This document shows, one piece after another, positions 1 to 64,000 of a DNA stretch of 64,000 nt (positions within the stretch are counted from its first letter, which is position 1; each line of letters starts with the position of its first letter). The DNA comes from Paracoccaceae bacterium (GTDB lineage Bacteria; Pseudomonadota; Alphaproteobacteria; Rhodobacterales; Rhodobacteraceae). The notes beneath the pieces were generated by a model. It was not told where the DNA came from, did no database searches, and worked only from the letters and a program-made list of their open reading frames with translations. The position numbers and the translations under genes are program-made. The stretch lies in NCBI GenBank assembly GCA_014239455.1, contig JAAZYV010000018.1, forward strand, positions 62,001 through 126,000, written 5' to 3'.

Positions 1-1
1 T

Positions 2-343
2 TCTGATGAACTTGAAGTAACCGGAATGAGTGAGTTAGCACAAATAGCAATCGTCATTAAGAAAATTCTGAAAGACATTCCGGAGAATATAGATTGGATT
101 CTTAGGGTAGATGGACACACAGATAAAACTAAGTTTTTATCTGAAGTTAATTTTAAAGATAATTGGGAGTTAAGTCAGGCAAGAGCCTTGTCTGTGGTAA
201 GGTATTTTGTTTATCAAGAAGGCTTGCCTGCAAGGCGTTTTGCTGCCGCCGGATTTGGTGAATTCCAACCTATTGATCTTGGTGATACTAAGGATTCGCT
301 AGCCCGAAACCGAAGAATAGAAATTAAGCTAACAGAACGATAG
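2..343 (+). CDS. OmpA-family peptidoglycan-binding protein, C-terminal part (5' end outside window)
   Basis: The reading frame is open to the first base of the window, so the ATG at 26 is internal and only the C-terminal part is present. It shows an OmpA/MotB-like peptidoglycan-binding fold: 'RVDGHTD' near the start, then 'NWELSQARA' and a closing 'RNRRIEIKL'. The wording matches the envelope-anchored OmpA-domain proteins common in alphaproteobacteria, often annotated as peptidoglycan-binding or MotB-like. The domain is expected to bind diaminopimelate-containing peptidoglycan in the periplasm; a membrane segment would lie upstream. The gene ends in TAG and runs tail-to-tail into clpA with 28 bp between them. 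The family is clear, the cellular role is not. Confidence 0.85.
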   Translation, partial: SDELEVTGMSELAQIAIVIKKILKDIPENIDWILRVDGHTDKTKFLSEVNFKDNWELSQARALSVVRYFVYQEGLPARRFAAAGFGEFQPIDLGDTKDSLARNRRIEIKLTER

Positions 344-371
344 TCCATGCAGTTTTCTTGAGAGCTTTACA

Positions 372-2693
372 TTATTTTGCCGTTAGAAGCGGTGGAGGTT
401 TGGTTGAGGAAAGCCTGGGTTTATCTGGTGGGGAGATATCCAAATGGATAGCACCATTTTTGATGCATACTTTCACTAACCCCCCCTTGGTAAGTTTTCC
501 AAATAACAAATCTTCAGCAAGAGGTTTTTTTATGCAATCCTGGATTAATCTGGAAAGTGGACGTGCCCCCATTTTCTCGTCATATCCATTTTTTGCTAAC
601 CATTCCGAGGCTTTAATGTTCAATTCGAATGTAACATTCTTGTCCATAAGTTGAGCCTCTAATTGGAGAATAAATTTTTCCACAACTCTCATTATGACTG
701 GTTTTGATAAAGTAGCAAAGCTGATTACTGCATCAAGTCTATTTCGAAATTCTGGGCTGAAGGTTTTCTCTATTGCCTTTGTATCCTCTCCCTCCCTTCT
801 ATCTCTGCCAAAGCCCATGGCGGAGCTAGCTTGTTCTATTGCTCCAGCATTTGAAGTCATGATCAAAACTACATTCCTAAAATCTACTGGCCTTCCATTA
901 TGATCAGTCAATTTTCCATGATCCATTACTTGTAATAAGATATTAAAAATATCTGGGTGCGCTTTTTCTATTTCATCTAACAGTAAAATTGAGTGAGGAT
1001 GTTGATCTATTTTGTCTGTAAGTACGCCTCCTTGATCAAAACCAACATATCCTGGGGGGGCCCCTATCAGTCGGGAAACGGCATGTTTTTCCATATATTC
1101 TGACATATCAAACCTAATAAGCTCTACCCCAAGACAATCTGCTAGTTGTCTTGCTACCTCGGTTTTTCCTACACCTGTGGGCCCAGAAAAGAGGTAGTTG
1201 CCAATAGGTTTTTCTGGTTCTCTTAGGCCTGCTCTCGCTAGCTTGATAGCTGATGTTAAAGCATCAATTGCCTTGTCCTGTCCAAAAACCACTCGTTTTA
1301 AAGAGCTATCAAGATTAGATAACATTTCAGCATCTGTTTTTGAAACGCTTTTTGGGGGGATTCGTGCAATTTTCGCTACAACAGTCTCAATTTCCCTAAC
1401 TCCAATTGTCTTTTTTCTTTTTTTCTCAGGTTGCAGCATTTGTGCCGCACCCGCCTCATCTATTACATCTATTGCTTTGTCTGGTAGTTTCCTATCGTGA
1501 ATGTGTTTGATAGATAGATCGATCGAAGCTTTAATAGCTTCAGCAGTATATCTAGTGTCATGATGTTCTTCAAAATATTGTTTTAAACCATGAACTATTG
1601 CAATTGCCTGGTCTGGTGTAGGTTCTTCTATGTCAATCTTTTGAAACCTTCTCGCAAGAGCTCTATCTTTCTCAAAATGTTGTCTGTATTCCTTGTAAGT
1701 TGTTGAACCCATGCACTTAAGATTCCCAGACTGGAGGGAAGGTTTAAGCAAATTTGAAGCATCCATGGCACCTCCGGTAGTGGCACCAGCGCCAATCACC
1801 GTATGGATTTCGTCAATGAAAAATACCGCATTTGGGTGTTCTTCCAACTCTTTGAGAACATTCTTCAGTCTTTCCTCAAAATCGCCCCTATATCTTGTTC
1901 CTGCTAATAGGGCTCCCATATCCAAAGAGAAAATTGTTGCTTGTGACAGGACTTTTGGCGTCTCCCCATTGACAATTTGCCTTGCTAGACCTTCTGCAAT
2001 AGCAGTTTTACCTACGCCTGGGTCTCCTACAAGGATGGGATTATTCTTTCTACGTCTGCAAAGAACTTGGATACATCTTTCAATTTCCTTATCTCGTCCA
2101 ATTAGAGGATCGATTTTACCTTCCTTAGCACTCTCGTTCAGATTTATGCAAAATTTGGTTAAAGCAGACTCTTTTTCTGATTTTTCATCATCAGTTGTGT
2201 CCTCAATTTCATCATTAACTCCTGAAATTCTTTTATCCTCTGAAAAATTAGGATTTTTTGCTACTCCATGAGCTATAAAGTTAACAGCGTCGTATCTTGT
2301 CATTTCTTGTTCTTGTAAAAAAAACGCCGCATTACTCTCTCTTTCAGCAAATATTGCAACTAAAACATTTGCTCCTGTAACTTCGTTTCTCCCTGAACTT
2401 TGCACATGTATTGCTGCTCTTTGTATTACCCTCTGGAACCCAGTTGTTGGTACCGATTCTGTACCTTCGACTTGGCTAACCAGGTTTCCAAGCTCATTTT
2501 TAATAAATTCCTAAACGGATTTACGGAGCTTTTCTAACTCTACGTTACAAGCTCTCATGACTTGTGATGCATCAGGTTCATCTAAAAGGGCTAACAGTAA
2601 ATGTTCCAGTGTTGTTAGCTCATGCTGATGCTCATTAGCAATCCCTAGAGCTGAGTGGATACAATTTTCTAACGATTTGGAAAAAGACGGCAT
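372..2693 (-). CDS. clpA: ATP-dependent Clp protease ATP-binding subunit ClpA, interrupted by one in-frame TAG
   Basis: ClpA is the hexameric AAA+ unfoldase that feeds substrates to ClpP. Two ORFs of the track lie in the same frame and join into one 773-codon gene, the normal family length. The Clp N-domain comes first ('TLEHLLLALLDEP'). D1 follows with Walker A 'GDPGVGKT' (about residue 223) and Walker B 'FIDEIHT', then D2 with 'GPTGVGKT' and 'LLLDEIEKAH'. Codon 61 (2511-2513) is TAG. The codons after it still read as ClpA ('EFIKNELGNL', 'TTGFQRVIQRA'), so no bases are lost or gained; a single sense codon has become amber. Without readthrough the start would be a GTG near 2405, giving a 677-residue protein lacking much of the N-domain that binds ClpS and substrates. 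The ClpP-docking tripeptide is 'MGF' where IGF or IGL is usual. Confidence 0.93.
2511..2513 (-). other. In-frame amber codon inside clpA
   Basis: On the minus strand the codons read AAA TCC GTT TAG GAA TTT ATT. Both sides align without offset to the ClpA N-domain region that usually reads like 'LRRSLVDYIDTEL'. The amber therefore replaces one ordinary residue between two conserved segments. It may be a real nonsense allele, a base-call or consensus error, or a suppressed codon; the sequence alone cannot separate these. Confidence 0.9.
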
Positions 2694-3017
2694 TCTAACA
2701 CCAATTAAATAATTATAACAATTCTATCAACCTTCACCTTATCAACAAATTCCATAAATTTTCACCTAAAATCCATATTGAACTCAATTCTTTTGGAACA
2801 TGTGACTTAGCAATCATTTTTTATGTCCTTTGCGCTTAGTAATCAAGTAAAGACTTTGTTAACTTTCAATTTCGTTAATAGCTTTTATTTAAACAAACCT
2901 CAATTTCTGAGCTCAGGGGAGCAAAAATCCTCTGCAGAAAGGATGCCAAGTAAAAAACTGTTCTAATAAAAAGCTATCAATTGCTATAGATTTTTTAGTT
3001 TAGCAAGGATTTACCGA
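2694..3017. other. Intergenic region between clpA and gloB (324 bp)
   Basis: This is the only gap over 300 bp. It is AT-rich and has no ORF with recognisable coding character on either strand. It holds the candidate clpA promoter at its left end and a short ATCCT/AGGAT inverted repeat near 2930-2950 with no T-tract. clpS, often found just upstream of clpA in proteobacteria, is not here. I see no tRNA or obvious small RNA. Confidence 0.6.
2712..2720 (-). promoter_or_regulatory. Candidate extended -10 promoter of clpA
   Basis: The minus strand reads TGTTATAAT, a perfect extended -10 (TGn plus TATAAT). It sits 18 bp before the clpA ATG at 2693, which would leave a leader of only about a dozen bases. 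No convincing -35 hexamer lies 16-18 bp upstream, as is tolerated for extended -10 promoters. The call rests on the motif alone in AT-rich DNA. Confidence 0.4.
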
Positions 3018-3785
3018 CTAAAAAATGTCTCTCCTACTTCTCAATTCGGCCAAAACATTGGCACTTTTATGCTGACCCATTCCCAAAAGTCTTTTTAAAT
3101 CGAGGTTTCCCGATCTCAAAAAGGGATTGGTGTCTAACTCGGATTCAATTGTACTAGGAACTGTGGGAAAACCATTCGACCTTAGCTCTCTGATCAGGGA
3201 AGCTCTTTCTTGGAGTTTTTTATTGTTGGGATCTATAGAGAGGGCAAATTGGGCATTTTTTTCACTGTATTCATGTCCACTATAAATTTTAGTTTGAGGT
3301 GGAAGTCGGCAAAATTTTTGCAATGTGTCCCACATAATTTCGGGGCTACCTTCAAAAAGTCGCCCACATCCGAGTGTCATTAAGGAATCTCCCGAAAAAA
3401 TAGAAGATAGTTCTTTGGAGTATAAGGCTATGTGCCCAATAGTGTGCCCGTATACTTCCATCACCAAGAATTCTATATTACCTAGGTAAAAGTTGTCGTT
3501 TTCTTTTAGTTCTGCATCCAAGACTGGTAATCTGTTTGCATCTGCAGTCGCGCCGTAAACGCTAGCCTGATATGATCTAAGGAGGTTTCCTAAACCTGCG
3601 ACATGATCAGAATGATGGTGGGTTAAGACTATCTTGTCCAAATCCCAGGCCTTTTTTTCTAAAACTTTGATGATAGGTTTTGCTTCAGGAACATCTATGA
3701 GACAGGTTTTGTTTTCGGCTGGGTTGTGAATGAGGTAGGCATAATTGTCTTCAAGACAAGGTACTGTTGCAATCTCTATTGTCAC
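3018..3785 (-). CDS. gloB: Hydroxyacylglutathione hydrolase (glyoxalase II)
   Basis: Glyoxalase II hydrolyses S-lactoylglutathione to D-lactate and glutathione, the second step of methylglyoxal detoxification in the cytoplasm. The 255-residue protein has the normal length. The metallo-beta-lactamase metal site 'THHHSDH' is at residues 55-61, further ligands appear in 'VYGHTIGH' and 'FSGDSL', and 'YSGHEY' lies in the later part typical of GloB. The C-terminal HAGH domain is present ('NPFLRSGNLDLKR'). It ends in TAG. It is divergent from the methyltransferase at 3869, a pairing I recall from other alphaproteobacteria. Confidence 0.93.
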   Translation of the reverse strand: MTIEIATVPCLEDNYAYLIHNPAENKTCLIDVPEAKPIIKVLEKKAWDLDKIVLTHHHSDHVAGLGNLLRSYQASVYGATADANRLPVLDAELKENDNFYLGNIEFLVMEVYGHTIGHIALYSKELSSIFSGDSLMTLGCGRLFEGSPEIMWDTLQKFCRLPPQTKIYSGHEYSEKNAQFALSIDPNNKKLQERASLIRELRSNGFPTVPSTIESELDTNPFLRSGNLDLKRLLGMGQHKSANVLAELRSRRDIF

Positions 3786-3868
3786 TTTATTTTTCCTTCA
3801 GAATAAGTATTAATTTGATGGTTATTAATGTAACTTGTTATGGGATAAAGCCAAGCAGTTAATATGGT

Positions 3869-4687
3869 TTGAATAAATTTGAAATGGGGTGTGAGGTGCT
3901 TTTAGCTTTCTCAGACATTCAGACTTTCTACTCAAAAACAGAGCTAGGTTCTATTACTAGCCGGTTTATCAACGATTCGATAAAAGGAATGGATAATTTT
4001 ATCGTCCATGACGCAGAAAGAGAAGTATTGGTAGGTTACGGTTATTCAATACCATATATGAAAACATTAATCCGACCTTTATCACAATCGATGTGTCTGA
4101 TGGGTGAGAAGCAAGGTGCAGTCACATGGCCAAAAAATGTCACCAATAGGACAATGTTGATAGAGCAGTCTCAGTGGCCTTTAGAGTCCGAAACGGCCAA
4201 TATTGTCATGATGGTCCATGGTTTGGAAACTTGTGAAAACCCTAATGAACTTCTTGAAGAGGCATGGCGAGTATTAGTCCCGGAAGGTTATTTGCTGGTG
4301 GTGGTCTCTAATAGGACTGGCTTTTGGGCGAGATCTGATTTGACACCCTTTGGTTATGGAAGACCGTATAGTTGGTCCCAGCTAACTCGATTGCTAGGCG
4401 CAAACAAATTTCAGACCATTGTTTCTCAAGCCTCCCTCTTTACCCCTCCTTCTTCGAGAAAGTTTTTTTTAAAGTCTTCTCCATTGCTAGAGAGAGTTGG
4501 TAAGAAATATGCAACTAAGGTAATGGGAGGAGTAATAATTATGTTAGCAAAAAAACAAATTCATGTACCGACCACTATCAAAATAAGTGATTCAATAAAG
4601 GTTCCTCTTGGTCTTCTTGATAGATTGATTGATCCTAAACCAAAACCATTACCCAATGATCAGGTTCGGTATGATAATAAAAAATAG
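3869..4687 (+). CDS. Class I SAM-dependent methyltransferase
   Basis: A 272-residue protein resembling the alphaproteobacterial methyltransferases encoded next to gloB. It begins 'FYSKTELG', has a degenerate glycine-rich SAM region ('VGYGYSIPY'), then 'VHGLETCENP' and 'EEAWRVLVPEGYLLVVV', the usual post-motif region of a Rossmann methyltransferase. The substrate is unknown. The TTG start at 3869 is the track's choice; an in-frame ATG at 3884 is an equally good start and would remove five residues. It is divergent from gloB. Family assignment is solid, function is not. Confidence 0.75.
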   Translation: MNKFEMGCEVLLAFSDIQTFYSKTELGSITSRFINDSIKGMDNFIVHDAEREVLVGYGYSIPYMKTLIRPLSQSMCLMGEKQGAVTWPKNVTNRTMLIEQSQWPLESETANIVMMVHGLETCENPNELLEEAWRVLVPEGYLLVVVSNRTGFWARSDLTPFGYGRPYSWSQLTRLLGANKFQTIVSQASLFTPPSSRKFFLKSSPLLERVGKKYATKVMGGVIIMLAKKQIHVPTTIKISDSIKVPLGLLDRLIDPKPKPLPNDQVRYDNKK

Positions 4688-4860
4688 AATAAGACTTTTG
4701 ACGACAGGTAGATAGTTTGGTTTTTTCTAACATGTGGAAAATATTGTGTTTCTTTAAATACTGCACTTGCATGGAGGTTATCGCTCTGATATCACGTCGT
4801 TGTGGCCTGGCCAGTCTTTTATTGACTAGCCGATTATGAGTAACTAGATTTATCTGACTA

Positions 4861-5439
4861 GTGGTAGGAGAGATTAAGTTGGGTACAGATACTTCCTTAA
4901 CGATGGACGCTGCATTCAGATATGCAAATGCTTTGTTTCATTTGGGCAAAGAAAACAAATCTGTTGAACAGTATGAGAAGGATTTGGATAAACTGTTAGA
5001 GCTAGTTAAGAAGGTTGAAAATTTGTCAGATTTCATAAAATCTCCCCTCTATTCTGGGGATATACAAATAAATGTCATGCAGAGTATTGGAAAAAAACTA
5101 GGTCTGTCAGTAGATGTTACTAGTACGGTACTATTAATGGCGTCTAAGAGGAGATTATTTGCTTTGAAGAAAATGATAGCGCACTTCAAAGGACTTTGTA
5201 GACAGCATAGAAATGAGATAATAGTTGAGGTTTCCAGCGCATTCGAGTTGACTGATGTTTTACAGAAAAAGATCAAGAAAACTATCAGTGCCAATATTGA
5301 CAGGGAAGTAGTTATTAAATCAAACTGTGATCCAGGGCTTCTGGGAGGCCTGGTTGTAAAAATAGGATCGAAGATGATAGATACATCGATAAGAGCAAAA
5401 ATGATTAAACTTAGAAATAATTTGAAAGAGGTTGGATAA
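4861..5439 (+). CDS. atpH: ATP synthase F1 subunit delta
   Basis: Delta is part of the stator that links F1 to the F0 b subunits. The 192-residue protein has the expected '[10 protein letters not shown]' near the N-terminus and the conserved C-terminal block '[26 protein letters not shown]'-like region. The track start is GTG at 4861; an in-frame ATG at 4903 just before '[10 protein letters not shown]' is an alternative. It opens the atpHAGDC cluster and its TAA shares one base with the atpA ATG (TAATG), implying translational coupling. The F0 genes are not here, as is usual in alphaproteobacteria. Confidence 0.93.
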
Positions 5440-6977
5440 TGAGCATCCAAGCAGCAGAAATTTCTTCAATATTGAAGGAACAAATTAAAAATTTCGGAAA
5501 AGAAACTGAAGTTGCCGAGGTAGGCAGAGTATTGTCTGTTGGAGATGGCATAGCCAGGGTTTTTGGCCTGGAAAATGTACAAGCTGGTGAGATGGTAGAA
5601 TTTCCCGGTAACATAAGAGGTATGGCTCTCAATCTAGAGATTGACAATGTTGGGGTTGTTATTTTCGGTTCTGATAGAGATATAAAAGAAGGCGATCTGG
5701 TCAAAAGAACTGAAGCTATAGTCGATGTCCCAGTTGGAGACGAACTTCTGGGAAGAGTGGTAGACGGTTTAGGAAATCCTCTAGATGGGAAAGGTCCCAT
5801 AAAGACGACAAAAAGATCGGTTGCTGACGTTAAAGCCCCTGGAATTATACCACGAAAGTCAGTTCATGAGCCAATGGCAACAGGGTTGAAGTCAGTAGAT
5901 TCGTTGATTCCAATAGGCAGAGGCCAAAGGGAATTAATTATTGGTGACCGGCAAACAGGAAAAACGGCAGTTGCGCTGGATGCTATTCTAAACCAAAAAT
6001 CTTATAATGAAGCAGCCGGAAAAGATGAGAGTAAGAAATTATACTGCGTGTATGTAGCTATAGGACAAAAAAGATCAACGGTAGCACAACTTGTTAAAAA
6101 ATTAGAAGAAAGTGGTGCCTTAGAATATACAATTGTTGTGGCAGCAACAGCCTCTGACCCGGCACCGATGCAGTTTTTGGCTCCATATGCAGCGACATCA
6201 ATGGCAGAACATTTTAGAGACAACGGTCGTCATGCATTAATTATATACGACGACTTGTCTAAGCAAGCTGTGGCTTACCGGCAGATGTCCCTTCTATTAA
6301 GACGCCCACCAGGCCGGGAAGCTTATCCTGGGGATGTTTTTTATTTGCACTCAAGACTATTAGAGCGTTCTGCAAAGTTAAACGAGGATCATGGAGCGGG
6401 TTCTTTGACAGCTCTTCCAATAATTGAGACCCAAGGAGGGGATGTTTCAGCATTTATCCCGACCAATGTGATTTCTATTACGGATGGCCAGATATTTTTG
6501 GAAACAGAATTGTTTTACCAGGGTATTAGACCGGCTGTTAACACGGGATTATCAGTTTCTAGAGTAGGATCTTCAGCTCAAACAAAGGCTATGAAGTCGG
6601 TGGCAGGATCTATTAAGCTAGAATTAGCACAGTATCGAGAAATGGCGGCTTTTGCTCAATTTGGTTCTGATCTTGATGCATCAACTCAAGCCTTGCTCAA
6701 TAGGGGCGCTAGGTTAACCGAAGTGTTAAAGCAGGCGCAATATTCTCCACTTACCAGTGCAGAGCAAGTAGTTGTAATTTATTCAGGTACGGCGGGTTAT
6801 TTAGATGGCATAGATGTAAGCGATGTCACTCGATTTGAGAAGGGTTTGGTTGATCATCTCCGAAGCGATTGCCAGGAACTACTTTCAGACCTTACTAAAA
6901 ATGACCGAAAAGTTGATGGTGAGCTAGAGACTTCTATCAAGGAATCAATTGAGGGTTTCAAGAATAAATTCGCCTAA
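5439..6977 (+). CDS. atpA: ATP synthase F1 subunit alpha
   Basis: Alpha forms the F1 hexamer with beta and carries the non-catalytic nucleotide sites. At 512 residues it has standard length. The P-loop 'GDRQTGKT' is at 169-176, and the signature '[14 protein letters not shown]' and arginine-finger region '[14 protein letters not shown]' are intact. Its start overlaps the atpH stop by one base, and atpG follows after 34 bp. Several long antisense ORFs of the track are shadows of this gene. Confidence 0.98.
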
Positions 6978-7011
6978 ACGGGAGTAAGGTTTCTCATTTG
7001 GAGATTTTAAT

Positions 7012-7896
7012 ATGCCTAATCTTAAAGATCTTAAAATCCGAATAGAAAGTGTTAAATCTACGCGGAAGATAACTAAGGCAATGCAGATGGTTGCGGCAGC
7101 TAAACTTCGTAAAGCACAAGAGGCCGCAGAAGAAGCTCGACCTTATGCTAGCCGGATGACAAAAGTATTGGACAAACTTACTAGTTCAAATTCGGATACA
7201 ACAGCAGGATCACCATTATTAATTGGGACCGGTAAAAGTGAAAAATATCTTGTAATTGTTGCAACTTCTGAAAGGGGTCTTTGTGGAGCTTTTAATTCTT
7301 CCATAGTTAGGTTAGCCAAGGGTCATATATCTAATTTGTTATCAGATGGTAAAAGTATAGAAATACTGACTATAGGTAAGAAGGGTCGAGAGCAATTAAA
7401 ACGTGAGTTTGGTGATTCAATGATAGATCATGTAGATCTTTCAAAAATCAAAAAGATGACCTATGAAGAAGCTTCTATAATCTCAGGAAAGATCTTGGAA
7501 AAATTTTCTAAACGAGATTTTGATGTTGCGATTATCTTCTACAATCAATTTGAGTCAGTAATCTCACAAGTGCCCAAATGTCAGCAGTTAATACCGGTTG
7601 AAAGAAAGGCTGAAACTGATACTGACAGTGAGGTGGAGGAATTGAGTTATTTTTATGAGCCTGATGAACAGGAGATAATAGAAGATCTGTTACCTAAGGC
7701 AATTACCACCAAGATTTTTACAGCTTTGTTAGAAAATGGTGCTTCAGAACAAGGTGCAAGAATGTCAGCTATGGATAATGCGACCAGGAACGCTGGTGAA
7801 ATGATAGATAAACTGACCATCCAGTTTAATAGATCTAGACAGGCAGCAATTACAAACGAATTGATAGAAATTATTTCCGGTGCGGAAGCACTTTAG
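7012..7896 (+). CDS. atpG: ATP synthase F1 subunit gamma
   Basis: Gamma is the central rotating shaft of F1. The 294-residue protein opens with 'LKDLKIRIESVKSTRKITKAMQMVAAAKLR', the family's N-terminal coiled coil, and closes with 'FNRSRQAAITNELIEIISGAEAL', the C-terminal helix. 'SERGLCGAFNS' is also typical. The gene ends in TAG at 7894-7896 and is in the same frame as atpD downstream with no other stop between them, so a readthrough event would fuse gamma to beta. Confidence 0.97.
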   Translation: MPNLKDLKIRIESVKSTRKITKAMQMVAAAKLRKAQEAAEEARPYASRMTKVLDKLTSSNSDTTAGSPLLIGTGKSEKYLVIVATSERGLCGAFNSSIVRLAKGHISNLLSDGKSIEILTIGKKGREQLKREFGDSMIDHVDLSKIKKMTYEEASIISGKILEKFSKRDFDVAIIFYNQFESVISQVPKCQQLIPVERKAETDTDSEVEELSYFYEPDEQEIIEDLLPKAITTKIFTALLENGASEQGARMSAMDNATRNAGEMIDKLTIQFNRSRQAAITNELIEIISGAEAL

Positions 7897-9339
<1,443 letters not shown>

Positions 9340-9349
9340 CAATTTCATT

Positions 9350-9751
9350 ATGACTGAAGATAGATTTAATTTTGAATTGGTTACCCCGGAAAAGGTCTTA
9401 GTTTCCAGAGAGGTGGAATCAGTTTGCATCCCTGGAGTGGAAGGTGATATGACCGTTCTTGCCAATCATTCAGCTCTCGCGACAGCTATAAGACCGGGAT
9501 ATCTAAAAGTCGAAGAATCTGGTAAGTCAGAAACTTACTTTTTGGCTGGCGGATTCGTGGAAATTTCTCAAAAAGAAGTCATTTTACTTGCTGAAAAGGC
9601 TACTTTGGAATCAGATGTTTCTGTTGAAATAATAACAGACTTAATACAAAAGACAGAGCGGGTATTGGAACATGCTTCAGAACTCCAAAAATGTGTTCTC
9701 GCTAAAAAATTGAATGATTTAAAATCCATTAGAGATCAGTTGCAAAAGTAG
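9350..9751 (+). CDS. atpC: ATP synthase F1 subunit epsilon
   Basis: Epsilon belongs to the rotor stalk and inhibits ATP hydrolysis. The 133-residue protein has the family's beta-sandwich start 'FNFELVTPEKVLVSREVESV' and 'PGVEGDMTVLANHSAL', followed by the C-terminal helical part. It closes the ATP synthase cluster. The MFS gene starts one base after its TAG, so the two are likely co-transcribed and may be translationally coupled. Confidence 0.96.
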   Translation: MTEDRFNFELVTPEKVLVSREVESVCIPGVEGDMTVLANHSALATAIRPGYLKVEESGKSETYFLAGGFVEISQKEVILLAEKATLESDVSVEIITDLIQKTERVLEHASELQKCVLAKKLNDLKSIRDQLQK

Positions 9752-9752
9752 C

Positions 9753-10994
9753 GTGTTTGGAGCTAACAGAGCAGTTTTTTTTATTTTCGTTACAGTTGTT
9801 TTAGATATCAGCGGTCTAATGATCATTTTTCCGATAATGCCTGATATTCTTCGCTTAGTGGGTAAACTGACAATATCTGATGCGGCAGTATGGGGTGGGA
9901 TCTTATATGCTTCATATGCCCTGATGCAATTTTTATTTTCTCCAATTATAGGAAATTTGTCTGATGCGTTTGGTCGCAGACCTGTCATTCTAGCGGCATT
10001 GGTTTTAATGGCTTTGGATTACCTTATCTTAGGTTTTGCTTCTGTGCTTTGGATTTTTGTCATTGGAAGAATGGTTGGTGGTATAGCGGGTGGAACGGTA
10101 CCAACTGCCTTTGCTTACTTAGCAGATAAATCTACCTCAGAAAATAAAGCCAAAAATTTTGGTCTTGTTGGGGCGGCATTTGGGGTAGGCTTTGTCCTTG
10201 GGCCATTCATGGGAGGTATATTAGGCGAGATCGATTTTCGTCTACCATTTTTTTCCTCTGCTGGAATATCTTTTCTTACTTTTTTACTTTGTTTCTTTTA
10301 TTTACCTGAATCCCTTGATACTGCGAAAAGAAGAAAATTTCGATTTAGGGACTTGAACCCTTTCGCTTCATTAAGGAAGGCTTTTCTCTTTCGAGATTTA
10401 AGAATAATGTTTTTGTGTTTTTTTATTATAAGTCTTGCTCATTGGGTATACCCAGCAATTTGGAGCTTTTGGAGTAAGGAAGTTTTTAACTGGGGTCCTG
10501 GATTAATAGGAGTTTCTTTGGCTTGCTATGGACTAGGTGTGGCTTTTGTACAAGGCTTTGTAATTCGCATGAGGTTTGTTAATCATTTAGGGCCTAAAAA
10601 AGTGGTTGTTTTCTCTTTAGTTATAGGTGCTATTGCTTTGACTGGATTTGGCTTTGCTAATGCGGCCTGGATGGTTTTTGCATTGATTCCTATAGCGGTA
10701 ATGTCAGAACTTATGAACCCCACTCTTGATAGTTTTGTTTCCAATCAAGTCTCAGACACTAAACAAGGTTTGTTACAAGGGATACTTTCTAGCATCAATG
10801 CTATTACTTCTGTAATTAGCCCATTGATGATGACCTTATTATTCAAGCTTGGAACAATTTATGAAGGAAATCTTTATATTCCAGGGGTGCCATTTTTATT
10901 TGCTGCCATGTTGTTATTAGCAATCATTTATCCTTTATTCAAATCAATGAAATCCCTAGAAAAGGATCCCGAATTGAGAGAGAAATTAATATAA
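9753..10994 (+). CDS. MFS transporter, TetA/DHA1-like
   Basis: A 413-residue integral membrane protein with about twelve hydrophobic segments. The first spans 'VFFIFVTVVLDISGLMIIFP', and the MFS motif A lies in the loop between helices 2 and 3 ('GNLSDAFGRRPVILAA'). 'GVGFVLGPFMGG' corresponds to the antiporter motif C of helix 5. This pattern fits the 12-helix drug:H+ antiporter family that includes TetA; the substrate is unknown. The GTG start lies one base after atpC, an unusual position that links its expression to the ATP synthase cluster. It converges on prs with one base between stop codons. Confidence 0.87.
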   Translation: MFGANRAVFFIFVTVVLDISGLMIIFPIMPDILRLVGKLTISDAAVWGGILYASYALMQFLFSPIIGNLSDAFGRRPVILAALVLMALDYLILGFASVLWIFVIGRMVGGIAGGTVPTAFAYLADKSTSENKAKNFGLVGAAFGVGFVLGPFMGGILGEIDFRLPFFSSAGISFLTFLLCFFYLPESLDTAKRRKFRFRDLNPFASLRKAFLFRDLRIMFLCFFIISLAHWVYPAIWSFWSKEVFNWGPGLIGVSLACYGLGVAFVQGFVIRMRFVNHLGPKKVVVFSLVIGAIALTGFGFANAAWMVFALIPIAVMSELMNPTLDSFVSNQVSDTKQGLLQGILSSINAITSVISPLMMTLLFKLGTIYEGNLYIPGVPFLFAAMLLLAIIYPLFKSMKSLEKDPELREKLI

Positions 10995-10995
10995 T

Positions 10996-12036
10996 TTATG
11001 CCTTCTTTTTTCTCTCATAATGATATTTAGGGTAATAAGGCTTATAAATTGGACTTAATCTTTCGCTATCAAATAGTGAAGAAACTGAATTCCCATGAGC
11101 AATATTCAAGACGGCTTGTGCAAATAGGGGTGCTGTCGGTATAAGCCTTATTTTTTTACTATCCTTGACTTTAGAAATTATGCTTATTGAATCACAAACA
11201 ACAAGAGAGCTAAGGCACGAACTTTCAATTCTCTTTATTGCAGGATCTGAGAACACTCCATGAGAGATATAAGCATGCACTTGACTAGCACCTCTATCTA
11301 TTAATAGGTCTGCTGCTTTAACTAGGGTTCCTGCTGTATCGCAAATATCATCCACAATTAAGCAAATCTTATTCTTTACGTCTCCAATAACAGTCATCGA
11401 TGTTACTTCCCCTGGTTGGTTTCGTCTTTTGTCGACTATTGCTAAGTCTGCATTTATTCTTTCTGCCAGTCCTCGTGCTCTGGCAACTCCGCCCACATCT
11501 GGTGAGATGACGGTAATCATATCTGGATCATCAAAATTGTGGAATATATCTAATGCAAAGATTGGGGAGGCATACAGGTTGTCGACTGGAATATCAAAAA
11601 AACCTTGTATTTGCGCCGAATGTAAATCTAGTGTTAGGACACGTTCTATCCCGGCACCTGTCAATAAGTTAGCGATGAGCTTAGCGCTTATAGGGGTCCT
11701 TGCTTTAGTTCGCCTATCTTGTCTGGCGTAGCCGAAATATGGAATTACAGCAGTTATTCTTTTTGCACTGGATCTTCTTAGTGCATCAGTGATTATTAAA
11801 AGTTCCATCAGATTATCATTTGCTGGATTTGAAGTGGATTGTATTACAAACATGTCTTCATTTCTCACATTTTCATACACCTCAACAAAAATTTCCTGGT
11901 CGTTAAATTGTTCAACGCGACCTTTCACCAGGTTTATTTGTGTCTTACTAAGTGAACTTACCCAGCTCGCTATACCTTTAGACAGGGTAAGATTAGAATT
12001 ACCTGAAATAAGTTTCGGTTGGACTACTTCACTCAT
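10996..12036 (-). CDS. prs: Ribose-phosphate pyrophosphokinase
   Basis: Makes phosphoribosyl pyrophosphate from ribose 5-phosphate and ATP, the entry point to nucleotide, histidine and tryptophan synthesis. The 346-residue protein carries 'YFGYARQDRR', the divalent-cation motif 'DLHSAQIQGFFD' and the PRPP-binding loop 'VDDICDTAGT'. It is some 30 residues longer than typical Prs, with a short N-terminal extension and a basic C-terminal tail ('YERKKKA'). It converges on the MFS gene. Confidence 0.96.
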   Translation of the reverse strand: MSEVVQPKLISGNSNLTLSKGIASWVSSLSKTQINLVKGRVEQFNDQEIFVEVYENVRNEDMFVIQSTSNPANDNLMELLIITDALRRSSAKRITAVIPYFGYARQDRRTKARTPISAKLIANLLTGAGIERVLTLDLHSAQIQGFFDIPVDNLYASPIFALDIFHNFDDPDMITVISPDVGGVARARGLAERINADLAIVDKRRNQPGEVTSMTVIGDVKNKICLIVDDICDTAGTLVKAADLLIDRGASQVHAYISHGVFSDPAIKRIESSCLSSLVVCDSISIISKVKDSKKIRLIPTAPLFAQAVLNIAHGNSVSSLFDSERLSPIYKPYYPKYHYERKKKA

Positions 12037-12124
12037 CTATATTCCCCTGATTTCAGATAGTTTTGACTTTCAGCATCATAGCTAAAGGTGTACCTTTATA
12101 GCAAGTTATATCGAACAAATAAGC

Positions 12125-12565
12125 TCAGCTTTCAGCAATAAAATTTTCATAATCCTCTTCTGCCACAAACAGTTCGTTTATAGCCAAATTTTGGATTGAG
12201 TTTCCAGTTATATGGACACTATCGCAATCTTTGCTATTAAGGTGGTGCCAGTTAGGCAAATCTTTTTTTTCATTTACGAGACGATAAGCGCATGAATTTG
12301 GTAACCATTTCACCACTTGTTTAAGATTGTCAGGGGTCAAAATAAGGCAATCATGCTTTTTTTTCTTTCTGGAATTATAGACTTTGCATTTACAAGTTTT
12401 TGTATTGAGAAATTGACAAGCCAGGCTAGTGTAAAATGGAATTGATTGGGCATTATTTTGTAGCTTAATCAAACAACACTTTCCACATCCATCGCAAATT
12501 GCTTCCCACTCTTCATTGGTTAATAGTTCTACTGGTATATTTTTCCAAAAGTCTTTTCTCATCAC
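12125..12565 (-). CDS. YcgN family cysteine-cluster protein (UPF0260)
   Basis: A 146-residue member of the YcgN/UPF0260 family. It has the CxxCxxCC cluster 'CDGCGKCCLIKL' near residue 25 and further cysteines ('CKCKVY', 'HDCLIL') consistent with metal binding. Other family features are 'WLPNSCAYRLV' and 'LPNWHHL'. The biochemical function is not established. Its ATG overlaps the ribF stop by four bases (ATGA), so it is translationally coupled to FAD synthesis. Confidence 0.85.
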   Translation of the reverse strand: MMRKDFWKNIPVELLTNEEWEAICDGCGKCCLIKLQNNAQSIPFYTSLACQFLNTKTCKCKVYNSRKKKKHDCLILTPDNLKQVVKWLPNSCAYRLVNEKKDLPNWHHLNSKDCDSVHITGNSIQNLAINELFVAEEDYENFIAES

Positions 12566-13506
12566 TTGCTCAAGTTAAATGAAGATAAATACAAGCTTGC
12601 TTGTTCACAATCAAGTTGCATTTGCCTTACTAGACTTTCAATGCTTTCAAACTCTTCCTCAGGTCTCTGAAAGTTTACCAATGAAACAGCTACTTTAGCC
12701 CCATATATTTCATGTGCGAATTCAAATATATGTACTTCTAGGTTTGTCTCATTAGTACCAAATGTGGGTTTTTTGCCAATTGATGCAGCACCTTTATATA
12801 AATTAGCAAATTCGCCTGATAAAACCTCAATCATACAAGAATAAACCCCATATCTTGGTATTAGAATTCCTTTAAGCTCTATATTTATTGTGGGAAAACC
12901 TAATTCACGACCCCTTCGATCACCACGAATTACTTTCCCATGAATTCGATGCCAATAACCTAACATATCCTTAGCTTCCTGGGGTTCTCCCCGTTCTAGG
13001 GCTTTTCTGATTCGAGTGGAAGAAATAGTTTTTTTACCAACGTTATCAAGTTCCATAGCAAAGGCATTAATGCCATGGTTTGCCCCCAGTTCTTTTAATG
13101 TTCTAAAGTCACCACTTCGTTTATGACCAAAGCGAAAATCCTGTCCCACCATAACGTTCTTAATTTCCAAATTTTTAGCAAGTATTATTGATACGAATTT
13201 TTCAGGGGGGTAGCACTCTAAGTGCTGGTCGAATTTTAATTCAATAACGAAATCTACACCCAATTCCTTGAGTAGGGCATATTTTGTTTCTGTTGTGGTA
13301 AGTTTGAATGGGTTACTATTTTTGAGAAAATAATCCCTCGGATGGGGTTCAAAAGTAATTATCCCCATTTTATTTGGATAGGCCAATTTCTGAGCTTTAG
13401 CGATGATCTTTCTATGGCCCAAATGTAACCCGTCAAAGTTTCCAATGACTACCATAGATTTTTTTGTAAAGGCCTTTGCCTCTTTAATTTTTTTAAAAAT
13501 TTTCAT
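12562..13506 (-). CDS. ribF: Bifunctional riboflavin kinase / FAD synthetase
   Basis: Converts riboflavin to FMN and then FAD. The 314-residue protein has the N-terminal adenylyltransferase domain ('VVIGNFDGLHLGHRKII', 'GQDFRFGHKRSGD') and the C-terminal flavokinase domain ('GRELGFPTINIEL', 'YGVYSCMIEV'). 'TFEPHPRDYF' and 'SSTRIRKAL' are also family motifs. The YcgN-family gene overlaps its stop codon. The HAD gene lies 47 bp upstream on the same strand. Confidence 0.96.
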   Translation of the reverse strand: MKIFKKIKEAKAFTKKSMVVIGNFDGLHLGHRKIIAKAQKLAYPNKMGIITFEPHPRDYFLKNSNPFKLTTTETKYALLKELGVDFVIELKFDQHLECYPPEKFVSIILAKNLEIKNVMVGQDFRFGHKRSGDFRTLKELGANHGINAFAMELDNVGKKTISSTRIRKALERGEPQEAKDMLGYWHRIHGKVIRGDRRGRELGFPTINIELKGILIPRYGVYSCMIEVLSGEFANLYKGAASIGKKPTFGTNETNLEVHIFEFAHEIYGAKVAVSLVNFQRPEEEFESIESLVRQMQLDCEQASLYLSSFNLSK

Positions 13507-13553
13507 AATTACTTCATTTATTATAGCAACATTATCTTTTACTCAAAGGTTTC

Positions 13554-14438
13554 TCATCGCAAAAAACCTATAGAAGCGGTTGGATGAAGGTTATTTGCTT
13601 TGATGAATTCATTTAGTTTTTTTGGGTCGGGTTTTTCATTGGCTAGTGTAATTCCTGTTTCATCACCAGAGAGACCACCACAAACAAAAAGAGTATCCAA
13701 CTTTTGATTATACCCTCCTAAGATGTCCGTATTTATTCCATCTCCTATGCATAGTATTCTAGCTGTGCTTCTGGGATCAAATTTCTTAAGTTTTGCATAT
13801 GCAAGTTTATAAATGTCCTTGTGAGGTTTTCCACAGTATATGGTTTCGCCACCTACTGCAGAATAAGCTTCAGCTATGCCGCCAGCACACCAGACCCTAT
13901 GGTGTCCCACGTCGACAAATATGTCTGGATTAACGCATAACAACTTAAGTCCCTTGTTTATGCCATGGTCAATGACATGAATATAATCTTTAGGAGTCTC
14001 ACGCGTGTTATCAAATAGACCAGTGCAGACAATACCCTCTGATTCCTCAAGGGGTACTCGGACAATTTCTTGGTCAAAGTGTATGTCTTTAGGAAAATCA
14101 GTAAAGAAACTTTCGTCTTGCTTTGGTCCCAAGTGATAAATATTATATCCTACCTTTCCTGAAAACATACATACTTGAGCCGCATCTCCCGAAGTGGTGA
14201 TGTCGTCAAAAAACTCTTCTGTAATATCCATTGACTTGAGATGCTTTTTAACCGCAGCTTTAGGTCTTGGTGCATTTGTTAAGAGCATAACATAACCACC
14301 ATTTTTCCTAAAATCAGATAAGGCGTTTAGAGCATTGGGAAAAGCAAATTTTCCATCATGGATACAACCCCATATGTCGCAAAACAATACATCGTATCTT
14401 TTGGAGAATTGGCTTACTGATTCAATTATATTAGTCAC
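13554..14438 (-). CDS. HAD-superfamily hydrolase, TIGR01459 type
   Basis: A 294-residue HAD phosphatase of the type annotated as TIGR01459 in alphaproteobacteria, related to NagD-like subclass IIA enzymes. HAD motif I is 'LFCDIWGCIHDG', motif II 'LLTNAPRP', the lysine motif 'GKPHKDIYKLA' and motif IV 'LCIGDGINTDILGG'. The nucleophile and general acid aspartates are in place. The substrate is not known. It sits upstream of ribF on the same strand, a neighbourhood known in related genomes. Confidence 0.85.
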   Translation of the reverse strand: MTNIIESVSQFSKRYDVLFCDIWGCIHDGKFAFPNALNALSDFRKNGGYVMLLTNAPRPKAAVKKHLKSMDITEEFFDDITTSGDAAQVCMFSGKVGYNIYHLGPKQDESFFTDFPKDIHFDQEIVRVPLEESEGIVCTGLFDNTRETPKDYIHVIDHGINKGLKLLCVNPDIFVDVGHHRVWCAGGIAEAYSAVGGETIYCGKPHKDIYKLAYAKLKKFDPRSTARILCIGDGINTDILGGYNQKLDTLFVCGGLSGDETGITLANEKPDPKKLNEFIKANNLHPTASIGFLR

Positions 14439-14554
14439 AAGTGATTACCTATACACTAGAACATTGGAATTCTGAGATCAGAATTTCTTATGATAAATTT
14501 CTTATGATATATAAGAAAAAACAACAATAGCTTCAATTTTTTTTTAGATACATA

Positions 14555-14583
14555 TTGACTTAGTTAAAATTGCTCCCTACATG
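14555..14583 (+). promoter_or_regulatory. Candidate groESL promoter
   Basis: TTGACT (14555-14560) is followed after 17 bp by TACATG (14578-14583). The -35 is near consensus for the vegetative sigma factor, the -10 is weak (3 of 6). The CIRCE operator begins 8 bp further on, where it would cover the start of transcription. A heat-shock (RpoH) reading of the same region is possible. Confidence 0.4.
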
Positions 14584-14590
14584 AACACTG

Positions 14591-14617
14591 TTAGCACTCT
14601 AGGGCGACGAGTGCTTA
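14591..14617 (+). promoter_or_regulatory. CIRCE operator (HrcA binding site) upstream of groES
   Basis: TTAGCACTC, a 9-bp spacer and GAGTGCTTA. This is the CIRCE inverted repeat (consensus TTAGCACTC-N9-GAGTGCTAA) with one mismatch in the right arm. It lies 45 bp before the groES ATG. CIRCE is the binding site of the HrcA repressor, so an HrcA is predicted elsewhere in this genome and groESL should be derepressed on heat shock. Confidence 0.95.
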
Positions 14618-14662
14618 AGTTGTTTTTGTCGCCTTAAACATTAAGATAGGGAGTGTCATTTT

Positions 14663-16638
<1,976 letters not shown>

Positions 16639-16681
16639 TTTTTCCCCAGTAATTCATTAAGTACCGGAAGATTAATAAATG

Positions 16682-16707
16682 AAAAAGGGGCCTTTGCCCC
16701 TTTTTTT
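16682..16707. terminator. Bidirectional intrinsic terminator between groEL and purK
   Basis: A perfect 10-bp stem AAAAAGGGGC / GCCCCTTTTT with loop CTTT. Because the arms carry A- and T-runs, it can act as a terminator for groEL on the plus strand and for purK on the minus strand. The purK stop codon begins at the edge of the stem. It is the only canonical GC-rich terminator I found in the window. Confidence 0.9.
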
Positions 16708-17770
16708 ATGTTATGTAATTCTTATGGCCCATTTTTCTACCTTCTCTTGGATCATCTTTACCATATATATTGACTGAACTATCTGAGTCATTGACTAATG
16801 CCTTAACGCTTTCACCTAATACGTTTTGCATCAAGACATTTGAATGTCTTTTGCCGTTTCCTATGGGCCATCCGGAGATAGCCCTTATATGTTGTTCGAA
16901 TTGGTTTATTAGGCAGCCACTTTGGGTCCAGTGTCCTGAATTATGAACCCTCGGGGCTAATTCATTGACTAATAGTTCATTGTCTTTTGTTACAAAAAAT
17001 TCAATTCCCATTACACCAACGTATTCTAAAGCATTCACTATTTTACTTGCAATTAAAATGGCGTCGCTTGCTAATGCAAAAGGTATATTGGCGGGCACCT
17101 TGGATTCGATCAATATGCCATTTTGATGTTGGTTTTCCGCCGGATCGAAAACCGCTATTTTCCCATACATGTCTCGACATATAATAGTTGATATCTCCAA
17201 TTTAAAATCTATTAATTTTTCCAAGATTACTTGGGTATCAGTAAACTCAGACGCAGCACTTTCGATTCCTTCCTTAGAATAAATGATTTTTTGGCCTTTC
17301 CCATCGTAACCAAATCTACAGGTTTTTAGAATAAGTGGTGGGTCAAGTGTATTTACACTTTGTAAAATCTCATGAAATGATTTTGCAGTAACAAATGGAG
17401 ATGATGGTATATTCATTTCATGCAGGAATTTTTTTTCAGTGGATCTATCTTGGCATGTTGATAAAGATTTTATATTTGGAAAGACATTTGTGAATTCTTC
17501 ACAAATTTGGATAGTTTCCACAGGAATATTTTCAAATTCAAAAGTTATCACATCTACACTATTTGCAAATTTTGCTAAGGCTAGCTTATCTTTGTAATCG
17601 AATGTACTGGAGAGATTCGTCACCTGCTTGGCTGGAGCTTTTGGATCAGGATCAAAAATGTGAGTTTTAAATCCAAGTTGAGAGGCTGAGATGGAGAGCA
17701 GTTTCCCAAGCTGCCCTCCTCCTAAAATTCCTATTACGCTACCAACGGGGAGTTTTTTTTTCTCACTCAT
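16706..17770 (-). CDS. purK: 5-(carboxyamino)imidazole ribonucleotide synthase
   Basis: ATP-dependent carboxylation of aminoimidazole ribonucleotide to N5-CAIR in purine synthesis. Motifs include 'IGILGGGQLGKLLS' at the start and the ATP-grasp elements 'LKTCRFGYDGKGQ', 'MGIEFFVTKDNELLVNELAPRVHNSGHWT'-like region. I start it at the ATG at 17770 (354 residues, 'MSEKKKLP') rather than the track's 17842, because this gives family length and an 8-bp overlap with the purE stop (ATGAGTGA), typical coupling in purEK operons. Confidence 0.95.
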   Translation of the reverse strand: MSEKKKLPVGSVIGILGGGQLGKLLSISASQLGFKTHIFDPDPKAPAKQVTNLSSTFDYKDKLALAKFANSVDVITFEFENIPVETIQICEEFTNVFPNIKSLSTCQDRSTEKKFLHEMNIPSSPFVTAKSFHEILQSVNTLDPPLILKTCRFGYDGKGQKIIYSKEGIESAASEFTDTQVILEKLIDFKLEISTIICRDMYGKIAVFDPAENQHQNGILIESKVPANIPFALASDAILIASKIVNALEYVGVMGIEFFVTKDNELLVNELAPRVHNSGHWTQSGCLINQFEQHIRAISGWPIGNGKRHSNVLMQNVLGESVKALVNDSDSSVNIYGKDDPREGRKMGHKNYIT

Positions 17771-18254
17771 CTTGTGGCACCTCAGGCACTCTTGTGGTTT
17801 GTTTTTCATGAAAACATCTAAGATCAGTAGCAATCTTCTCATCAGATAAAGCTAAAATGGAAGTTGCAAATAAGGCAGCATTTATGGCACCAGGAGTGCC
17901 TATAGCCATTGTTGCAACCGGACATCCTTTTGGCATTTGGAGGATGGAATATAAACTATCCAATCCAGAAAGTGCTCTAGACATTATAGGTACACCTATT
18001 ACAGGAATACATGTTTTTGAAGCTACCATACCAGGTAAATGAGCTGCCCCACCTGCTCCAGCAATAATCACTTTGATCCCTCTTTGATGGATCTTCTCAG
18101 AATATTTAAATAATCTATCAGGTGTTCTATGAGCAGAAATTATTTTTTTTTCGTTTGGAATATCCAGCTCATCAAGTGTTCTGCAGCAAGATTTCATGGT
18201 TTGCCAGTCAGATTGACTTCCCATAATAACGCTCACTAAACATTCGTTCATCAT
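17763..18254 (-). CDS. purE: 5-(carboxyamino)imidazole ribonucleotide mutase
   Basis: Converts N5-CAIR to CAIR, the step after PurK. The 163-residue class I PurE has 'VIMGSQSDWQTM' near the start, 'SAHRTPDRL' and 'IAGAGGAAHLPGM', which form the active site, and 'GVPIMSRALSGLDSLYSILQMP'. It is the first gene of purEK; its last codons overlap purK. The ORF has two adjacent ATGs at its 5' end; either could start translation. Confidence 0.97.
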   Translation of the reverse strand: MMNECLVSVIMGSQSDWQTMKSCCRTLDELDIPNEKKIISAHRTPDRLFKYSEKIHQRGIKVIIAGAGGAAHLPGMVASKTCIPVIGVPIMSRALSGLDSLYSILQMPKGCPVATMAIGTPGAINAALFATSILALSDEKIATDLRCFHEKQTTRVPEVPQDE

Positions 18255-18385
18255 TTTTCCTTAAATTGTTAATCGTTGAGAAACTATAAAACTAAGCATG
18301 GAAAATAAAAATCTTTTATCTCTTGTTTCTATTTTATTTATCAATATCCTGTATGGAAAATTTCAGGATATTAGGAATTAAAGAA

Positions 18386-18802
18386 ATGGCTAGGTTATCA
18401 TTTGCAGCGCATCCATTTTTGTTAGGTTTTGAGCAGATTGATCGACTGGTTGAAAAGACGATCAAGACAGGAAACGACGGTTTTCCTCCATATAATATCG
18501 AGCTATCAGATGAAAACAATTACAAAATTACTTTGGCTGTAGCTGGATTCAGCGAGGAGGAACTAGGTGTAACTTTGGAGGAGCGTCAATTGATAATAAC
18601 GGGCAAACAATCGGATAAAGGTAATGAGGCCACGTTTATTCATAGGGGCATAGCGGCTAGGCATTTTCAGAAAAATTTTGTTCTTGCAGATGGTGTTGAG
18701 ATTGAAGGAGCAGAGTTAGAGAAAGGTTTACTTCACATTTTCCTCGCAAGAAAAATTTTAGAACCCAAAGTGAAATCAATCAAAATTACTGAGAAAAATT
18801 AA
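18386..18802 (+). CDS. Small heat-shock protein, Hsp20/alpha-crystallin family
   Basis: A 138-residue sHsp resembling the IbpA/HspH type. The alpha-crystallin domain runs from about 'PPYNIELSDENNYKITLAVAGF' to the hallmark 'GIAARHFQKNFVLADGVEIEGAELEKGLLHIFL'. It holds unfolding proteins for later refolding. I start it at the ATG at 18386 ('MARLSFAAHPFL') because the 21 residues before it in the track are hydrophobic and not family-like. No clear CIRCE or ROSE-type element is visible upstream. It converges on trxB. Confidence 0.92.
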   Translation: MARLSFAAHPFLLGFEQIDRLVEKTIKTGNDGFPPYNIELSDENNYKITLAVAGFSEEELGVTLEERQLIITGKQSDKGNEATFIHRGIAARHFQKNFVLADGVEIEGAELEKGLLHIFLARKILEPKVKSIKITEKN

Positions 18803-18890
18803 TAATTTTCTAGTTTCTACATCGAATGCATTAGGCATGGATTTCTTGTCAAGTCCTTAAGGATTGGATTTTGAAAATGCTAAAGAACAG

Positions 18891-19826
18891 TTATTTCGTA
18901 ATTTCTGAGACAAACCTTTCTGCCTCCAAGGCTGCCATACACCCCATGCCAGCAGCAGTAACAGCTTGCCTATATTTATAATCTGTTATGTCCCCAGCAG
19001 CAAATACTCCAGGGATAGAGGTTTGTGTCGAATTATTTTGCGTCACCACATAGCCTCCTTGGTGGGTTTCTAATTGATCTTTCACTAGTTCATTGGAAGG
19101 AGAATGGCCAATTGCTACAAATACGCCTTTACATGAAAGGTTTTCCAGTTTTTGCGTATTGACGTCTTCTATCACTATTCCCTCGACACCTAAAGGGGTT
19201 TCCGTTCCTACGATGTCTCTAACTATTGAATTCCATTTAACTTCAATTTTTGGATTCTTGAAGAGTCTGTCTTGCAAAATCTTTTCAGCTCTAAGACTGT
19301 CTCTCCTGTGGATTAGAATTACCTTTGTTGCAAAGTTGGTCAAGAATAATGCTTCTTCTACGGCAGTGTTGCCGCCACCAATTACTGCTATAATTTGCCC
19401 ACGGAAAAAAAATCCGTCACAAGTGGCACAGGCTGAAACTCCAAAACCTTTATATTTACCCTCTGAATCTAGACCTAGCCACTTTGCTTGAGCTCCGGTT
19501 GCTAATACTACTGACTTTGCCTCATACTGATTATCACTCTCGCCGTATGCGACAAATGGAAATTTATCGAGATCAAGTTCACAAATTACATCATGCTCTA
19601 TTTTTGCTCCAGCTGTTTTTGCATGATCTTCAAGATTTTTCATCAGATCAGGCCCCTGAATTTCTTCAATGCCTGGCCAGTTTTCTACTTCTGTGGTTAT
19701 AGTTAGTTGACCGCAAGGTTGAATTCCTTGAATTAAGATAGGATCCAACATAGCTCGGGCTCCATAGACTGCAGCAGTATAACCAGCTGGACCAGAACCA
19801 ATTATGAGCATATTAGTTTTTTTCAT
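18891..19826 (-). CDS. trxB: Thioredoxin-disulfide reductase
   Basis: FAD enzyme that reduces thioredoxin with NADPH. The 311-residue protein has the FAD-binding 'IIGSGPAGYTAAVY', the redox-active CATC at 133-136 ('SACATCDGFF'), the NADPH-binding 'GGGNTAVEEAL' and the closing 'VFAAGDITDYKYRQAVTAAGMGC'. It is monocistronic as far as can be seen and converges on the hsp20 gene over an 88-bp gap. Confidence 0.97.
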   Translation of the reverse strand: MKKTNMLIIGSGPAGYTAAVYGARAMLDPILIQGIQPCGQLTITTEVENWPGIEEIQGPDLMKNLEDHAKTAGAKIEHDVICELDLDKFPFVAYGESDNQYEAKSVVLATGAQAKWLGLDSEGKYKGFGVSACATCDGFFFRGQIIAVIGGGNTAVEEALFLTNFATKVILIHRRDSLRAEKILQDRLFKNPKIEVKWNSIVRDIVGTETPLGVEGIVIEDVNTQKLENLSCKGVFVAIGHSPSNELVKDQLETHQGGYVVTQNNSTQTSIPGVFAAGDITDYKYRQAVTAAGMGCMAALEAERFVSEITK

Positions 19827-19892
19827 TTTTTATCTTTCTGATCAATTTTAGCTTTTTGGACAATTCTTGTGAAGAATCATATCTATTTTCAA

Positions 19893-20648
19893 TTACATTT
19901 TTATTGTAGAAATCATTCTCCCACAATCACCCAAGTTATTTTTTTGATTACGGCGGTGGGAAAAAAAATCATTGCTTGAAGCAAAAGTACATTTTGCTAG
20001 GTTTTCTGTCGTTTTTATTCCGATTAATGTTAGTTTTTCCAAGATTAGAGCTGGTAAGTCAAACCATATCTGCATGTTACTATCTATAGTGAAGTATTTC
20101 TGATATTTAGGATCCTTACTCAAGAAACGATCCAGAAATTCTGACCCCACTTCATAATTTTCTCTCTGAATACAGGGACCTATGACAGCAGCTATTCGCT
20201 CCTTTTCAGCGCCAAGCTCAGTCATTTCTCTTACTGTATTTTCCAGTACCGAATTTAGCGCTCCCCTCCATCCAGCATGAACCACCCCTATAATACGGTT
20301 TTTATCTTCTGCGAGCAGGATGGGTGCACAGTCGGCTGTCAAAATGCTCAGGCAAATTCCTTCTTTTGAAGTTACCATTGCGTCACCTTCAATAATATTG
20401 GAAGGTACTGGCTTTTCTATTTTTATTACCTTCGAAGAATGTATCTGTTTTAGAGTAATCAGGTTCTTTGGTTCAATTCCCAGAGTCTTAGCTATTATAC
20501 CCCTATTTGCTAGGACTGTGGATTCATTATCTGAGGATTTCAGATCACAATTCAAACTTCCAAATTCGCCTTTTGATGAACCTCCCCGACGGAGGAAAAA
20601 ACCATGAGCAAATTCTTTAATTAATGGGGACTTTAGGCTATAAGGCAT
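19893..20648 (-). CDS. pgeF: PgeF/YfiH family multicopper polyphenol oxidase (peptidoglycan editing factor)
   Basis: A 251-residue member of the DUF152/LACC1 family. Conserved metal ligands are visible in 'LTADCAPILL' and 'VVHAGWRGALNSV', and 'GPCIQRENYEVG' is also family-specific. Members have been reported as purine nucleoside phosphorylases, and in E. coli as an editor of mis-made peptidoglycan precursors; which applies here is not known. It is the last gene of the lgt-midA-pgeF operon; its ATG overlaps the stop of the methyltransferase (TGATG). Confidence 0.9.
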   Translation of the reverse strand: MPYSLKSPLIKEFAHGFFLRRGGSSKGEFGSLNCDLKSSDNESTVLANRGIIAKTLGIEPKNLITLKQIHSSKVIKIEKPVPSNIIEGDAMVTSKEGICLSILTADCAPILLAEDKNRIIGVVHAGWRGALNSVLENTVREMTELGAEKERIAAVIGPCIQRENYEVGSEFLDRFLSKDPKYQKYFTIDSNMQIWFDLPALILEKLTLIGIKTTENLAKCTFASSNDFFSHRRNQKNNLGDCGRMISTIKM

Positions 20649-21748
20649 CAGGTCTGTAATCCTATCAATGGAGGAGATTTTGTACCTCTGAGTCCGAGGA
20701 CTTTAAATAAATTTCCCATTAAATTTTTGTTAATCAATCTTTCAAGAGCAGTTTGATGTAAGACAAGATCATTACCGCTGAGACCCTTGGACAAGATTTT
20801 AGCTCTTTGCTCTATGCCCAAATTCTTCAAGAAATCTCCTTGGTTAGCTAATTGGGAGACTATTACGCCAGATTCTTCGGCATGCGTTCGAATTGCTTTG
20901 AAGTCAACAAAACTAGTGAGGTCTTGTTGGCCAGGAGAACTCAGAGGGTTCGAATATTTATGCTTGCGAACTGCCTGCAAAGTGTTGCCAACATTACCTT
21001 CTTTGCCGTAATCTATAATTAAAGCTGCACCAGAATTCTTCTGAATATGTTTAGATAGATGGAAAATAATGTTCTGCATGGTTTTTGAAATCTCTATCAT
21101 GCATCCTTCTTCAAAGACTTCATTTTCAAAATTAACCAATATTTCTTTACTAGGATTCATCAATTGAAAACAAAACTCATTTGAATCCGGTTCACTTAAA
21201 TTTTTCAAGTTAACCATGACTTCCATCCACTTATCAGATTTTCTCTGGAACTGACTAATAGGTAAAGCATCAAAGAATTCGTTTGCTATAATGATGGTTG
21301 GCTGGTTAGGCAAACCATTTATTTCGGTTTTCCATTTCACTGGGAAACCCTTTAGGGCTTTTTTTTGTATATTTTTGAGGGAGGGTGAAATTTCAATCAA
21401 AAACAATTCTAAAGCATTATGAAAGCCAGTTATCATTCTAGTAGCTCTTAATATATCAGCCATTAGGGTTCCCTTCCCTGGCCCTAATTCAACAAGAGAA
21501 AATTTTTCTGGTTTTTGATGGTCCATCCATACCTGGACTATCCACAAGCCAATTAATTCTCCAAACATTTGGGATATTTCAGGACTAGTAGTAAAATCGC
21601 CTTTTACCCCGATAGGCTCATTTTTAATGTAATAACCATATTTGGGATGGGTTAAACAAATGTGCATATAATCAGCAAGGCTTAAAGCTCCATGCCGAAG
21701 GATGTTCTTTTTTAGTATCTTTGCTATTTTATCATCTTTGTTATTCAT
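20648..21748 (-). CDS. MidA/NDUFAF7-like SAM-dependent methyltransferase
   Basis: A 366-residue member of the DUF185 family whose mitochondrial homologue NDUFAF7 methylates an arginine of complex I. It shows 'YGYYIKNEPIGVKGDFTTSPEISQMFGELIGLW'-like N-terminal sequence, the SAM motif 'VELGPGKGTLMADILRA' and 'IANEFFDALPI'. A role in complex I assembly is plausible but untested in bacteria. The start overlaps the lgt stop by four bases (ATGA), making a tight operon. Confidence 0.9.
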   Translation of the reverse strand: MNNKDDKIAKILKKNILRHGALSLADYMHICLTHPKYGYYIKNEPIGVKGDFTTSPEISQMFGELIGLWIVQVWMDHQKPEKFSLVELGPGKGTLMADILRATRMITGFHNALELFLIEISPSLKNIQKKALKGFPVKWKTEINGLPNQPTIIIANEFFDALPISQFQRKSDKWMEVMVNLKNLSEPDSNEFCFQLMNPSKEILVNFENEVFEEGCMIEISKTMQNIIFHLSKHIQKNSGAALIIDYGKEGNVGNTLQAVRKHKYSNPLSSPGQQDLTSFVDFKAIRTHAEESGVIVSQLANQGDFLKNLGIEQRAKILSKGLSGNDLVLHQTALERLINKNLMGNLFKVLGLRGTKSPPLIGLQT

Positions 21749-22650
21749 GAGTTATTAATCTGAACTTTCCTGAAGGACAATAGGAAGAAAATTAACCCTA
21801 TGATTACCATAGGCAGGGACAGACTTTGCCCCATTGATAGCCCAGTGCCTCCCGGTAGAAAAATAATATAACCTAACGGATTTTCTATAGAGACATATTG
21901 CAAATCTGCTTCCCTAAATAATTCAACAAGAATTCTAGCAATACCGTATCCAAAGAAAAATAGCCCCATGATTCTTCCTGGTGATTTTAAAGCATCAAAT
22001 AAAAAGACGAGCAGCAGTAATGAAGTTCCAAGCATAAGGCCTTCCAAACTAGCCTCATATAATTGTGATGGATGTCTTGTACAAATCTCATATATCCAGG
22101 ATTCGGGACAAAGGCTCGCAGGAGGTTTTGTGAATTCTATTCCCAGAACTGAAGTCGTAGGTCTTCCCCACAATTCTTGATTAATGAAATTTGCTAGGCG
22201 ACCTAAAAACAGACCTGGTGGGGTGCTTACAGCAATAATATCGCCCATAGCTAAAAGTGGTTTCTTGTTCTTTAAGGCAAAATATAATGCCCCAAGAACT
22301 ACCCCAAGGAAACCACCGTGAAAAGACATACCACCTTCCCATAGGTATAGAACCTTAAAAGGGTGGTTAAAGTAGAAATGTGGGTTGTAAAAAATCACAT
22401 AACCTAATCTTCCTCCAACAATGATTCCCAAAATAAGGTATGTCATTAAATCTTCGACATTTTGAGGGGTGAAGGGGCTCTCGTTATTAACCCAGAGTCG
22501 GTGCTTTTTGGTGATTAAGGTTAAAAGATACCAAGCGCAAATAATTCCAACAATATATGATAGAGCATACCAAGTTAACGCAAAATGGAAGCCTAATAAT
22601 TCAAAAGAAAACAAATATGGTGTTAAGAGGTCAGGAAATCTAGCATACAT
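21745..22650 (-). CDS. lgt: Phosphatidylglycerol--prolipoprotein diacylglyceryl transferase
   Basis: Inner-membrane enzyme that transfers diacylglycerol from phosphatidylglycerol to the lipobox cysteine of prolipoproteins. The 301-residue protein has seven hydrophobic segments, the catalytic arginine region 'GRLGYVIFYNP', and the Lgt signature 'GRLANFINQELWGRPT'. 'WEGGMSFHGGFLG' is also diagnostic. It is the first gene of lgt-midA-pgeF and would lipidate the small LptM-like protein at 57711. It is divergent from ubiK. Confidence 0.97.
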   Translation of the reverse strand: MYARFPDLLTPYLFSFELLGFHFALTWYALSYIVGIICAWYLLTLITKKHRLWVNNESPFTPQNVEDLMTYLILGIIVGGRLGYVIFYNPHFYFNHPFKVLYLWEGGMSFHGGFLGVVLGALYFALKNKKPLLAMGDIIAVSTPPGLFLGRLANFINQELWGRPTTSVLGIEFTKPPASLCPESWIYEICTRHPSQLYEASLEGLMLGTSLLLLVFLFDALKSPGRIMGLFFFGYGIARILVELFREADLQYVSIENPLGYIIFLPGGTGLSMGQSLSLPMVIIGLIFFLLSFRKVQINNS

Positions 22651-22704
22651 TTAAAATCCAATCGCTTGTGGTTTAAGATTTTGTTACTACATATCTTCGA
22701 GGGT

Positions 22705-22727
22705 AAGCTCTTTTTTTAAAAGAGCTT
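22705..22727. repeat. Perfect inverted repeat in the lgt/ubiK divergent region
   Basis: AAGCTCTTTT, a 3-bp centre TTT, and AAAAGAGCTT: a perfect 10-bp inverted repeat. It lies 55 bp upstream of lgt and 41 bp upstream of the ubiK ATG, so it is in the 5' region of both genes, not at a 3' end. It could be an operator for a dimeric regulator or a hairpin in one leader. No T-tract follows it. Confidence 0.7.
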
Positions 22728-22767
22728 TCGTGTTAAGACACTTTAGAATAAATTCTTGGGACGAAAA

Positions 22768-23067
22768 ATGCAAAGTAGAAATCAGGTACTTGATGATTTA
22801 GCGCGCTTAGTAACCAATGCGTTAGGGTTGGCGCAAAATGCGAGCGGTGAGATAGATAATGCTTTCAAAAGTATTTTAGATAGATATTTGGCGGATCGAG
22901 GGTTGGTTACCCGAGAAGAATTTGATGCATCCCAATTAATGCTTGAAAAAGCGATGAATGAAATTTCTGAGTTAAGGAAGAATTTGGAAAAAGCTGAAAA
23001 ACAACCAAGCACAAAAGTTGTCCGCAATAATTCCAAAAAATCTGCCAGCACTAATAAATCTTCATAA
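22768..23067 (+). CDS. ubiK: Ubiquinone biosynthesis accessory factor UbiK (BMFP family)
   Basis: A 99-residue helical protein of the BMFP/DUF526 family. UbiK supports aerobic ubiquinone synthesis together with UbiJ in E. coli. The N-terminal helix 'RNQVLDDLARLVTNALGLAQ' and the conserved 'LVTREEFDASQLMLEKA' followed by a coiled coil are clear. The tail is lysine- and serine-rich. I start it at the ATG at 22768 ('MQSRNQ') rather than the track's TTG at 22756, since this matches the family and places GGGA upstream. Confidence 0.85.
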   Translation: MQSRNQVLDDLARLVTNALGLAQNASGEIDNAFKSILDRYLADRGLVTREEFDASQLMLEKAMNEISELRKNLEKAEKQPSTKVVRNNSKKSASTNKSS

Positions 23068-23144
23068 ATGATAGTCCTGAGAGCTGGAATTTTCTTGGTA
23101 AGACTGTTTAACCCATATATTAATCCTTAACATATCTATATTTT

Positions 23145-23720
23145 GTGCTAGAGTTCAATTACACAACAACAAATTGTGTTTATGAACAAGAAAATGATTT
23201 AGGGGTGGCTAGTAAAATGGATATTTGCCAGGATTTGGAAGATTATTTTAGTGCAAATCCAGTGTCTTTCTTTAAATTGCTTGCGAAGAAAAATAATTGG
23301 GAAGTTGTTGGGGAAGCAAGTGACAGTACGGCATTTTATGCCGAAGGTATTTGGAGGCAATATTTGTATTGTTTTCATTGGATAGAATCAGATCAACAAT
23401 TAAGAATAACGTGTGAGTACGATTTAAACTTGCCAAAGAATCGAAGCAATTCACTATATAGAACTCTGAATTTGGCCAATGAAAAATGCGGAGAGGGTTT
23501 TTTCACCTACTGTGATGAACAAAAGGTTATTATTTTTCACAGCAGATTTAAGGGATCAGATGCCTTAGAAATAAGTGCTTTGAGATCAAAGGACATAATT
23601 TCGGCGATTACAAATATTATGGACGAGTTATATCCTGTATTCCAACTGATATCTTGGGGTAAGGAAAATCCCGATATGGCTATAAAACTTGCGGGCACCC
23701 ATGTGTCTGGTTTTATCTGA
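23145..23720 (+). CDS. YbjN domain-containing protein
   Basis: A 191-residue member of the YbjN family (bacterial sensory-transduction regulator fold). It carries the typical 'NNWEVVGEASDSTAFYAEG', 'YLYCFHWIESDQQLRITCEYD' and 'ELYPVFQLISWGKENPDMAI' segments of the alphaproteobacterial version. Function is poorly defined. It precedes proC by 50 bp; ybjN-proC-tRNA-binding protein is a recurrent alphaproteobacterial order. The GTG start is uncertain; 'MDICQDLEDYF' (ATG at 23217) is an alternative. Confidence 0.83.
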   Translation: MLEFNYTTTNCVYEQENDLGVASKMDICQDLEDYFSANPVSFFKLLAKKNNWEVVGEASDSTAFYAEGIWRQYLYCFHWIESDQQLRITCEYDLNLPKNRSNSLYRTLNLANEKCGEGFFTYCDEQKVIIFHSRFKGSDALEISALRSKDIISAITNIMDELYPVFQLISWGKENPDMAIKLAGTHVSGFI

Positions 23721-23770
23721 GATCTTGCAGTATCTTTCTTGAGATAGGAATTCCTAAAAGGATTATACAC

Positions 23771-24604
23771 ATGTCTTCTGTGAAATGTAGAAAGACTTTA
23801 TTGGTAATAGGTGCGGGCAACATGGGTGAGGCTATGTTGAAGAGTTGGGTGCAAACTCAAATTGATGAAATTTCAGTATTGGTATTGGAACCCAATCCTT
23901 CAGATTGGTTAAAATCCCTGTTTGGAAAGGGTTTGGTAGAATTGAATCCTAGAAAAATTCCAAAGCAAATTGACATATGTGTTTTGGCAGTAAAACCACA
24001 AAAGCTGGCGGAAGTTTTAGAAGAAAACCGTTCAAAAATTTGCAAGAAAACTCTTATAGTTTCTGTTGTCGCTGGTAAGGATTTCAATTTTTTTCAGTCA
24101 TATTTTGAGAAGAACCAGTCTATCATCCGAGTAATGCCTAATACTCCAGTTTCAGTGAATCAGGGAGTTTCGGCTATAGTGGCAGGTGAATTCGCAAATG
24201 AATCGGAAATTGAGTGGGTGAAAAAATTGTTTACCCCATTAGGAGAAGTTGTTTTGCTTGATAAAGAGAGTGAAATTGATGCAGTGACTGCCATTTCGGG
24301 TTCAGGCCCCGCATATGTTTTTAACTTCATTGAAAATTTAATTGAAATGGCTGAAGAGTTAGGACTTTCTACTAAAGTTTCAAAGAAACTTGTGATTCAG
24401 ACTGTGGTTGGCGCAGGTGTCCTAGCGGAATCAAGTACATTGACCCCCAGTAGGTTAAGGGAAAATGTCACTAGCCCTGCTGGTACAACACAGGCAGCTT
24501 TGGAGGTTTTGATGGATAGCCAAGGTGGATGGAAACCGATTATTAAGAATGCTGTTAACGCAGCTTATAATAGAAGTCGAGAACTAGCGGGTAGAAAAAA
24601 ATAG
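23771..24604 (+). CDS. proC: Pyrroline-5-carboxylate reductase
   Basis: Last step of proline synthesis, NAD(P)H-dependent. The 277-residue protein has the Rossmann start 'LLVIGAGNMGEAML', 'VLAVKPQKL', 'IRVMPNTPVSVNQGVSAIV' and the family signature region 'LRENVTSPAGTTQAALEVL'. It ends in two consecutive TAG codons. The CsaA-like gene follows after 17 bp, so the two are probably co-transcribed. Confidence 0.96.
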   Translation: MSSVKCRKTLLVIGAGNMGEAMLKSWVQTQIDEISVLVLEPNPSDWLKSLFGKGLVELNPRKIPKQIDICVLAVKPQKLAEVLEENRSKICKKTLIVSVVAGKDFNFFQSYFEKNQSIIRVMPNTPVSVNQGVSAIVAGEFANESEIEWVKKLFTPLGEVVLLDKESEIDAVTAISGSGPAYVFNFIENLIEMAEELGLSTKVSKKLVIQTVVGAGVLAESSTLTPSRLRENVTSPAGTTQAALEVLMDSQGGWKPIIKNAVNAAYNRSRELAGRKK

Positions 24605-24621
24605 TAGGAAAGGAAAATAAT

Positions 24622-24963
24622 TTGACTCTTACAGATTTTGATACCTTTATGAAAGTGGACATTCGGGTTGGAAAAGTAGTTAGGGTTGAGCCTTACCCTG
24701 AAGCAATAAAGCCAGCCTTCAAACTTTGGATCAATTTCGGGCCTGACTTAGGAGAGCGAAAGTCTTCAGCTCAGATCACTAAGCACTATTCACCAGAAAT
24801 GTTGATTGGTCGACAAATACTGGCGGTCATAAATTTTGCTCCTAGGCAAATAGGTAAGTTTGTATCTGAAGTCTTAGTATTAGGGGTTCCTGGCATAGAA
24901 GGTGACGGCATCATTTTGGTAGAACCAGAGTCGGAAGCACTTTTGGGAGGTCGGGTTCACTAA
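24622..24963 (+). CDS. CsaA-like tRNA-binding domain protein
   Basis: A 113-residue single-domain protein with the EMAPII/Arc1p-type OB fold that binds structured RNA. Diagnostic stretches are 'FMKVDIRVGKVVRVEPYPEA', 'KSSAQITKHYSP' and 'INFAPRQIGKFVSEVLVLG'. Homologues include CsaA, described as a secretion-associated chaperone in Bacillus; the role in alphaproteobacteria is not defined. The TTG start follows a purine-rich AGGAAAGGAAA. It converges on tdk with a 4-bp overlap. Confidence 0.88.
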   Translation: MTLTDFDTFMKVDIRVGKVVRVEPYPEAIKPAFKLWINFGPDLGERKSSAQITKHYSPEMLIGRQILAVINFAPRQIGKFVSEVLVLGVPGIEGDGIILVEPESEALLGGRVH

Positions 24964-25541
24964 GATTTAGACATTTCTTGACACCAATGGAAACGGCATA
25001 GGGATGTATAGGTTTCATTTCCACCAATTTGGATCTGATCACCTTGATCAACTATTTGTCCAGAGGCGTTTGTACGAACAACCATTGTGGCTTTTTTCCC
25101 GCAATGACAAATTGTTTTTATCTCTTTTATCTCGTCTGCAATTGATAGTAGGGTTAAAGATCCAGGAAAAAGTTCCCCTTTGAAATCTACACGTAGGCCA
25201 TAGCACAGGACCGGTATCTTTAGCTCATCCACAATACTTGCTATTTGCCAGACTTGAGATTTTGATAGAAATTGTGCTTCATCCAAAAGTACACAATCTA
25301 TTTTAGCTTCTTCAGAAGCATATTTTACTTTTTCATAAATATCATCTTCAGGTTCAAAAACCGAAGCCTTTTCCTCTATTCCAATGCGGCTAACTATTTT
25401 GGACTCACCTGCTCTATCATCAAGTTTTGCCGTTATCAAGTGAGGAGTCATTCCTCGTTCACGATAATTGTATGCTGCTTGGAGTAGAGCTGTTGATTTA
25501 CCCGCATTCATGGTAGAGTAATTAAAATATAACTTTGCCAT
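24960..25541 (-). CDS. tdk: Thymidine kinase
   Basis: Salvage phosphorylation of thymidine to dTMP. The 193-residue type II enzyme has the P-loop 'YSTMNAGKS' (residues 8-16), Walker B 'VLLDEAQFLS' and the zinc-site cysteines 'CHCGKKA' and a late 'C..H' pair ('LCRFH'). Its last four bases overlap the csaA-like gene. Presence of salvage implies use of external nucleosides. Confidence 0.95.
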   Translation of the reverse strand: MAKLYFNYSTMNAGKSTALLQAAYNYRERGMTPHLITAKLDDRAGESKIVSRIGIEEKASVFEPEDDIYEKVKYASEEAKIDCVLLDEAQFLSKSQVWQIASIVDELKIPVLCYGLRVDFKGELFPGSLTLLSIADEIKEIKTICHCGKKATMVVRTNASGQIVDQGDQIQIGGNETYTSLCRFHWCQEMSKS

Positions 25542-25568
25542 TCAATACTAATTTTCTTTTGCTATACT

Positions 25569-28500
25569 TCACTGATAGGTTTTTAGTTCCTGGAGTGAAA
25601 CAATACTGATCTCTGATTCTTTAGAGCTTTTCATAGCATGTGCGGCAGCCCAAGATCCAGTGGCAGAAGTGAAATATGGAAGTCTTTTTGCCACTGAAAT
25701 AGTTCTTATTTCACGACTGTCTATGATGGATTGAAGTCCTGCAGTTGTGTTAAAGACAATATCTATCTTATTATCACTTAAAAAGTCTATTATGTTTGGT
25801 CGGCCTTCATAGGCTTTTTTTACTTTGGTCACATTGATATTATTTTGTTTGAGATAGATTGCTGTTCCTTTGGTTGCTATGATTTTTATGCCTAATTCCT
25901 CAAGTGCAAGACATGCCTCTATCATTTTTCCATTCTTATCCTGATCTTTTAGAGATACAAAAGCAGTTCCTCTTTCGGGTAATTTAACTCCAGTAGCTAA
26001 TTGGGCTTTCAAGAAGGCTTGTTCGAATGATTTATCGATTCCCATCACTTCACCAGTAGAACGCATCTCTGGTCCTAGAAGCACATCGACTCCTGGAAAC
26101 TTATCAAATGGTAGAACAACTTCTTTTACAGCGTAGAAGTTTAATTTAGGTTCTTTTAAATTGTTATGACCAATTCCAGCCATTAATAAGGCAGCCAGCC
26201 CAGGAATTGGTACACCAATAGCTTTTGATACAAAGGGAAGGGTTCTTGAAGCCCTTGGATTAACCTCCAAAACAAAAATGCTATTTTCCTTGATGGCAAA
26301 CTGCACGTTCATTAGGCCCACCACTTTGAGTTCAATTGCTAACATTTTAGTTTGGTTTTTTATTTCGGTTATTATTTTTTTTGGTAAGGAATATGGAGGA
26401 AGAGAACAGGCACTATCTCCTGAATGTATCCCTGCTTCCTCGACATGTTGCATGACGCCGACAACTGTAACTTTTTTGCCATCAGATATGGCATCTACAT
26501 CTACTTCGATGGCTCCTTCTATAAAACTATCAATTAGTACAGGGTTATTTCCACTCACTTGCACGGCATCCTTGATATAGCGCATTAGATGTTCAGGATT
26601 TAAGACCACCTCCATAGCTCTGCCTCCTATCACATAGGAAGGTCTAATTACTACTGGGTATCCAATCGTCATAGCTTTACTAATGGCTTCTTGCTCAGAT
26701 CTTGCTATTCCATTCTTTGGTTGTTTTAGATTTAACCTATTTAACAGGGCTTGAAATTTTTCACGATCTTCTGAAAGATCAATAGAACTTGGACTAGTAC
26801 CGAGGATTTGGATGTTATGATATGAAAGTGCTTTAGTTAGATTTAGTGGGGTTTGTCCTCCTAATTGAATTATCACGCCTTTTAGATTTCCATTTGATTT
26901 TTCTACCTCAATTACCTCAAGAACATGTTCTACAGTGAGAGGTTCAAAATAAAGTCTATCTGAGGTGTCATAATCCGTAGATACCGTCTCAGGATTACAG
27001 TTAATCATAATCGTTTCGATACCAATATTGGATAGGGCGAAACTGGCATGGCAACAGCAGTAGTCAAACTCTATTCCCTGTCCAATCCTATTAGGGCCAC
27101 TACCAATAATTATAATTTTTTCAGTATCGTTGGGACTTGATTCACAATCTATATTTTTTGGAAATATAGTCTCATATGTAGAATACATGTATGGCGTGTT
27201 TGATGGGAATTCTCCAGCACAGGTGTCTACCCTCTTAAAAGAAGGTTTCACTCCTATTTCCCATCTTTTTTGGCGCACGGTATCTTCTGATAAAGAAGTC
27301 AATTCACCTAACCTTGCATCAGTGAAACCCATTGATTTAACTATTTGTAACTCGTCTGCTTGAGTGGGTAGGGAATTTTCTTTTAGATGTTCTTCTGCAG
27401 TAATTATCTCCTCTAATCTTTCCAAAAACCAAGGATCAATCCTTGTAATTTGGTTAATAGTTTTACTATCCATTCCTGAGCGCATAGCTTGCACTATTTG
27501 CATTAATCTATTAGAATTTTGTCTTGATAAGGCAGATACAATTTCTTCTTTAGTATTAGGAAATTCAATTTCGTTTAGTCCTGTAAGACCAGTTTCTAGG
27601 GATGCCAAAGCTTTTTGCAAACTTTCATGAAAAGATCTTCCAATAGCCATGACTTCGCCCACAGATTTCATAGCACTATTTAGTTCGTTGCTAGACCCAG
27701 CAAATTTCTCAAAAGTGAATCGGGGAATTTTTACAACAACATAATCGATAGTTGGTTCAAAGCTAGCTGGGGTAGTTTTTGTGATGTCATTTATTAGTTC
27801 GTCTAATGTAAAACCTACCGCTAGTTTGGTCGCCACCTTTGCAATAGGAAAGCCGGTGGCTTTGGAAGCAAGAGCAGATGATCGAGAAACCCGCGGATTC
27901 ATTTCAATTACAACCATTCTTCCATCTTCTGGGTTGATAGCCCACTGGACATTTGATCCACCAGTCTCTACTCCAATTTCCCTAAGTATTCGGATTGAAT
28001 TAGTTCGCATCAATTGGAATTCTTTATCCGTTAGGGTCATAGCTGGTGCTACTGTAATGCTGTCACCAGTATGTACCCCCATGGGGTCCACGTTTTCTAT
28101 AGAACAAACCACTATTGCATTATCCATTTTGTCTCGGACAACTTCCAATTCGAACTCCTTCCAACCCAAAAGACTTTCATCAATCAGAATTTGGTTAACA
28201 GGGGATTGTTCAAGACCATTATGACATATTTCAAAATATTCTTTTTCATTGTAGGCAATGCCACCACCTGCACCACCTAGGGTGAAAGCTGGGCGAATAA
28301 CTGCTGGAAGGCCTATTTTTTCAAGTGCATTTCTTGCATCTTCTAGATTTTCGATTGCTATTGACTTGGGACTTTCAATCTGAAGATCGTCCATTGTGTC
28401 GCGAAATTTTTTTCTATCTTCTGCCTTTTCTATGGCTTCCTTTTTTGCTCCAATCAATTCGACTTTTTCTCTCGCTAAAATGCCAGAATTTTCCAGAGCA

Positions 28501-28799
28501 ATGGCAGCATTTAATCCAGTTTGACCACCCATAGTGGGGAGCAGAGCATCTGGCTGTTCTTTTCTTATAATAGCTTCCAAAGTTTCAACATTGATTGGTT
28601 CTACATATGTAGCGTCCGCAATTTCAGGATCCGTCATAATAGTTGCAGGATTGGAGTTCACCAAGATTACGCGATAACCTTCTTCTTTTAAAGCTTTACA
28701 GGCTTGGGTCCCCGAATAATCAAATTCACATGCTTGGCCAATAATTATCGGGCCAGCACCTATGATCATTATTGAAGAGATATCTTTTCTTTTAGGCAT
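25569..28799 (-). CDS. carB: Carbamoyl-phosphate synthase large subunit
   Basis: Makes carbamoyl phosphate from bicarbonate, ATP and ammonia delivered by CarA, for arginine and pyrimidine synthesis. At 1076 residues it has full length: two ATP-grasp halves ('[21 protein letters not shown]' at the start, '[19 protein letters not shown]' in the middle) and the C-terminal allosteric MGS-like domain ('[16 protein letters not shown]'). carA is not in this window. With argG and argH it completes much of the arginine branch. Confidence 0.99.
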
Positions 28800-28914
28800 T
28801 GGTCATTTCAGGTAATTCTTCTAAAATTTGTTTTGTCAGTAACTAATGATTTACGCAAGACAAATATTTCTCTTATAGGATTTTTGTTTGTTAGCTAAAT
28901 TGATCGTAGTTTGG

Positions 28915-28942
28915 CACATTTACACTTTACACTTTACGCTTT
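28915..28942. repeat. Short 7-bp tandem repeat upstream of aspS
   Basis: Four imperfect heptamers, CACATTT-ACACTTT-ACACTTT-ACGCTTT, lie between divergent carB and aspS, 54 bp before the aspS ATG. Two central units are identical. This could be slippage-derived or part of a promoter; heptamer changes would alter spacing, not frame, because the array is not coding. Confidence 0.6.
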
Positions 28943-28996
28943 AGTTTCTTTCGATTATTCCAAGGGTAAATTCAAAATAATACCTTAGAGGTTTAT

Positions 28997-30790
28997 ATGA
29001 AAGTTTATCGAACTCATAATTGCGCGGAGTTAAACTTGGATCATATTGATCAGGAAGTTACATTATCTGGATGGGTTCACAGAGTCCGAGACCATGGGGG
29101 TGTATTATTTATTGATTTGCGAGACCATTATGGAATGACTCAGGTAGTAATAGACCCCGATAGTAATGATTTTGACACTGCTGAAACTTATAGATCAGAA
29201 TGGTGTATCCAAGTTACAGGTAGAGTGAAGGCACGTGAACCAGACCTGATCAACAAGAATTTAAAGACAGGCTATATTGAGGTTTTTATAGACAACACAG
29301 AGATCATTTCAACTGCTGAGGATCTTCCTTTACCAGTTTTTGGTGAACTGGAGTACCCGGAGGAAACTCGACTAAGGTACCGGTTTCTTGACTTAAGACG
29401 AGAAGGTTTGCACAAAAATATGTTGTTGAGGGCAAACGTTATAGCATCGATCAGGAAGGAAATGTGGGCAATTGGTTTTAATGAATTTCAGACACCTATT
29501 TTGACTGCCTCATCGCCAGAGGGAGCAAGAGATTTCCTAGTCCCAAGCAGATTGAACAGGGGAAAATTTTATGCTTTACCTCAAGCACCTCAACAATTTA
29601 AGCAACTCATCATGATGGGAGGGTTTGATAAATATTTTCAAATTGCGCCTTGTTTTAGAGATGAAGATCCTAGATCAGATAGATCACCAACTGATTTTTA
29701 TCAATTGGATATAGAGATGAGTTTTGTTAACCAGGACGATGTTTTCAATACTGTAAAGCCTGTAGTAGAGAGAATTTTTAAGAAATATAGTCAAAAGAAA
29801 ATTGAAAGCCATTGGCCAAGAATCACTTTTAAAGATTCTATGCTATGGTATGGCACCGATAAACCTGATTTAAGAAATCCAATTAAGATGAAAAAGGTCT
29901 GTGAGTATTTTAGAGATTCTGGCTTTGCTGTATTTTCCAACATTCTTAAAAATGATGGATCTGAAATAAGGGCTATACCAGCTCCAGGTGGAGGAAGTAG
30001 AAATTTTTGTGATAGAATGAACAATTTTGCACAGAAGGAAGGCCTACCTGGTATGGGGTATATTTTCTGGAGAGGAGCAGATGGGGAATTAGATGCTGCA
30101 GGACCACTGGCAAAGAATATTGGTTTTGAAAAATCTGAAATGATAAGAGAAAGTTTAGGTTTAAAAGTTGGAGACGCGGCATTTTTTCTAGGGGGAGAAC
30201 CCAAAAATTTTGAAGCATTTTCAGCAAAAGCTAGAAATCAAATAGGGGCACAATTAAAATTAATTGATGAAGATATTTTTGCCTTTGCTTGGATAATAGA
30301 TTTTCCAATGTATGAGAAAGATACTGAAAATGACAAGATTGATTTTTCTCATAACCCATTTTCTATGCCACAGGGAGGACTATCTGCACTCAATGGCAAC
30401 CCGTTGGAAGTACTTGGTTATCAATATGATCTTGCTTGTAATGGTTATGAGCTATTATCTGGTGCCATTAGAAATCACGAACTAGATACAATGTTCAAAG
30501 CATTTGAGCTCGCAGGTTATTCTAATGACGAGGTTAGCTCACGTTTTTCTGGTATGATTCAGGGGTTGAAGTTTGCTCCTCCACCTCACGGGGGTTGTGC
30601 TTTAGGTATAGATAGAATGCTAATGCTGTTGGCTGATGAAGAAAATATTCGAGAGGTCATCATGTTTCCCATGAATCAGAAAGGTGAAGATTTAATGATG
30701 AATGCTCCTTCCCTTCCTACGAAGGCACAAATTCGTGAATTGGGTATCAGAATTATTGAGGAGGACGTGAATAAAGTGGACGGATCTTGA
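28997..30790 (+). CDS. aspS: Aspartyl-tRNA synthetase
   Basis: Charges tRNA with aspartate. The 597-residue bacterial-type enzyme has an N-terminal OB fold ('[23 protein letters not shown]'), class II motif 2 ('[22 protein letters not shown]'), a GAD insertion domain and motif 3 ('[13 protein letters not shown]'). Whether it also charges tRNA-Asn depends on an asnS or gatCAB elsewhere. The nitroreductase follows after 3 bp. Confidence 0.98.
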
Positions 30791-30793
30791 GAA

Positions 30794-31363
30794 ATGGAGA
30801 AAAATGAGAATGCTAAAAAGTTTTTTGCAAATAGAAGATCCATATCCGTAAAGGGCTTAAAGGGACCTGGTCCAGAATTAGGGGACACTTTCAAAATAAT
30901 TCAATCTGGTTTACGGGTTCCAGATCATGGTAAGCTTGAACCATGGAGGGCTATTTTGATTTCTGAGAAATCAAAATATAAATTCATCGATATTATTGAT
31001 AGGCGAGGAAAGGAAATCTTTATAGATCCTGGCAAACTGGAAAAAAACAAGAGAAATGCCTTAGATATACCATTGATTATAGCAATAATTTGCTCACCAA
31101 AAGAAAGTTCAAAGATTCCAGAGATAGAGCAAATTCTATCAGCTGGAGCCTTATGCCTAAACGTTTTGAATAATTTTCTTGTGTGTGGCTGGGGAGCTAA
31201 CTGGTTAACTGGTTGGATGGCTCACGATAGGAAGTTTGGAGAAGAGGCATTTAATCTAGTCGAAACTGAGTTTGTAGCAGGATTTATATACGTTGGGACT
31301 TATGATGAAACTCCTCCGGACAGACCCAGGCCAAAGGCTGAAGATAAAGTTACCTGGTTTTAG
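30794..31363 (+). CDS. Nitroreductase family protein (YdjA-like)
   Basis: A 189-residue FMN-binding oxidoreductase of the nitroreductase superfamily, short form. The FMN-phosphate region 'NRRSISVKGL', 'VPDHGKLEPWRAI' and the later 'LVCGWGANWLTGW' match the YdjA-like subfamily. Natural substrate unknown. It begins 3 bp after aspS and is probably co-transcribed with it. It ends in TAG. Confidence 0.85.
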   Translation: MEKNENAKKFFANRRSISVKGLKGPGPELGDTFKIIQSGLRVPDHGKLEPWRAILISEKSKYKFIDIIDRRGKEIFIDPGKLEKNKRNALDIPLIIAIICSPKESSKIPEIEQILSAGALCLNVLNNFLVCGWGANWLTGWMAHDRKFGEEAFNLVETEFVAGFIYVGTYDETPPDRPRPKAEDKVTWF

Positions 31364-31388
31364 CAAGAATCTGATTTTTTCAATTAGT

Positions 31389-31422
31389 ACAAATAATTAT
31401 TTGTTTGATCTTCTAAAAGATC
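31389..31422. repeat. Two adjacent palindromes at the nitroreductase/DUF1467 convergent junction
   Basis: ACAAATAATTATTTGT (31389-31404) is a perfect 16-bp palindrome, and GATCTT-CTAA-AAGATC (31407-31422) a perfect 6-bp stem with a 4-base loop. Both lie in the 64 bp between convergent stop codons and could form hairpins in either transcript. They lack the GC content and T-run of a canonical terminator. Confidence 0.6.
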
Positions 31423-31427
31423 TTCTT

Positions 31428-31661
31428 TCAATTCAGAAAAATCAAGTATATTAGCATCATAACTATGAGCCAAAGGCAAAAGGCTAGGATAGTGACCCAA
31501 AAAAATTTTGTTTTTATTTGGGGATCTTCTGGAGCTGAAGGCGGGGTACCAAAAATTTTCCTCCCAGATTCTTGTTGGGTTTTTATTTTCAGAGGTAAAG
31601 CAATGAAAAGTAGGAGAAACCAAAGAATTGTAAAGAGTACTATTGAAGCTGTGATAGTCAT
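31428..31661 (-). CDS. DUF1467 family membrane protein
   Basis: A 77-residue protein with two hydrophobic helices ('ASIVLFTILWFLLLFIALPL' and 'FFWVTILAFCLWLIVMMLIYLIF') joined by the conserved 'GTPPSAPEDPQIKTKF' loop of DUF1467. Function unknown; it commonly sits beside methylmalonyl-CoA epimerase in alphaproteobacteria. I start it at the ATG at 31661, preceded by GAGGG, not at the track's 31694 which would lie inside mce. It begins 14 bp after the mce stop. Confidence 0.85.
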   Translation of the reverse strand: MTITASIVLFTILWFLLLFIALPLKIKTQQESGRKIFGTPPSAPEDPQIKTKFFWVTILAFCLWLIVMMLIYLIFLN

Positions 31662-31674
31662 TTTCCCTCTACAA

Positions 31675-32079
31675 TCATTCTTGTTGCAATTCAATCAGAG
31701 TGCCATTGCACTTAGAAGGGTGTAGGAAAATAACTGGTTTACCATGCGCCCCCAATTTAGGTTTTCCGGGTTCGAGTAGTCCAAAATCCTTTTCAGAAAG
31801 TTTTTCAATCGCTAAATCAATGTTTTCAACTTCATAACAAAGGTGATGTATTCCTCCATTTGGATTTTTTTTGAGGAATTTACTAATGGGGCTGTTTTTA
31901 TTGAGAGGAGAAATAAGTTCAATCTGGGTATTTGGTAGTTTTATGAATACTATTTTAACTCCATGCTCAGGTTGATCGATTTGTTCACTAACTTTGGCTC
32001 CAAACACATTTCTATAAGTTTTACTTGCCTCAGTAATATCTGGTACCGCTATAGCTACATGGTTTAATTTTCCGATCAT
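31675..32079 (-). CDS. mce: Methylmalonyl-CoA epimerase
   Basis: Interconverts the methylmalonyl-CoA epimers on the route from propionyl-CoA to succinyl-CoA. The 134-residue glyoxalase-fold protein has the metal ligands in 'LNHVAIAVPDI', 'IHHLCYEV' and 'GTLIELQQ' and the active-site region 'PEHGVKIVFIKL'. It lies 17 bp after dapE in the same operon. Propionyl-CoA carboxylase and the mutase are not in the window. Confidence 0.94.
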   Translation of the reverse strand: MIGKLNHVAIAVPDITEASKTYRNVFGAKVSEQIDQPEHGVKIVFIKLPNTQIELISPLNKNSPISKFLKKNPNGGIHHLCYEVENIDLAIEKLSEKDFGLLEPGKPKLGAHGKPVIFLHPSKCNGTLIELQQE

Positions 32080-32096
32080 GCCAATTTCCTCACATT

Positions 32097-33251
32097 CTAA
32101 AATGAATTCTTGAAGTGATGAGCGTGTTCATTAATAAGATCCAAATATATTTTTTCCAGTTCAAATATTTGTGATATTTCCACCGATTCATTAATTGAGT
32201 GCATTTTTTCTCCAACGAGGCCAAATTCAACTACGGGACACTTTTTGTATATAAATCGAGCGTCTGAAGTTCCCCCAGAGGTAGAAAATGTAGGGTCAAC
32301 ACCAGTAATTTTTTTTACGCTCTGTTTTACTAATTTAGCAAGATTAGTTGGTTCTGTATAAAAGGGTTCACCCGAAACCCTGACATCCAAATCAACATGC
32401 GTTTTTGTCTTATTACTAATTTCTTGGCCTAATTTTTTAATTTTTTGACTTAGCTGATCGCTAGTATGATGATCATTAAATCTAATGTTGATGGAGGTCG
32501 TTACTTCTAAAGGAATTACATTATTTGTATTATTGTTTGCTGAGATAGAGGTTATTACCAAAGTTGATGGTTCGAAGAATTTTGAGCCATTATCAAGTTT
32601 AGTTCTTAGTAAATCGTTTAGTAATTCTATAGCCGCATTAATAGGGTTTATTGCAAGATGAGGGTAAGCTGAATGACCTTGTTTCCCAGTAATTTTGAAG
32701 GTGCAGGTCATCGACCCTTTTCTTCCAATTTTCATTGCTTCTCCAAAAATTTTTGGGCATGTTGGTTCACCAACAATGCAATGGTCGATACGTTGATCAT
32801 TATCAGTCATCCAATCTAGAATGGCCTGTGTTCCATCCTTTGCTTCTCCTTCTTCGTCTCCTGTAATCATTAAGACAATTGAAAAATCAGGTTGTGACTT
32901 TTTTGAATATTTGATTGCTGCTAGACAAAAGGCCGCAACTGCTGATTTCATATCCACTGCTCCCCTACCAAAGAGAACATTACCTACAATTTTTCCCGAA
33001 AATGGTTCGAATTCCCATTTGGTAAGATTTCCAGGAGGAACTACATCTACATGACCAGAAAATCCAAGAGTAGGTAGGTGTTTTTTTCCCCACCTCAAGA
33101 AAAGGTTCGATATCCCACCTCTATCAATACTATGGATTTCAAAATCAGTATCCTCAAATAGCTCTCCTATAAGTTTTAGAGCACCTGCTTCCCTTGGAGT
33201 CACAGTTGGACATTGAATAAGTTTTGCTGTTAGTTCAACAACGTTTATCAT
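32097..33251 (-). CDS. dapE: Succinyl-diaminopimelate desuccinylase
   Basis: Releases succinate from N-succinyl-LL-DAP for lysine and peptidoglycan synthesis. The 384-residue M20 metallopeptidase has 'LGFSGHVDVVPPG' (metal His/Asp), 'GRGAVDMKSAVAAF', 'MITGDEEGEAKDGT' (catalytic and metal acids) and 'TSGGTSDARFI'. It is 18 bp downstream of dapD. Ends in TAG. Confidence 0.97.
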   Translation of the reverse strand: MINVVELTAKLIQCPTVTPREAGALKLIGELFEDTDFEIHSIDRGGISNLFLRWGKKHLPTLGFSGHVDVVPPGNLTKWEFEPFSGKIVGNVLFGRGAVDMKSAVAAFCLAAIKYSKKSQPDFSIVLMITGDEEGEAKDGTQAILDWMTDNDQRIDHCIVGEPTCPKIFGEAMKIGRKGSMTCTFKITGKQGHSAYPHLAINPINAAIELLNDLLRTKLDNGSKFFEPSTLVITSISANNNTNNVIPLEVTTSINIRFNDHHTSDQLSQKIKKLGQEISNKTKTHVDLDVRVSGEPFYTEPTNLAKLVKQSVKKITGVDPTFSTSGGTSDARFIYKKCPVVEFGLVGEKMHSINESVEISQIFELEKIYLDLINEHAHHFKNSF

Positions 33252-33269
33252 CCTTTTCTCACACTCATG

Positions 33270-34100
33270 TTAATCCCGAAGCAACTCATTAATCGAGGTC
33301 TTTGATCTTGTTTTTGCATCAACTTGTTTGACAATTACAGCACAATATAGGCTTGGACCACCTTTGTCGGAAGGTAAAGACCCTGCTACGACTACAGAGT
33401 AAGGTGGAACCTCGCCAAATAGAATTTCATTAGTTTCTCTAACAACGATCTTTGTTGATTTCCCAATGAAAACACCCATTCCTAGTACTGCACCTTTTCT
33501 AACTATGCAACCTTCTACAACTTCAGATCTTGCTCCAATGAAACAATCATCTTCTATAATAGTTGGTGTTGCTTGCATTGGTTCTAAGACACCACCAATC
33601 CCAACTCCTCCAGATAAGTGGACATTCTTACCTATTTGAGCACAAGAGCCAACTGTTGCACAGGTGTCTACCATCGTGCCAGTATCAACATAAGCTCCAA
33701 GATTTACAAAACTTGGCATGAGTACTACTCCCGGAGCAATATATGCAGATTTACGAACAATACAGTTCGGAACTGCTCTAAACCCGGCATTCTCCCAATT
33801 CTCCGTAGACCAGCCCAAAAACTTACTGTCAACCTTATCCCACCATGATGCACCTTGTGGCCCTCCAGCCTGCATACTCATATCATTTAGACGAAAACTT
33901 AATAGTACGGCCTTTTTTGCCCACTGATTAACTTTCCAATCCCCGCCCCCATTTGGTTCTGCCACGCGTAGCTTACCTTTGCCTAAGAGATCTAAGGTAC
34001 GTAAGATGGCTTCTCTTATAGGTCCTGTAGTTTTAGTAGATACATTTTCTATGTTTTCCCATGCGGTATTGATCGTTTTCTCTAATGCATTGTCGACCAT
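33270..34100 (-). CDS. dapD: 2,3,4,5-tetrahydropyridine-2,6-dicarboxylate N-succinyltransferase
   Basis: Succinylates tetrahydrodipicolinate in the DAP pathway, just before the steps that end at DapE. The 276-residue protein starts '[15 protein letters not shown]', has the hexapeptide left-handed beta helix ('[25 protein letters not shown]', '[19 protein letters not shown]') and the conserved C-terminal region. I start at ATG 34100 because AGGAAAG is placed correctly upstream; the track's ATG at 34115 overlaps that site. Confidence 0.96.
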
Positions 34101-34132
34101 TTTGTCTTTCCTCATAAACTATATGTTTTCCT

Positions 34133-35044
34133 TTACCTAACTAACAAGAATTCCCTAATTTCAGTTTTTAGTAATGGTGAAAATTGATTATCTGATATCA
34201 TTGTGAGATAGGTGTTCCCATATTCATCTTTCCATTTAGAGAGGCCTTCCAGATTATAAAATTCCCAGGGCCCACTTTCCAACAAAACCTGTATACTTTT
34301 GATTTCATCCTTCTCAAAGAGTATTCTTTTTACACGCGTTTGAAAACCGTCTAAGAAGGTGAATTTTCTTTCAAGCAATATTAAATTTCTGTCATCAATG
34401 AATTCTGCGTCAGTTATTTTAAAGTCTTCAGTTATTTTAATATTGCTAATTACTATCCATTTATCTTCTTTCAATTTATAGATAGGATGATCCCTATCGC
34501 CTTTAGGTGGTGATTCAGGAATAGCGTAAAGTTGGCCAGAATTATTTACTGCAAGAGCTTCAATCCCGTCATTAAACATTAATCTCTTAAAGTCAGGGTG
34601 TTTGGGTAAGAATTCTCCTGGTGAAGTAAAGTTCTCGTGAAACATAATTCTACTATTAGATTCAAAGGATATGTAATATCCATCTCCAGGAGATCTTACA
34701 ATTGATTCACTATCTGTGTTTTTACCGGATAGCTGTTCACCTTTACTATTAAGGATTTTTCCATGATCTCGAATCCTAATATCTATCAATTTTCCGGTGC
34801 TATTTCTAATCATTTCACCCATGAAATACATAGCTTTGTCACTGATCATCACAAATTTCTTTCCACTAGATGAAACCGAAATTCCAGAAAGACCACCAAA
34901 ACCAGAAACTTTCTCAGGCAAAATTTGGTGACCAAATGGTTCCAACCGCCATGAATCAAATGCCTCAGGGTATGAGCTAATAGGAAAAAAACTCGAAAAT
35001 ATGATGCTGAGTAGGAAGATTCTAGAATTTACATGGTTTTGCAT
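34133..35044 (-). CDS. Secreted esterase-like activity of phytase family protein
   Basis: A protein of about 303 residues with an N-terminal signal peptide ('SRIFLLSIIFSSFFPISS') and the Phytase-like (PF13449-type) pattern: 'GFGGLSGISVSSSGKKFVMISDKA', 'DSESIVRSPGDGYYISFE', 'GIEALAVNNSGQLYAIPE' and 'NLEGLSKWKDEYGNTYLTMISDNQF'. These read as blades of a beta-propeller. Substrate unknown, phosphoesterase activity is only suggested by the family name. I start at the ATG at 35044, giving a normal signal peptide. It lies 32 bp upstream of dapD. Confidence 0.8.
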   Translation of the reverse strand: MQNHVNSRIFLLSIIFSSFFPISSYPEAFDSWRLEPFGHQILPEKVSGFGGLSGISVSSSGKKFVMISDKAMYFMGEMIRNSTGKLIDIRIRDHGKILNSKGEQLSGKNTDSESIVRSPGDGYYISFESNSRIMFHENFTSPGEFLPKHPDFKRLMFNDGIEALAVNNSGQLYAIPESPPKGDRDHPIYKLKEDKWIVISNIKITEDFKITDAEFIDDRNLILLERKFTFLDGFQTRVKRILFEKDEIKSIQVLLESGPWEFYNLEGLSKWKDEYGNTYLTMISDNQFSPLLKTEIREFLLVR

Positions 35045-35204
35045 CTTTAGATAGGATGGCTCATACGATCGGATCAGAGGTAACGGCATGTGGCTAAGAC
35101 AGTATACTCAATTTTTCAGGGACTATTTTTGTCATGTTGAAACTTTTAGGAATTATGGTGTATTGTATTATTAAGATCATCCACAAGTAAATTATATTTT
35201 TAAA

Positions 35205-35483
35205 ATGACATCTCTTCTTCAAATTTTTTCTACTTTATTAAACATCTTCTCATTTTTGATCATATTTGACGTAATCCTATCGTTTTTAATTCAGTTTGGT
35301 GTTCTAGATAAAAGAAATCAAATAGTATCACAGCTTTGGATTTCTATTAGAAATATCATGGAACCTATTTACTCAAGAGTTCGGTCTTTTTTACCCAATA
35401 CTATTGGGTTTGATCTTGCTCCTGCTTTGTTATTATTTGTCATATTTGCTGTAAGAGTAATCATATCCAATAATTTCTATTAG
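35205..35483 (+). CDS. YggT family membrane protein
   Basis: A 92-residue protein with two hydrophobic segments, one at each end, around 'LDKRNQIVSQLWISIRNIMEPIYSRVRSFLP', the conserved YggT loop with 'EPI..R.R..LP'. The family is widespread and linked to osmotic stress or cell-envelope processes, without a settled mechanism. It is divergent from the phytase-like gene and converges on argG with a 27-bp gap. Confidence 0.87.
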   Translation: MTSLLQIFSTLLNIFSFLIIFDVILSFLIQFGVLDKRNQIVSQLWISIRNIMEPIYSRVRSFLPNTIGFDLAPALLLFVIFAVRVIISNNFY

Positions 35484-35510
35484 TGGCATTCTTTTCCGGG
35501 TAGTGCTGGT

Positions 35511-36737
35511 CTAGTTAGACTTTAGTTTGCGTCTCGCTAACATCTTCAATCTCAGGGCGTTAAGTTTAATGAAACCTGTCGCATCTTCTTGGTTGTAAAC
35601 ACCATCATCCTCCTCAAAGGTCACATGTTTTTCAGAATACAAACTTGATCTAGAATTTCTAGCTATGGTCTGTACGTTACCTTTATACAATTTTAGTGTT
35701 ACGGTGCCCTCAACATAATTTTGGCTTTGGTCAATTAAAGCCTGTAACATCTCTCTTTCTGGGGAATACCACAGGCCATTATAAATTAATTCTGCATATT
35801 TAGGCATTAATTCATCCTTGAGATGGGATGCGCCTTGATCAAGAGTTATACTTTCAATAGCTCTATGTGCTTCGAGCAAAATTGTGCCACCAGGGGTTTC
35901 ATAAACCCCTCTAGATTTCATGCCAATGAATCTGCCTTCGACCAAATCTAACCGACCAATTCCATGCTTACTTCCAAGGCGGTTTAGTTCTTCTAATAAT
36001 TCGTGTTTCGTCTTGATCATACCATTTATTGCAATCATATTACCGAAGTTGAAATCAATTTTTACAAACTCCGATTGATCTGGAGCGTCCTCTGGCGAGA
36101 CTGTTCTTTGGTAAACATATTCTGGAGCCATTTCACTCGGATCTTCCAAGATCTTTCCTTCCGAAGAGGTATGCAATAGATTTGCATCAACAGAAAAAGG
36201 GGCTTCACCTCTTTTGTCCTTAGATATTGGAATTTGGTGATTTTCAGCAAATTCTAAAAGTTTAGTTCTACTGGTTAGATCCCATTCTCTCCAGGGACTG
36301 ATGATGTTGATATCAGGGTTTAAGGCATAGCATGATAATTCGAACCGAACTTGGTCATTTCCTTTTCCCGTGGCGCCGTGTGCTATTGCATCAGCGCCTA
36401 CAAAATCTGCTATTTCAATAAGCCTTTTAGCTATTAAAGGTCTTGCAATGGCTGTTCCCAAAAGATATTGGCCCTCGTATTGTGCATTTGCCCTAAACAT
36501 AGGAAAGACGAATTCCTCAACAAATTCTTCTCGCAAGTCTTCAACGAAAACATTTTTTGGATCTACTCCCAGCATTATGGCTTTATTTTTGGCAGGCCCT
36601 AATTCTTCATTTTGACCAAGATCAGCAGTAAAAGTTACAACCTCAGTATTATAATTAACTTGAAGCCATTTTAATATGATGGAAGTATCAAGACCACCTG
36701 AATATGCTAGAACGACTTTTCTCGGTTTATAATTCAT
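35511..36737 (-). CDS. argG: Argininosuccinate synthase
   Basis: Joins citrulline and aspartate in arginine synthesis. The 408-residue enzyme has the PP-loop '[16 protein letters not shown]' at the start, '[14 protein letters not shown]' and 'SPWREWDL', and '[20 protein letters not shown]' later. Length is standard. argH, the next enzyme, is about 20 kb away at 56314. Ends in TAG. Confidence 0.98.
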
Positions 36738-36913
36738 TAGTTAAAGGCTCCTATATTTAGTGATTGGGTAACTAATTTTTTTGAGGGTAGCAACTAAAAT
36801 TTAGAATCAATGCATTTTTATCGAGTCCCATTTTATATTACAGTTTGCAAAAACTTAGTGAATGAAGCTATGATGAAACTTAAATATTCAGATCAAAAGA
36901 AAATTTGCACAAA

Positions 36914-38098
36914 ATGGATGATAGAAAAGTAGCTAATTTTGTGTTCAACACAGTGACCGGGTTCCGTTTTGGCTGGGATAGTGTCATGGCTCATTCCGAA
37001 GAAATAATAAAGATATTGGGGCCTAGGTTATTGATTGTTTCTGATCCAGGATTGTCAAAGATTGGTTTGTACAAGCCATTAGTAGATAATTTGATTAAGA
37101 GAGGAACAGAAGTAAGGGTCTTTGATCAAGTAGAACAAGACCCAACTTTAAGAAATCTAGAAATGGCTATTGATTCCGGTGCGGGATTTCTTGCAACAGG
37201 CATTTTAGGCTTTGGCGGAGGATCGCCAATGGATGTGGCAAAATTGACAGCTTTGGTTCTAGGCTCAGGAGAGAACATCGACAGCATATGGGGTGTTAAC
37301 AAAGTAAAAGGTCCACGACTGCCCTTGATATTGGTTCCAACTACGGCTGGTACGGGTTCAGAGGTCACCCCAGTCTCAATTATGACAGTGGAAGATAGAG
37401 AGAAAAGAGGTGTTTCGTCTGCAGTAATTATTCCCGATCTTGCCATCTTGGACCCTTCTCTTACTATGGTTCTTCCTCCAACCATAACTGCTACAACTGG
37501 GATAGATGCAATGGTGCATGCAATTGAGGCATTCACATCTAAAAATAAAAATAATAATTCTCTTTCTCAGAATTTGGCTATGGAGGCCCTTGATTTGTTA
37601 GGGATTTCAATAGTAAAAGCCGTAAGAAAAGGTAAGTCAGACCGTGTTTCAAGGAGTAACATGCTATTGGGATCAATGCTTGCAGGGATGTCCTTTGCTA
37701 ACTCCCCTGTAGCTGGAGTACACGCACTAGCCTATCCTCTTGGCGGTAAATATAAAGTTTCCCATGGGCTATCCAATGCATTACTTTTACCTCACGTGAT
37801 TAGGTTCAACATGCAGGTACCTGCAACCAAAGAGGCTTATGCAAAACTAGCGGGTATTGTTTTCCCAGTTCTTGAAAAGATTGATGATTTAGATCAACGT
37901 GCAGAATCATTTGCAGAAGAATTCACTACTTTAAGTAAGCATTTGAATCTACCCACAAGATTACGAGAAATAAATATACCTGAAAAAGCCTGTAGAGAAA
38001 TGGCTAAAGAGGCTATGAAGCAAGAACGTTTGCTAGTAAATAACCCCAAAACTATCACTCTAGAAGATGCAGAAAAAATATACAAAGCGGCTTGGTAG
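36914..38098 (+). CDS. Iron-containing alcohol dehydrogenase
   Basis: A 394-residue member of the group III (Fe-dependent) alcohol dehydrogenases. NAD-binding 'GFGGGSPMDVAKLTALV' and 'PTTAGTGSEVTPVSI' are clear; the metal ligands are in 'GIDAMVHAIEAF' and 'HALAYPLGGKYKVSHGLSNALLLPHV'. Substrate cannot be read from the sequence; related enzymes act on primary alcohols, lactaldehyde or 1,3-propanediol. I use the ATG at 36914 rather than the TTG at 36905. Ends in TAG, with the hydrolase following on the same strand. Confidence 0.9.
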   Translation: MDDRKVANFVFNTVTGFRFGWDSVMAHSEEIIKILGPRLLIVSDPGLSKIGLYKPLVDNLIKRGTEVRVFDQVEQDPTLRNLEMAIDSGAGFLATGILGFGGGSPMDVAKLTALVLGSGENIDSIWGVNKVKGPRLPLILVPTTAGTGSEVTPVSIMTVEDREKRGVSSAVIIPDLAILDPSLTMVLPPTITATTGIDAMVHAIEAFTSKNKNNNSLSQNLAMEALDLLGISIVKAVRKGKSDRVSRSNMLLGSMLAGMSFANSPVAGVHALAYPLGGKYKVSHGLSNALLLPHVIRFNMQVPATKEAYAKLAGIVFPVLEKIDDLDQRAESFAEEFTTLSKHLNLPTRLREINIPEKACREMAKEAMKQERLLVNNPKTITLEDAEKIYKAAW

Positions 38099-38175
38099 GA
38101 ATTGATAGGTTCAAATTTAGATTTTCTAGTTATTATTGTGTCCAATGCCCCTCATATTGGTTGAGTCTAAATCCC

Positions 38176-38973
38176 ATGTCTGATCCTCCTTTGAGCTACA
38201 TAGAATTTCTTGGAAATGATGTGGGGAAAGAGAATATAATTTTCTTAACGCACGGTCTTTTTGGATCAAAAAGAAACTGGGTTAATACTGCGAAGTCATT
38301 AAGTGAAAGACTTAATCGACATGTGGTTGCAATTGATCTCAGAAATCATGGTTCATCATTCTGGTCTAAAACTCATGATTACCTATCTTTAGGTCGAGAT
38401 TTGATAAAATTAGCTGATTATTTTGGGCAAAAAGTGGATCTTGTTGGACACTCTATGGGGGGAAAAGCAGTTATGAGTGCTAGTTTAATAAATCCTCACA
38501 ATTTTGGTAAGCTTGTGGTGGTTGATATTAGTCCAGTCACTTATTTTCATTCTGAGTTTATGGACTTCATCTGGGGGATGAAGCAATTAGATTTAGCTCA
38601 AATAAATTCCCGTAGTCAAGCTGACCAAATTCTATCAGATCATGTTCCAGATCAAAAAATTAGAAGCTTTTTATTACAAAATATGATTCGTAAGGAAACT
38701 GGCAATTATGATTGGGAAATAAATCTTCATTCTATAGAAGAGAATATAAGGTTTATACTATCTTTTCCACAATATCAAAGCCAATTCCTAGGCCAAACAC
38801 TTTTTCTTAAAGGTCAAGAATCTTCCTATGTTTCAGAAAGTAGCATCACTGAAATTAAAAAGTATTTCCCACAAAACACTATTGAAGAGATTAATCAGGC
38901 TGGTCATTGGCCTCACGTTGAACAGCCAAAATCATTTCAAGATAAATTGGTACGATTTATTAGAGAATTTTAG
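38176..38973 (+). CDS. Alpha/beta hydrolase, YbfF/ABHD11-like esterase
   Basis: A 265-residue hydrolase. The oxyanion region is 'LTHGLFGSKRNW', the nucleophile elbow 'GHSMGGKA', and the catalytic histidine lies in 'AGHWPHVEQP'. 'DLRNHGSS' is typical of the YbfF/ABHD11 group. Substrate unknown. The track ORF begins at 38092 inside the alcohol dehydrogenase; I start at the ATG at 38176 ('MSDPPLSY'), where family similarity begins. It converges on the thiolase with a 16-bp gap. Confidence 0.88.
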   Translation: MSDPPLSYIEFLGNDVGKENIIFLTHGLFGSKRNWVNTAKSLSERLNRHVVAIDLRNHGSSFWSKTHDYLSLGRDLIKLADYFGQKVDLVGHSMGGKAVMSASLINPHNFGKLVVVDISPVTYFHSEFMDFIWGMKQLDLAQINSRSQADQILSDHVPDQKIRSFLLQNMIRKETGNYDWEINLHSIEENIRFILSFPQYQSQFLGQTLFLKGQESSYVSESSITEIKKYFPQNTIEEINQAGHWPHVEQPKSFQDKLVRFIREF

Positions 38974-38989
38974 CTAAATCTCAATGAAA

Positions 38990-40168
38990 TTATGGACGTT
39001 CAATCGCCAAAGCTATTCCCTGTCCACCGCCTATGCACATTGTAATTAGTCCTAAAGAACCATCCAATCTTTCTAATTCGTGAATGGCTTTTATGACGAG
39101 AATAGTTCCCGTGGCGCCAATCGGATGACCTAATGCTATTGCCCCACCATTTGGATTAACTATTTCGGGGTCCAAATTTAATTCCTGTGATACTGCACAG
39201 GCTTGTGCAGCGAAAGCCTCATTGCTTTCAATTACGTCAAAATCTTGGGTGGATAAACCCGTTTTCTTGAGCAATTTCTCCACGGCAATAATTGGTCCAA
39301 TCCCCATTACCTCCGGCCTAACGCCAGAATGAGCGTAACCCCTTATTTTGGCTCTAATCTTGAGCCCTAAAGCATTAGAAGCATTTGTAGTTCCTAAGAC
39401 TATAGCGGCTGCACCATCGTTGAGACCGGAAGAGTTCCCAGCAGTGACAGTTCCATCTTTTTTAAAAACTGGATTGAGAGATAAGAGATTTTCCTTGTTT
39501 GTATACTTGGGGTGTTCATCTAATTCAAAGGAATTTTTCTTGGAATCTTTCCCAATCTCTATTGGCACTATTTGGTCTGAGAAATAACCCTTTGAAATGG
39601 CATTAGCCGCTCTAGTCTGACTTTCTAAAGAAAAATCATCCTGCATTTGCCGAGAAATTCCATACTCTTTAGCAACATTTTCTGCAGTTATTCCCATGTG
39701 ACCCGTATCAAATGGACAGTTTAGTGCTCCTAGCATCATATCTTCGACCATAGAGTCACCCATCCTTTTTCCCCACCTATTTGATTTAATTATGTGAGGT
39801 GATTTGCTCATGTTTTCTGTACCACCTGCGAGCCCAAATTCCGCATCACCTAATGATAGTGATTGTATTATAGAAACTAACGCCTGAAGTCCTGAACCGC
39901 ATAGACGGTTTACATTCATAGCAGCTACACTTATCGGAATGCCCGCATTTAATGAAATCACTCTAGACAAGTACATATCTTTTGGTTCTGTATTGATCAC
40001 ATGACCAAAAACTACATGCTCTATTCTTTTCTTTTCAACCCCAGAATTCTTGATAGCATCTTTTGCTACTAATGTACCAAGATCAATTGGGGAAGCAGAT
40101 TTAAGTGAGCCCCCAAAACTACCAATGGCAGTTCTTGAGCCTGACAATATAACCACTTCTTCAGTCAT
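38990..40168 (-). CDS. Acetyl-CoA acetyltransferase (thiolase)
   Basis: Condenses or cleaves acetoacetyl-CoA or longer beta-ketoacyl-CoA. The 392-residue protein has the acyl-binding Cys90 ('NVNRLCGSGLQAL'), the late 'NPNGGAIALGHPIGATG' with the catalytic histidine and the second cysteine in 'MCIGGGQG'. I start at the ATG at 40168 ('MTEEVVILSGSRT'); the 26 residues before it in the track are not family-like. No phaB or other PHB gene is adjacent, so a beta-oxidation or ketone role is as likely as polymer synthesis. Confidence 0.92.
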   Translation of the reverse strand: MTEEVVILSGSRTAIGSFGGSLKSASPIDLGTLVAKDAIKNSGVEKKRIEHVVFGHVINTEPKDMYLSRVISLNAGIPISVAAMNVNRLCGSGLQALVSIIQSLSLGDAEFGLAGGTENMSKSPHIIKSNRWGKRMGDSMVEDMMLGALNCPFDTGHMGITAENVAKEYGISRQMQDDFSLESQTRAANAISKGYFSDQIVPIEIGKDSKKNSFELDEHPKYTNKENLLSLNPVFKKDGTVTAGNSSGLNDGAAAIVLGTTNASNALGLKIRAKIRGYAHSGVRPEVMGIGPIIAVEKLLKKTGLSTQDFDVIESNEAFAAQACAVSQELNLDPEIVNPNGGAIALGHPIGATGTILVIKAIHELERLDGSLGLITMCIGGGQGIALAIERP

Positions 40169-40333
40169 GAAATATATAATCCTTTTGATTTGCAAAAATC
40201 TTACTAAGTGAAATTTTTTTTTAATTATGATCAATACTAACTTCAAATATTGGTCTTGCCAAATGGTTATACACTAGTAGTTTGGTGGTGGGATAATCAA
40301 TTTGGTTCAGTTTAGGTTTTAGAAGGATAGGAC

Positions 40334-41197
40334 ATGACTCGAACAGTTTTTGTTAACGGCACATACGTGGATGAGATGGAAGCTAAGGTGTCCGTATTTG
40401 ATAGGGGCTTTTTATTTAGTGATGCAGTTTATGAAGTTACTGCAGTTATTGAGAAAAAGCTAGTTTCTTGGGAAGGCCATACAGGCAGAATGAGAAGATC
40501 TTTAGGCGAAATAGGAATAAATCTGGATATGTCTAATGATCATCTCCTAGAGGTTCACAGAAAACTCCTAGAACTCAATGAAGTGCAGGAGGGTTTAGTT
40601 TATTTGCAAATTACCCGGGGAGGAGCTGCTGATCGTGATTTTGAGTTTCCTGACAGAACTATTGTAAAGCCCACCACAGTTCTTTTTACTCAAGAAAAGA
40701 ACTTAATACATAATCAGAAATTGGATTCAGGATTAAAAGTCATTTCTTTTCCCGATTTGCGATGGGGTAGATCTGACATTAAAAGCACCCAACTTCTTTA
40801 TGCTTCTATGATTAAGCAAAAAGCATTGGATCAAGGGAAGGATGAAGCTTGGTTTGTGAAAGATGGTTTAGTTATTGAGGGGAGTTCAAATAACACTTTC
40901 ATTCTTTCTCAGGATGGGAAATTGATAACTAGGAATTTGTCACGTGATATTTTAGCAGGTATTACTAGAGACGCTATACTAGAATATTCTAAAAGCTCTG
41001 GCTATATCATAGAAGAAAGACCGTTCTCAGTAGAAGAAGCTAAGAAATCAAAAGAAGCCTTTATATGTTCATCCACCACATTTATTTTGCCTGTAGTGGA
41101 AATAGATGATTGTAAAATTGGATCTGGTAAGCCTGGAAAAAATACTTTGAAGTTAAGAGAAATCTACATAAAAAATATAACGAAAGAGCTAGTTTGA
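40334..41197 (+). CDS. D-amino-acid transaminase (class IV PLP aminotransferase)
   Basis: A 287-residue fold-type IV aminotransferase most like D-alanine transaminase. Typical features are 'VNGTYVDEMEAKVSVFDRGFLFSDAVYEV', 'QITRGGAADRDFEFP', the PLP lysine in 'SDIKSTQLLYASM' and 'VIEGSSNNTFIL'. It could supply D-glutamate or D-alanine for peptidoglycan, or act on other amino acids. Its stop overlaps DUF1244 by 9 bp. Confidence 0.9.
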   Translation: MTRTVFVNGTYVDEMEAKVSVFDRGFLFSDAVYEVTAVIEKKLVSWEGHTGRMRRSLGEIGINLDMSNDHLLEVHRKLLELNEVQEGLVYLQITRGGAADRDFEFPDRTIVKPTTVLFTQEKNLIHNQKLDSGLKVISFPDLRWGRSDIKSTQLLYASMIKQKALDQGKDEAWFVKDGLVIEGSSNNTFILSQDGKLITRNLSRDILAGITRDAILEYSKSSGYIIEERPFSVEEAKKSKEAFICSSTTFILPVVEIDDCKIGSGKPGKNTLKLREIYIKNITKELV

Positions 41198-41497
41198 ATC
41201 TAGTTTGTCATTCATTTTCATTACCTGTGCTATCTCTTCCTCAGACCTTTTGGTTTGATATTTTTCTTTCCAGGTTTTGTAAGGCATCCCATAGACTAAT
41301 TCTTGGCCATCTTCTTTGTCCATTTCCAGGCCAATTTTTTGTGCTTCCTCTGTATACCAACGTGATAGACAATTACGACAAAATCCAGCCAGATTCATTA
41401 AATCCACATTTTGTACATCAACTCTTTTTGACAAGTGATCTAAAAGCCGCCTGAATGTGGCAGCCTCCAGTACTTCGTTTTTTTTCTTAATCATCAA
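41189..41497 (-). CDS. DUF1244 domain-containing protein
   Basis: A 102-residue protein matching DUF1244: 'EAATFRRLLDHLSKRVDVQNVDLMNLAGFCRNCLSRWY' and 'MDKEDGQELVYGMPYKTWKEKYQ'. The conserved cysteine pair CRNC may bind metal. Function unknown. It lies next to pyk in other alphaproteobacteria as well. Its last nine bases overlap the transaminase gene on the other strand. Confidence 0.88.
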   Translation of the reverse strand: MMIKKKNEVLEAATFRRLLDHLSKRVDVQNVDLMNLAGFCRNCLSRWYTEEAQKIGLEMDKEDGQELVYGMPYKTWKEKYQTKRSEEEIAQVMKMNDKLDSN

Positions 41498-41708
41498 AAC
41501 TACCTAATCCATATGAGTAATGATACTTTAATGATCTCTGGCTGGTTAATCAAGTTTGTTAAGCTTTTATATTATAGTAAACCAAAGTGCAGGCGTCTTT
41601 TTTAAGGTGCTTATTTATCACATGCTTTAGCTTTGTTTCAACGTAAGAAAAAAAGGGTTAATTTATTACATATTTTCATTATTGTCCGCTTGAGGCTTTC
41701 TGCTGATT

Positions 41709-43196
41709 ATGGATGGTATAGATTTTTTTGAGGTTTTTGTGGCCAAAGGATTGAGAAGGAATAGGAATGTTAAGATAGTAGCCACTTTAGGCCCAGCATC
41801 TAGTTCAGAGAGTGTAGTGGAAAAACTCTTTGAAGAAGGGGTAGATGTTTTCCGGCTAAATTTGAGTCATGGAACACATGATGAAATAAGGAAAAGACAT
41901 CAGACTATAAGAACCGTTGAGGAAAAATTTGGTAGACCAATTTGCATTTTAGCAGACCTGCAAGGTCCCAAGTTGAGATGTGGTAAATTTAAAGATCAAG
42001 AAGTTGAGTTGATTGTTGGAAAATCATTTAGATTTGATGACAAAGATATTTTGGGAGATTTTCATCGAGTAAATGTACCTGATTTTAAGGTTTTCCAGGA
42101 TCTAAACATTGGTTCTACCATTTTGGTCAATGATGGAAAAATACGATTGATAGTCAGAGCAATCGGTAAGGACTTTGTTGATACCGAAGTGGTGGTAGGG
42201 GGTATAGTTTCGGACAGGAAAGGTATTAATGTTCCAGATCAAGTTTTACCCCTCTCGGCACTTTCTCAGAAAGATAGGAGTGATTTGGAGTTTGTTTGTG
42301 CTCTAGGTATTGAATGGTTGGGGTTGTCATTTGTTCAAAGAGCTTCTGATATTACAGATGCCAGAAAGTTGGTTAAAGGTAGAGCGGCAATTTTGGCAAA
42401 AATTGAAAAGCCATCCGCTGTTGAGGCTTTTAATCAAATTCTCGAAGAAACAGATGCGGTAATGGTAGCGAGAGGGGATCTTGGTGTTGAGCTACCTATC
42501 GAAACATTACCCCCAATTCAAAAGCGTCTCGTTAGACAGTGTCGGGCTTCTGGTAAACCAGTCATAGTGGCCACACAAATGATGGAGAGTATGATAACAT
42601 CACCAGTTCCAACAAGAGCCGAGGTGTCCGACGTGGCACAAGCAATTTATGAGGGTGCTGATGCTATAATGCTATCTGCAGAAAGTGCTGTAGGACATTA
42701 TCCTGTGGAAGCTGTTAGGACAATGAACAGTATCGCTACTGAAGTTGAAAAAGAGGAAACTTATCGACAAGTAATAGAATCTTCAAGAACACCATTGAAG
42801 AGGGGTGTTTCTGATGCAATAACAGTTGCAGCAAGAGAAGTTGCCGAAACTACTAACATAAAGGTCATTTGTTGTTTTACCCATACTGGGACCACGGCTG
42901 CTCTGACTTCACGGGAGAGACCGCGAGTTCCAATAATAGCACTTACTCCAAATATCGGTATAGCTAGGCGGATAACTCTTAACTGGGGTCTTCATTGTGT
43001 CGTAACTGAAGAACTTAACAGATTTAAGATGGCTGTTGTTAATGCTGCAAAGGCCGCCAGGTTGTATGGTTTTGCAAAGGACAAGGATAAAATCATCGTA
43101 ATAGCGGGGGTGCCTTTCAATGTACCAGGAACGACAAATATACTCAGAGTTGCGCCAGCTGATGAAAAGCAGATTTTTGAGGGTGAGATTAGCTGA
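41709..43196 (+). CDS. pyk: Pyruvate kinase
   Basis: Final ATP-forming step of glycolysis. The 495-residue enzyme has 'VKIVATLGPASS', 'LADLQGPKLR', the active-site signature 'ILAKIEKPSAVEAF' and 'VMVARGDLGVELP', and 'VATQMMESMITSPVPTRAEVSDVA'. The start at 41709 leaves a short extra N-terminus; an in-frame start nearer 'GLRRNRNVKI' is possible. rpmI-rplT follow after 117 bp. Confidence 0.97.
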   Translation: MDGIDFFEVFVAKGLRRNRNVKIVATLGPASSSESVVEKLFEEGVDVFRLNLSHGTHDEIRKRHQTIRTVEEKFGRPICILADLQGPKLRCGKFKDQEVELIVGKSFRFDDKDILGDFHRVNVPDFKVFQDLNIGSTILVNDGKIRLIVRAIGKDFVDTEVVVGGIVSDRKGINVPDQVLPLSALSQKDRSDLEFVCALGIEWLGLSFVQRASDITDARKLVKGRAAILAKIEKPSAVEAFNQILEETDAVMVARGDLGVELPIETLPPIQKRLVRQCRASGKPVIVATQMMESMITSPVPTRAEVSDVAQAIYEGADAIMLSAESAVGHYPVEAVRTMNSIATEVEKEETYRQVIESSRTPLKRGVSDAITVAAREVAETTNIKVICCFTHTGTTAALTSRERPRVPIIALTPNIGIARRITLNWGLHCVVTEELNRFKMAVVNAAKAARLYGFAKDKDKIIVIAGVPFNVPGTTNILRVAPADEKQIFEGEIS

Positions 43197-43284
43197 GTTG
43201 TTTTTTTCAGTATGCGAACAACTGGCCAATTACTATCTTTTGACTTGCATATTTTATGAATTAAGAATAAGAAACTTCGAACTG

Positions 43285-43290
43285 TATAAT
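43285..43290 (+). promoter_or_regulatory. Candidate -10 box for rpmI-rplT
   Basis: A perfect TATAAT 24 bp before the rpmI ATG, giving an expected leader of under 20 bases. No good -35 sits 16-18 bp upstream; TTGACT at 43240 is too far. A leader this short leaves no space for the long L20-autoregulatory RNA known from E. coli and Bacillus. Confidence 0.35.
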
Positions 43291-43313
43291 CTGTCGGGAA
43301 GTGGTAAGAATTT

Positions 43314-43514
43314 ATGCCTAAGATGAAAACAAAGTCGGGTGCAAAAAAACGTTTTAAACCTACGGCTTCAGGATTGCTTAAATCGGCTCAGGCTGGCAAA
43401 AGACATGGAATGATAAAGAGATCTAGAAAGTTTATCAGGAATGCTCGCGGTACCACAACCCTTTCTAAGGCCGATGAAGGTATCGTTAAAACTTACATGC
43501 CATATGCAAGATAA
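43314..43514 (+). CDS. rpmI: 50S ribosomal protein L35
   Basis: The 66-residue protein has the L35 pattern: '[19 protein letters not shown]' and '[24 protein letters not shown]', strongly basic. It is 11 bp before rplT. infC, the usual upstream partner in enterobacteria, is absent; in its place is pyk, as in several alphaproteobacteria. Confidence 0.97.
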
Positions 43515-43525
43515 AGGATGACGGA

Positions 43526-43888
43526 ATGTCACGTGTTAGACCAGGTCCGGTTACTAGAGCTAGACACAAAAAAGTAATAAAGGCAGCAAAAGGCCATTAT
43601 GGAGCCCGTAGTAGAACATTTCGGTCAGCTGCACAATCTGTGGATAAGGCCCTTCAGTATGCTACCCGAGATAGAAGAGTAAAGAAAAGGACCTTCAGGT
43701 CTCTCTGGATCCAGAGAATAAATGCTGCAGTTAGGGCTTTAGATCCCACATGTACTTACAGTAAATTCATGAATGGAATATTAAAGGCGGAGATAGAAGT
43801 AGATCGAAAAATTCTTGCTGAGCTCGCAATAAGTGAACCAGAGGCCTTTAAAAAGATATTTGAGATCGCTCGATCAAGATTAGCATAG
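43526..43888 (+). CDS. rplT: 50S ribosomal protein L20
   Basis: The 120-residue protein shows the L20 signature '[25 protein letters not shown]' and '[27 protein letters not shown]'. It binds 23S rRNA early in assembly. It follows rpmI in an operon and is followed after 127-142 bp by pheS. Ends in TAG. Confidence 0.98.
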
Positions 43889-44030
43889 ATGACCTTATAA
43901 GGGAATTCCTAGGAAACGTTTTAAAAGGTCTCAATCTTGCGGAACACTGAAGCTCAAAGATTGTCTCAGATTTAAGGGTGACATTCTACTTTGGGATATG
44001 TGAAAATTTTTAGATTTGGTGGTGCTTAGC

Positions 44031-45113
44031 ATGGATGATATAGATGAAATGGAAAAAAGCTATCTAGTTTCAATATCTTCTGCTTCATCTTTAGATGATT
44101 TAGAAAAAATTAGAGTTAAGGGACTTGGAAAAAAAGGTGAAGTTACCAGCCTTATGAAGTCGATAGGGTCGATGGAAGAAACTGAACGAAGAGTCAGAGC
44201 TCCAAAACTTAATTTTCTTAAGTCCAGGATAATTAAAGAGATAGAAAAGAAAAAGACACTTATTACTGAAGAGAATATCAACGAACGAATTAGTAAAGAG
44301 TGGTTGGATGTTTCAAGACCTTCGAGGCCTTCTAAAATGGGAAAGATACATCCTATCAGCCAAGTAACCGATGAAGTGGTCGAAATTTTCTCAGATTTGG
44401 GCTTTTCTATAGCTGAGGGTCCTCAGGTTGAAAGTGATTGGTATAATTTTGATGCGCTAAATATTCCTCCTGAACATCCCGCAAGGCAGGAGTTTGACAC
44501 ATTTTATGTCAACTCTAGTTCCGACTCTGAATCCCCACCCCATGTTTTGAGAACTCATACAAGCCCTGTTCAGATCCGTCACATGGAGAAAAAGGGTGGA
44601 GTTCCCTGCCGAATAATAGTACCTGGCAAAGTTTTCCGCTCAGATTACGACCAGACACATACCCCAATGTTTAATCAGCTGGAAGGTTTGGCTATCGATA
44701 AGGATCTCACAATGAGTCACTTGAAGTGGACCTTAGAGGAATTCTGTAGAGCATTTTTTGAAATAGGGGACATAGAATTAAGGTTTAGATCCAGTCATTT
44801 TCCATTCACTGAACCTAGTGCTGAAGTAGATATTAGGTGTTCTTGGGAAGATAACATGTTGAAACTTGGACAAGGCGACAGTTGGTTAGAGATCTTAGGG
44901 TCTGGCATGGTACATCCTAAGGTTCTAAAAGCCTGTAATGTTGATCCAAATTGTTATCAGGGGTTTGCATTTGGAATGGGCATAGATAGATTAGCAATGC
45001 TCAAATATGGTATTCCTGATCTGCGTTCATTTTTTGAAGGAGACGTGCGTTGGTTAGAGCATTATGGATTTAATCCGCTTGAAAAACCTTCGATACACAG
45101 CGGTTTAACATAA
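44031..45113 (+). CDS. pheS: Phenylalanyl-tRNA synthetase alpha subunit
   Basis: Catalytic subunit of the class II alpha2-beta2 enzyme. The coiled-coil N-terminus ('[28 protein letters not shown]'), motif 2 '[22 protein letters not shown]' and motif 3 '[17 protein letters not shown]' are intact. I start at ATG 44031 (360 residues) instead of the track's TTG at 44016. The 5' region shows no attenuator peptide rich in phenylalanine. pheT follows after 32 bp. Confidence 0.97.
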
Positions 45114-45145
45114 ATTTTTGGAAGAAATAGCTAGGGTAGTTTGAA

Positions 45146-47566
45146 GTGAAATTTTCAGTTGATTGGTTGAAAACTTACTTAAAATGTGATTGCACTATTA
45201 ATGTCATACTGGATGCCCTCAATGACCTAGGACTAGAAGTAGAAAGTGTGACAGACCCGGCTGAAGGTTTTTCGAATTTCATAGTAGGTAAAATCATACA
45301 AGTAGAAAAACATCCTAATGCTGATAAGCTGAAGGTTTGTTCCGTTTACTTAGGTAATGAGAAAAAACAAATTGTCTGTGGTGCTCCTAATGTAAAATTG
45401 GGAATGGGAGTGGTAGTGGCTTTACCTGGGACTTTCATTCCAGGTTTAGGAAAAAAAATCTCCATTGGTAAAATCAGGGATGTTGAGAGCTTTGGCATGA
45501 TGTGCTCTGAGTTTGAACTTAATTTGTCCGATCAACATGATGGTATCATCTGTTTAGATCAACCAAATGTTGGAAGAACGTTTACCGAATGGCTTAAGAT
45601 TAACGACCCTGCCAAGATTGACCCAGTGATAGAGATTGCTATTACCCCAAATCGTCCTGATGCTCTTGGTGTCCGGGGAATAGCAAGAGATCTTTCAGTA
45701 AAGGGTATAGGTCAATTTCTAGAAAGGAAGTCGAATAATATCTATTCTGACTACAAAAGCCCTATTAATGTTATCTTGAAAAAAGATGTGTCGGAAAAAG
45801 ATTGCCCCTATTTTGTGGGTCGGTACATTGAAGGAATCAAAAATAACGATTCACCAACATGGTTAGTAAATAGACTTAATTCTATTAACCTTCGATCAAT
45901 CTCAAGCTTGGTAGATCTAACAAATTTTTTGACTTTTGATAGTGCTCGCCCGCTTCATGCATTTGACGCTGATAAGCTGAAAGGTAATTTGGTAGTACGA
46001 AAAGCAGTTTCTGGTGAAGAGATTGAAGCACTGGATGGCAAGAATTATGAGTTGGATGAGTCAATGACCGTCATAGCCGACGATCAAGGCGTTCAAGCAA
46101 TAGGAGGTGTGATTGGAGGAATGGCCAGTGGTTGCACTGAAGATACTAGCAATGTTTTTATTGAATCGGCATATTTTGATCCAATTTCTACGGCAATGAC
46201 TGGTAGAAAATTAGGTTTAATTACAGATGCCAGATATAGATTTGAAAGGGGTATCGACCCTTCTTTTACAATTCCAGGTATCGAGTTATATACGGAGCTG
46301 GCGATCAATATCTGTGGTGGAAAACCTTCTGAATTGGTGTGCTCTGGCAACAGTCCTTACAAGGCAGAAACGATTGATTTTCAAGAAAGTAAAGTAGAAA
46401 AGGTAACTGGAATAAAAGTACCTAAGAAAAGACAATTAGATATCTTAAGTAAATTAGGTTTTACATTAAATGAAAAAGTTCAACCCATATCAGTTCAGGC
46501 GCCCAGCTGGAGACCCGATATAGGTGGAGAAATTGATCTTGTAGAAGAGATTATAAGAGTTACATCACTTGATGAATTAGTAGCCTCTCCTCTCCCGATA
46601 AGAAATTTTGGTGTCAGGGCAGCAAAACAAAATTCACAAAGACGAAGTGTTAGCAAAATACGGCGCTACTTGGCTTCGCAGGGTCTTAGAGAATGCATAA
46701 GTTATAGTTTCATAGATAAACCAAATGCTAGGTTATTTGGTGAAGATAAAGAAGAAGTTACTTTGGCTAATTCTATTAGTTCTGAAATGACTCATTTGCG
46801 CCCGTCACTATTCCCAGGACTTCTACTATCAGCAAAAAGAAATAACGCAAGAGGAGTCAAAGATTTTTCTAGTTTTGAAATAGGTGAGGTCTTCACTGGT
46901 TCTGAGCCTGGACAAGAGCAGCTTGAGGTTAGTGGCATTTTTGTAGGGTACGACCAAGAAAGAAACGCGTTTGAAAGCAGGAGACCTTTTGATGTTTTTG
47001 ATGCAAAGTCATGTGTTGAAGGTGTGCTAAGATATCTTGGAATCAAACTTGATAGCTTACAGATCGATCGGCAGGTACCTAATTTTTTCCACCCAAACAA
47101 GTCAGCTTTGGTTCGGTTAGGCAAATTTAAGGTTTTAGGAGCATTTGGAGAACTTCACCCAAATACAGCGCTTAGAATGGGCTTAAGTGGAAGCCCTATT
47201 ATCTTTTCAATTTTCCCTGAACAGATACCTGATATTCGGGGGAAGCTTAAAAAATCTAGCTTAGAATATTCAGATTACCCATCAGTGGTGCGTGATTTTG
47301 CATTTGTGATGAGAGAAAATGTTGAGGTGCAAAAAATTATGAATAAGGTCAAGAGACTTGACAAAGATTTGATAAAAGAAGTCAAACTCTTCGATGTTTT
47401 TGAGGGGTCTCAAGCCTATCAGCAAGTGGGTCCAGGTAAGAAATCATTAGCATTCGAAGTTCTAATCCAACCCAAGGATAGAACCTTAGAGGATAAAGAA
47501 ATTGAACTTCTTTGTGAAAAAATCATTGCTGAAGTCAATAATATCTCGGGCGGGTCCCTGAGATGA
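45146..47566 (+). CDS. pheT: Phenylalanyl-tRNA synthetase beta subunit
   Basis: The 806-residue beta subunit with domains in order: N-terminal 'MKFSVDWLKTYLK', EMAP-like tRNA-binding OB fold ('VEKHPNADKLKVCSV', 'VCGAPNVKLGM'), B3/B4 editing domain ('RPLHAFDADKLKG'), B5 ('RDFAFVMRE' region follows the catalytic-like core) and the C-terminal anticodon-binding FDX-ACB domain ('LAFEVLIQPKDRTLEDKEI'). Length is standard. It converges on greA with a 76-bp gap. Confidence 0.98.
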   Translation: MKFSVDWLKTYLKCDCTINVILDALNDLGLEVESVTDPAEGFSNFIVGKIIQVEKHPNADKLKVCSVYLGNEKKQIVCGAPNVKLGMGVVVALPGTFIPGLGKKISIGKIRDVESFGMMCSEFELNLSDQHDGIICLDQPNVGRTFTEWLKINDPAKIDPVIEIAITPNRPDALGVRGIARDLSVKGIGQFLERKSNNIYSDYKSPINVILKKDVSEKDCPYFVGRYIEGIKNNDSPTWLVNRLNSINLRSISSLVDLTNFLTFDSARPLHAFDADKLKGNLVVRKAVSGEEIEALDGKNYELDESMTVIADDQGVQAIGGVIGGMASGCTEDTSNVFIESAYFDPISTAMTGRKLGLITDARYRFERGIDPSFTIPGIELYTELAINICGGKPSELVCSGNSPYKAETIDFQESKVEKVTGIKVPKKRQLDILSKLGFTLNEKVQPISVQAPSWRPDIGGEIDLVEEIIRVTSLDELVASPLPIRNFGVRAAKQNSQRRSVSKIRRYLASQGLRECISYSFIDKPNARLFGEDKEEVTLANSISSEMTHLRPSLFPGLLLSAKRNNARGVKDFSSFEIGEVFTGSEPGQEQLEVSGIFVGYDQERNAFESRRPFDVFDAKSCVEGVLRYLGIKLDSLQIDRQVPNFFHPNKSALVRLGKFKVLGAFGELHPNTALRMGLSGSPIIFSIFPEQIPDIRGKLKKSSLEYSDYPSVVRDFAFVMRENVEVQKIMNKVKRLDKDLIKEVKLFDVFEGSQAYQQVGPGKKSLAFEVLIQPKDRTLEDKEIELLCEKIIAEVNNISGGSLR

Positions 47567-47642
47567 TTTAAGGCAATTGGGTTAAATGAAATATACTGCT
47601 CTCTTTATCATTAACGTTATCAAATCCATTTTGAGAACTTTG

Positions 47643-48116
47643 TTATACTTCATAATTTATTGATATAATTTCGTAGTTTTTGGTTCCACCTGGTGATTTT
47701 ACTTCAACACTGTCACCAGTGTCTTTTCCTATTAGAGCTCGAGCTAAGGGAGATTTGACATTTAACTTGTTCTTTTCAATATCAGCCTCTGGTTCTCCAA
47801 CAATCTGGAAAGTACGTTCTTCTTCCGTATCTTCATCTAATATTGTGACAGTTGCAGCAAATTTTATACTTCCAGAAAGTTTTTTTGGGTCAATTACCTC
47901 AGCTAAGCTGATTATTCCTTCTAATTCCTTTATTCTTCCTTCAATAAAAGACTGCTTTTCACGTGCTGCATGGTATTCAGCATTTTCAGAGAGATCACCA
48001 TGTTCCCGTGCTTCGGCAATAGCTTTAATTATATTGGGACGTTCTTGTGATTTTAGTTGCTTCAATTCATCACTAAGACTTTCATAACCCTGTAAAGTCA
48101 ACGGAATCTTATCCAT
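47643..48116 (-). CDS. greA: Transcription elongation factor GreA
   Basis: Rescues backtracked RNA polymerase by stimulating transcript cleavage. The 157-residue protein has the N-terminal coiled coil with the acidic tip ('[22 protein letters not shown]') and the C-terminal FKBP-like domain ('[23 protein letters not shown]'). Standard length. It is divergent from the ETF-QO gene across a 238-bp AT-rich region in which I see no gene. Confidence 0.97.
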
Positions 48117-48354
48117 TCATCTCTCCAACTTTTTTGCTGCCTGAAGGTTAATCGTATTGAATAATAAAATTAGGTAAAAAAAAATTATTAAGTACTAGGA
48201 ATATACGTATACGCTCACATTTTCCAGCATTAGTTTTCCTTTATTTTCTAATGAAAGAGTCTCTTTTATTTAGTATCTTTTATACTTATACTTAGAGATA
48301 AAAATAAGGCGAAATTTGTTTATCTGTCAAGAAAGCTATTTTTAGGAGAAATTT

Positions 48355-50010
48355 ATGCCCCAATTCGAAAGGGAATCTATCGATTATGATGTGGTTATAG
48401 TAGGTGCTGGTCCAGCAGGCCTATCTGCAGCCATAAAACTGAAACAACTCGAACCAGACTTACAAGTAGTAATATTAGAGAAAGGTGCTGAAGTAGGCTC
48501 ACACATAATATCTGGTGCTGTGCTTGATCCCAAGGGGTTAAATAAACTTTTCCCTAACTGGAGAGAAAAAGAAACCCCAATACGAACTACTGTATCAGAA
48601 GACAAATTCTATTTGCTTGGCCCAGCTGGTGGTATACGATTGCCAAATTTTTTGATGCCTCCATTAATGTCAAATGAGGGGAATTATGTTGTTTCGATGT
48701 CAAAAGTATGTAGGTGGTTATCGCGGGAAGCAGAGGATCTTGGGGTGGAAATTTTTCCAGGAATGGCATGTTCAGAGCTGATTTATGGAAAAGAGGATCA
48801 TGTTACAGGTGTGATTGCTGGTGAGTTTGGTAAGACTGAAGACGGTAAACCAGGTCCAATGTATGAACCAGGAATGGAAGTAAATGGTAAGTACATTTTT
48901 CTAGCAGAAGGAGTGCGAGGTTCACTCGCAAAGCAAGTGATTTCTAAATATAATTTAGCTGCTGGATCAGATGTTCCAAAGCATGGAATAGGGATGAAAG
49001 AAGTTTGGGAAATTAGATCTGAAAATCATAAAGAAGGTCAAGTTTTGCATACTATGGGTTGGCCTTTGGGAAATACTCCCGGTGGTGGTTCTTTTGTGTA
49101 TCATGCTGAAAATAATCAGCTCTTTATTGGGTTTGTTGTACATCTAAATTATACAAATCCTTCCCTATTTCCATACAAAGAGTTCCAAAAATTCAAACAC
49201 CACCCTATGATTAAACAGCTCTTAATGGGTGGCAAGAGGATAGAATACGGGGCTCGTGCCATCAGTGAAGGTGGAATTCAGTCAATACCAAAAATGAATT
49301 TCCCTGGAGGGTTACTGTTAGGCTGTTCAGCGGGATTGGTAAATGTTCCAAGGATAAAAGGAAATCACAATGCAATACTGTCGGGTATCTGTGCGGCTGA
49401 AGTAACTTGTACTGCTCTGCAGTCAGGCAGAGCGAATGATGACTTGACTGACTATGAACTTGAGATTAGGTCGGGACCTATATTTCGGGACCTGATGCCT
49501 GTGCGGAATGTTAAACCGCTCTGGTCTCGTTTCGGATTATTTTTAGGAATTATTTTAGGGGCCTTAGATATGTGGGTTGCAAGTGTCTTAAATTTTAATT
49601 TATTTGGAAATATGAAACATAAATTTGCGGATCATGACACGCTTAAACCTGTTTCAAAGTGTAAGGTGATTACTTACCCCAAGCCAGATGGCAAGATTAG
49701 TTTTGAACGCCTCGAAAATATAAGTTTTTCTGGTACCTCTCATAGTGACGGTCAGCCTTGCCACCTAAGTTTAGGTGATCAATTGGTGCCTGTTAATCAC
49801 AATTTACCTACTTACGATGAACCTGCACAACGTTACTGTCCAGCGGGAGTTTACGAAATCGTGCGTGAAGGGAATTGTTCCGTCCCTAGATTGCAAATCA
49901 ATTATCAGAATTGTGTTCATTGTAAAACTTGTGATATAAAAGATCCCAGTCAAAATATCACTTGGAAAACACCTCAAGGTGGGGAGGGTCCAAATTACTC
50001 GCACATGTGA
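48355..50010 (+). CDS. Electron transfer flavoprotein-ubiquinone oxidoreductase
   Basis: Passes electrons from acyl-CoA and other dehydrogenases, via ETF, to ubiquinone at the membrane. The 551-residue protein has the FAD motif 'DVVIVGAGPAGLSAAIKL', 'EKGAEVGSHIISGAVLDP', the membrane-associated middle region and the C-terminal 4Fe-4S ferredoxin-like site 'CPAGVYEI..NCVHCKTCDIKDP', with all four cysteines. Implies beta-oxidation or branched amino-acid catabolism. AGGAG precedes the ATG. Ends in TGA, with the TPR gene 48 bp downstream. Confidence 0.97.
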   Translation: MPQFERESIDYDVVIVGAGPAGLSAAIKLKQLEPDLQVVILEKGAEVGSHIISGAVLDPKGLNKLFPNWREKETPIRTTVSEDKFYLLGPAGGIRLPNFLMPPLMSNEGNYVVSMSKVCRWLSREAEDLGVEIFPGMACSELIYGKEDHVTGVIAGEFGKTEDGKPGPMYEPGMEVNGKYIFLAEGVRGSLAKQVISKYNLAAGSDVPKHGIGMKEVWEIRSENHKEGQVLHTMGWPLGNTPGGGSFVYHAENNQLFIGFVVHLNYTNPSLFPYKEFQKFKHHPMIKQLLMGGKRIEYGARAISEGGIQSIPKMNFPGGLLLGCSAGLVNVPRIKGNHNAILSGICAAEVTCTALQSGRANDDLTDYELEIRSGPIFRDLMPVRNVKPLWSRFGLFLGIILGALDMWVASVLNFNLFGNMKHKFADHDTLKPVSKCKVITYPKPDGKISFERLENISFSGTSHSDGQPCHLSLGDQLVPVNHNLPTYDEPAQRYCPAGVYEIVREGNCSVPRLQINYQNCVHCKTCDIKDPSQNITWKTPQGGEGPNYSHM

Positions 50011-50058
50011 GGATAGCTTATTTCCTATGAAATTCCATGTGTTAAAGTAGTTTGTAAA

Positions 50059-51732
50059 ATGGTTAGACGGTATTCAATAATTTTTGTAGCTTTTCTTTGC
50101 TGTATTTGTGCTTCCCAAGGTAGCGGATCAATTTCAGGGGCATTCTTAGCCTCTCGTTTGTCGGCTTCACTAAACGATTTTGGTAAATCAGCTATGTATA
50201 CTGTTGAAATGATAAGAAACGGCAATAAACAACCCGAGATCTATAATGATGCTCTTTTGTTCTTGATTGCGGCAGGAAAATTCGAAGAAGCATACTCGTT
50301 GGCTAGTGCCATGGAAAAATTGGAGATACAATCTTCTGCCTTGGGATTAACACTAGTAATTGGTAAGATAAAAGAAAAGCAATTTGATAGAGCGATTGAG
50401 CTCGTAGTAGAGTTTGGGGATCAATTGCCAAATGTTTTGAAAACCTCAATCAAAGGGTGGATTCATGTTAAAAAAGGAAACTTAGATTCTGCCATGAAAG
50501 AGTTCAGCAGTTTCAGGGATTCAGAACTCAGTTTTGATCTTGGTTCTTACTATTCTTCTATAGCTTATGCACAACTTGGAGAGCACTCAAAGGCCTTAGA
50601 AATAATAAGAGGTAAAATGAATGATCTGAAAGTGCTTGGGGAAAGCTACGAAATTTTCAGATCAAATGTGTTTTATCTAGCAGATGATGTTATTAAGGCC
50701 CAATCTTTATTGGGTGATGATATTGGAAGGAGTTTAGATAACTTAACTCTCAAGCAATTATATGAGAACATGAAAGAGAGGAAAACGGTTACTCTAGACA
50801 TCTTTAAGACCCCAAACACTGGTATAGCCGATACACTAATACTTTTTGCTGAAGGGGGTGATAGAGAGGTAAATCAGAATCTCATTGAAACTTTTTATTG
50901 TCAACTTGCTCAGTATGTTTCAGGTAATGAAGCACGATTTAATATAAGATTAGCTCAAGCCCTTGCAGACGGTAATCTCATAGATGAAGCTATTAATACT
51001 CTAATGTTGGTTGAAAAATCTAATCTTTTTTATCCTAAATCAAAACTGATGCTTGCAGAGTTGCTAACTGAATCTTCAAGAGAAGAGCTTGCTATCAAAC
51101 ATTTAAGAGATCTAATAGACAATGGTACCGGGAGTTTTGAAGTATATGAAGCTTTAGGAAATGTTTATCGGCATAGGGAACATTTTGAACTCGCAGAGAT
51201 AGCTTACTCTGATGCCTTGGCAGCAAATATCCATACAGATTTTGAGAATAAAAAATTGTGGCTGATATACTTTTTCCGAGGAATAGCGAGGGAACAGTTG
51301 AATAATTATAAACAGTCTATGATGGATTTACGGAAAGCACTAGAATTTGTGCCCGAGCAACCGCAAGTTTTAAATTATCTTGGTTACATGCTTATAGAAA
51401 GAAGGGAAAATTTAGATGAAGCACTGGGGATGATTAAGCTAGCAATTAAACAAAGTCCTGAAAGTGGTTACATCGTGGATTCTCTGGCCTGGGGACTGTA
51501 TCAATTAGGTCGATACTACGAAGCCGTTATTCCTATGGAGAAAGCAATTGCTCTTGAGCCGGAGGACCCAATAGTCAATGATCATTACGGTGATGTTTTG
51601 TGGAAAGTAGGTAGAAAGAGGGAATCGTATTTTCAATGGAGGAGAGCTCTTCTTTTTGAACCTGATGAAGAATTGAATTCGAAAATTCAGGAGAAATTAA
51701 AAGATGGTTTGATAGAACCTTTGGGCAATTGA
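50059..51732 (+). CDS. TPR-repeat protein, secreted or periplasmic
   Basis: A 557-residue protein with an N-terminal signal-like segment ('YSIIFVAFLCCICASQGSGS') and tetratricopeptide repeats, clearest in the C-terminal third ('FRGIAREQLNNYKQSMMDLRKALEFVPEQPQVLNYLGYMLIE' and the next two units). The cysteines at the end of the signal could be a lipobox. This architecture is common between ETF-QO and ispE in alphaproteobacteria. Likely a scaffold; partners unknown. ispE begins 25 bp after it. Confidence 0.85.
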   Translation: MVRRYSIIFVAFLCCICASQGSGSISGAFLASRLSASLNDFGKSAMYTVEMIRNGNKQPEIYNDALLFLIAAGKFEEAYSLASAMEKLEIQSSALGLTLVIGKIKEKQFDRAIELVVEFGDQLPNVLKTSIKGWIHVKKGNLDSAMKEFSSFRDSELSFDLGSYYSSIAYAQLGEHSKALEIIRGKMNDLKVLGESYEIFRSNVFYLADDVIKAQSLLGDDIGRSLDNLTLKQLYENMKERKTVTLDIFKTPNTGIADTLILFAEGGDREVNQNLIETFYCQLAQYVSGNEARFNIRLAQALADGNLIDEAINTLMLVEKSNLFYPKSKLMLAELLTESSREELAIKHLRDLIDNGTGSFEVYEALGNVYRHREHFELAEIAYSDALAANIHTDFENKKLWLIYFFRGIAREQLNNYKQSMMDLRKALEFVPEQPQVLNYLGYMLIERRENLDEALGMIKLAIKQSPESGYIVDSLAWGLYQLGRYYEAVIPMEKAIALEPEDPIVNDHYGDVLWKVGRKRESYFQWRRALLFEPDEELNSKIQEKLKDGLIEPLGN

Positions 51733-51757
51733 TTATGAGAGAAATGATTAAGAAAAA

Positions 51758-52606
51758 ATGAAAAATAAACAATCTTTTTCAAAAATTTCCCGAGCTAAGG
51801 TCAACCTTTCTTTGCATGTGGTGGGTAAGAGATTTGATGGATACCATTGTCTTGATAGCCTAGTAGCATTCCCGCGGGTTGGAGATGAGATTTCTATAGA
51901 ACCTTCTAGGAATATAGATTTTAGGGTGGTGGGTAGGTTTGCCGATAAATTAAAAAGTAGAGAAAACCTTATTTTAAGTGCTGTCGATCTTTTAAATCAC
52001 GATGGCAAGGGTGCATCAATCATTTTGAATAAGGATCTTCCTATATCCGCAGGTTTGGGAGGGGGGTCTTCTAATGCAGCGTTGGTCCTGAGAATGCTAA
52101 CAAAGCTTTGGAACCAACCCTTACCATCTATCGACAATTTAATTTCTCTAGGTGCTGATGTTCCAGCTTGCTTAGACTGGGATTTGAAAAGAATGCAGGG
52201 CAAGGGGGAGATCCTTGAAAAAGTAAAGGAACCACCCACTATTTGGATTGTGTTGGCAAATAGAGGAGAAAAAGTTTCCACAAGAGTAATTTTCAACGCA
52301 GTTCAGACTTTTAATAATGAAGGATTAGGAAAATTACCAATTTTTAAGACCAAGAACATATTTTTAGACTATTTGCATGATCAAAGAAATGATCTTGAGC
52401 CACCAGCTTTAAAACTTTTCCCACAAATCATGACTTTACTAAATGCTATTAGAAATACTTCGGGTTGTAAGATTTCCCGTATGTCGGGATCAGGAGCAAC
52501 TTGCTTTGGCCTTTTCTTAAAAGAGAGTGATGCGCAAAAGGCAAGTCAAGACTTGGCTAAGAGTTTCCCCAAAGCATGGATAAGAGTTGCTCAACTCTTT
52601 TCATGA
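51758..52606 (+). CDS. ispE: 4-diphosphocytidyl-2-C-methyl-D-erythritol kinase
   Basis: Kinase of the non-mevalonate isoprenoid pathway. The 282-residue GHMP kinase has 'AKVNLSLHVVGKRFDGYHCLDSLV', the ATP loop 'PISAGLGGGSSNAALVLR' and 'SRMSGSGATCFGLF'. It feeds the polyprenyl synthase encoded convergently next door, whose 3' end overlaps it by 6 bp. Confidence 0.96.
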   Translation: MKNKQSFSKISRAKVNLSLHVVGKRFDGYHCLDSLVAFPRVGDEISIEPSRNIDFRVVGRFADKLKSRENLILSAVDLLNHDGKGASIILNKDLPISAGLGGGSSNAALVLRMLTKLWNQPLPSIDNLISLGADVPACLDWDLKRMQGKGEILEKVKEPPTIWIVLANRGEKVSTRVIFNAVQTFNNEGLGKLPIFKTKNIFLDYLHDQRNDLEPPALKLFPQIMTLLNAIRNTSGCKISRMSGSGATCFGLFLKESDAQKASQDLAKSFPKAWIRVAQLFS

Positions 52607-53596
52607 GGAGCGTTGAACAATGGTTTCACTCACTTTGCCTAGCAGGTGAGTAATGTTGTTTTTGGGTAATTTCTGAAGAGATTTGTTGGCAATGTTAGAC
52701 CATTTTCTAGCTGCCATTTTAGTTTCTTCCAGTGTTTCATATTTCTCCATGATTCTAATAATTTTGAATAAATCCTCTGAATCTTTAGGTTCTTTGAGGA
52801 GAGAGTTCTTTATAAGTTCTCTTTCTGTAGAATTGCCTTTTTTTAGTGCTGAGATTAGAGGGAAGGTTAGTTTTGCACTATTAAAATCATCACCAATACT
52901 CTTCCCCATGTTCAAAGGGCTGCCTTTATAATCGAGATAATCATCAATTAACTGAAAGCTCAAACCAATTGCTTTCCCATAGCACTTAAAATTCTCTATG
53001 TATTCCAGATGGCTTGATGAAATCATTGCCCCCGTTTGAGAGGCGGCAGAGAATAGTGCAGCAGTTTTACCTTCTATTATTTTCATATATGTTTCAATTG
53101 AGGTCCTCACGTTTCGCACTTGGGATAACTGTAAAACTTCACTTTCGGCAATTACAGCTGAGGTGTCAGACAAAACTTCTAGAATTTCAAGGGAATCTGT
53201 AGAAACCATTAATTGAAAAGCTCTGGAAAACAAAAAGTCACCAACAAGTATAGAAGATTGATTGTTCCAAAGTATATTAGCTGTTTTAGTTCCTCTCCGG
53301 GTGGAACTTTCATCGACTACATCGTCATGCAGTAGCGTAGCAGTATGGATAAACTCTATACTAGCAGCCAAAAGGATATGTTTGTCCTCAGCATAATCCA
53401 AGGCTCGTGCTGTAGCTAAGCACAGCAGAGGACGTAATCTCTTTCCTCCAGCTGAAAAAATATAGTTTGAAATTTCTGGAATTTTGGGAGCATTTTCTGA
53501 TGTCATCATCTTTTTGATTATGTCATTCATTGCATTCAAATCATCTTTAAGTAAGACTTGAAGCTCAGCGATGGGATTTATTTCATTCATTTTCAA
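52601..53596 (-). CDS. Polyprenyl diphosphate synthase (octaprenyl/decaprenyl type)
   Basis: Makes the long isoprenoid tail of ubiquinone. The 331-residue trans-prenyltransferase has the first aspartate-rich motif 'LLHDDVVDESSTRRG' and the second 'QLIDDYLDYKG', with 'GGKRLRPLLCLATARAL' near the start. Homologous to IspB/DdsA; product length (C40 or C50) cannot be read by eye. It converges on ispE and diverges from the trmN6-like gene. Confidence 0.94.
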   Translation of the reverse strand: MKMNEINPIAELQVLLKDDLNAMNDIIKKMMTSENAPKIPEISNYIFSAGGKRLRPLLCLATARALDYAEDKHILLAASIEFIHTATLLHDDVVDESSTRRGTKTANILWNNQSSILVGDFLFSRAFQLMVSTDSLEILEVLSDTSAVIAESEVLQLSQVRNVRTSIETYMKIIEGKTAALFSAASQTGAMISSSHLEYIENFKCYGKAIGLSFQLIDDYLDYKGSPLNMGKSIGDDFNSAKLTFPLISALKKGNSTERELIKNSLLKEPKDSEDLFKIIRIMEKYETLEETKMAARKWSNIANKSLQKLPKNNITHLLGKVSETIVQRSS

Positions 53597-53781
53597 CTAA
53601 ATACAAAGGGTCTTAGGTCTCATTTCTGGGTGCAGACCATACTTATATGATATAAATTCTTTGATCAAAGAAATGTTAGATGCTTTCATGGAATTTTGAA
53701 AATTTTCTTTTGAATACTTTTTAATTAATCTGGTTATGGTAACTTATGATATGGGTATTATCCTTCTAGAGATGCAGTCGC

Positions 53782-53951
53782 ATATGAAATTGATTCAAAA
53801 TGAGTTCACCGATGATTCTTTCCTGGTTGACAGATTAAGATTACTACAACCTAAGAAGGGTTTTGTATATGAAATTGATTCAAAATGAGTTCACCGATGA
53901 TGCTTTCCTAGGTGGCAGATTAAGATTACTACAACCTAAGCAAGGTTTCAG
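53782..53951 (+). repeat. Divergent 85-bp tandem duplication of the trmN6-like gene start
   Basis: Copy 1 (53782-53866) and copy 2 (53867-53951) match at about 76 of 85 positions with no gap. Copy 2 is the functional 5' end of the methyltransferase gene. Copy 1 keeps the ATG and reads 'MKLIQNEFTDD' like the real start, but because the unit is 85 bp, not a multiple of three, its frame leaves the gene and stops at 53886-53888. The result is a 34-codon ORF (53784-53888) overlapping the true start codon by 20 bp. Confidence 0.93.
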
Positions 53952-54630
53952 AGCAGGTATTGACTCAGTATTATTGGCAGCTTCAATCACTGCTTGTTCT
54001 GGTGATACTGTACTAGATGTTGGGACAGGTACGGGTGCGGTATTATTTTGCTTGATGAACAGAATACCTAGTTTGCGAGCCATTGGTATTGAATTACAAG
54101 AAGAATGTTATTCCCTAGCATTAAAGAATTCTGAGAAAAACAACCTTAAAGCCAAGATTTTGTTAGGAGATTTTCAATCTCTGGAGAATGATTTAAAGGA
54201 TTATAATTTTGACCACATATTTTTTAATCCACCCTATTACTCTGAGCGTACATATAAAAAATCTGGAAATAGTGCTCGTGAATTAGCAAATATAGAAAAA
54301 CCTGGAATGCTAGAAAAAATGTTGAGATTCTCTCTAAAGCGCTGCAAACCATATGGGATCATCACTTTAATTAATCGGCCGGCGAAGTTAGGTGCAATTT
54401 TGTCAGTACTTGAAAAGGGTGCAGGAGACATAAAGATTTTACCAATCTTAAGTTCAGGCAGAAATTCAACATTTAGAATGATTGTTCGAGCCAGAAAATC
54501 AGCTAAAGGTGAAACAAAATTATTAGAGGGGCTAAATTTGTTTCAAACCAATTTGGAGGGAAAGGAAAGCAGGAAATATTCACCACGCGTAATAGAGGTT
54601 TTAGAACAGGGTGGACCTTTGAGCTTTTGA
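53869..54630 (+). CDS. tRNA1(Val) (adenine-37-N6)-methyltransferase-like protein (TrmN6 family)
   Basis: A 253-residue class I methyltransferase. 'RLRLLQPKQGFRAGIDSVLLAASI' is the family's N-terminal block, 'VLDVGTGTGAVLFCL' the SAM site and 'FFNPPYYSER' the NPPY catalytic motif of amino-methyltransferases. Members of the TrmN6/YfiC family methylate A37 of tRNA-Val. I use the ATG at 53869 ('MKLIQNEF'). Its 5' end is duplicated in tandem just upstream, and the 34-codon upstream ORF overlaps its start. DUF465 follows on the same strand. Confidence 0.87.
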   Translation: MKLIQNEFTDDAFLGGRLRLLQPKQGFRAGIDSVLLAASITACSGDTVLDVGTGTGAVLFCLMNRIPSLRAIGIELQEECYSLALKNSEKNNLKAKILLGDFQSLENDLKDYNFDHIFFNPPYYSERTYKKSGNSARELANIEKPGMLEKMLRFSLKRCKPYGIITLINRPAKLGAILSVLEKGAGDIKILPILSSGRNSTFRMIVRARKSAKGETKLLEGLNLFQTNLEGKESRKYSPRVIEVLEQGGPLSF

Positions 54631-54716
54631 AAATTTTAATTGCATGCGAGTAAATTTAGGTTAATACTTAGGGTAAGGAGTTTAGGGGAGGCACATCATT
54701 GATTTGGGAGGTTCCA

Positions 54717-54887
54717 ATGACTTTGGAGGCGTATGTGAGTGGGTTGCGGAAAAAACATGCTAAGCTGAGTTCATTAGTAGATCGCGAGCAAAAGAGACCG
54801 GCCCCAAATTTTACTACTCTTACTGACCTAAAAAAGAAAAAATTGCATGTTAAGCAGGAAATTTCTAAAGCTTTAGAAATTAAGTGA
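54717..54887 (+). CDS. DUF465 (YdcH-like) protein
   Basis: A 56-residue helical protein: 'MTLEAYVSGLRKKHAKLSSLVDREQKRP' and 'LTDLKKKKLHVKQEISKALEI'. This is the DUF465 pattern of two charged helices linked by a short turn. Function unknown. The ATG at 54717 matches family starts better than the track's 54699; GGAGG lies close upstream of the latter, so the longer form is not excluded. Confidence 0.82.
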   Translation: MTLEAYVSGLRKKHAKLSSLVDREQKRPAPNFTTLTDLKKKKLHVKQEISKALEIK

Positions 54888-54944
54888 AGAAAAGTAATTT
54901 TTTTTAGGAAGCAAAGAGGTTATTTAGGTGAGTTAGTTCTCCGG

Positions 54945-55664
54945 CTATAGTATTTCGATTGCTTCCAGAAGTGATCTGAAAACTTTTAGGTTTTCTGGGT
55001 TTTTTTTCAAGCTTAGTAAGCCTTTTTCACCCACTGATCGTGGAATAGTTGTACCAATCCTCCTTGTGATCAAATCTCTAAGTAGCTCACCAGAAAATTC
55101 TGGATGACTTTGTAGCGAGATGGCATGAGGTTTATTCTTATCTCCATATGCTAAAATTGAATGGGGACAAAACTGTGAACCATAAGCTGAGATAGTGCCT
55201 GTTGGTGCAATTATTACTTGATCTTGATGGCAAGCGTATCCAGTAAAAAAATTGCCAAGCCGTTCTGAGAATCTTGTATTGGATAGGCGCTTATATTCGT
55301 GAACACCAACTCCCCACCCTTTGGGAGATTTCTCAACCTTTCCTCCCATAGCTTCCGCTAATAACTGATGTCCAAAGCATACCCCCAATAAGGGTACCTT
55401 TTTTGCGACAATCTGTTTGACAAAATATCTTAGATTTGAAATCCAGGTCAAGTCATCATATACGCCACAAGAAGAACCTGTGATCAACCATAAATCAGCC
55501 TCTCGGGGATTGGTGGGAATTGGAAATCTAGTAACGTCATAGGTTTTAATTTCATGCACAACAACCAGCTGTTCAAATAAATTGAAGAACATAGACGTAT
55601 AGTTTCCGTATTTTTTTTCTAAAGTGTCAGGAAGCTTACCAGTTTCTAAAATATTAATATTCAC
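54945..55664 (-). CDS. Class I glutamine amidotransferase (GMP synthase-like)
   Basis: A 239-residue stand-alone glutaminase domain. The nucleophile cysteine is in 'PLLGVCFGHQLLAEAMGG' and the histidine/glutamate pair in 'LQSHPEFSGELL'. It lacks the GMP synthetase ATP-pyrophosphatase domain, so it is not GuaA. Relatives act on gamma-glutamyl compounds or are uncharacterised; substrate unknown. It lies 45 bp downstream of tlpA on the same strand. Confidence 0.85.
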   Translation of the reverse strand: MNINILETGKLPDTLEKKYGNYTSMFFNLFEQLVVVHEIKTYDVTRFPIPTNPREADLWLITGSSCGVYDDLTWISNLRYFVKQIVAKKVPLLGVCFGHQLLAEAMGGKVEKSPKGWGVGVHEYKRLSNTRFSERLGNFFTGYACHQDQVIIAPTGTISAYGSQFCPHSILAYGDKNKPHAISLQSHPEFSGELLRDLITRRIGTTIPRSVGEKGLLSLKKNPENLKVFRSLLEAIEIL

Positions 55665-55709
55665 TTTTGGTCCTTCAGTATTATTCTTATAATTAATTAT
55701 TCAGACAAC

Positions 55710-56273
55710 CTATTGAGTCAAGCTCTTAAAGAATTTGACTACATTAGGTTCAATCCAATTAATTGGTCCTATCAAACGAGCAATTTCATGCCCATCTGGT
55801 GAAATAAGGATAGAGGCAGGCAAGCCCAAAATACCCAATTGAATGGCCAAATTTCCCCTTGGGTCACTAAAATTTTCAAGGTTAATCAGCATATTTTCAT
55901 TAAAAAATTCTGTAATTTTTTTTTGATTATTTCTACCCGTCGCGATACTAATGATCTTAAGATGTTCAACGTCAAATAGGGATTGTAGTTTGTCGAGCGA
56001 GGGCATTTCATCTATACATGGTGCGCACCATGTAGCCCAAAAATTCACAAGGATAAAATGGTGTTCTTTTTTCATTAAATCCAATTTGATTTTGTCCTCA
56101 GTTAGGACTAGAAGGTTTTTGATAAGGGGGGGGTCTTTGTGGAAAGAAATTTTTTTCATCTCTCCTTTTACAAAATCCAAATGGAATGGAAAACTTTCAC
56201 TGGTCTTAGTGAAAGAGGGATTTGCCAAGATGAAAATGTGAGCGTATACCAGAAGGAGAATTGCAAATTTCAT
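55710..56273 (-). CDS. TlpA-family thioredoxin-like protein
   Basis: A 187-residue redox protein with an N-terminal signal or membrane anchor ('MKFAILLLVYAHIFILANPS') and a thioredoxin fold with active site WCAPC ('LVNFWATWCAPCIDEMP'), plus the cis-proline region 'GLPASILISPDG'. Acts on periplasmic dithiols, possibly in cytochrome maturation. I start at ATG 56273; the track's extra 38 residues would overlap the argH promoter region. Divergent tlpA-argH is a common alphaproteobacterial arrangement. Confidence 0.88.
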   Translation of the reverse strand: MKFAILLLVYAHIFILANPSFTKTSESFPFHLDFVKGEMKKISFHKDPPLIKNLLVLTEDKIKLDLMKKEHHFILVNFWATWCAPCIDEMPSLDKLQSLFDVEHLKIISIATGRNNQKKITEFFNENMLINLENFSDPRGNLAIQLGILGLPASILISPDGHEIARLIGPINWIEPNVVKFFKSLTQ

Positions 56274-56313
56274 ATTATTAAGCCACTTTGAAAAATTTGA
56301 TCTAGAGGTAATT

Positions 56314-57714
56314 ATGGCCAAAAAGTTGAAAAAAAAAATAAACTCAATGTGGGGAGGTAGATTTTCTATACAAACAAGTACTATCATGGAGCAAATTAAC
56401 TCGTCAATAGCGATTGATCATCGTTTAGCTGAGCAAGATATAAAGGGTTCAATTGCTCACGTGAAAATGCTTGCGCACCAGAAAATTATTTCAGATAAGA
56501 TTTCTGAGAAAATTCTCAGAGGATTGGTAACTGTGAGAGATGAAATCAGGAACGATGAACTTGAATTTGAAGTCAGGCTAGAAGATATCCACATGAATAT
56601 TGAAAGTCGTCTTCATGACTTGATAGGTCCAGATGCAGGTTTTATACATACCGCACGTTCCAGGAATGACCAAGTAGCCACAGATTTCAGAATGTGGGTA
56701 AGAGATAGCATAGATTCTATAATACCCAAAATATCCAGTAATATGGATAATTTTTTAGAGTTAGCGGAGAAAAATCGTGAAACAATTATGCCTGGTTTTA
56801 CTCATTTGCAGTCTGCTCAGCCAATTACTTTTGGGCATCATATGCTCGCATATGTGGAAATGCTTTCCAGGGATAAAGAGCGATTTTTTGAGGCAAGAAG
56901 GCGATTAAACGAATGCCCGCTAGGTTCAGCAGCTTTGGCTGGCACCTCATTTCCCATTGACCGTGTGATGACTGCAAAAGATCTTGGTTTTGAGAAACCT
57001 ATGGCTAATAGTATAGATGCAGTTTCGGACAGGGATTTTGCTTTAGACTTTGTTTCAGCAGCTTCCATTTGTGCAACGCACTTAAGCAGGTTTGCTGAAG
57101 AACTAGTAATCTGGTCCAGTGAACAGTTTGGATTTGTTCAGATTTCTGACAGTTTTTCTACCGGATCATCAATCATGCCACAAAAAAGAAATCCAGATGC
57201 GGCAGAATTAATAAGGGCAAAGGTGGCCATAATTTCTGGAGCTCTTATTTCTTTGTTAACTGTGCTAAAGGGATTGCCCTTGGCGTATTCTAAGGATTTA
57301 CAGGAAGATAAGGAAATAGTTTTTAGAGTAAACGATAACTTGTGTTTAGTTCTAGACGCAATGGCTGAGATGCTTACTGAGATAACAGTAAATAAAAAAG
57401 TTCTTAGAAAATCAGCCGAAGCGAAGTTTATTACTGCCACAGATTTGGCAGATTATCTAGTATCGAATTATAACTATAACTTTCGTCAGTCTCATCAAAT
57501 TGTTGGGAAGTTAGTTCGAAAAGCGGAAGATTTAGATTGTGATCTTAATGAATTAAACATAAATATTTTTAAGCAGATTGAGCCAGACATAGATGAAAGT
57601 GTGTTCGACGTGCTTAATGTAGATAATTCGGTCAAATCAAGGGGTTCTTATGGTGGAACTTCCCCTACTGAGGTTGCAGCAAGAATTATAGAATGGCGAA
57701 AGAGGATAAAGTGA
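56314..57714 (+). CDS. argH: Argininosuccinate lyase
   Basis: Cleaves argininosuccinate to arginine and fumarate. The 466-residue member of the fumarase/aspartase superfamily has 'MWGGRFS' near the start, 'HTARSRNDQVATDFRMW' and the signature 'GSSIMPQKRNPDAAELIRAK'. The first 12 residues are a lysine-rich extension ('AKKLKKKI'). Its TGA overlaps the GTG of the small lipoprotein gene (GTGA). Confidence 0.97.
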   Translation: MAKKLKKKINSMWGGRFSIQTSTIMEQINSSIAIDHRLAEQDIKGSIAHVKMLAHQKIISDKISEKILRGLVTVRDEIRNDELEFEVRLEDIHMNIESRLHDLIGPDAGFIHTARSRNDQVATDFRMWVRDSIDSIIPKISSNMDNFLELAEKNRETIMPGFTHLQSAQPITFGHHMLAYVEMLSRDKERFFEARRRLNECPLGSAALAGTSFPIDRVMTAKDLGFEKPMANSIDAVSDRDFALDFVSAASICATHLSRFAEELVIWSSEQFGFVQISDSFSTGSSIMPQKRNPDAAELIRAKVAIISGALISLLTVLKGLPLAYSKDLQEDKEIVFRVNDNLCLVLDAMAEMLTEITVNKKVLRKSAEAKFITATDLADYLVSNYNYNFRQSHQIVGKLVRKAEDLDCDLNELNINIFKQIEPDIDESVFDVLNVDNSVKSRGSYGGTSPTEVAARIIEWRKRIK

Positions 57715-57830
57715 CAAAAAAGGTTATTATTTTTGTTACATTGGGTTTCATGTTGTGTTGTTGTGGTGTGAAAGGTGATCCGAAACAACCTCCAAGTAAA
57801 TTATTTGAGGATCAAATTGGTTCAAACTGA
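57711..57830 (+). CDS. Small lipoprotein, LptM/YifL-like (39 residues; absent from the ORF track)
   Basis: A 39-codon ORF starting at GTG overlapping the argH stop and ending at TGA. It begins with charged 'TKK', then a hydrophobic stretch 'VIIFVTLGFML' and three cysteines followed by 'GVKGDPKQPP'. The 'C-G-x-K-G-x-P' pattern after the lipobox cysteine is that of LptM, a short lipoprotein that helps mature the LPS translocon LptDE. The position between argH and lysA is conserved in proteobacteria. The exact lipidated cysteine is most likely the third. Confidence 0.85.
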   Translation: MTKKVIIFVTLGFMLCCCGVKGDPKQPPSKLFEDQIGSN

Positions 57831-57887
57831 TTTCTCACCTATTTTAAGGTCTCGTAAAATTAGAAAAATTTGTGAAGTTGAAAACGA

Positions 57888-59171
57888 ATGATAGAAAAGA
57901 AAAATAACCACTTTGAATTCAGAAAAAATGTTCTGCACGCTGAGGAAATATCAATCCTAGAATTGGCAAAATCGACGAAGACACCTTTTTATATTTATTC
58001 AGCAGGGGCGTTAGAAGATAGTTACAATTCTTTGGTCTATAGTTTGAAGGAATTAAACCACTCACTTTACTACTCGGTAAAATCAAATTCTAATGTTGCT
58101 GTGCTTAGGGTATTGTCTCTTTTAGGAGCTGGCATGGATGTGGTTTCTAGTGGAGAATATTTGAGAGCACGTAAGGCTGGTGTACCCGGAGAAAAAATAG
58201 TTTTTTCAGGTGTAGGTAAAACGTTTGAAGAGATGATACTAGCTTTGAAACAGGGCATAAGACAATTCAATGTTGAGAGCATTCCAGAAATTTATCAGCT
58301 TAATTTGGCTGCTTCGAAAGTTAATAAAGTAGCTCCTGTTTCTATAAGGGTTAATCCAGATGTCGATGCTCAGACACACAAGAAAATTATGACAGGTAAG
58401 GCCGAGAATAAGTTTGGTATTCCAATAATGCTAGCTGAGAAAGTATATGAGATAGCGAAAAATCTGGAAAATATTTCAATCGTTGGGGTTGATTTGCATA
58501 TAGGTAGTCAGATTACCCATCTAGCACCATTCAAGGAGGCTTTTCAAAAGATTGCAAAATTGATCTATTCCCTTAGAAATAAGGGTCACAATATCAAAAG
58601 AGTGGATATTGGAGGAGGATTGGGGATTTCTTATTCTAGGGCCCAAGGAGATCCAATTCCTCTAAAAGATTTTTCTAGCATGCTGAAATCAATTTTTGGG
58701 GGGATGGATCTTGAAATTCAAATTGAACCAGGACGTTACATTTCTGGCAATTCCGGTCTTTTGATAAGTTCAGTGATATATTTGAAGGAGGGCTCCAGCC
58801 ACAATTTTCTTATTATAGATGCTGGCATGAATGATTTCATTAGACCTGCGTTATACGAAGCTAATCACGATTTAATTCCAATTGTATCCAGCATGGATGA
58901 AGATCCTAAAATTGAAGTTGATGTAGTGGGGCCAATTTGTGAGAGCTCAGATGTTTTTGTTAGCAAGGCTGTTTTACCTATAATGAGGGCTGGTGATCTT
59001 ATTGCTATTTATTCTGCAGGAGCTTACGGGGCCGTGATGGCCTCAGAATATAATACCCGGCCTTTAGTACCTGAATTGATAGTCAAGGGTAATATGTCTT
59101 CTATCATTAGATCTCGGCCTAACCTCTTTGAGACAATTAATCGAGATCAGATCCCATATTGGTTACGTTAG
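57888..59171 (+). CDS. lysA: Diaminopimelate decarboxylase
   Basis: PLP enzyme that decarboxylates meso-DAP to lysine. The 427-residue protein has the PLP lysine in 'YYSVKSNSNVAVLR', the phosphate-binding 'VDIGGGLGISY', 'IEPGRYISGNSGLL' and the late 'GPICESSDVF'. With dapD and dapE at 32-34 kb it supplies lysine. Ends in TAG, overlapping the zinc-ribbon gene by 4 bp. Confidence 0.97.
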   Translation: MIEKKNNHFEFRKNVLHAEEISILELAKSTKTPFYIYSAGALEDSYNSLVYSLKELNHSLYYSVKSNSNVAVLRVLSLLGAGMDVVSSGEYLRARKAGVPGEKIVFSGVGKTFEEMILALKQGIRQFNVESIPEIYQLNLAASKVNKVAPVSIRVNPDVDAQTHKKIMTGKAENKFGIPIMLAEKVYEIAKNLENISIVGVDLHIGSQITHLAPFKEAFQKIAKLIYSLRNKGHNIKRVDIGGGLGISYSRAQGDPIPLKDFSSMLKSIFGGMDLEIQIEPGRYISGNSGLLISSVIYLKEGSSHNFLIIDAGMNDFIRPALYEANHDLIPIVSSMDEDPKIEVDVVGPICESSDVFVSKAVLPIMRAGDLIAIYSAGAYGAVMASEYNTRPLVPELIVKGNMSSIIRSRPNLFETINRDQIPYWLR

Positions 59172-59833
59172 TCTTTATTGAAAAAATAAATGTAAATTGA
59201 ATCTTTTAAAGCTAGTATATGATTTTTGATTTGTTCAACTAAAAGATCAGTAATTTGTAAAAAGTCTAGTAAAGGCTTTTGATATTTTACATCTAGTTGA
59301 GTTATTATATTTCTATTAGTAAACAGAATTAGACCCACTATGCAAATTATGCTAACTATTGTGAATCCCAAAAAGGTTCTGTTAAACTTTTTTGGTGTAA
59401 GCCCTTCTTCTCTCTGTTCTTTTTTTGAATAAAAAAAACCTTCTGTAACTTCATCTGGTTCTTTATCTTGTTTTCTAGCTTTAGGATTTAGGGGATTAGC
59501 ACTTTCTTTCCACGAGCGATTTTCTTGGATCTCTTCTATTGCTAAAGCGGCTAGAAATTCCCGTTCTTCATCCCTGGTGAGAGGGGGTGTATTCTCCTTC
59601 TCCAACGATTTTTTTTCATGAATATTATTTCTAAGAGAATCCTTTATAGAATCTTGTCGAATTTTAATTTCATTAATAAAGTCTTTTATTTCTCTTATTT
59701 GCTCTGTTTTACCACTTTCGTACTGTGTCCAAATAGAATCACATACAAAGCATTTAGTTTTTCTTCCACTGTTGGAAAGTTCTTTTTTGTCGACATTGTA
59801 TTCAGAGTGGCAATTAGGGCAAATGATTTTCAT
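59168..59833 (-). CDS. Zinc-ribbon (MJ0042-type) membrane protein
   Basis: A protein of about 221 residues. It starts 'MKIICPNCHSEYNVDKKEL' and has a second knuckle 'CFVCDSIW', giving a CxxC...CxxC zinc ribbon of the MJ0042 type. A lysine- and glutamate-rich middle is followed by one transmembrane helix ('FTIVSIICIVGLILF') and a short C-terminal domain. Function unknown; relatives in alphaproteobacteria lie next to ftsEX. I chose ATG 59833 as start; three in-frame ATGs are possible. Confidence 0.82.
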   Translation of the reverse strand: MKIICPNCHSEYNVDKKELSNSGRKTKCFVCDSIWTQYESGKTEQIREIKDFINEIKIRQDSIKDSLRNNIHEKKSLEKENTPPLTRDEEREFLAALAIEEIQENRSWKESANPLNPKARKQDKEPDEVTEGFFYSKKEQREEGLTPKKFNRTFLGFTIVSIICIVGLILFTNRNIITQLDVKYQKPLLDFLQITDLLVEQIKNHILALKDSIYIYFFNKD

Positions 59834-60064
59834 ATTTTTCATATGGTACATTTTCGTTTTCTTAGTATGTATTAGTATGCTAGTGTAGGTGCGCTAATTC
59901 AGATATTAAATATGTTTTGTAAACATAGCGTTTTGGCTTCATTTTATAGCATATTACTTGTATCTTTTTAGAAGGTTGCTTTTAACATCTTAATATATCA
60001 TCTTGTCGTTCAATTATGAAGTAAATGTGGGTTTTTCCTAAAGATGAATATTCTAATCTGTAAC

Positions 60065-60784
60065 ATGCGTGGCTTTATAGCGGAGATACTAATTTATTGT
60101 ACCATGCTCATTTTAGGAATAATAGGATTACCTTTTTCCTTAATTTCTAAGGATTGGGCGTATGGTTTTATAAGATTTTATTGTCGCATATGTTTTTTGA
60201 TTTTACGTATTTTAGCTAATATCCGTATAGAGTGTCGCGGGGAAATACCTAAGGGTAAGGTTTTAGTTTGTTCTAAACATATGTCATTTTTAGATATCTT
60301 AATGCTGGCTTACTACCTACCAAGAGTCAGCTTTGTGATGAAAAAGGAGATCATTTTTTTTCCTATTATTGGGCTCTATGGTTTGCTGATCGGTTGTGTT
60401 CCGGTGGCCCGAGGTACAGGATCAAAGGCATTGAATAGTATGATTAGAAATTATAGTGATTTTGATAAAAAGAATGAAACACAGCAAATAGTGATTTACC
60501 CCCAAGGAACTCGAGTGCAACCAAAGGAAATTAAGAAATATAAGATTGGTGCGGGAGTTCTCTATGAAAACCTTGGATTGCCATGTCATTTAGTTGGTAC
60601 TAATAGTGGAAAAATTTGGCCTAAAGGTACGTTTAAGAAAAGCCCAGGTATAGCGGTAATAGAATTCTTCAGTGTTTTGCAGACAGGTATTTCTTTAAAT
60701 GAATTCATGGTCAAGATGGAAACAGATATTGAAAAATGTTCTAACATGCTGATGGACGAAGAAGAAAAAAGCAGAAACAAATAA
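60065..60784 (+). CDS. plsC: 1-acyl-sn-glycerol-3-phosphate acyltransferase
   Basis: Acylates lysophosphatidate in phospholipid synthesis. The protein of about 239 residues has a hydrophobic N-terminus, the HX4D motif ('SKHMSFLD'), 'IGCVPVARG' and 'VIYPQGTR', where the glutamate of the usual EGTR is glutamine, as in some alphaproteobacterial members. The start ATG at 60065 ('MRGFIAE') is preferred; the track begins at 60044. It converges on accA with 2 bp between stops. Confidence 0.88.
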   Translation: MRGFIAEILIYCTMLILGIIGLPFSLISKDWAYGFIRFYCRICFLILRILANIRIECRGEIPKGKVLVCSKHMSFLDILMLAYYLPRVSFVMKKEIIFFPIIGLYGLLIGCVPVARGTGSKALNSMIRNYSDFDKKNETQQIVIYPQGTRVQPKEIKKYKIGAGVLYENLGLPCHLVGTNSGKIWPKGTFKKSPGIAVIEFFSVLQTGISLNEFMVKMETDIEKCSNMLMDEEEKSRNK

Positions 60785-60801
60785 GATTACAATCTTATTT
60801 G
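60778..60801. repeat. Perfect palindrome spanning the plsC and accA stop codons
   Basis: CAAATAAGATT, AC, AATCTTATTTG: 11-bp perfect arms around a 2-bp centre. It contains the TAA of plsC (60782-60784) and the TAA of accA on the other strand (60787-60789). Either transcript could fold it as an AT-rich hairpin, so it is a candidate bidirectional 3'-end element, although the following T-tract is weak. Confidence 0.8.
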
Positions 60802-61743
60802 CCCAATGCGGAGAAATTTATTTCTTCTATCTTCCAAAATAGCTTCAGGATTTTGTTTGTGATACTTCTTTAGAGATCTTTCTATCGCTTTCCCAACCTT
60901 GGGTATTATTTCATCGATGTTTCTGTGAGCACCCCCTATTGGTTCAGAGATTATTTCATCAATCACACCCAATTTGTAAAGATCTTTTGCGGTAAGTCGC
61001 AGGGCTTCAGCAGCTTCACGCATCTTATCTGAGTTTTTCCAAAGAATCGAAGCGCAACCTTCAGGTGAAATGACTGAATAAATTGAATGCTCAAGCATAA
61101 TTACTTTATTTGAGGATGCTAGGGCTACTGCACCACCAGACCCACCTTCACCAATTATGACAGAAATGAGAGGAACCTTTATTTGTAGGCATTTTTCTAT
61201 AGAACTGGCTATGGCTTCCGCTTGACCTCTTTCTTCAGCTCCTTTGCCTGGGTAAGCTCCTGGTGTATCAATCAATGTTATTACAGGCAAACTAAAACGA
61301 TCAGCTAGTTCCATTAGTCTAGTTGCTTTCCTATATCCTTCGGGTCTAGCCATTCCAAAGTTGTGTTCGATGCGGGATTTTGTATCATTTCCTTTTTCAT
61401 GACCGATCACCACTAATGGTAGATCGTTCAATCTCGCTAAGCCACCTATAATGGCCTTATCTTCAGAGAATTTTCTGTCACCAGAAAGAGGAATGAATTC
61501 AGACATTAATCTTTCAATATATGTTGATGCATGGGGTCTTTCCGGGTGTCGTGCAATTTGGCATTTGTGCCATGGGGTAAGTTCGTTATAGAGTTCTTTC
61601 AGTAAGTTAGCGGCTTTTTTTTCTAGTTTCTAGGCTTCTCTATTATCTGTAGGATTTCCACTTGAAGTATTCCCCGACCTTAATTCGGTAGCCTTGCCTT
61701 CAAGTGTTGCCAACTCTTTTTCGAATTCCAGATAGTGTCGCAT
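60787..61743 (-). CDS. accA: Acetyl-CoA carboxylase carboxyltransferase subunit alpha, interrupted by one in-frame TAG
   Basis: AccA with AccD transfers carboxyl from biotin to acetyl-CoA to form malonyl-CoA; fatty-acid synthesis depends on it. The gene reads from ATG 61743 (after GAGGTG) '[17 protein letters not shown]', through '[21 protein letters not shown]', into the track's 239-residue ORF ('[23 protein letters not shown]', '[19 protein letters not shown]', '[10 protein letters not shown]', 'GEGGSGGA'). Total 318 codons, the family length. Codon 38 (61630-61632) is TAG. Reading frame and similarity resume at once. Without readthrough, translation might restart at ATG 61506, losing about 80 N-terminal residues. 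Confidence 0.93.
61630..61632 (-). other. In-frame amber codon inside accA
   Basis: The minus-strand codons read AGA GAA GCC TAG AAA CTA GAA, in the helical N-terminal region where AccA usually reads like 'EIARLQAKA'. There is no shift of frame. Upstream there is a proper ribosome binding site and start codon for the full-length protein, which argues that the 5' part is still expected to be translated. Confidence 0.9.
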
Positions 61744-61924
61744 GGGTTTTTTCACCTCAAACTTTTCTTGTTTTTCTTTCTAAAACTATTTTGAATATTA
61801 AATAAAAATATCAAATATTATAAGAACATCATTTAGAAAAAATTTAGTCTTATGCAGGTTACAACATGTTATATATAATCTATCAAGCCGGATCTCAAAT
61901 CTATTTTCGTATTCTTTAGTAATT

Positions 61925-63094
61925 TCAATTTTCAAAAATTGACCTTATACGCTCGCTGGCTTCTTGAACGAGCTCTTTTGAGGTGGCTAGGTTAAACCTT
62001 ACAAATTTATCACCGCCTAATCCAAAAGAAGAGCCAGGATTTGCGATGATTTTTGCATCTGATACGAGTTTTTTCATGATACTACTTTCATCTTCCTCTA
62101 GTTTTGAGAAATCAACCCACGCAAGGTATGTTGCCTCTAATCTAATGGATCTTACCAATGGTATACTATTTATTTTATGATCAAAGATATTACGATTTTC
62201 GTCAATGTACTCCATCAAATTTTTGAGCCAAGGTTGACCTTCTTCCATCGCTCGCTCTCCCATTATCATGCCAAACCTATTAGGACTTTCTCCAGTAGCC
62301 ATATTTGCTTTGGAAAATTGGATACCGAGTTTAGTATTTGGGATAATTACATTTCCCATCAGACCTCCTGCAATATTAAAGGTCTTTGTGGTAGAAGTCA
62401 TTAGGATGAAATTATCAAACAAGCCCTCTGCTGCTAATGGAAAAGTCACATGTTTGTTTTTGGGGAAAACCAGGTCATTATGGATTTCGTCTATGATCAA
62501 TAGTAGGTTATGTTTTTTACAGAAATAGGCTAATTCTCGCTGTATTTCTAAGCTCCAAATTCTTCCTCCAGGATTGTGGGGGGAGCAAAAGATAATCATT
62601 TTTTCCTTTCCTGTTAACATTCCTTCTAAACGGCCTAAATCCAGATAGTATTTGCCTTCGGTCAGGTTCATTGGACATTCAACGGGATTTCGTTCATTAG
62701 CCTGGATAATTTTCTTGAATGAATGATACACAGGAGAAAACAAAATAATGCCATCTCCCTTACTGGTGTAAGCTCGCAAGGCTGTCCCTATTGCTGCAAC
62801 CAGACCATGAGCAGTATGTATCCATTCTGATTTAGGTTCCCAGGAATGCATCTGTTTCATCCAGTTCTTTAAAGCAGCTTTATAATTATTTTTCCCACCA
62901 TAATAACCAAAGAAACCTTGCTTTATCTCATTCGTTAATACATCTAAAACTACACATGGGGGTTTGAATGACATATCGGCAACGCCCATTGAAATGAAGT
63001 CGCCTGTGTTTTCTAAACCTGTGGCCTTGATGGCATCAGCTTTTAAGGATCTTTCAGGAATACGTGCTAGTGTCTCTTCAATATCAAAAGCCAA
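61925..63094 (-). CDS. PatB/MalY-family PLP aminotransferase (possible cystathionine beta-lyase)
   Basis: A 389-residue fold-type I PLP enzyme. 'GVADMSFKPPCVVLDVL' near the start, 'IFCSPHNPGGRIW', 'IIDEIHNDLVFP' and the PLP lysine in 'TSTTKTFNIAGG' match the MalY/PatB group, whose members cleave cystathionine or cysteine S-conjugates. True aminotransferase activity is also possible. It is divergent from def. The 181-bp gap on its 3' side leads to accA. Confidence 0.9.
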   Translation of the reverse strand: MAFDIEETLARIPERSLKADAIKATGLENTGDFISMGVADMSFKPPCVVLDVLTNEIKQGFFGYYGGKNNYKAALKNWMKQMHSWEPKSEWIHTAHGLVAAIGTALRAYTSKGDGIILFSPVYHSFKKIIQANERNPVECPMNLTEGKYYLDLGRLEGMLTGKEKMIIFCSPHNPGGRIWSLEIQRELAYFCKKHNLLLIIDEIHNDLVFPKNKHVTFPLAAEGLFDNFILMTSTTKTFNIAGGLMGNVIIPNTKLGIQFSKANMATGESPNRFGMIMGERAMEEGQPWLKNLMEYIDENRNIFDHKINSIPLVRSIRLEATYLAWVDFSKLEEDESSIMKKLVSDAKIIANPGSSFGLGGDKFVRFNLATSKELVQEASERIRSIFEN

Positions 63095-63161
63095 TTAATA
63101 TACCTCCAAAAATTATTAACTATTTCTTGCCTCAGAGTTTTTATTAATCTAAGTGAAGCAT

Positions 63162-63680
63162 ATGGCTCAGTTAAGCATAATAATACATCCAGATCCACGT
63201 CTGAAAAAGGTTTCTACTCCGATAGTTGAAATCACTGACAGAATCAGACAACTCTCTTTTGAAATGCTTGAAACGATGTACCAAGCTTCGGGAGTAGGAC
63301 TTGCAGCTCCGCAAGTAGGCATCACAGAAAGACTTGTCGTAATGGACTGTTCAAATGAAGGTGAGAAAAAGGATGTCATTTTAATTAACCCTAAAATAGT
63401 TTGGTCTTCTGAAGATGAGGTATCTTTTGAGGAAGGCTGTTTGTCCATTCCGGATATTAGAGAGAACATTACACGACCTAAGTCAGTAATCGTTAAGTTT
63501 ATTGGGCTTGATAATGAGCACAGAGAAGAAGTTTTTGAAGACCTTTGGGCAACATGTATACAACATGAAATTGATCACCTTGATGGCAAGCTTTTTATTG
63601 ACTATTTGGGACCCATGAAGCGTTCACTAATCACCAGGAAAATGAAAAAGCTTAAAAAAGAACTGAGTAGGGAACTATAA
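63162..63680 (+). CDS. def: Peptide deformylase
   Basis: Removes the formyl group from nascent proteins. The protein of 172 residues has the three metal motifs: 'GVGLAAPQVG', 'EEGCLSIP' and 'QHEIDHLDGKLF'. I use the ATG at 63162 ('MAQLSIIIHPDPRL'); a GTG at 63153 is also in frame. fmt follows 18 bp downstream, the usual def-fmt pair. Confidence 0.96.
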   Translation: MAQLSIIIHPDPRLKKVSTPIVEITDRIRQLSFEMLETMYQASGVGLAAPQVGITERLVVMDCSNEGEKKDVILINPKIVWSSEDEVSFEEGCLSIPDIRENITRPKSVIVKFIGLDNEHREEVFEDLWATCIQHEIDHLDGKLFIDYLGPMKRSLITRKMKKLKKELSREL

Positions 63681-63698
63681 GAGGAGGGATGTTCCAAA

Positions 63699-64000
63699 TT
63701 GCGTGTTGTACTATTTGCAAACTCCGATTTTGCATTACCTTTATTACAGTTTTTACATAATAGTTCTTCGCATGAGCTAGTAGCGGTTTACACGCAACCA
63801 CCAAGTGTATCAGGAAGGGGCTTACGATTGAAGCATGGATCGGTGGGGAAAAAAGTTCAAGAATTGTCAATTAATCTTTTTTATCCTGAGAAAATAAATG
63901 AGCCTAAACAGTTAAGAGATTTTTCTGATTTAACAGCTGATATTGCTATAGTAGCGGCTTATGGGCAGATTTTGTCTGCTGAACTATTAAGTGTTCCAAG
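63699..64000 (+). CDS. fmt: Methionyl-tRNA formyltransferase, N-terminal part (3' end outside window)
   Basis: An open frame reaches the window end, so the ORF track missed it. It reads 'RVVLFANSDFALPLLQF', 'LVAVYTQPPSVSGRG', 'NLFYPEKINEP' and 'IAIVAAYGQILSAELL', the formyltransferase N-terminal Rossmann domain. No in-frame stop is seen. The start is TTG at 63699 with GAGGAGGG (63681-63688) ten bases before it; the nearby ATG at 63689 is in another frame. It pairs with def to start and clean translation. Confidence 0.93.
   Translation, partial: MRVVLFANSDFALPLLQFLHNSSSHELVAVYTQPPSVSGRGLRLKHGSVGKKVQELSINLFYPEKINEPKQLRDFSDLTADIAIVAAYGQILSAELLSVP

What the first reader, a model, noticed from the sequence alone, without database searches (positions are those of the whole stretch)
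53782..53951. Tandem duplication of the trmN6-like gene start creates a 34-codon upstream ORF overlapping the true start
Two adjacent 85-bp units match at about 89%, far above chance. The second is the real gene start. The first keeps an ATG and the gene's first residues but is out of frame, ending 20 bp inside the functional ORF. The divergence shows the duplication is not brand new, yet the first copy keeps an open frame of 34 codons, so it may have been retained as a translational leader: ribosomes ending at 53888 could re-initiate or block the start at 53869. It could equally be a decaying relic.
Basis: partly seen in the sequence, partly recalled or inferred. Interest (0 to 1): 0.6.

Follow-up and report, generated by a model that had tools for sequence, protein, structure and literature searches.

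The report
Duplicated gene start, probably decaying relic
In one uncultured Rhodobacteraceae-like bacterium the first 85 bases of a methyltransferase gene have been copied in tandem, leaving a short out-of-frame upstream reading frame that looks like a neutral, decaying leftover rather than a conserved control element.

Summary
Positions 53782-53866 and 53867-53951 are adjacent 85-bp copies, 76/85 identical; shuffled sequence gives at most 42/85. The second copy starts a TrmN6-like methyltransferase (53869-54630). The first carries an ATG at 53784 and a 34-codon frame ending at 53888, 20 nt inside the gene. None of the 11 other genomes of the genus has the duplication, including two with 91-92% protein identity. 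The conserved upstream flank abuts copy 1, so copy 1 holds the ancestral start position and copy 2 became the working start. Copy 1 has 4 private changes in its 26 gene-derived codons, 3 of them amino-acid changing; two destroy conserved glycines (22/29 and 28/29 homologues), whereas the gene itself is under purifying selection (dN/dS about 0.13). An open frame survives 4 random substitutions about 80% of the time, so its survival is not evidence of selection. The duplication also put a moderate Shine-Dalgarno-like AGAAGGGU, formed by Lys-Lys-Gly codons, 7 nt before the new ATG, but 14% of random sites score as well. Best reading: a lineage-specific duplication whose first copy is a neutral relic, the gene now using the second start. 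A weak uORF effect cannot be excluded. Low interest.

The parts
53782..53866 (+). Copy 1 of the 85-bp tandem duplication (at the ancestral start position, now probably a relic)
   Evidence: TRF; 76/85 identity; its upstream flank is the one conserved in relatives
53784..53888 (+). 34-codon upstream ORF: MKLIQNEFTDDSFLVDRLRLLQPKKGFVYEIDSK*
   Evidence: ORF listing (within the 53736-53888 frame); no protein-family match
53867..53951 (+). Copy 2 of the duplication, the start of the functional gene
   Evidence: of codons 1-26 only codon 25 has a change private to copy 2
53853..53861 (+). SD-like AAGAAGGGT inside copy 1 (the Lys-Lys-Gly codons), upstream of ATG 53869
   Evidence: Duplex energy -5.1 kcal/mol for AGAAGGGU at 7-nt spacing, versus -2.9 for the copy-1 start and -1.2 in L032 and L034; 14% of random positions score as well
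53869..54630 (+). TrmN6-like class I SAM methyltransferase, 253 codons plus stop
   Evidence: Pfam methyltransferase hits, weak NCBIfam TrmN hit well below cut-off, 59 of 61 searched genomes have a match, dN/dS 0.13 against L032
53597..53781 (.). Divergent intergenic region between the polyprenyl synthetase gene (minus strand) and the methyltransferase, conserved up to copy 1
   Evidence: Alignment with L032 and L034

Best explanation
A short tandem duplication, probably by replication slippage or microhomology-mediated misalignment, copied the last 2 nt of the leader and about the first 80 nt of the TrmN6-like gene in the lineage of this genome, after it split from its closest sequenced relatives. 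Because 85 is not a multiple of 3, the first copy is out of frame with the gene, and translation of the intact protein must start at the second copy's ATG (53869). That start is served by a moderate SD-like sequence that happened to lie in the Lys-Lys-Gly codons of the duplicated segment. Copy 1 is released from protein constraint and is drifting. It may still be translated as a 34-aa nonsense peptide, with at most a weak incidental effect on the gene. Shown: the duplication, its absence from relatives, the loss of conserved residues in copy 1, and conservation of the gene. Inferred: the duplication mechanism, neutrality of copy 1, and use of ATG 53869.
For: The two closest relatives (L032, L034) have one copy, and the alignment shows the extra unit as a clean insertion. 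The other nine genomes of the genus have no second copy upstream of the gene: best ungapped self-match 35-40 of 85, against 76 of 85 here. In 298 genomes of the family only the own genome matches both copies. Both copies share ACC at codon 9 where both relatives have TCA, which places the duplication after the split. Copy 1's private changes are A12S, a silent change at L14, G15V and G16D; across 29 homologues codon 15 is G in 22 (else D or S) and codon 16 is G in 28, and V15 and D16 occur in none. Gene codons 27-253 against L032: dN 0.039, dS 0.297, ratio 0.13. P(no stop after 4 random substitutions) is 0.80-0.85. The leader has no unusual RNA structure (z = +1.75, less stable than most shuffles) and no Rfam match.
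Against: Copy 1 has only 4 private changes, so neutrality is not proved: 3 nonsynonymous to 1 synonymous fits neutrality, but the numbers are small. The four changes fall within 14 nt (P about 0.014 for random placement; noticed after the fact). The first 35 bp of the two copies are identical and the SD-like element of copy 1 is unchanged. The new start has a better SD than the relatives' starts, which could be a benefit.
Confidence: 0.8

Rival explanations
1. Copy 1 is a functional upstream ORF that controls the methyltransferase. Ribosomes translating it open or occlude the start at 53869, or re-initiate there after stopping at 53888, and the arrangement is kept by selection.
For: Start codon and frame are intact, with an SD-like element inside the uORF 7 nt before the gene's ATG. 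Synthetic nonsense ORFs with an internal SD next to a target ORF boost translation in E. coli (PMC13255528).
Against: Frame survival is expected without selection. The uORF exists in one genome only. In published spacing data coupling falls steeply with increasing overlap and is absent at -25 nt (PMC12548453); here the spacing is -20. In the synthetic boosters the stop lies next to or before the target AUG, not 17 nt beyond it. The start region is about as accessible as in relatives (opening energy 8.6 versus 8.9 and 9.7 kcal/mol), so there is no special inhibitory structure for coupling to relieve.
Confidence: 0.12
2. Assembly artefact: the tandem copies are two strain variants of the same gene start joined by mistake in a metagenome assembly.
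For: The genome is a fragmented draft (29 contigs, 73% complete), so strain mixture is possible. The copies differ at several sites, as alleles would.
Against: An assembler needs reads across the novel junction GGGTTTTGTATATG, which is not seen in any relative. The copies share the derived ACC codon. Copy 1's changes break conserved residues, which is not expected of a functional allele. The locus is about 18 kb from the nearer contig end.
Confidence: 0.06
3. A +1 frameshift within copy 1 joins the uORF to the gene and makes a protein with a duplicated N-terminus.
For: The gene's frame is open for 30 nt upstream of ATG 53869, leaving a short stretch in which a shift could occur.
Against: No relative has such an extension; the duplicated segment would carry the damaged motif LVDRL; no recognised +1 shift signal was seen by inspection; an ATG with an SD-like element is already present.
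Confidence: 0.02

Closest known systems
Short tandem duplication by replication slippage or microhomology (general bacterial mutation class)
   Same: Adjacent direct copies, clean insertion relative to relatives, no mobile element in the unit
   Different: Happens to lie over a gene start, so it creates an overlapping out-of-frame uORF; the copies have already diverged by about 10%
Translational coupling by overlapping ORFs (termination-reinitiation; PMC6728339, PMC12548453)
   Same: Co-directional ORFs that overlap, SD-like element in the 3' part of the upstream ORF
   Different: Overlap is 20 nt instead of the commonest 1, 4 or 8 nt; not conserved in any relative; coupling untested
Synthetic 'nonsense peptide' upstream ORF boosters (HESP, PMC13255528)
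   Same: A short upstream ORF with an internal SD just ahead of the target AUG
   Different: Engineered, with the stop next to or upstream of the target AUG; here the stop lies 17 nt beyond the start of the AUG and no boost has been shown
TrmN6/YfiC-type tRNA(Val) A37 N6-methyltransferases (NF047853)
   Same: Class I SAM methyltransferase with an FNPPY motif; conserved LGG(R/K)L...QP..G(F/Y)R N-terminus among alphaproteobacterial homologues
   Different: Scores 34.9 bits against a family cut-off of 350; substrate unknown

Membership tests
Short tandem duplication | Two adjacent direct copies of one segment, well above chance | tested here: met
   76/85 identity, against at most 42/85 in shuffles
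Short tandem duplication | Single copy in close relatives at the same site | tested here: met
   Alignment with L032 and L034 shows one copy; the other nine genus members also single
Regulatory upstream ORF | Conservation of the uORF across relatives | tested here: not met
   No relative has it
Regulatory upstream ORF | Selection on the peptide or on the open frame | tested here: inconclusive
   4 private changes, 3 nonsynonymous, two at conserved sites; frame survival expected by chance at about 0.8
Regulatory upstream ORF | Translation of the uORF affects the downstream gene | not testable with these tools
   Needs reporter fusions or ribosome profiling
Termination-reinitiation coupled pair | Stop and start codons within a few nt of each other | tested here: not met
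   Spacing is -20 nt; coupling is most efficient between -4 and +3 nt (PMC12548453)
TrmN6 tRNA A37 N6-methyltransferase (NF047853) | Score above the curated NCBIfam cut-off | tested here: not met
   34.9 bits against 350; the name 'TrmN6-like' is descriptive only

The most novel reading that the evidence does not exclude
The duplication gave the methyltransferase a new leader ORF that measurably raises or damps its translation: a natural case of a regulatory uORF born in one step from the gene's own start, with a Shine-Dalgarno element recruited from its Lys-Lys-Gly codons.
Probability: 0.1. Interest if true: 0.45.

Novelty: new member of a known kind. Interest (0 to 1): 0.15.

Why it matters
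If neutral, it is one more short tandem duplication that happens to fall on a gene start; it matters mainly for annotation, because a gene caller could call a false small gene or misplace the start. If the uORF proved functional, it would show that a regulatory leader can arise in a single duplication event, with the ribosome-binding site taken from the gene's own codons. That is testable with a simple reporter.

Tried and rejected
Assembly stutter: judged unlikely, because the copies differ, share a derived codon and lie inside a long contig. True start further upstream at the ATG at 53736: the frame is open there in L032 and L034 as well, but 10 of the 16 residues vary among the three genomes, so it is probably not coding. 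RNA structure or riboswitch in the leader: no Rfam match, fold less stable than shuffles. Promoter near the array: the sigma-70 scan found no more sites than chance. Copies elsewhere: none in the own genome, no match in plasmids. The genome's 16S gene is cut off before its 3' end, so the anti-SD was taken as the standard CACCUCCUUU. Two relatives (L011, L012) were first read on the wrong strand and redone.

Full report
OBSERVATION. The two 85-bp units at 53782-53866 and 53867-53951 are real: TRF finds period 85 with no indels and score 292, and direct comparison gives 76 of 85 identical bases. No other adjacent repeat of period 40-300 in the window exceeds 57% identity, and in 20 shuffles adjacent 85-mers never exceed 49%. 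The described ORF (ATG 53784, TGA ending at 53888, 34 codons) and its 20-nt overlap with the gene beginning at ATG 53869 are correct. In about 327 kb of this genome that was scanned, other long-period arrays exist (63 bp x 5.4, 102 bp x 3.5, 29 bp x 2.2), so tandem duplications as such are not unique here.

THE GENE. The product is a class I SAM-dependent methyltransferase with an FNPPY motif. The nearest named families are TrmN6 and PrmC, but all NCBIfam hits are far below their cut-offs, and the nearest solved structures are 'putative methyltransferases' (3lpm, 7wm6). A match is present in 59 of 61 searched genomes. The gene lies divergently from a polyprenyl synthetase gene (52601-53596, minus strand) and upstream of a small DUF465 protein. 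The closest relatives are metagenome-assembled Paracoccaceae/Rhodobacteraceae genomes.

ORIGIN. Two close relatives (L032, 92% protein identity; L034, 91% over the first 101 residues) have one copy, and the alignment shows the extra unit as a clean insertion. The other nine genomes of the genus give one gene match each and no second copy upstream (best ungapped self-match 35-40 of 85). Of 298 family genomes searched with the 170-bp array, only the own genome and that of L032 match, the latter over a single unit. The conserved intergenic sequence abuts copy 1, so copy 1 sits at the ancestral start, and copy 2 runs on into the gene body. Both copies share codon 9 ACC where both relatives have TCA, so the duplication followed the split from them.

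FATE OF THE COPIES. Polarised with the relatives, copy 1 has four private changes in 26 codons: A12S, a silent change at L14, G15V and G16D; copy 2 has K25Q. In 29 homologues position 16 is Gly in 28, and position 15 is Gly in 22 and otherwise Asp or Ser; Val15 and Asp16 are not seen. Codons 27-253 of the gene show dN/dS of about 0.13 against L032. Copy 1 therefore looks released from protein constraint. From 4 changes in 78 bases, against a per-lineage synonymous divergence of about 0.15 (half of 0.297), the duplication is very roughly a third as old as the split (inference, wide error). One oddity remains: the four changes fall within 14 nt (P about 0.014, post hoc).

HOW IT PROBABLY WORKS. 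The gene is most likely translated from ATG 53869. An SD-like AGAAGGGU lies 7 nt before it (-5.1 kcal/mol), better than the starts of the two closest relatives (-1.2) and of copy 1 (-2.9), and reached by a third to a half of the window's genes; but 14% of random positions score as well, so it may be luck. L034 has the same AAGAAGGG inside its coding sequence, so the element was not made for this purpose. The start region is about as accessible as in relatives, and the leader folds less stably than shuffles. If copy 1 is translated, its ribosomes pass over the gene's start and stop just beyond it. Published spacing data indicate weak or no coupling at such overlaps (PMC12548453). Mild interference or a mild boost (compare PMC13255528) cannot be excluded from sequence.

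VERDICT. A real, lineage-specific tandem duplication of a gene start that is old enough to have diverged. Most likely copy 1 is a neutral relic, with a small chance of an incidental or selected uORF effect. Ordinary by kind; low interest.

Noticed in passing
L064 604-945 (G000:C15): Tandem array of a 63-bp unit, 5.4 copies, 94% alike; a multiple of 3, so possibly a repeat inside a coding sequence.
   Followed up: no
L050 3734-4087 (G000:C11): Tandem array of a 102-bp unit, 3.5 copies, 74% alike; a period of 34 codons suggests TPR-type protein repeats.
   Followed up: no
L058 5978-6042 (G000:C8): 29-bp unit in 2.2 perfect copies (TTCAACCTAGGCTTAAAAACGTATCTGAG), a recent tandem duplication.
   Followed up: no
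53690-53731: Stretch of the intergenic region (AATTTTGAAAATTTTCTTTTGAATACTTTTTAATTAATCT) identical to L032 and nearly so in L034, possibly a promoter; the consensus scan did not call it.
   Followed up: partly
L033 1-478 and L034 3001-3303: In the relative genome G003 the assembly breaks inside this same methyltransferase gene (two contig ends, around codons 95-101).
   Followed up: no
54699-54887: Small DUF465-family protein directly downstream of the methyltransferase.
   Followed up: no
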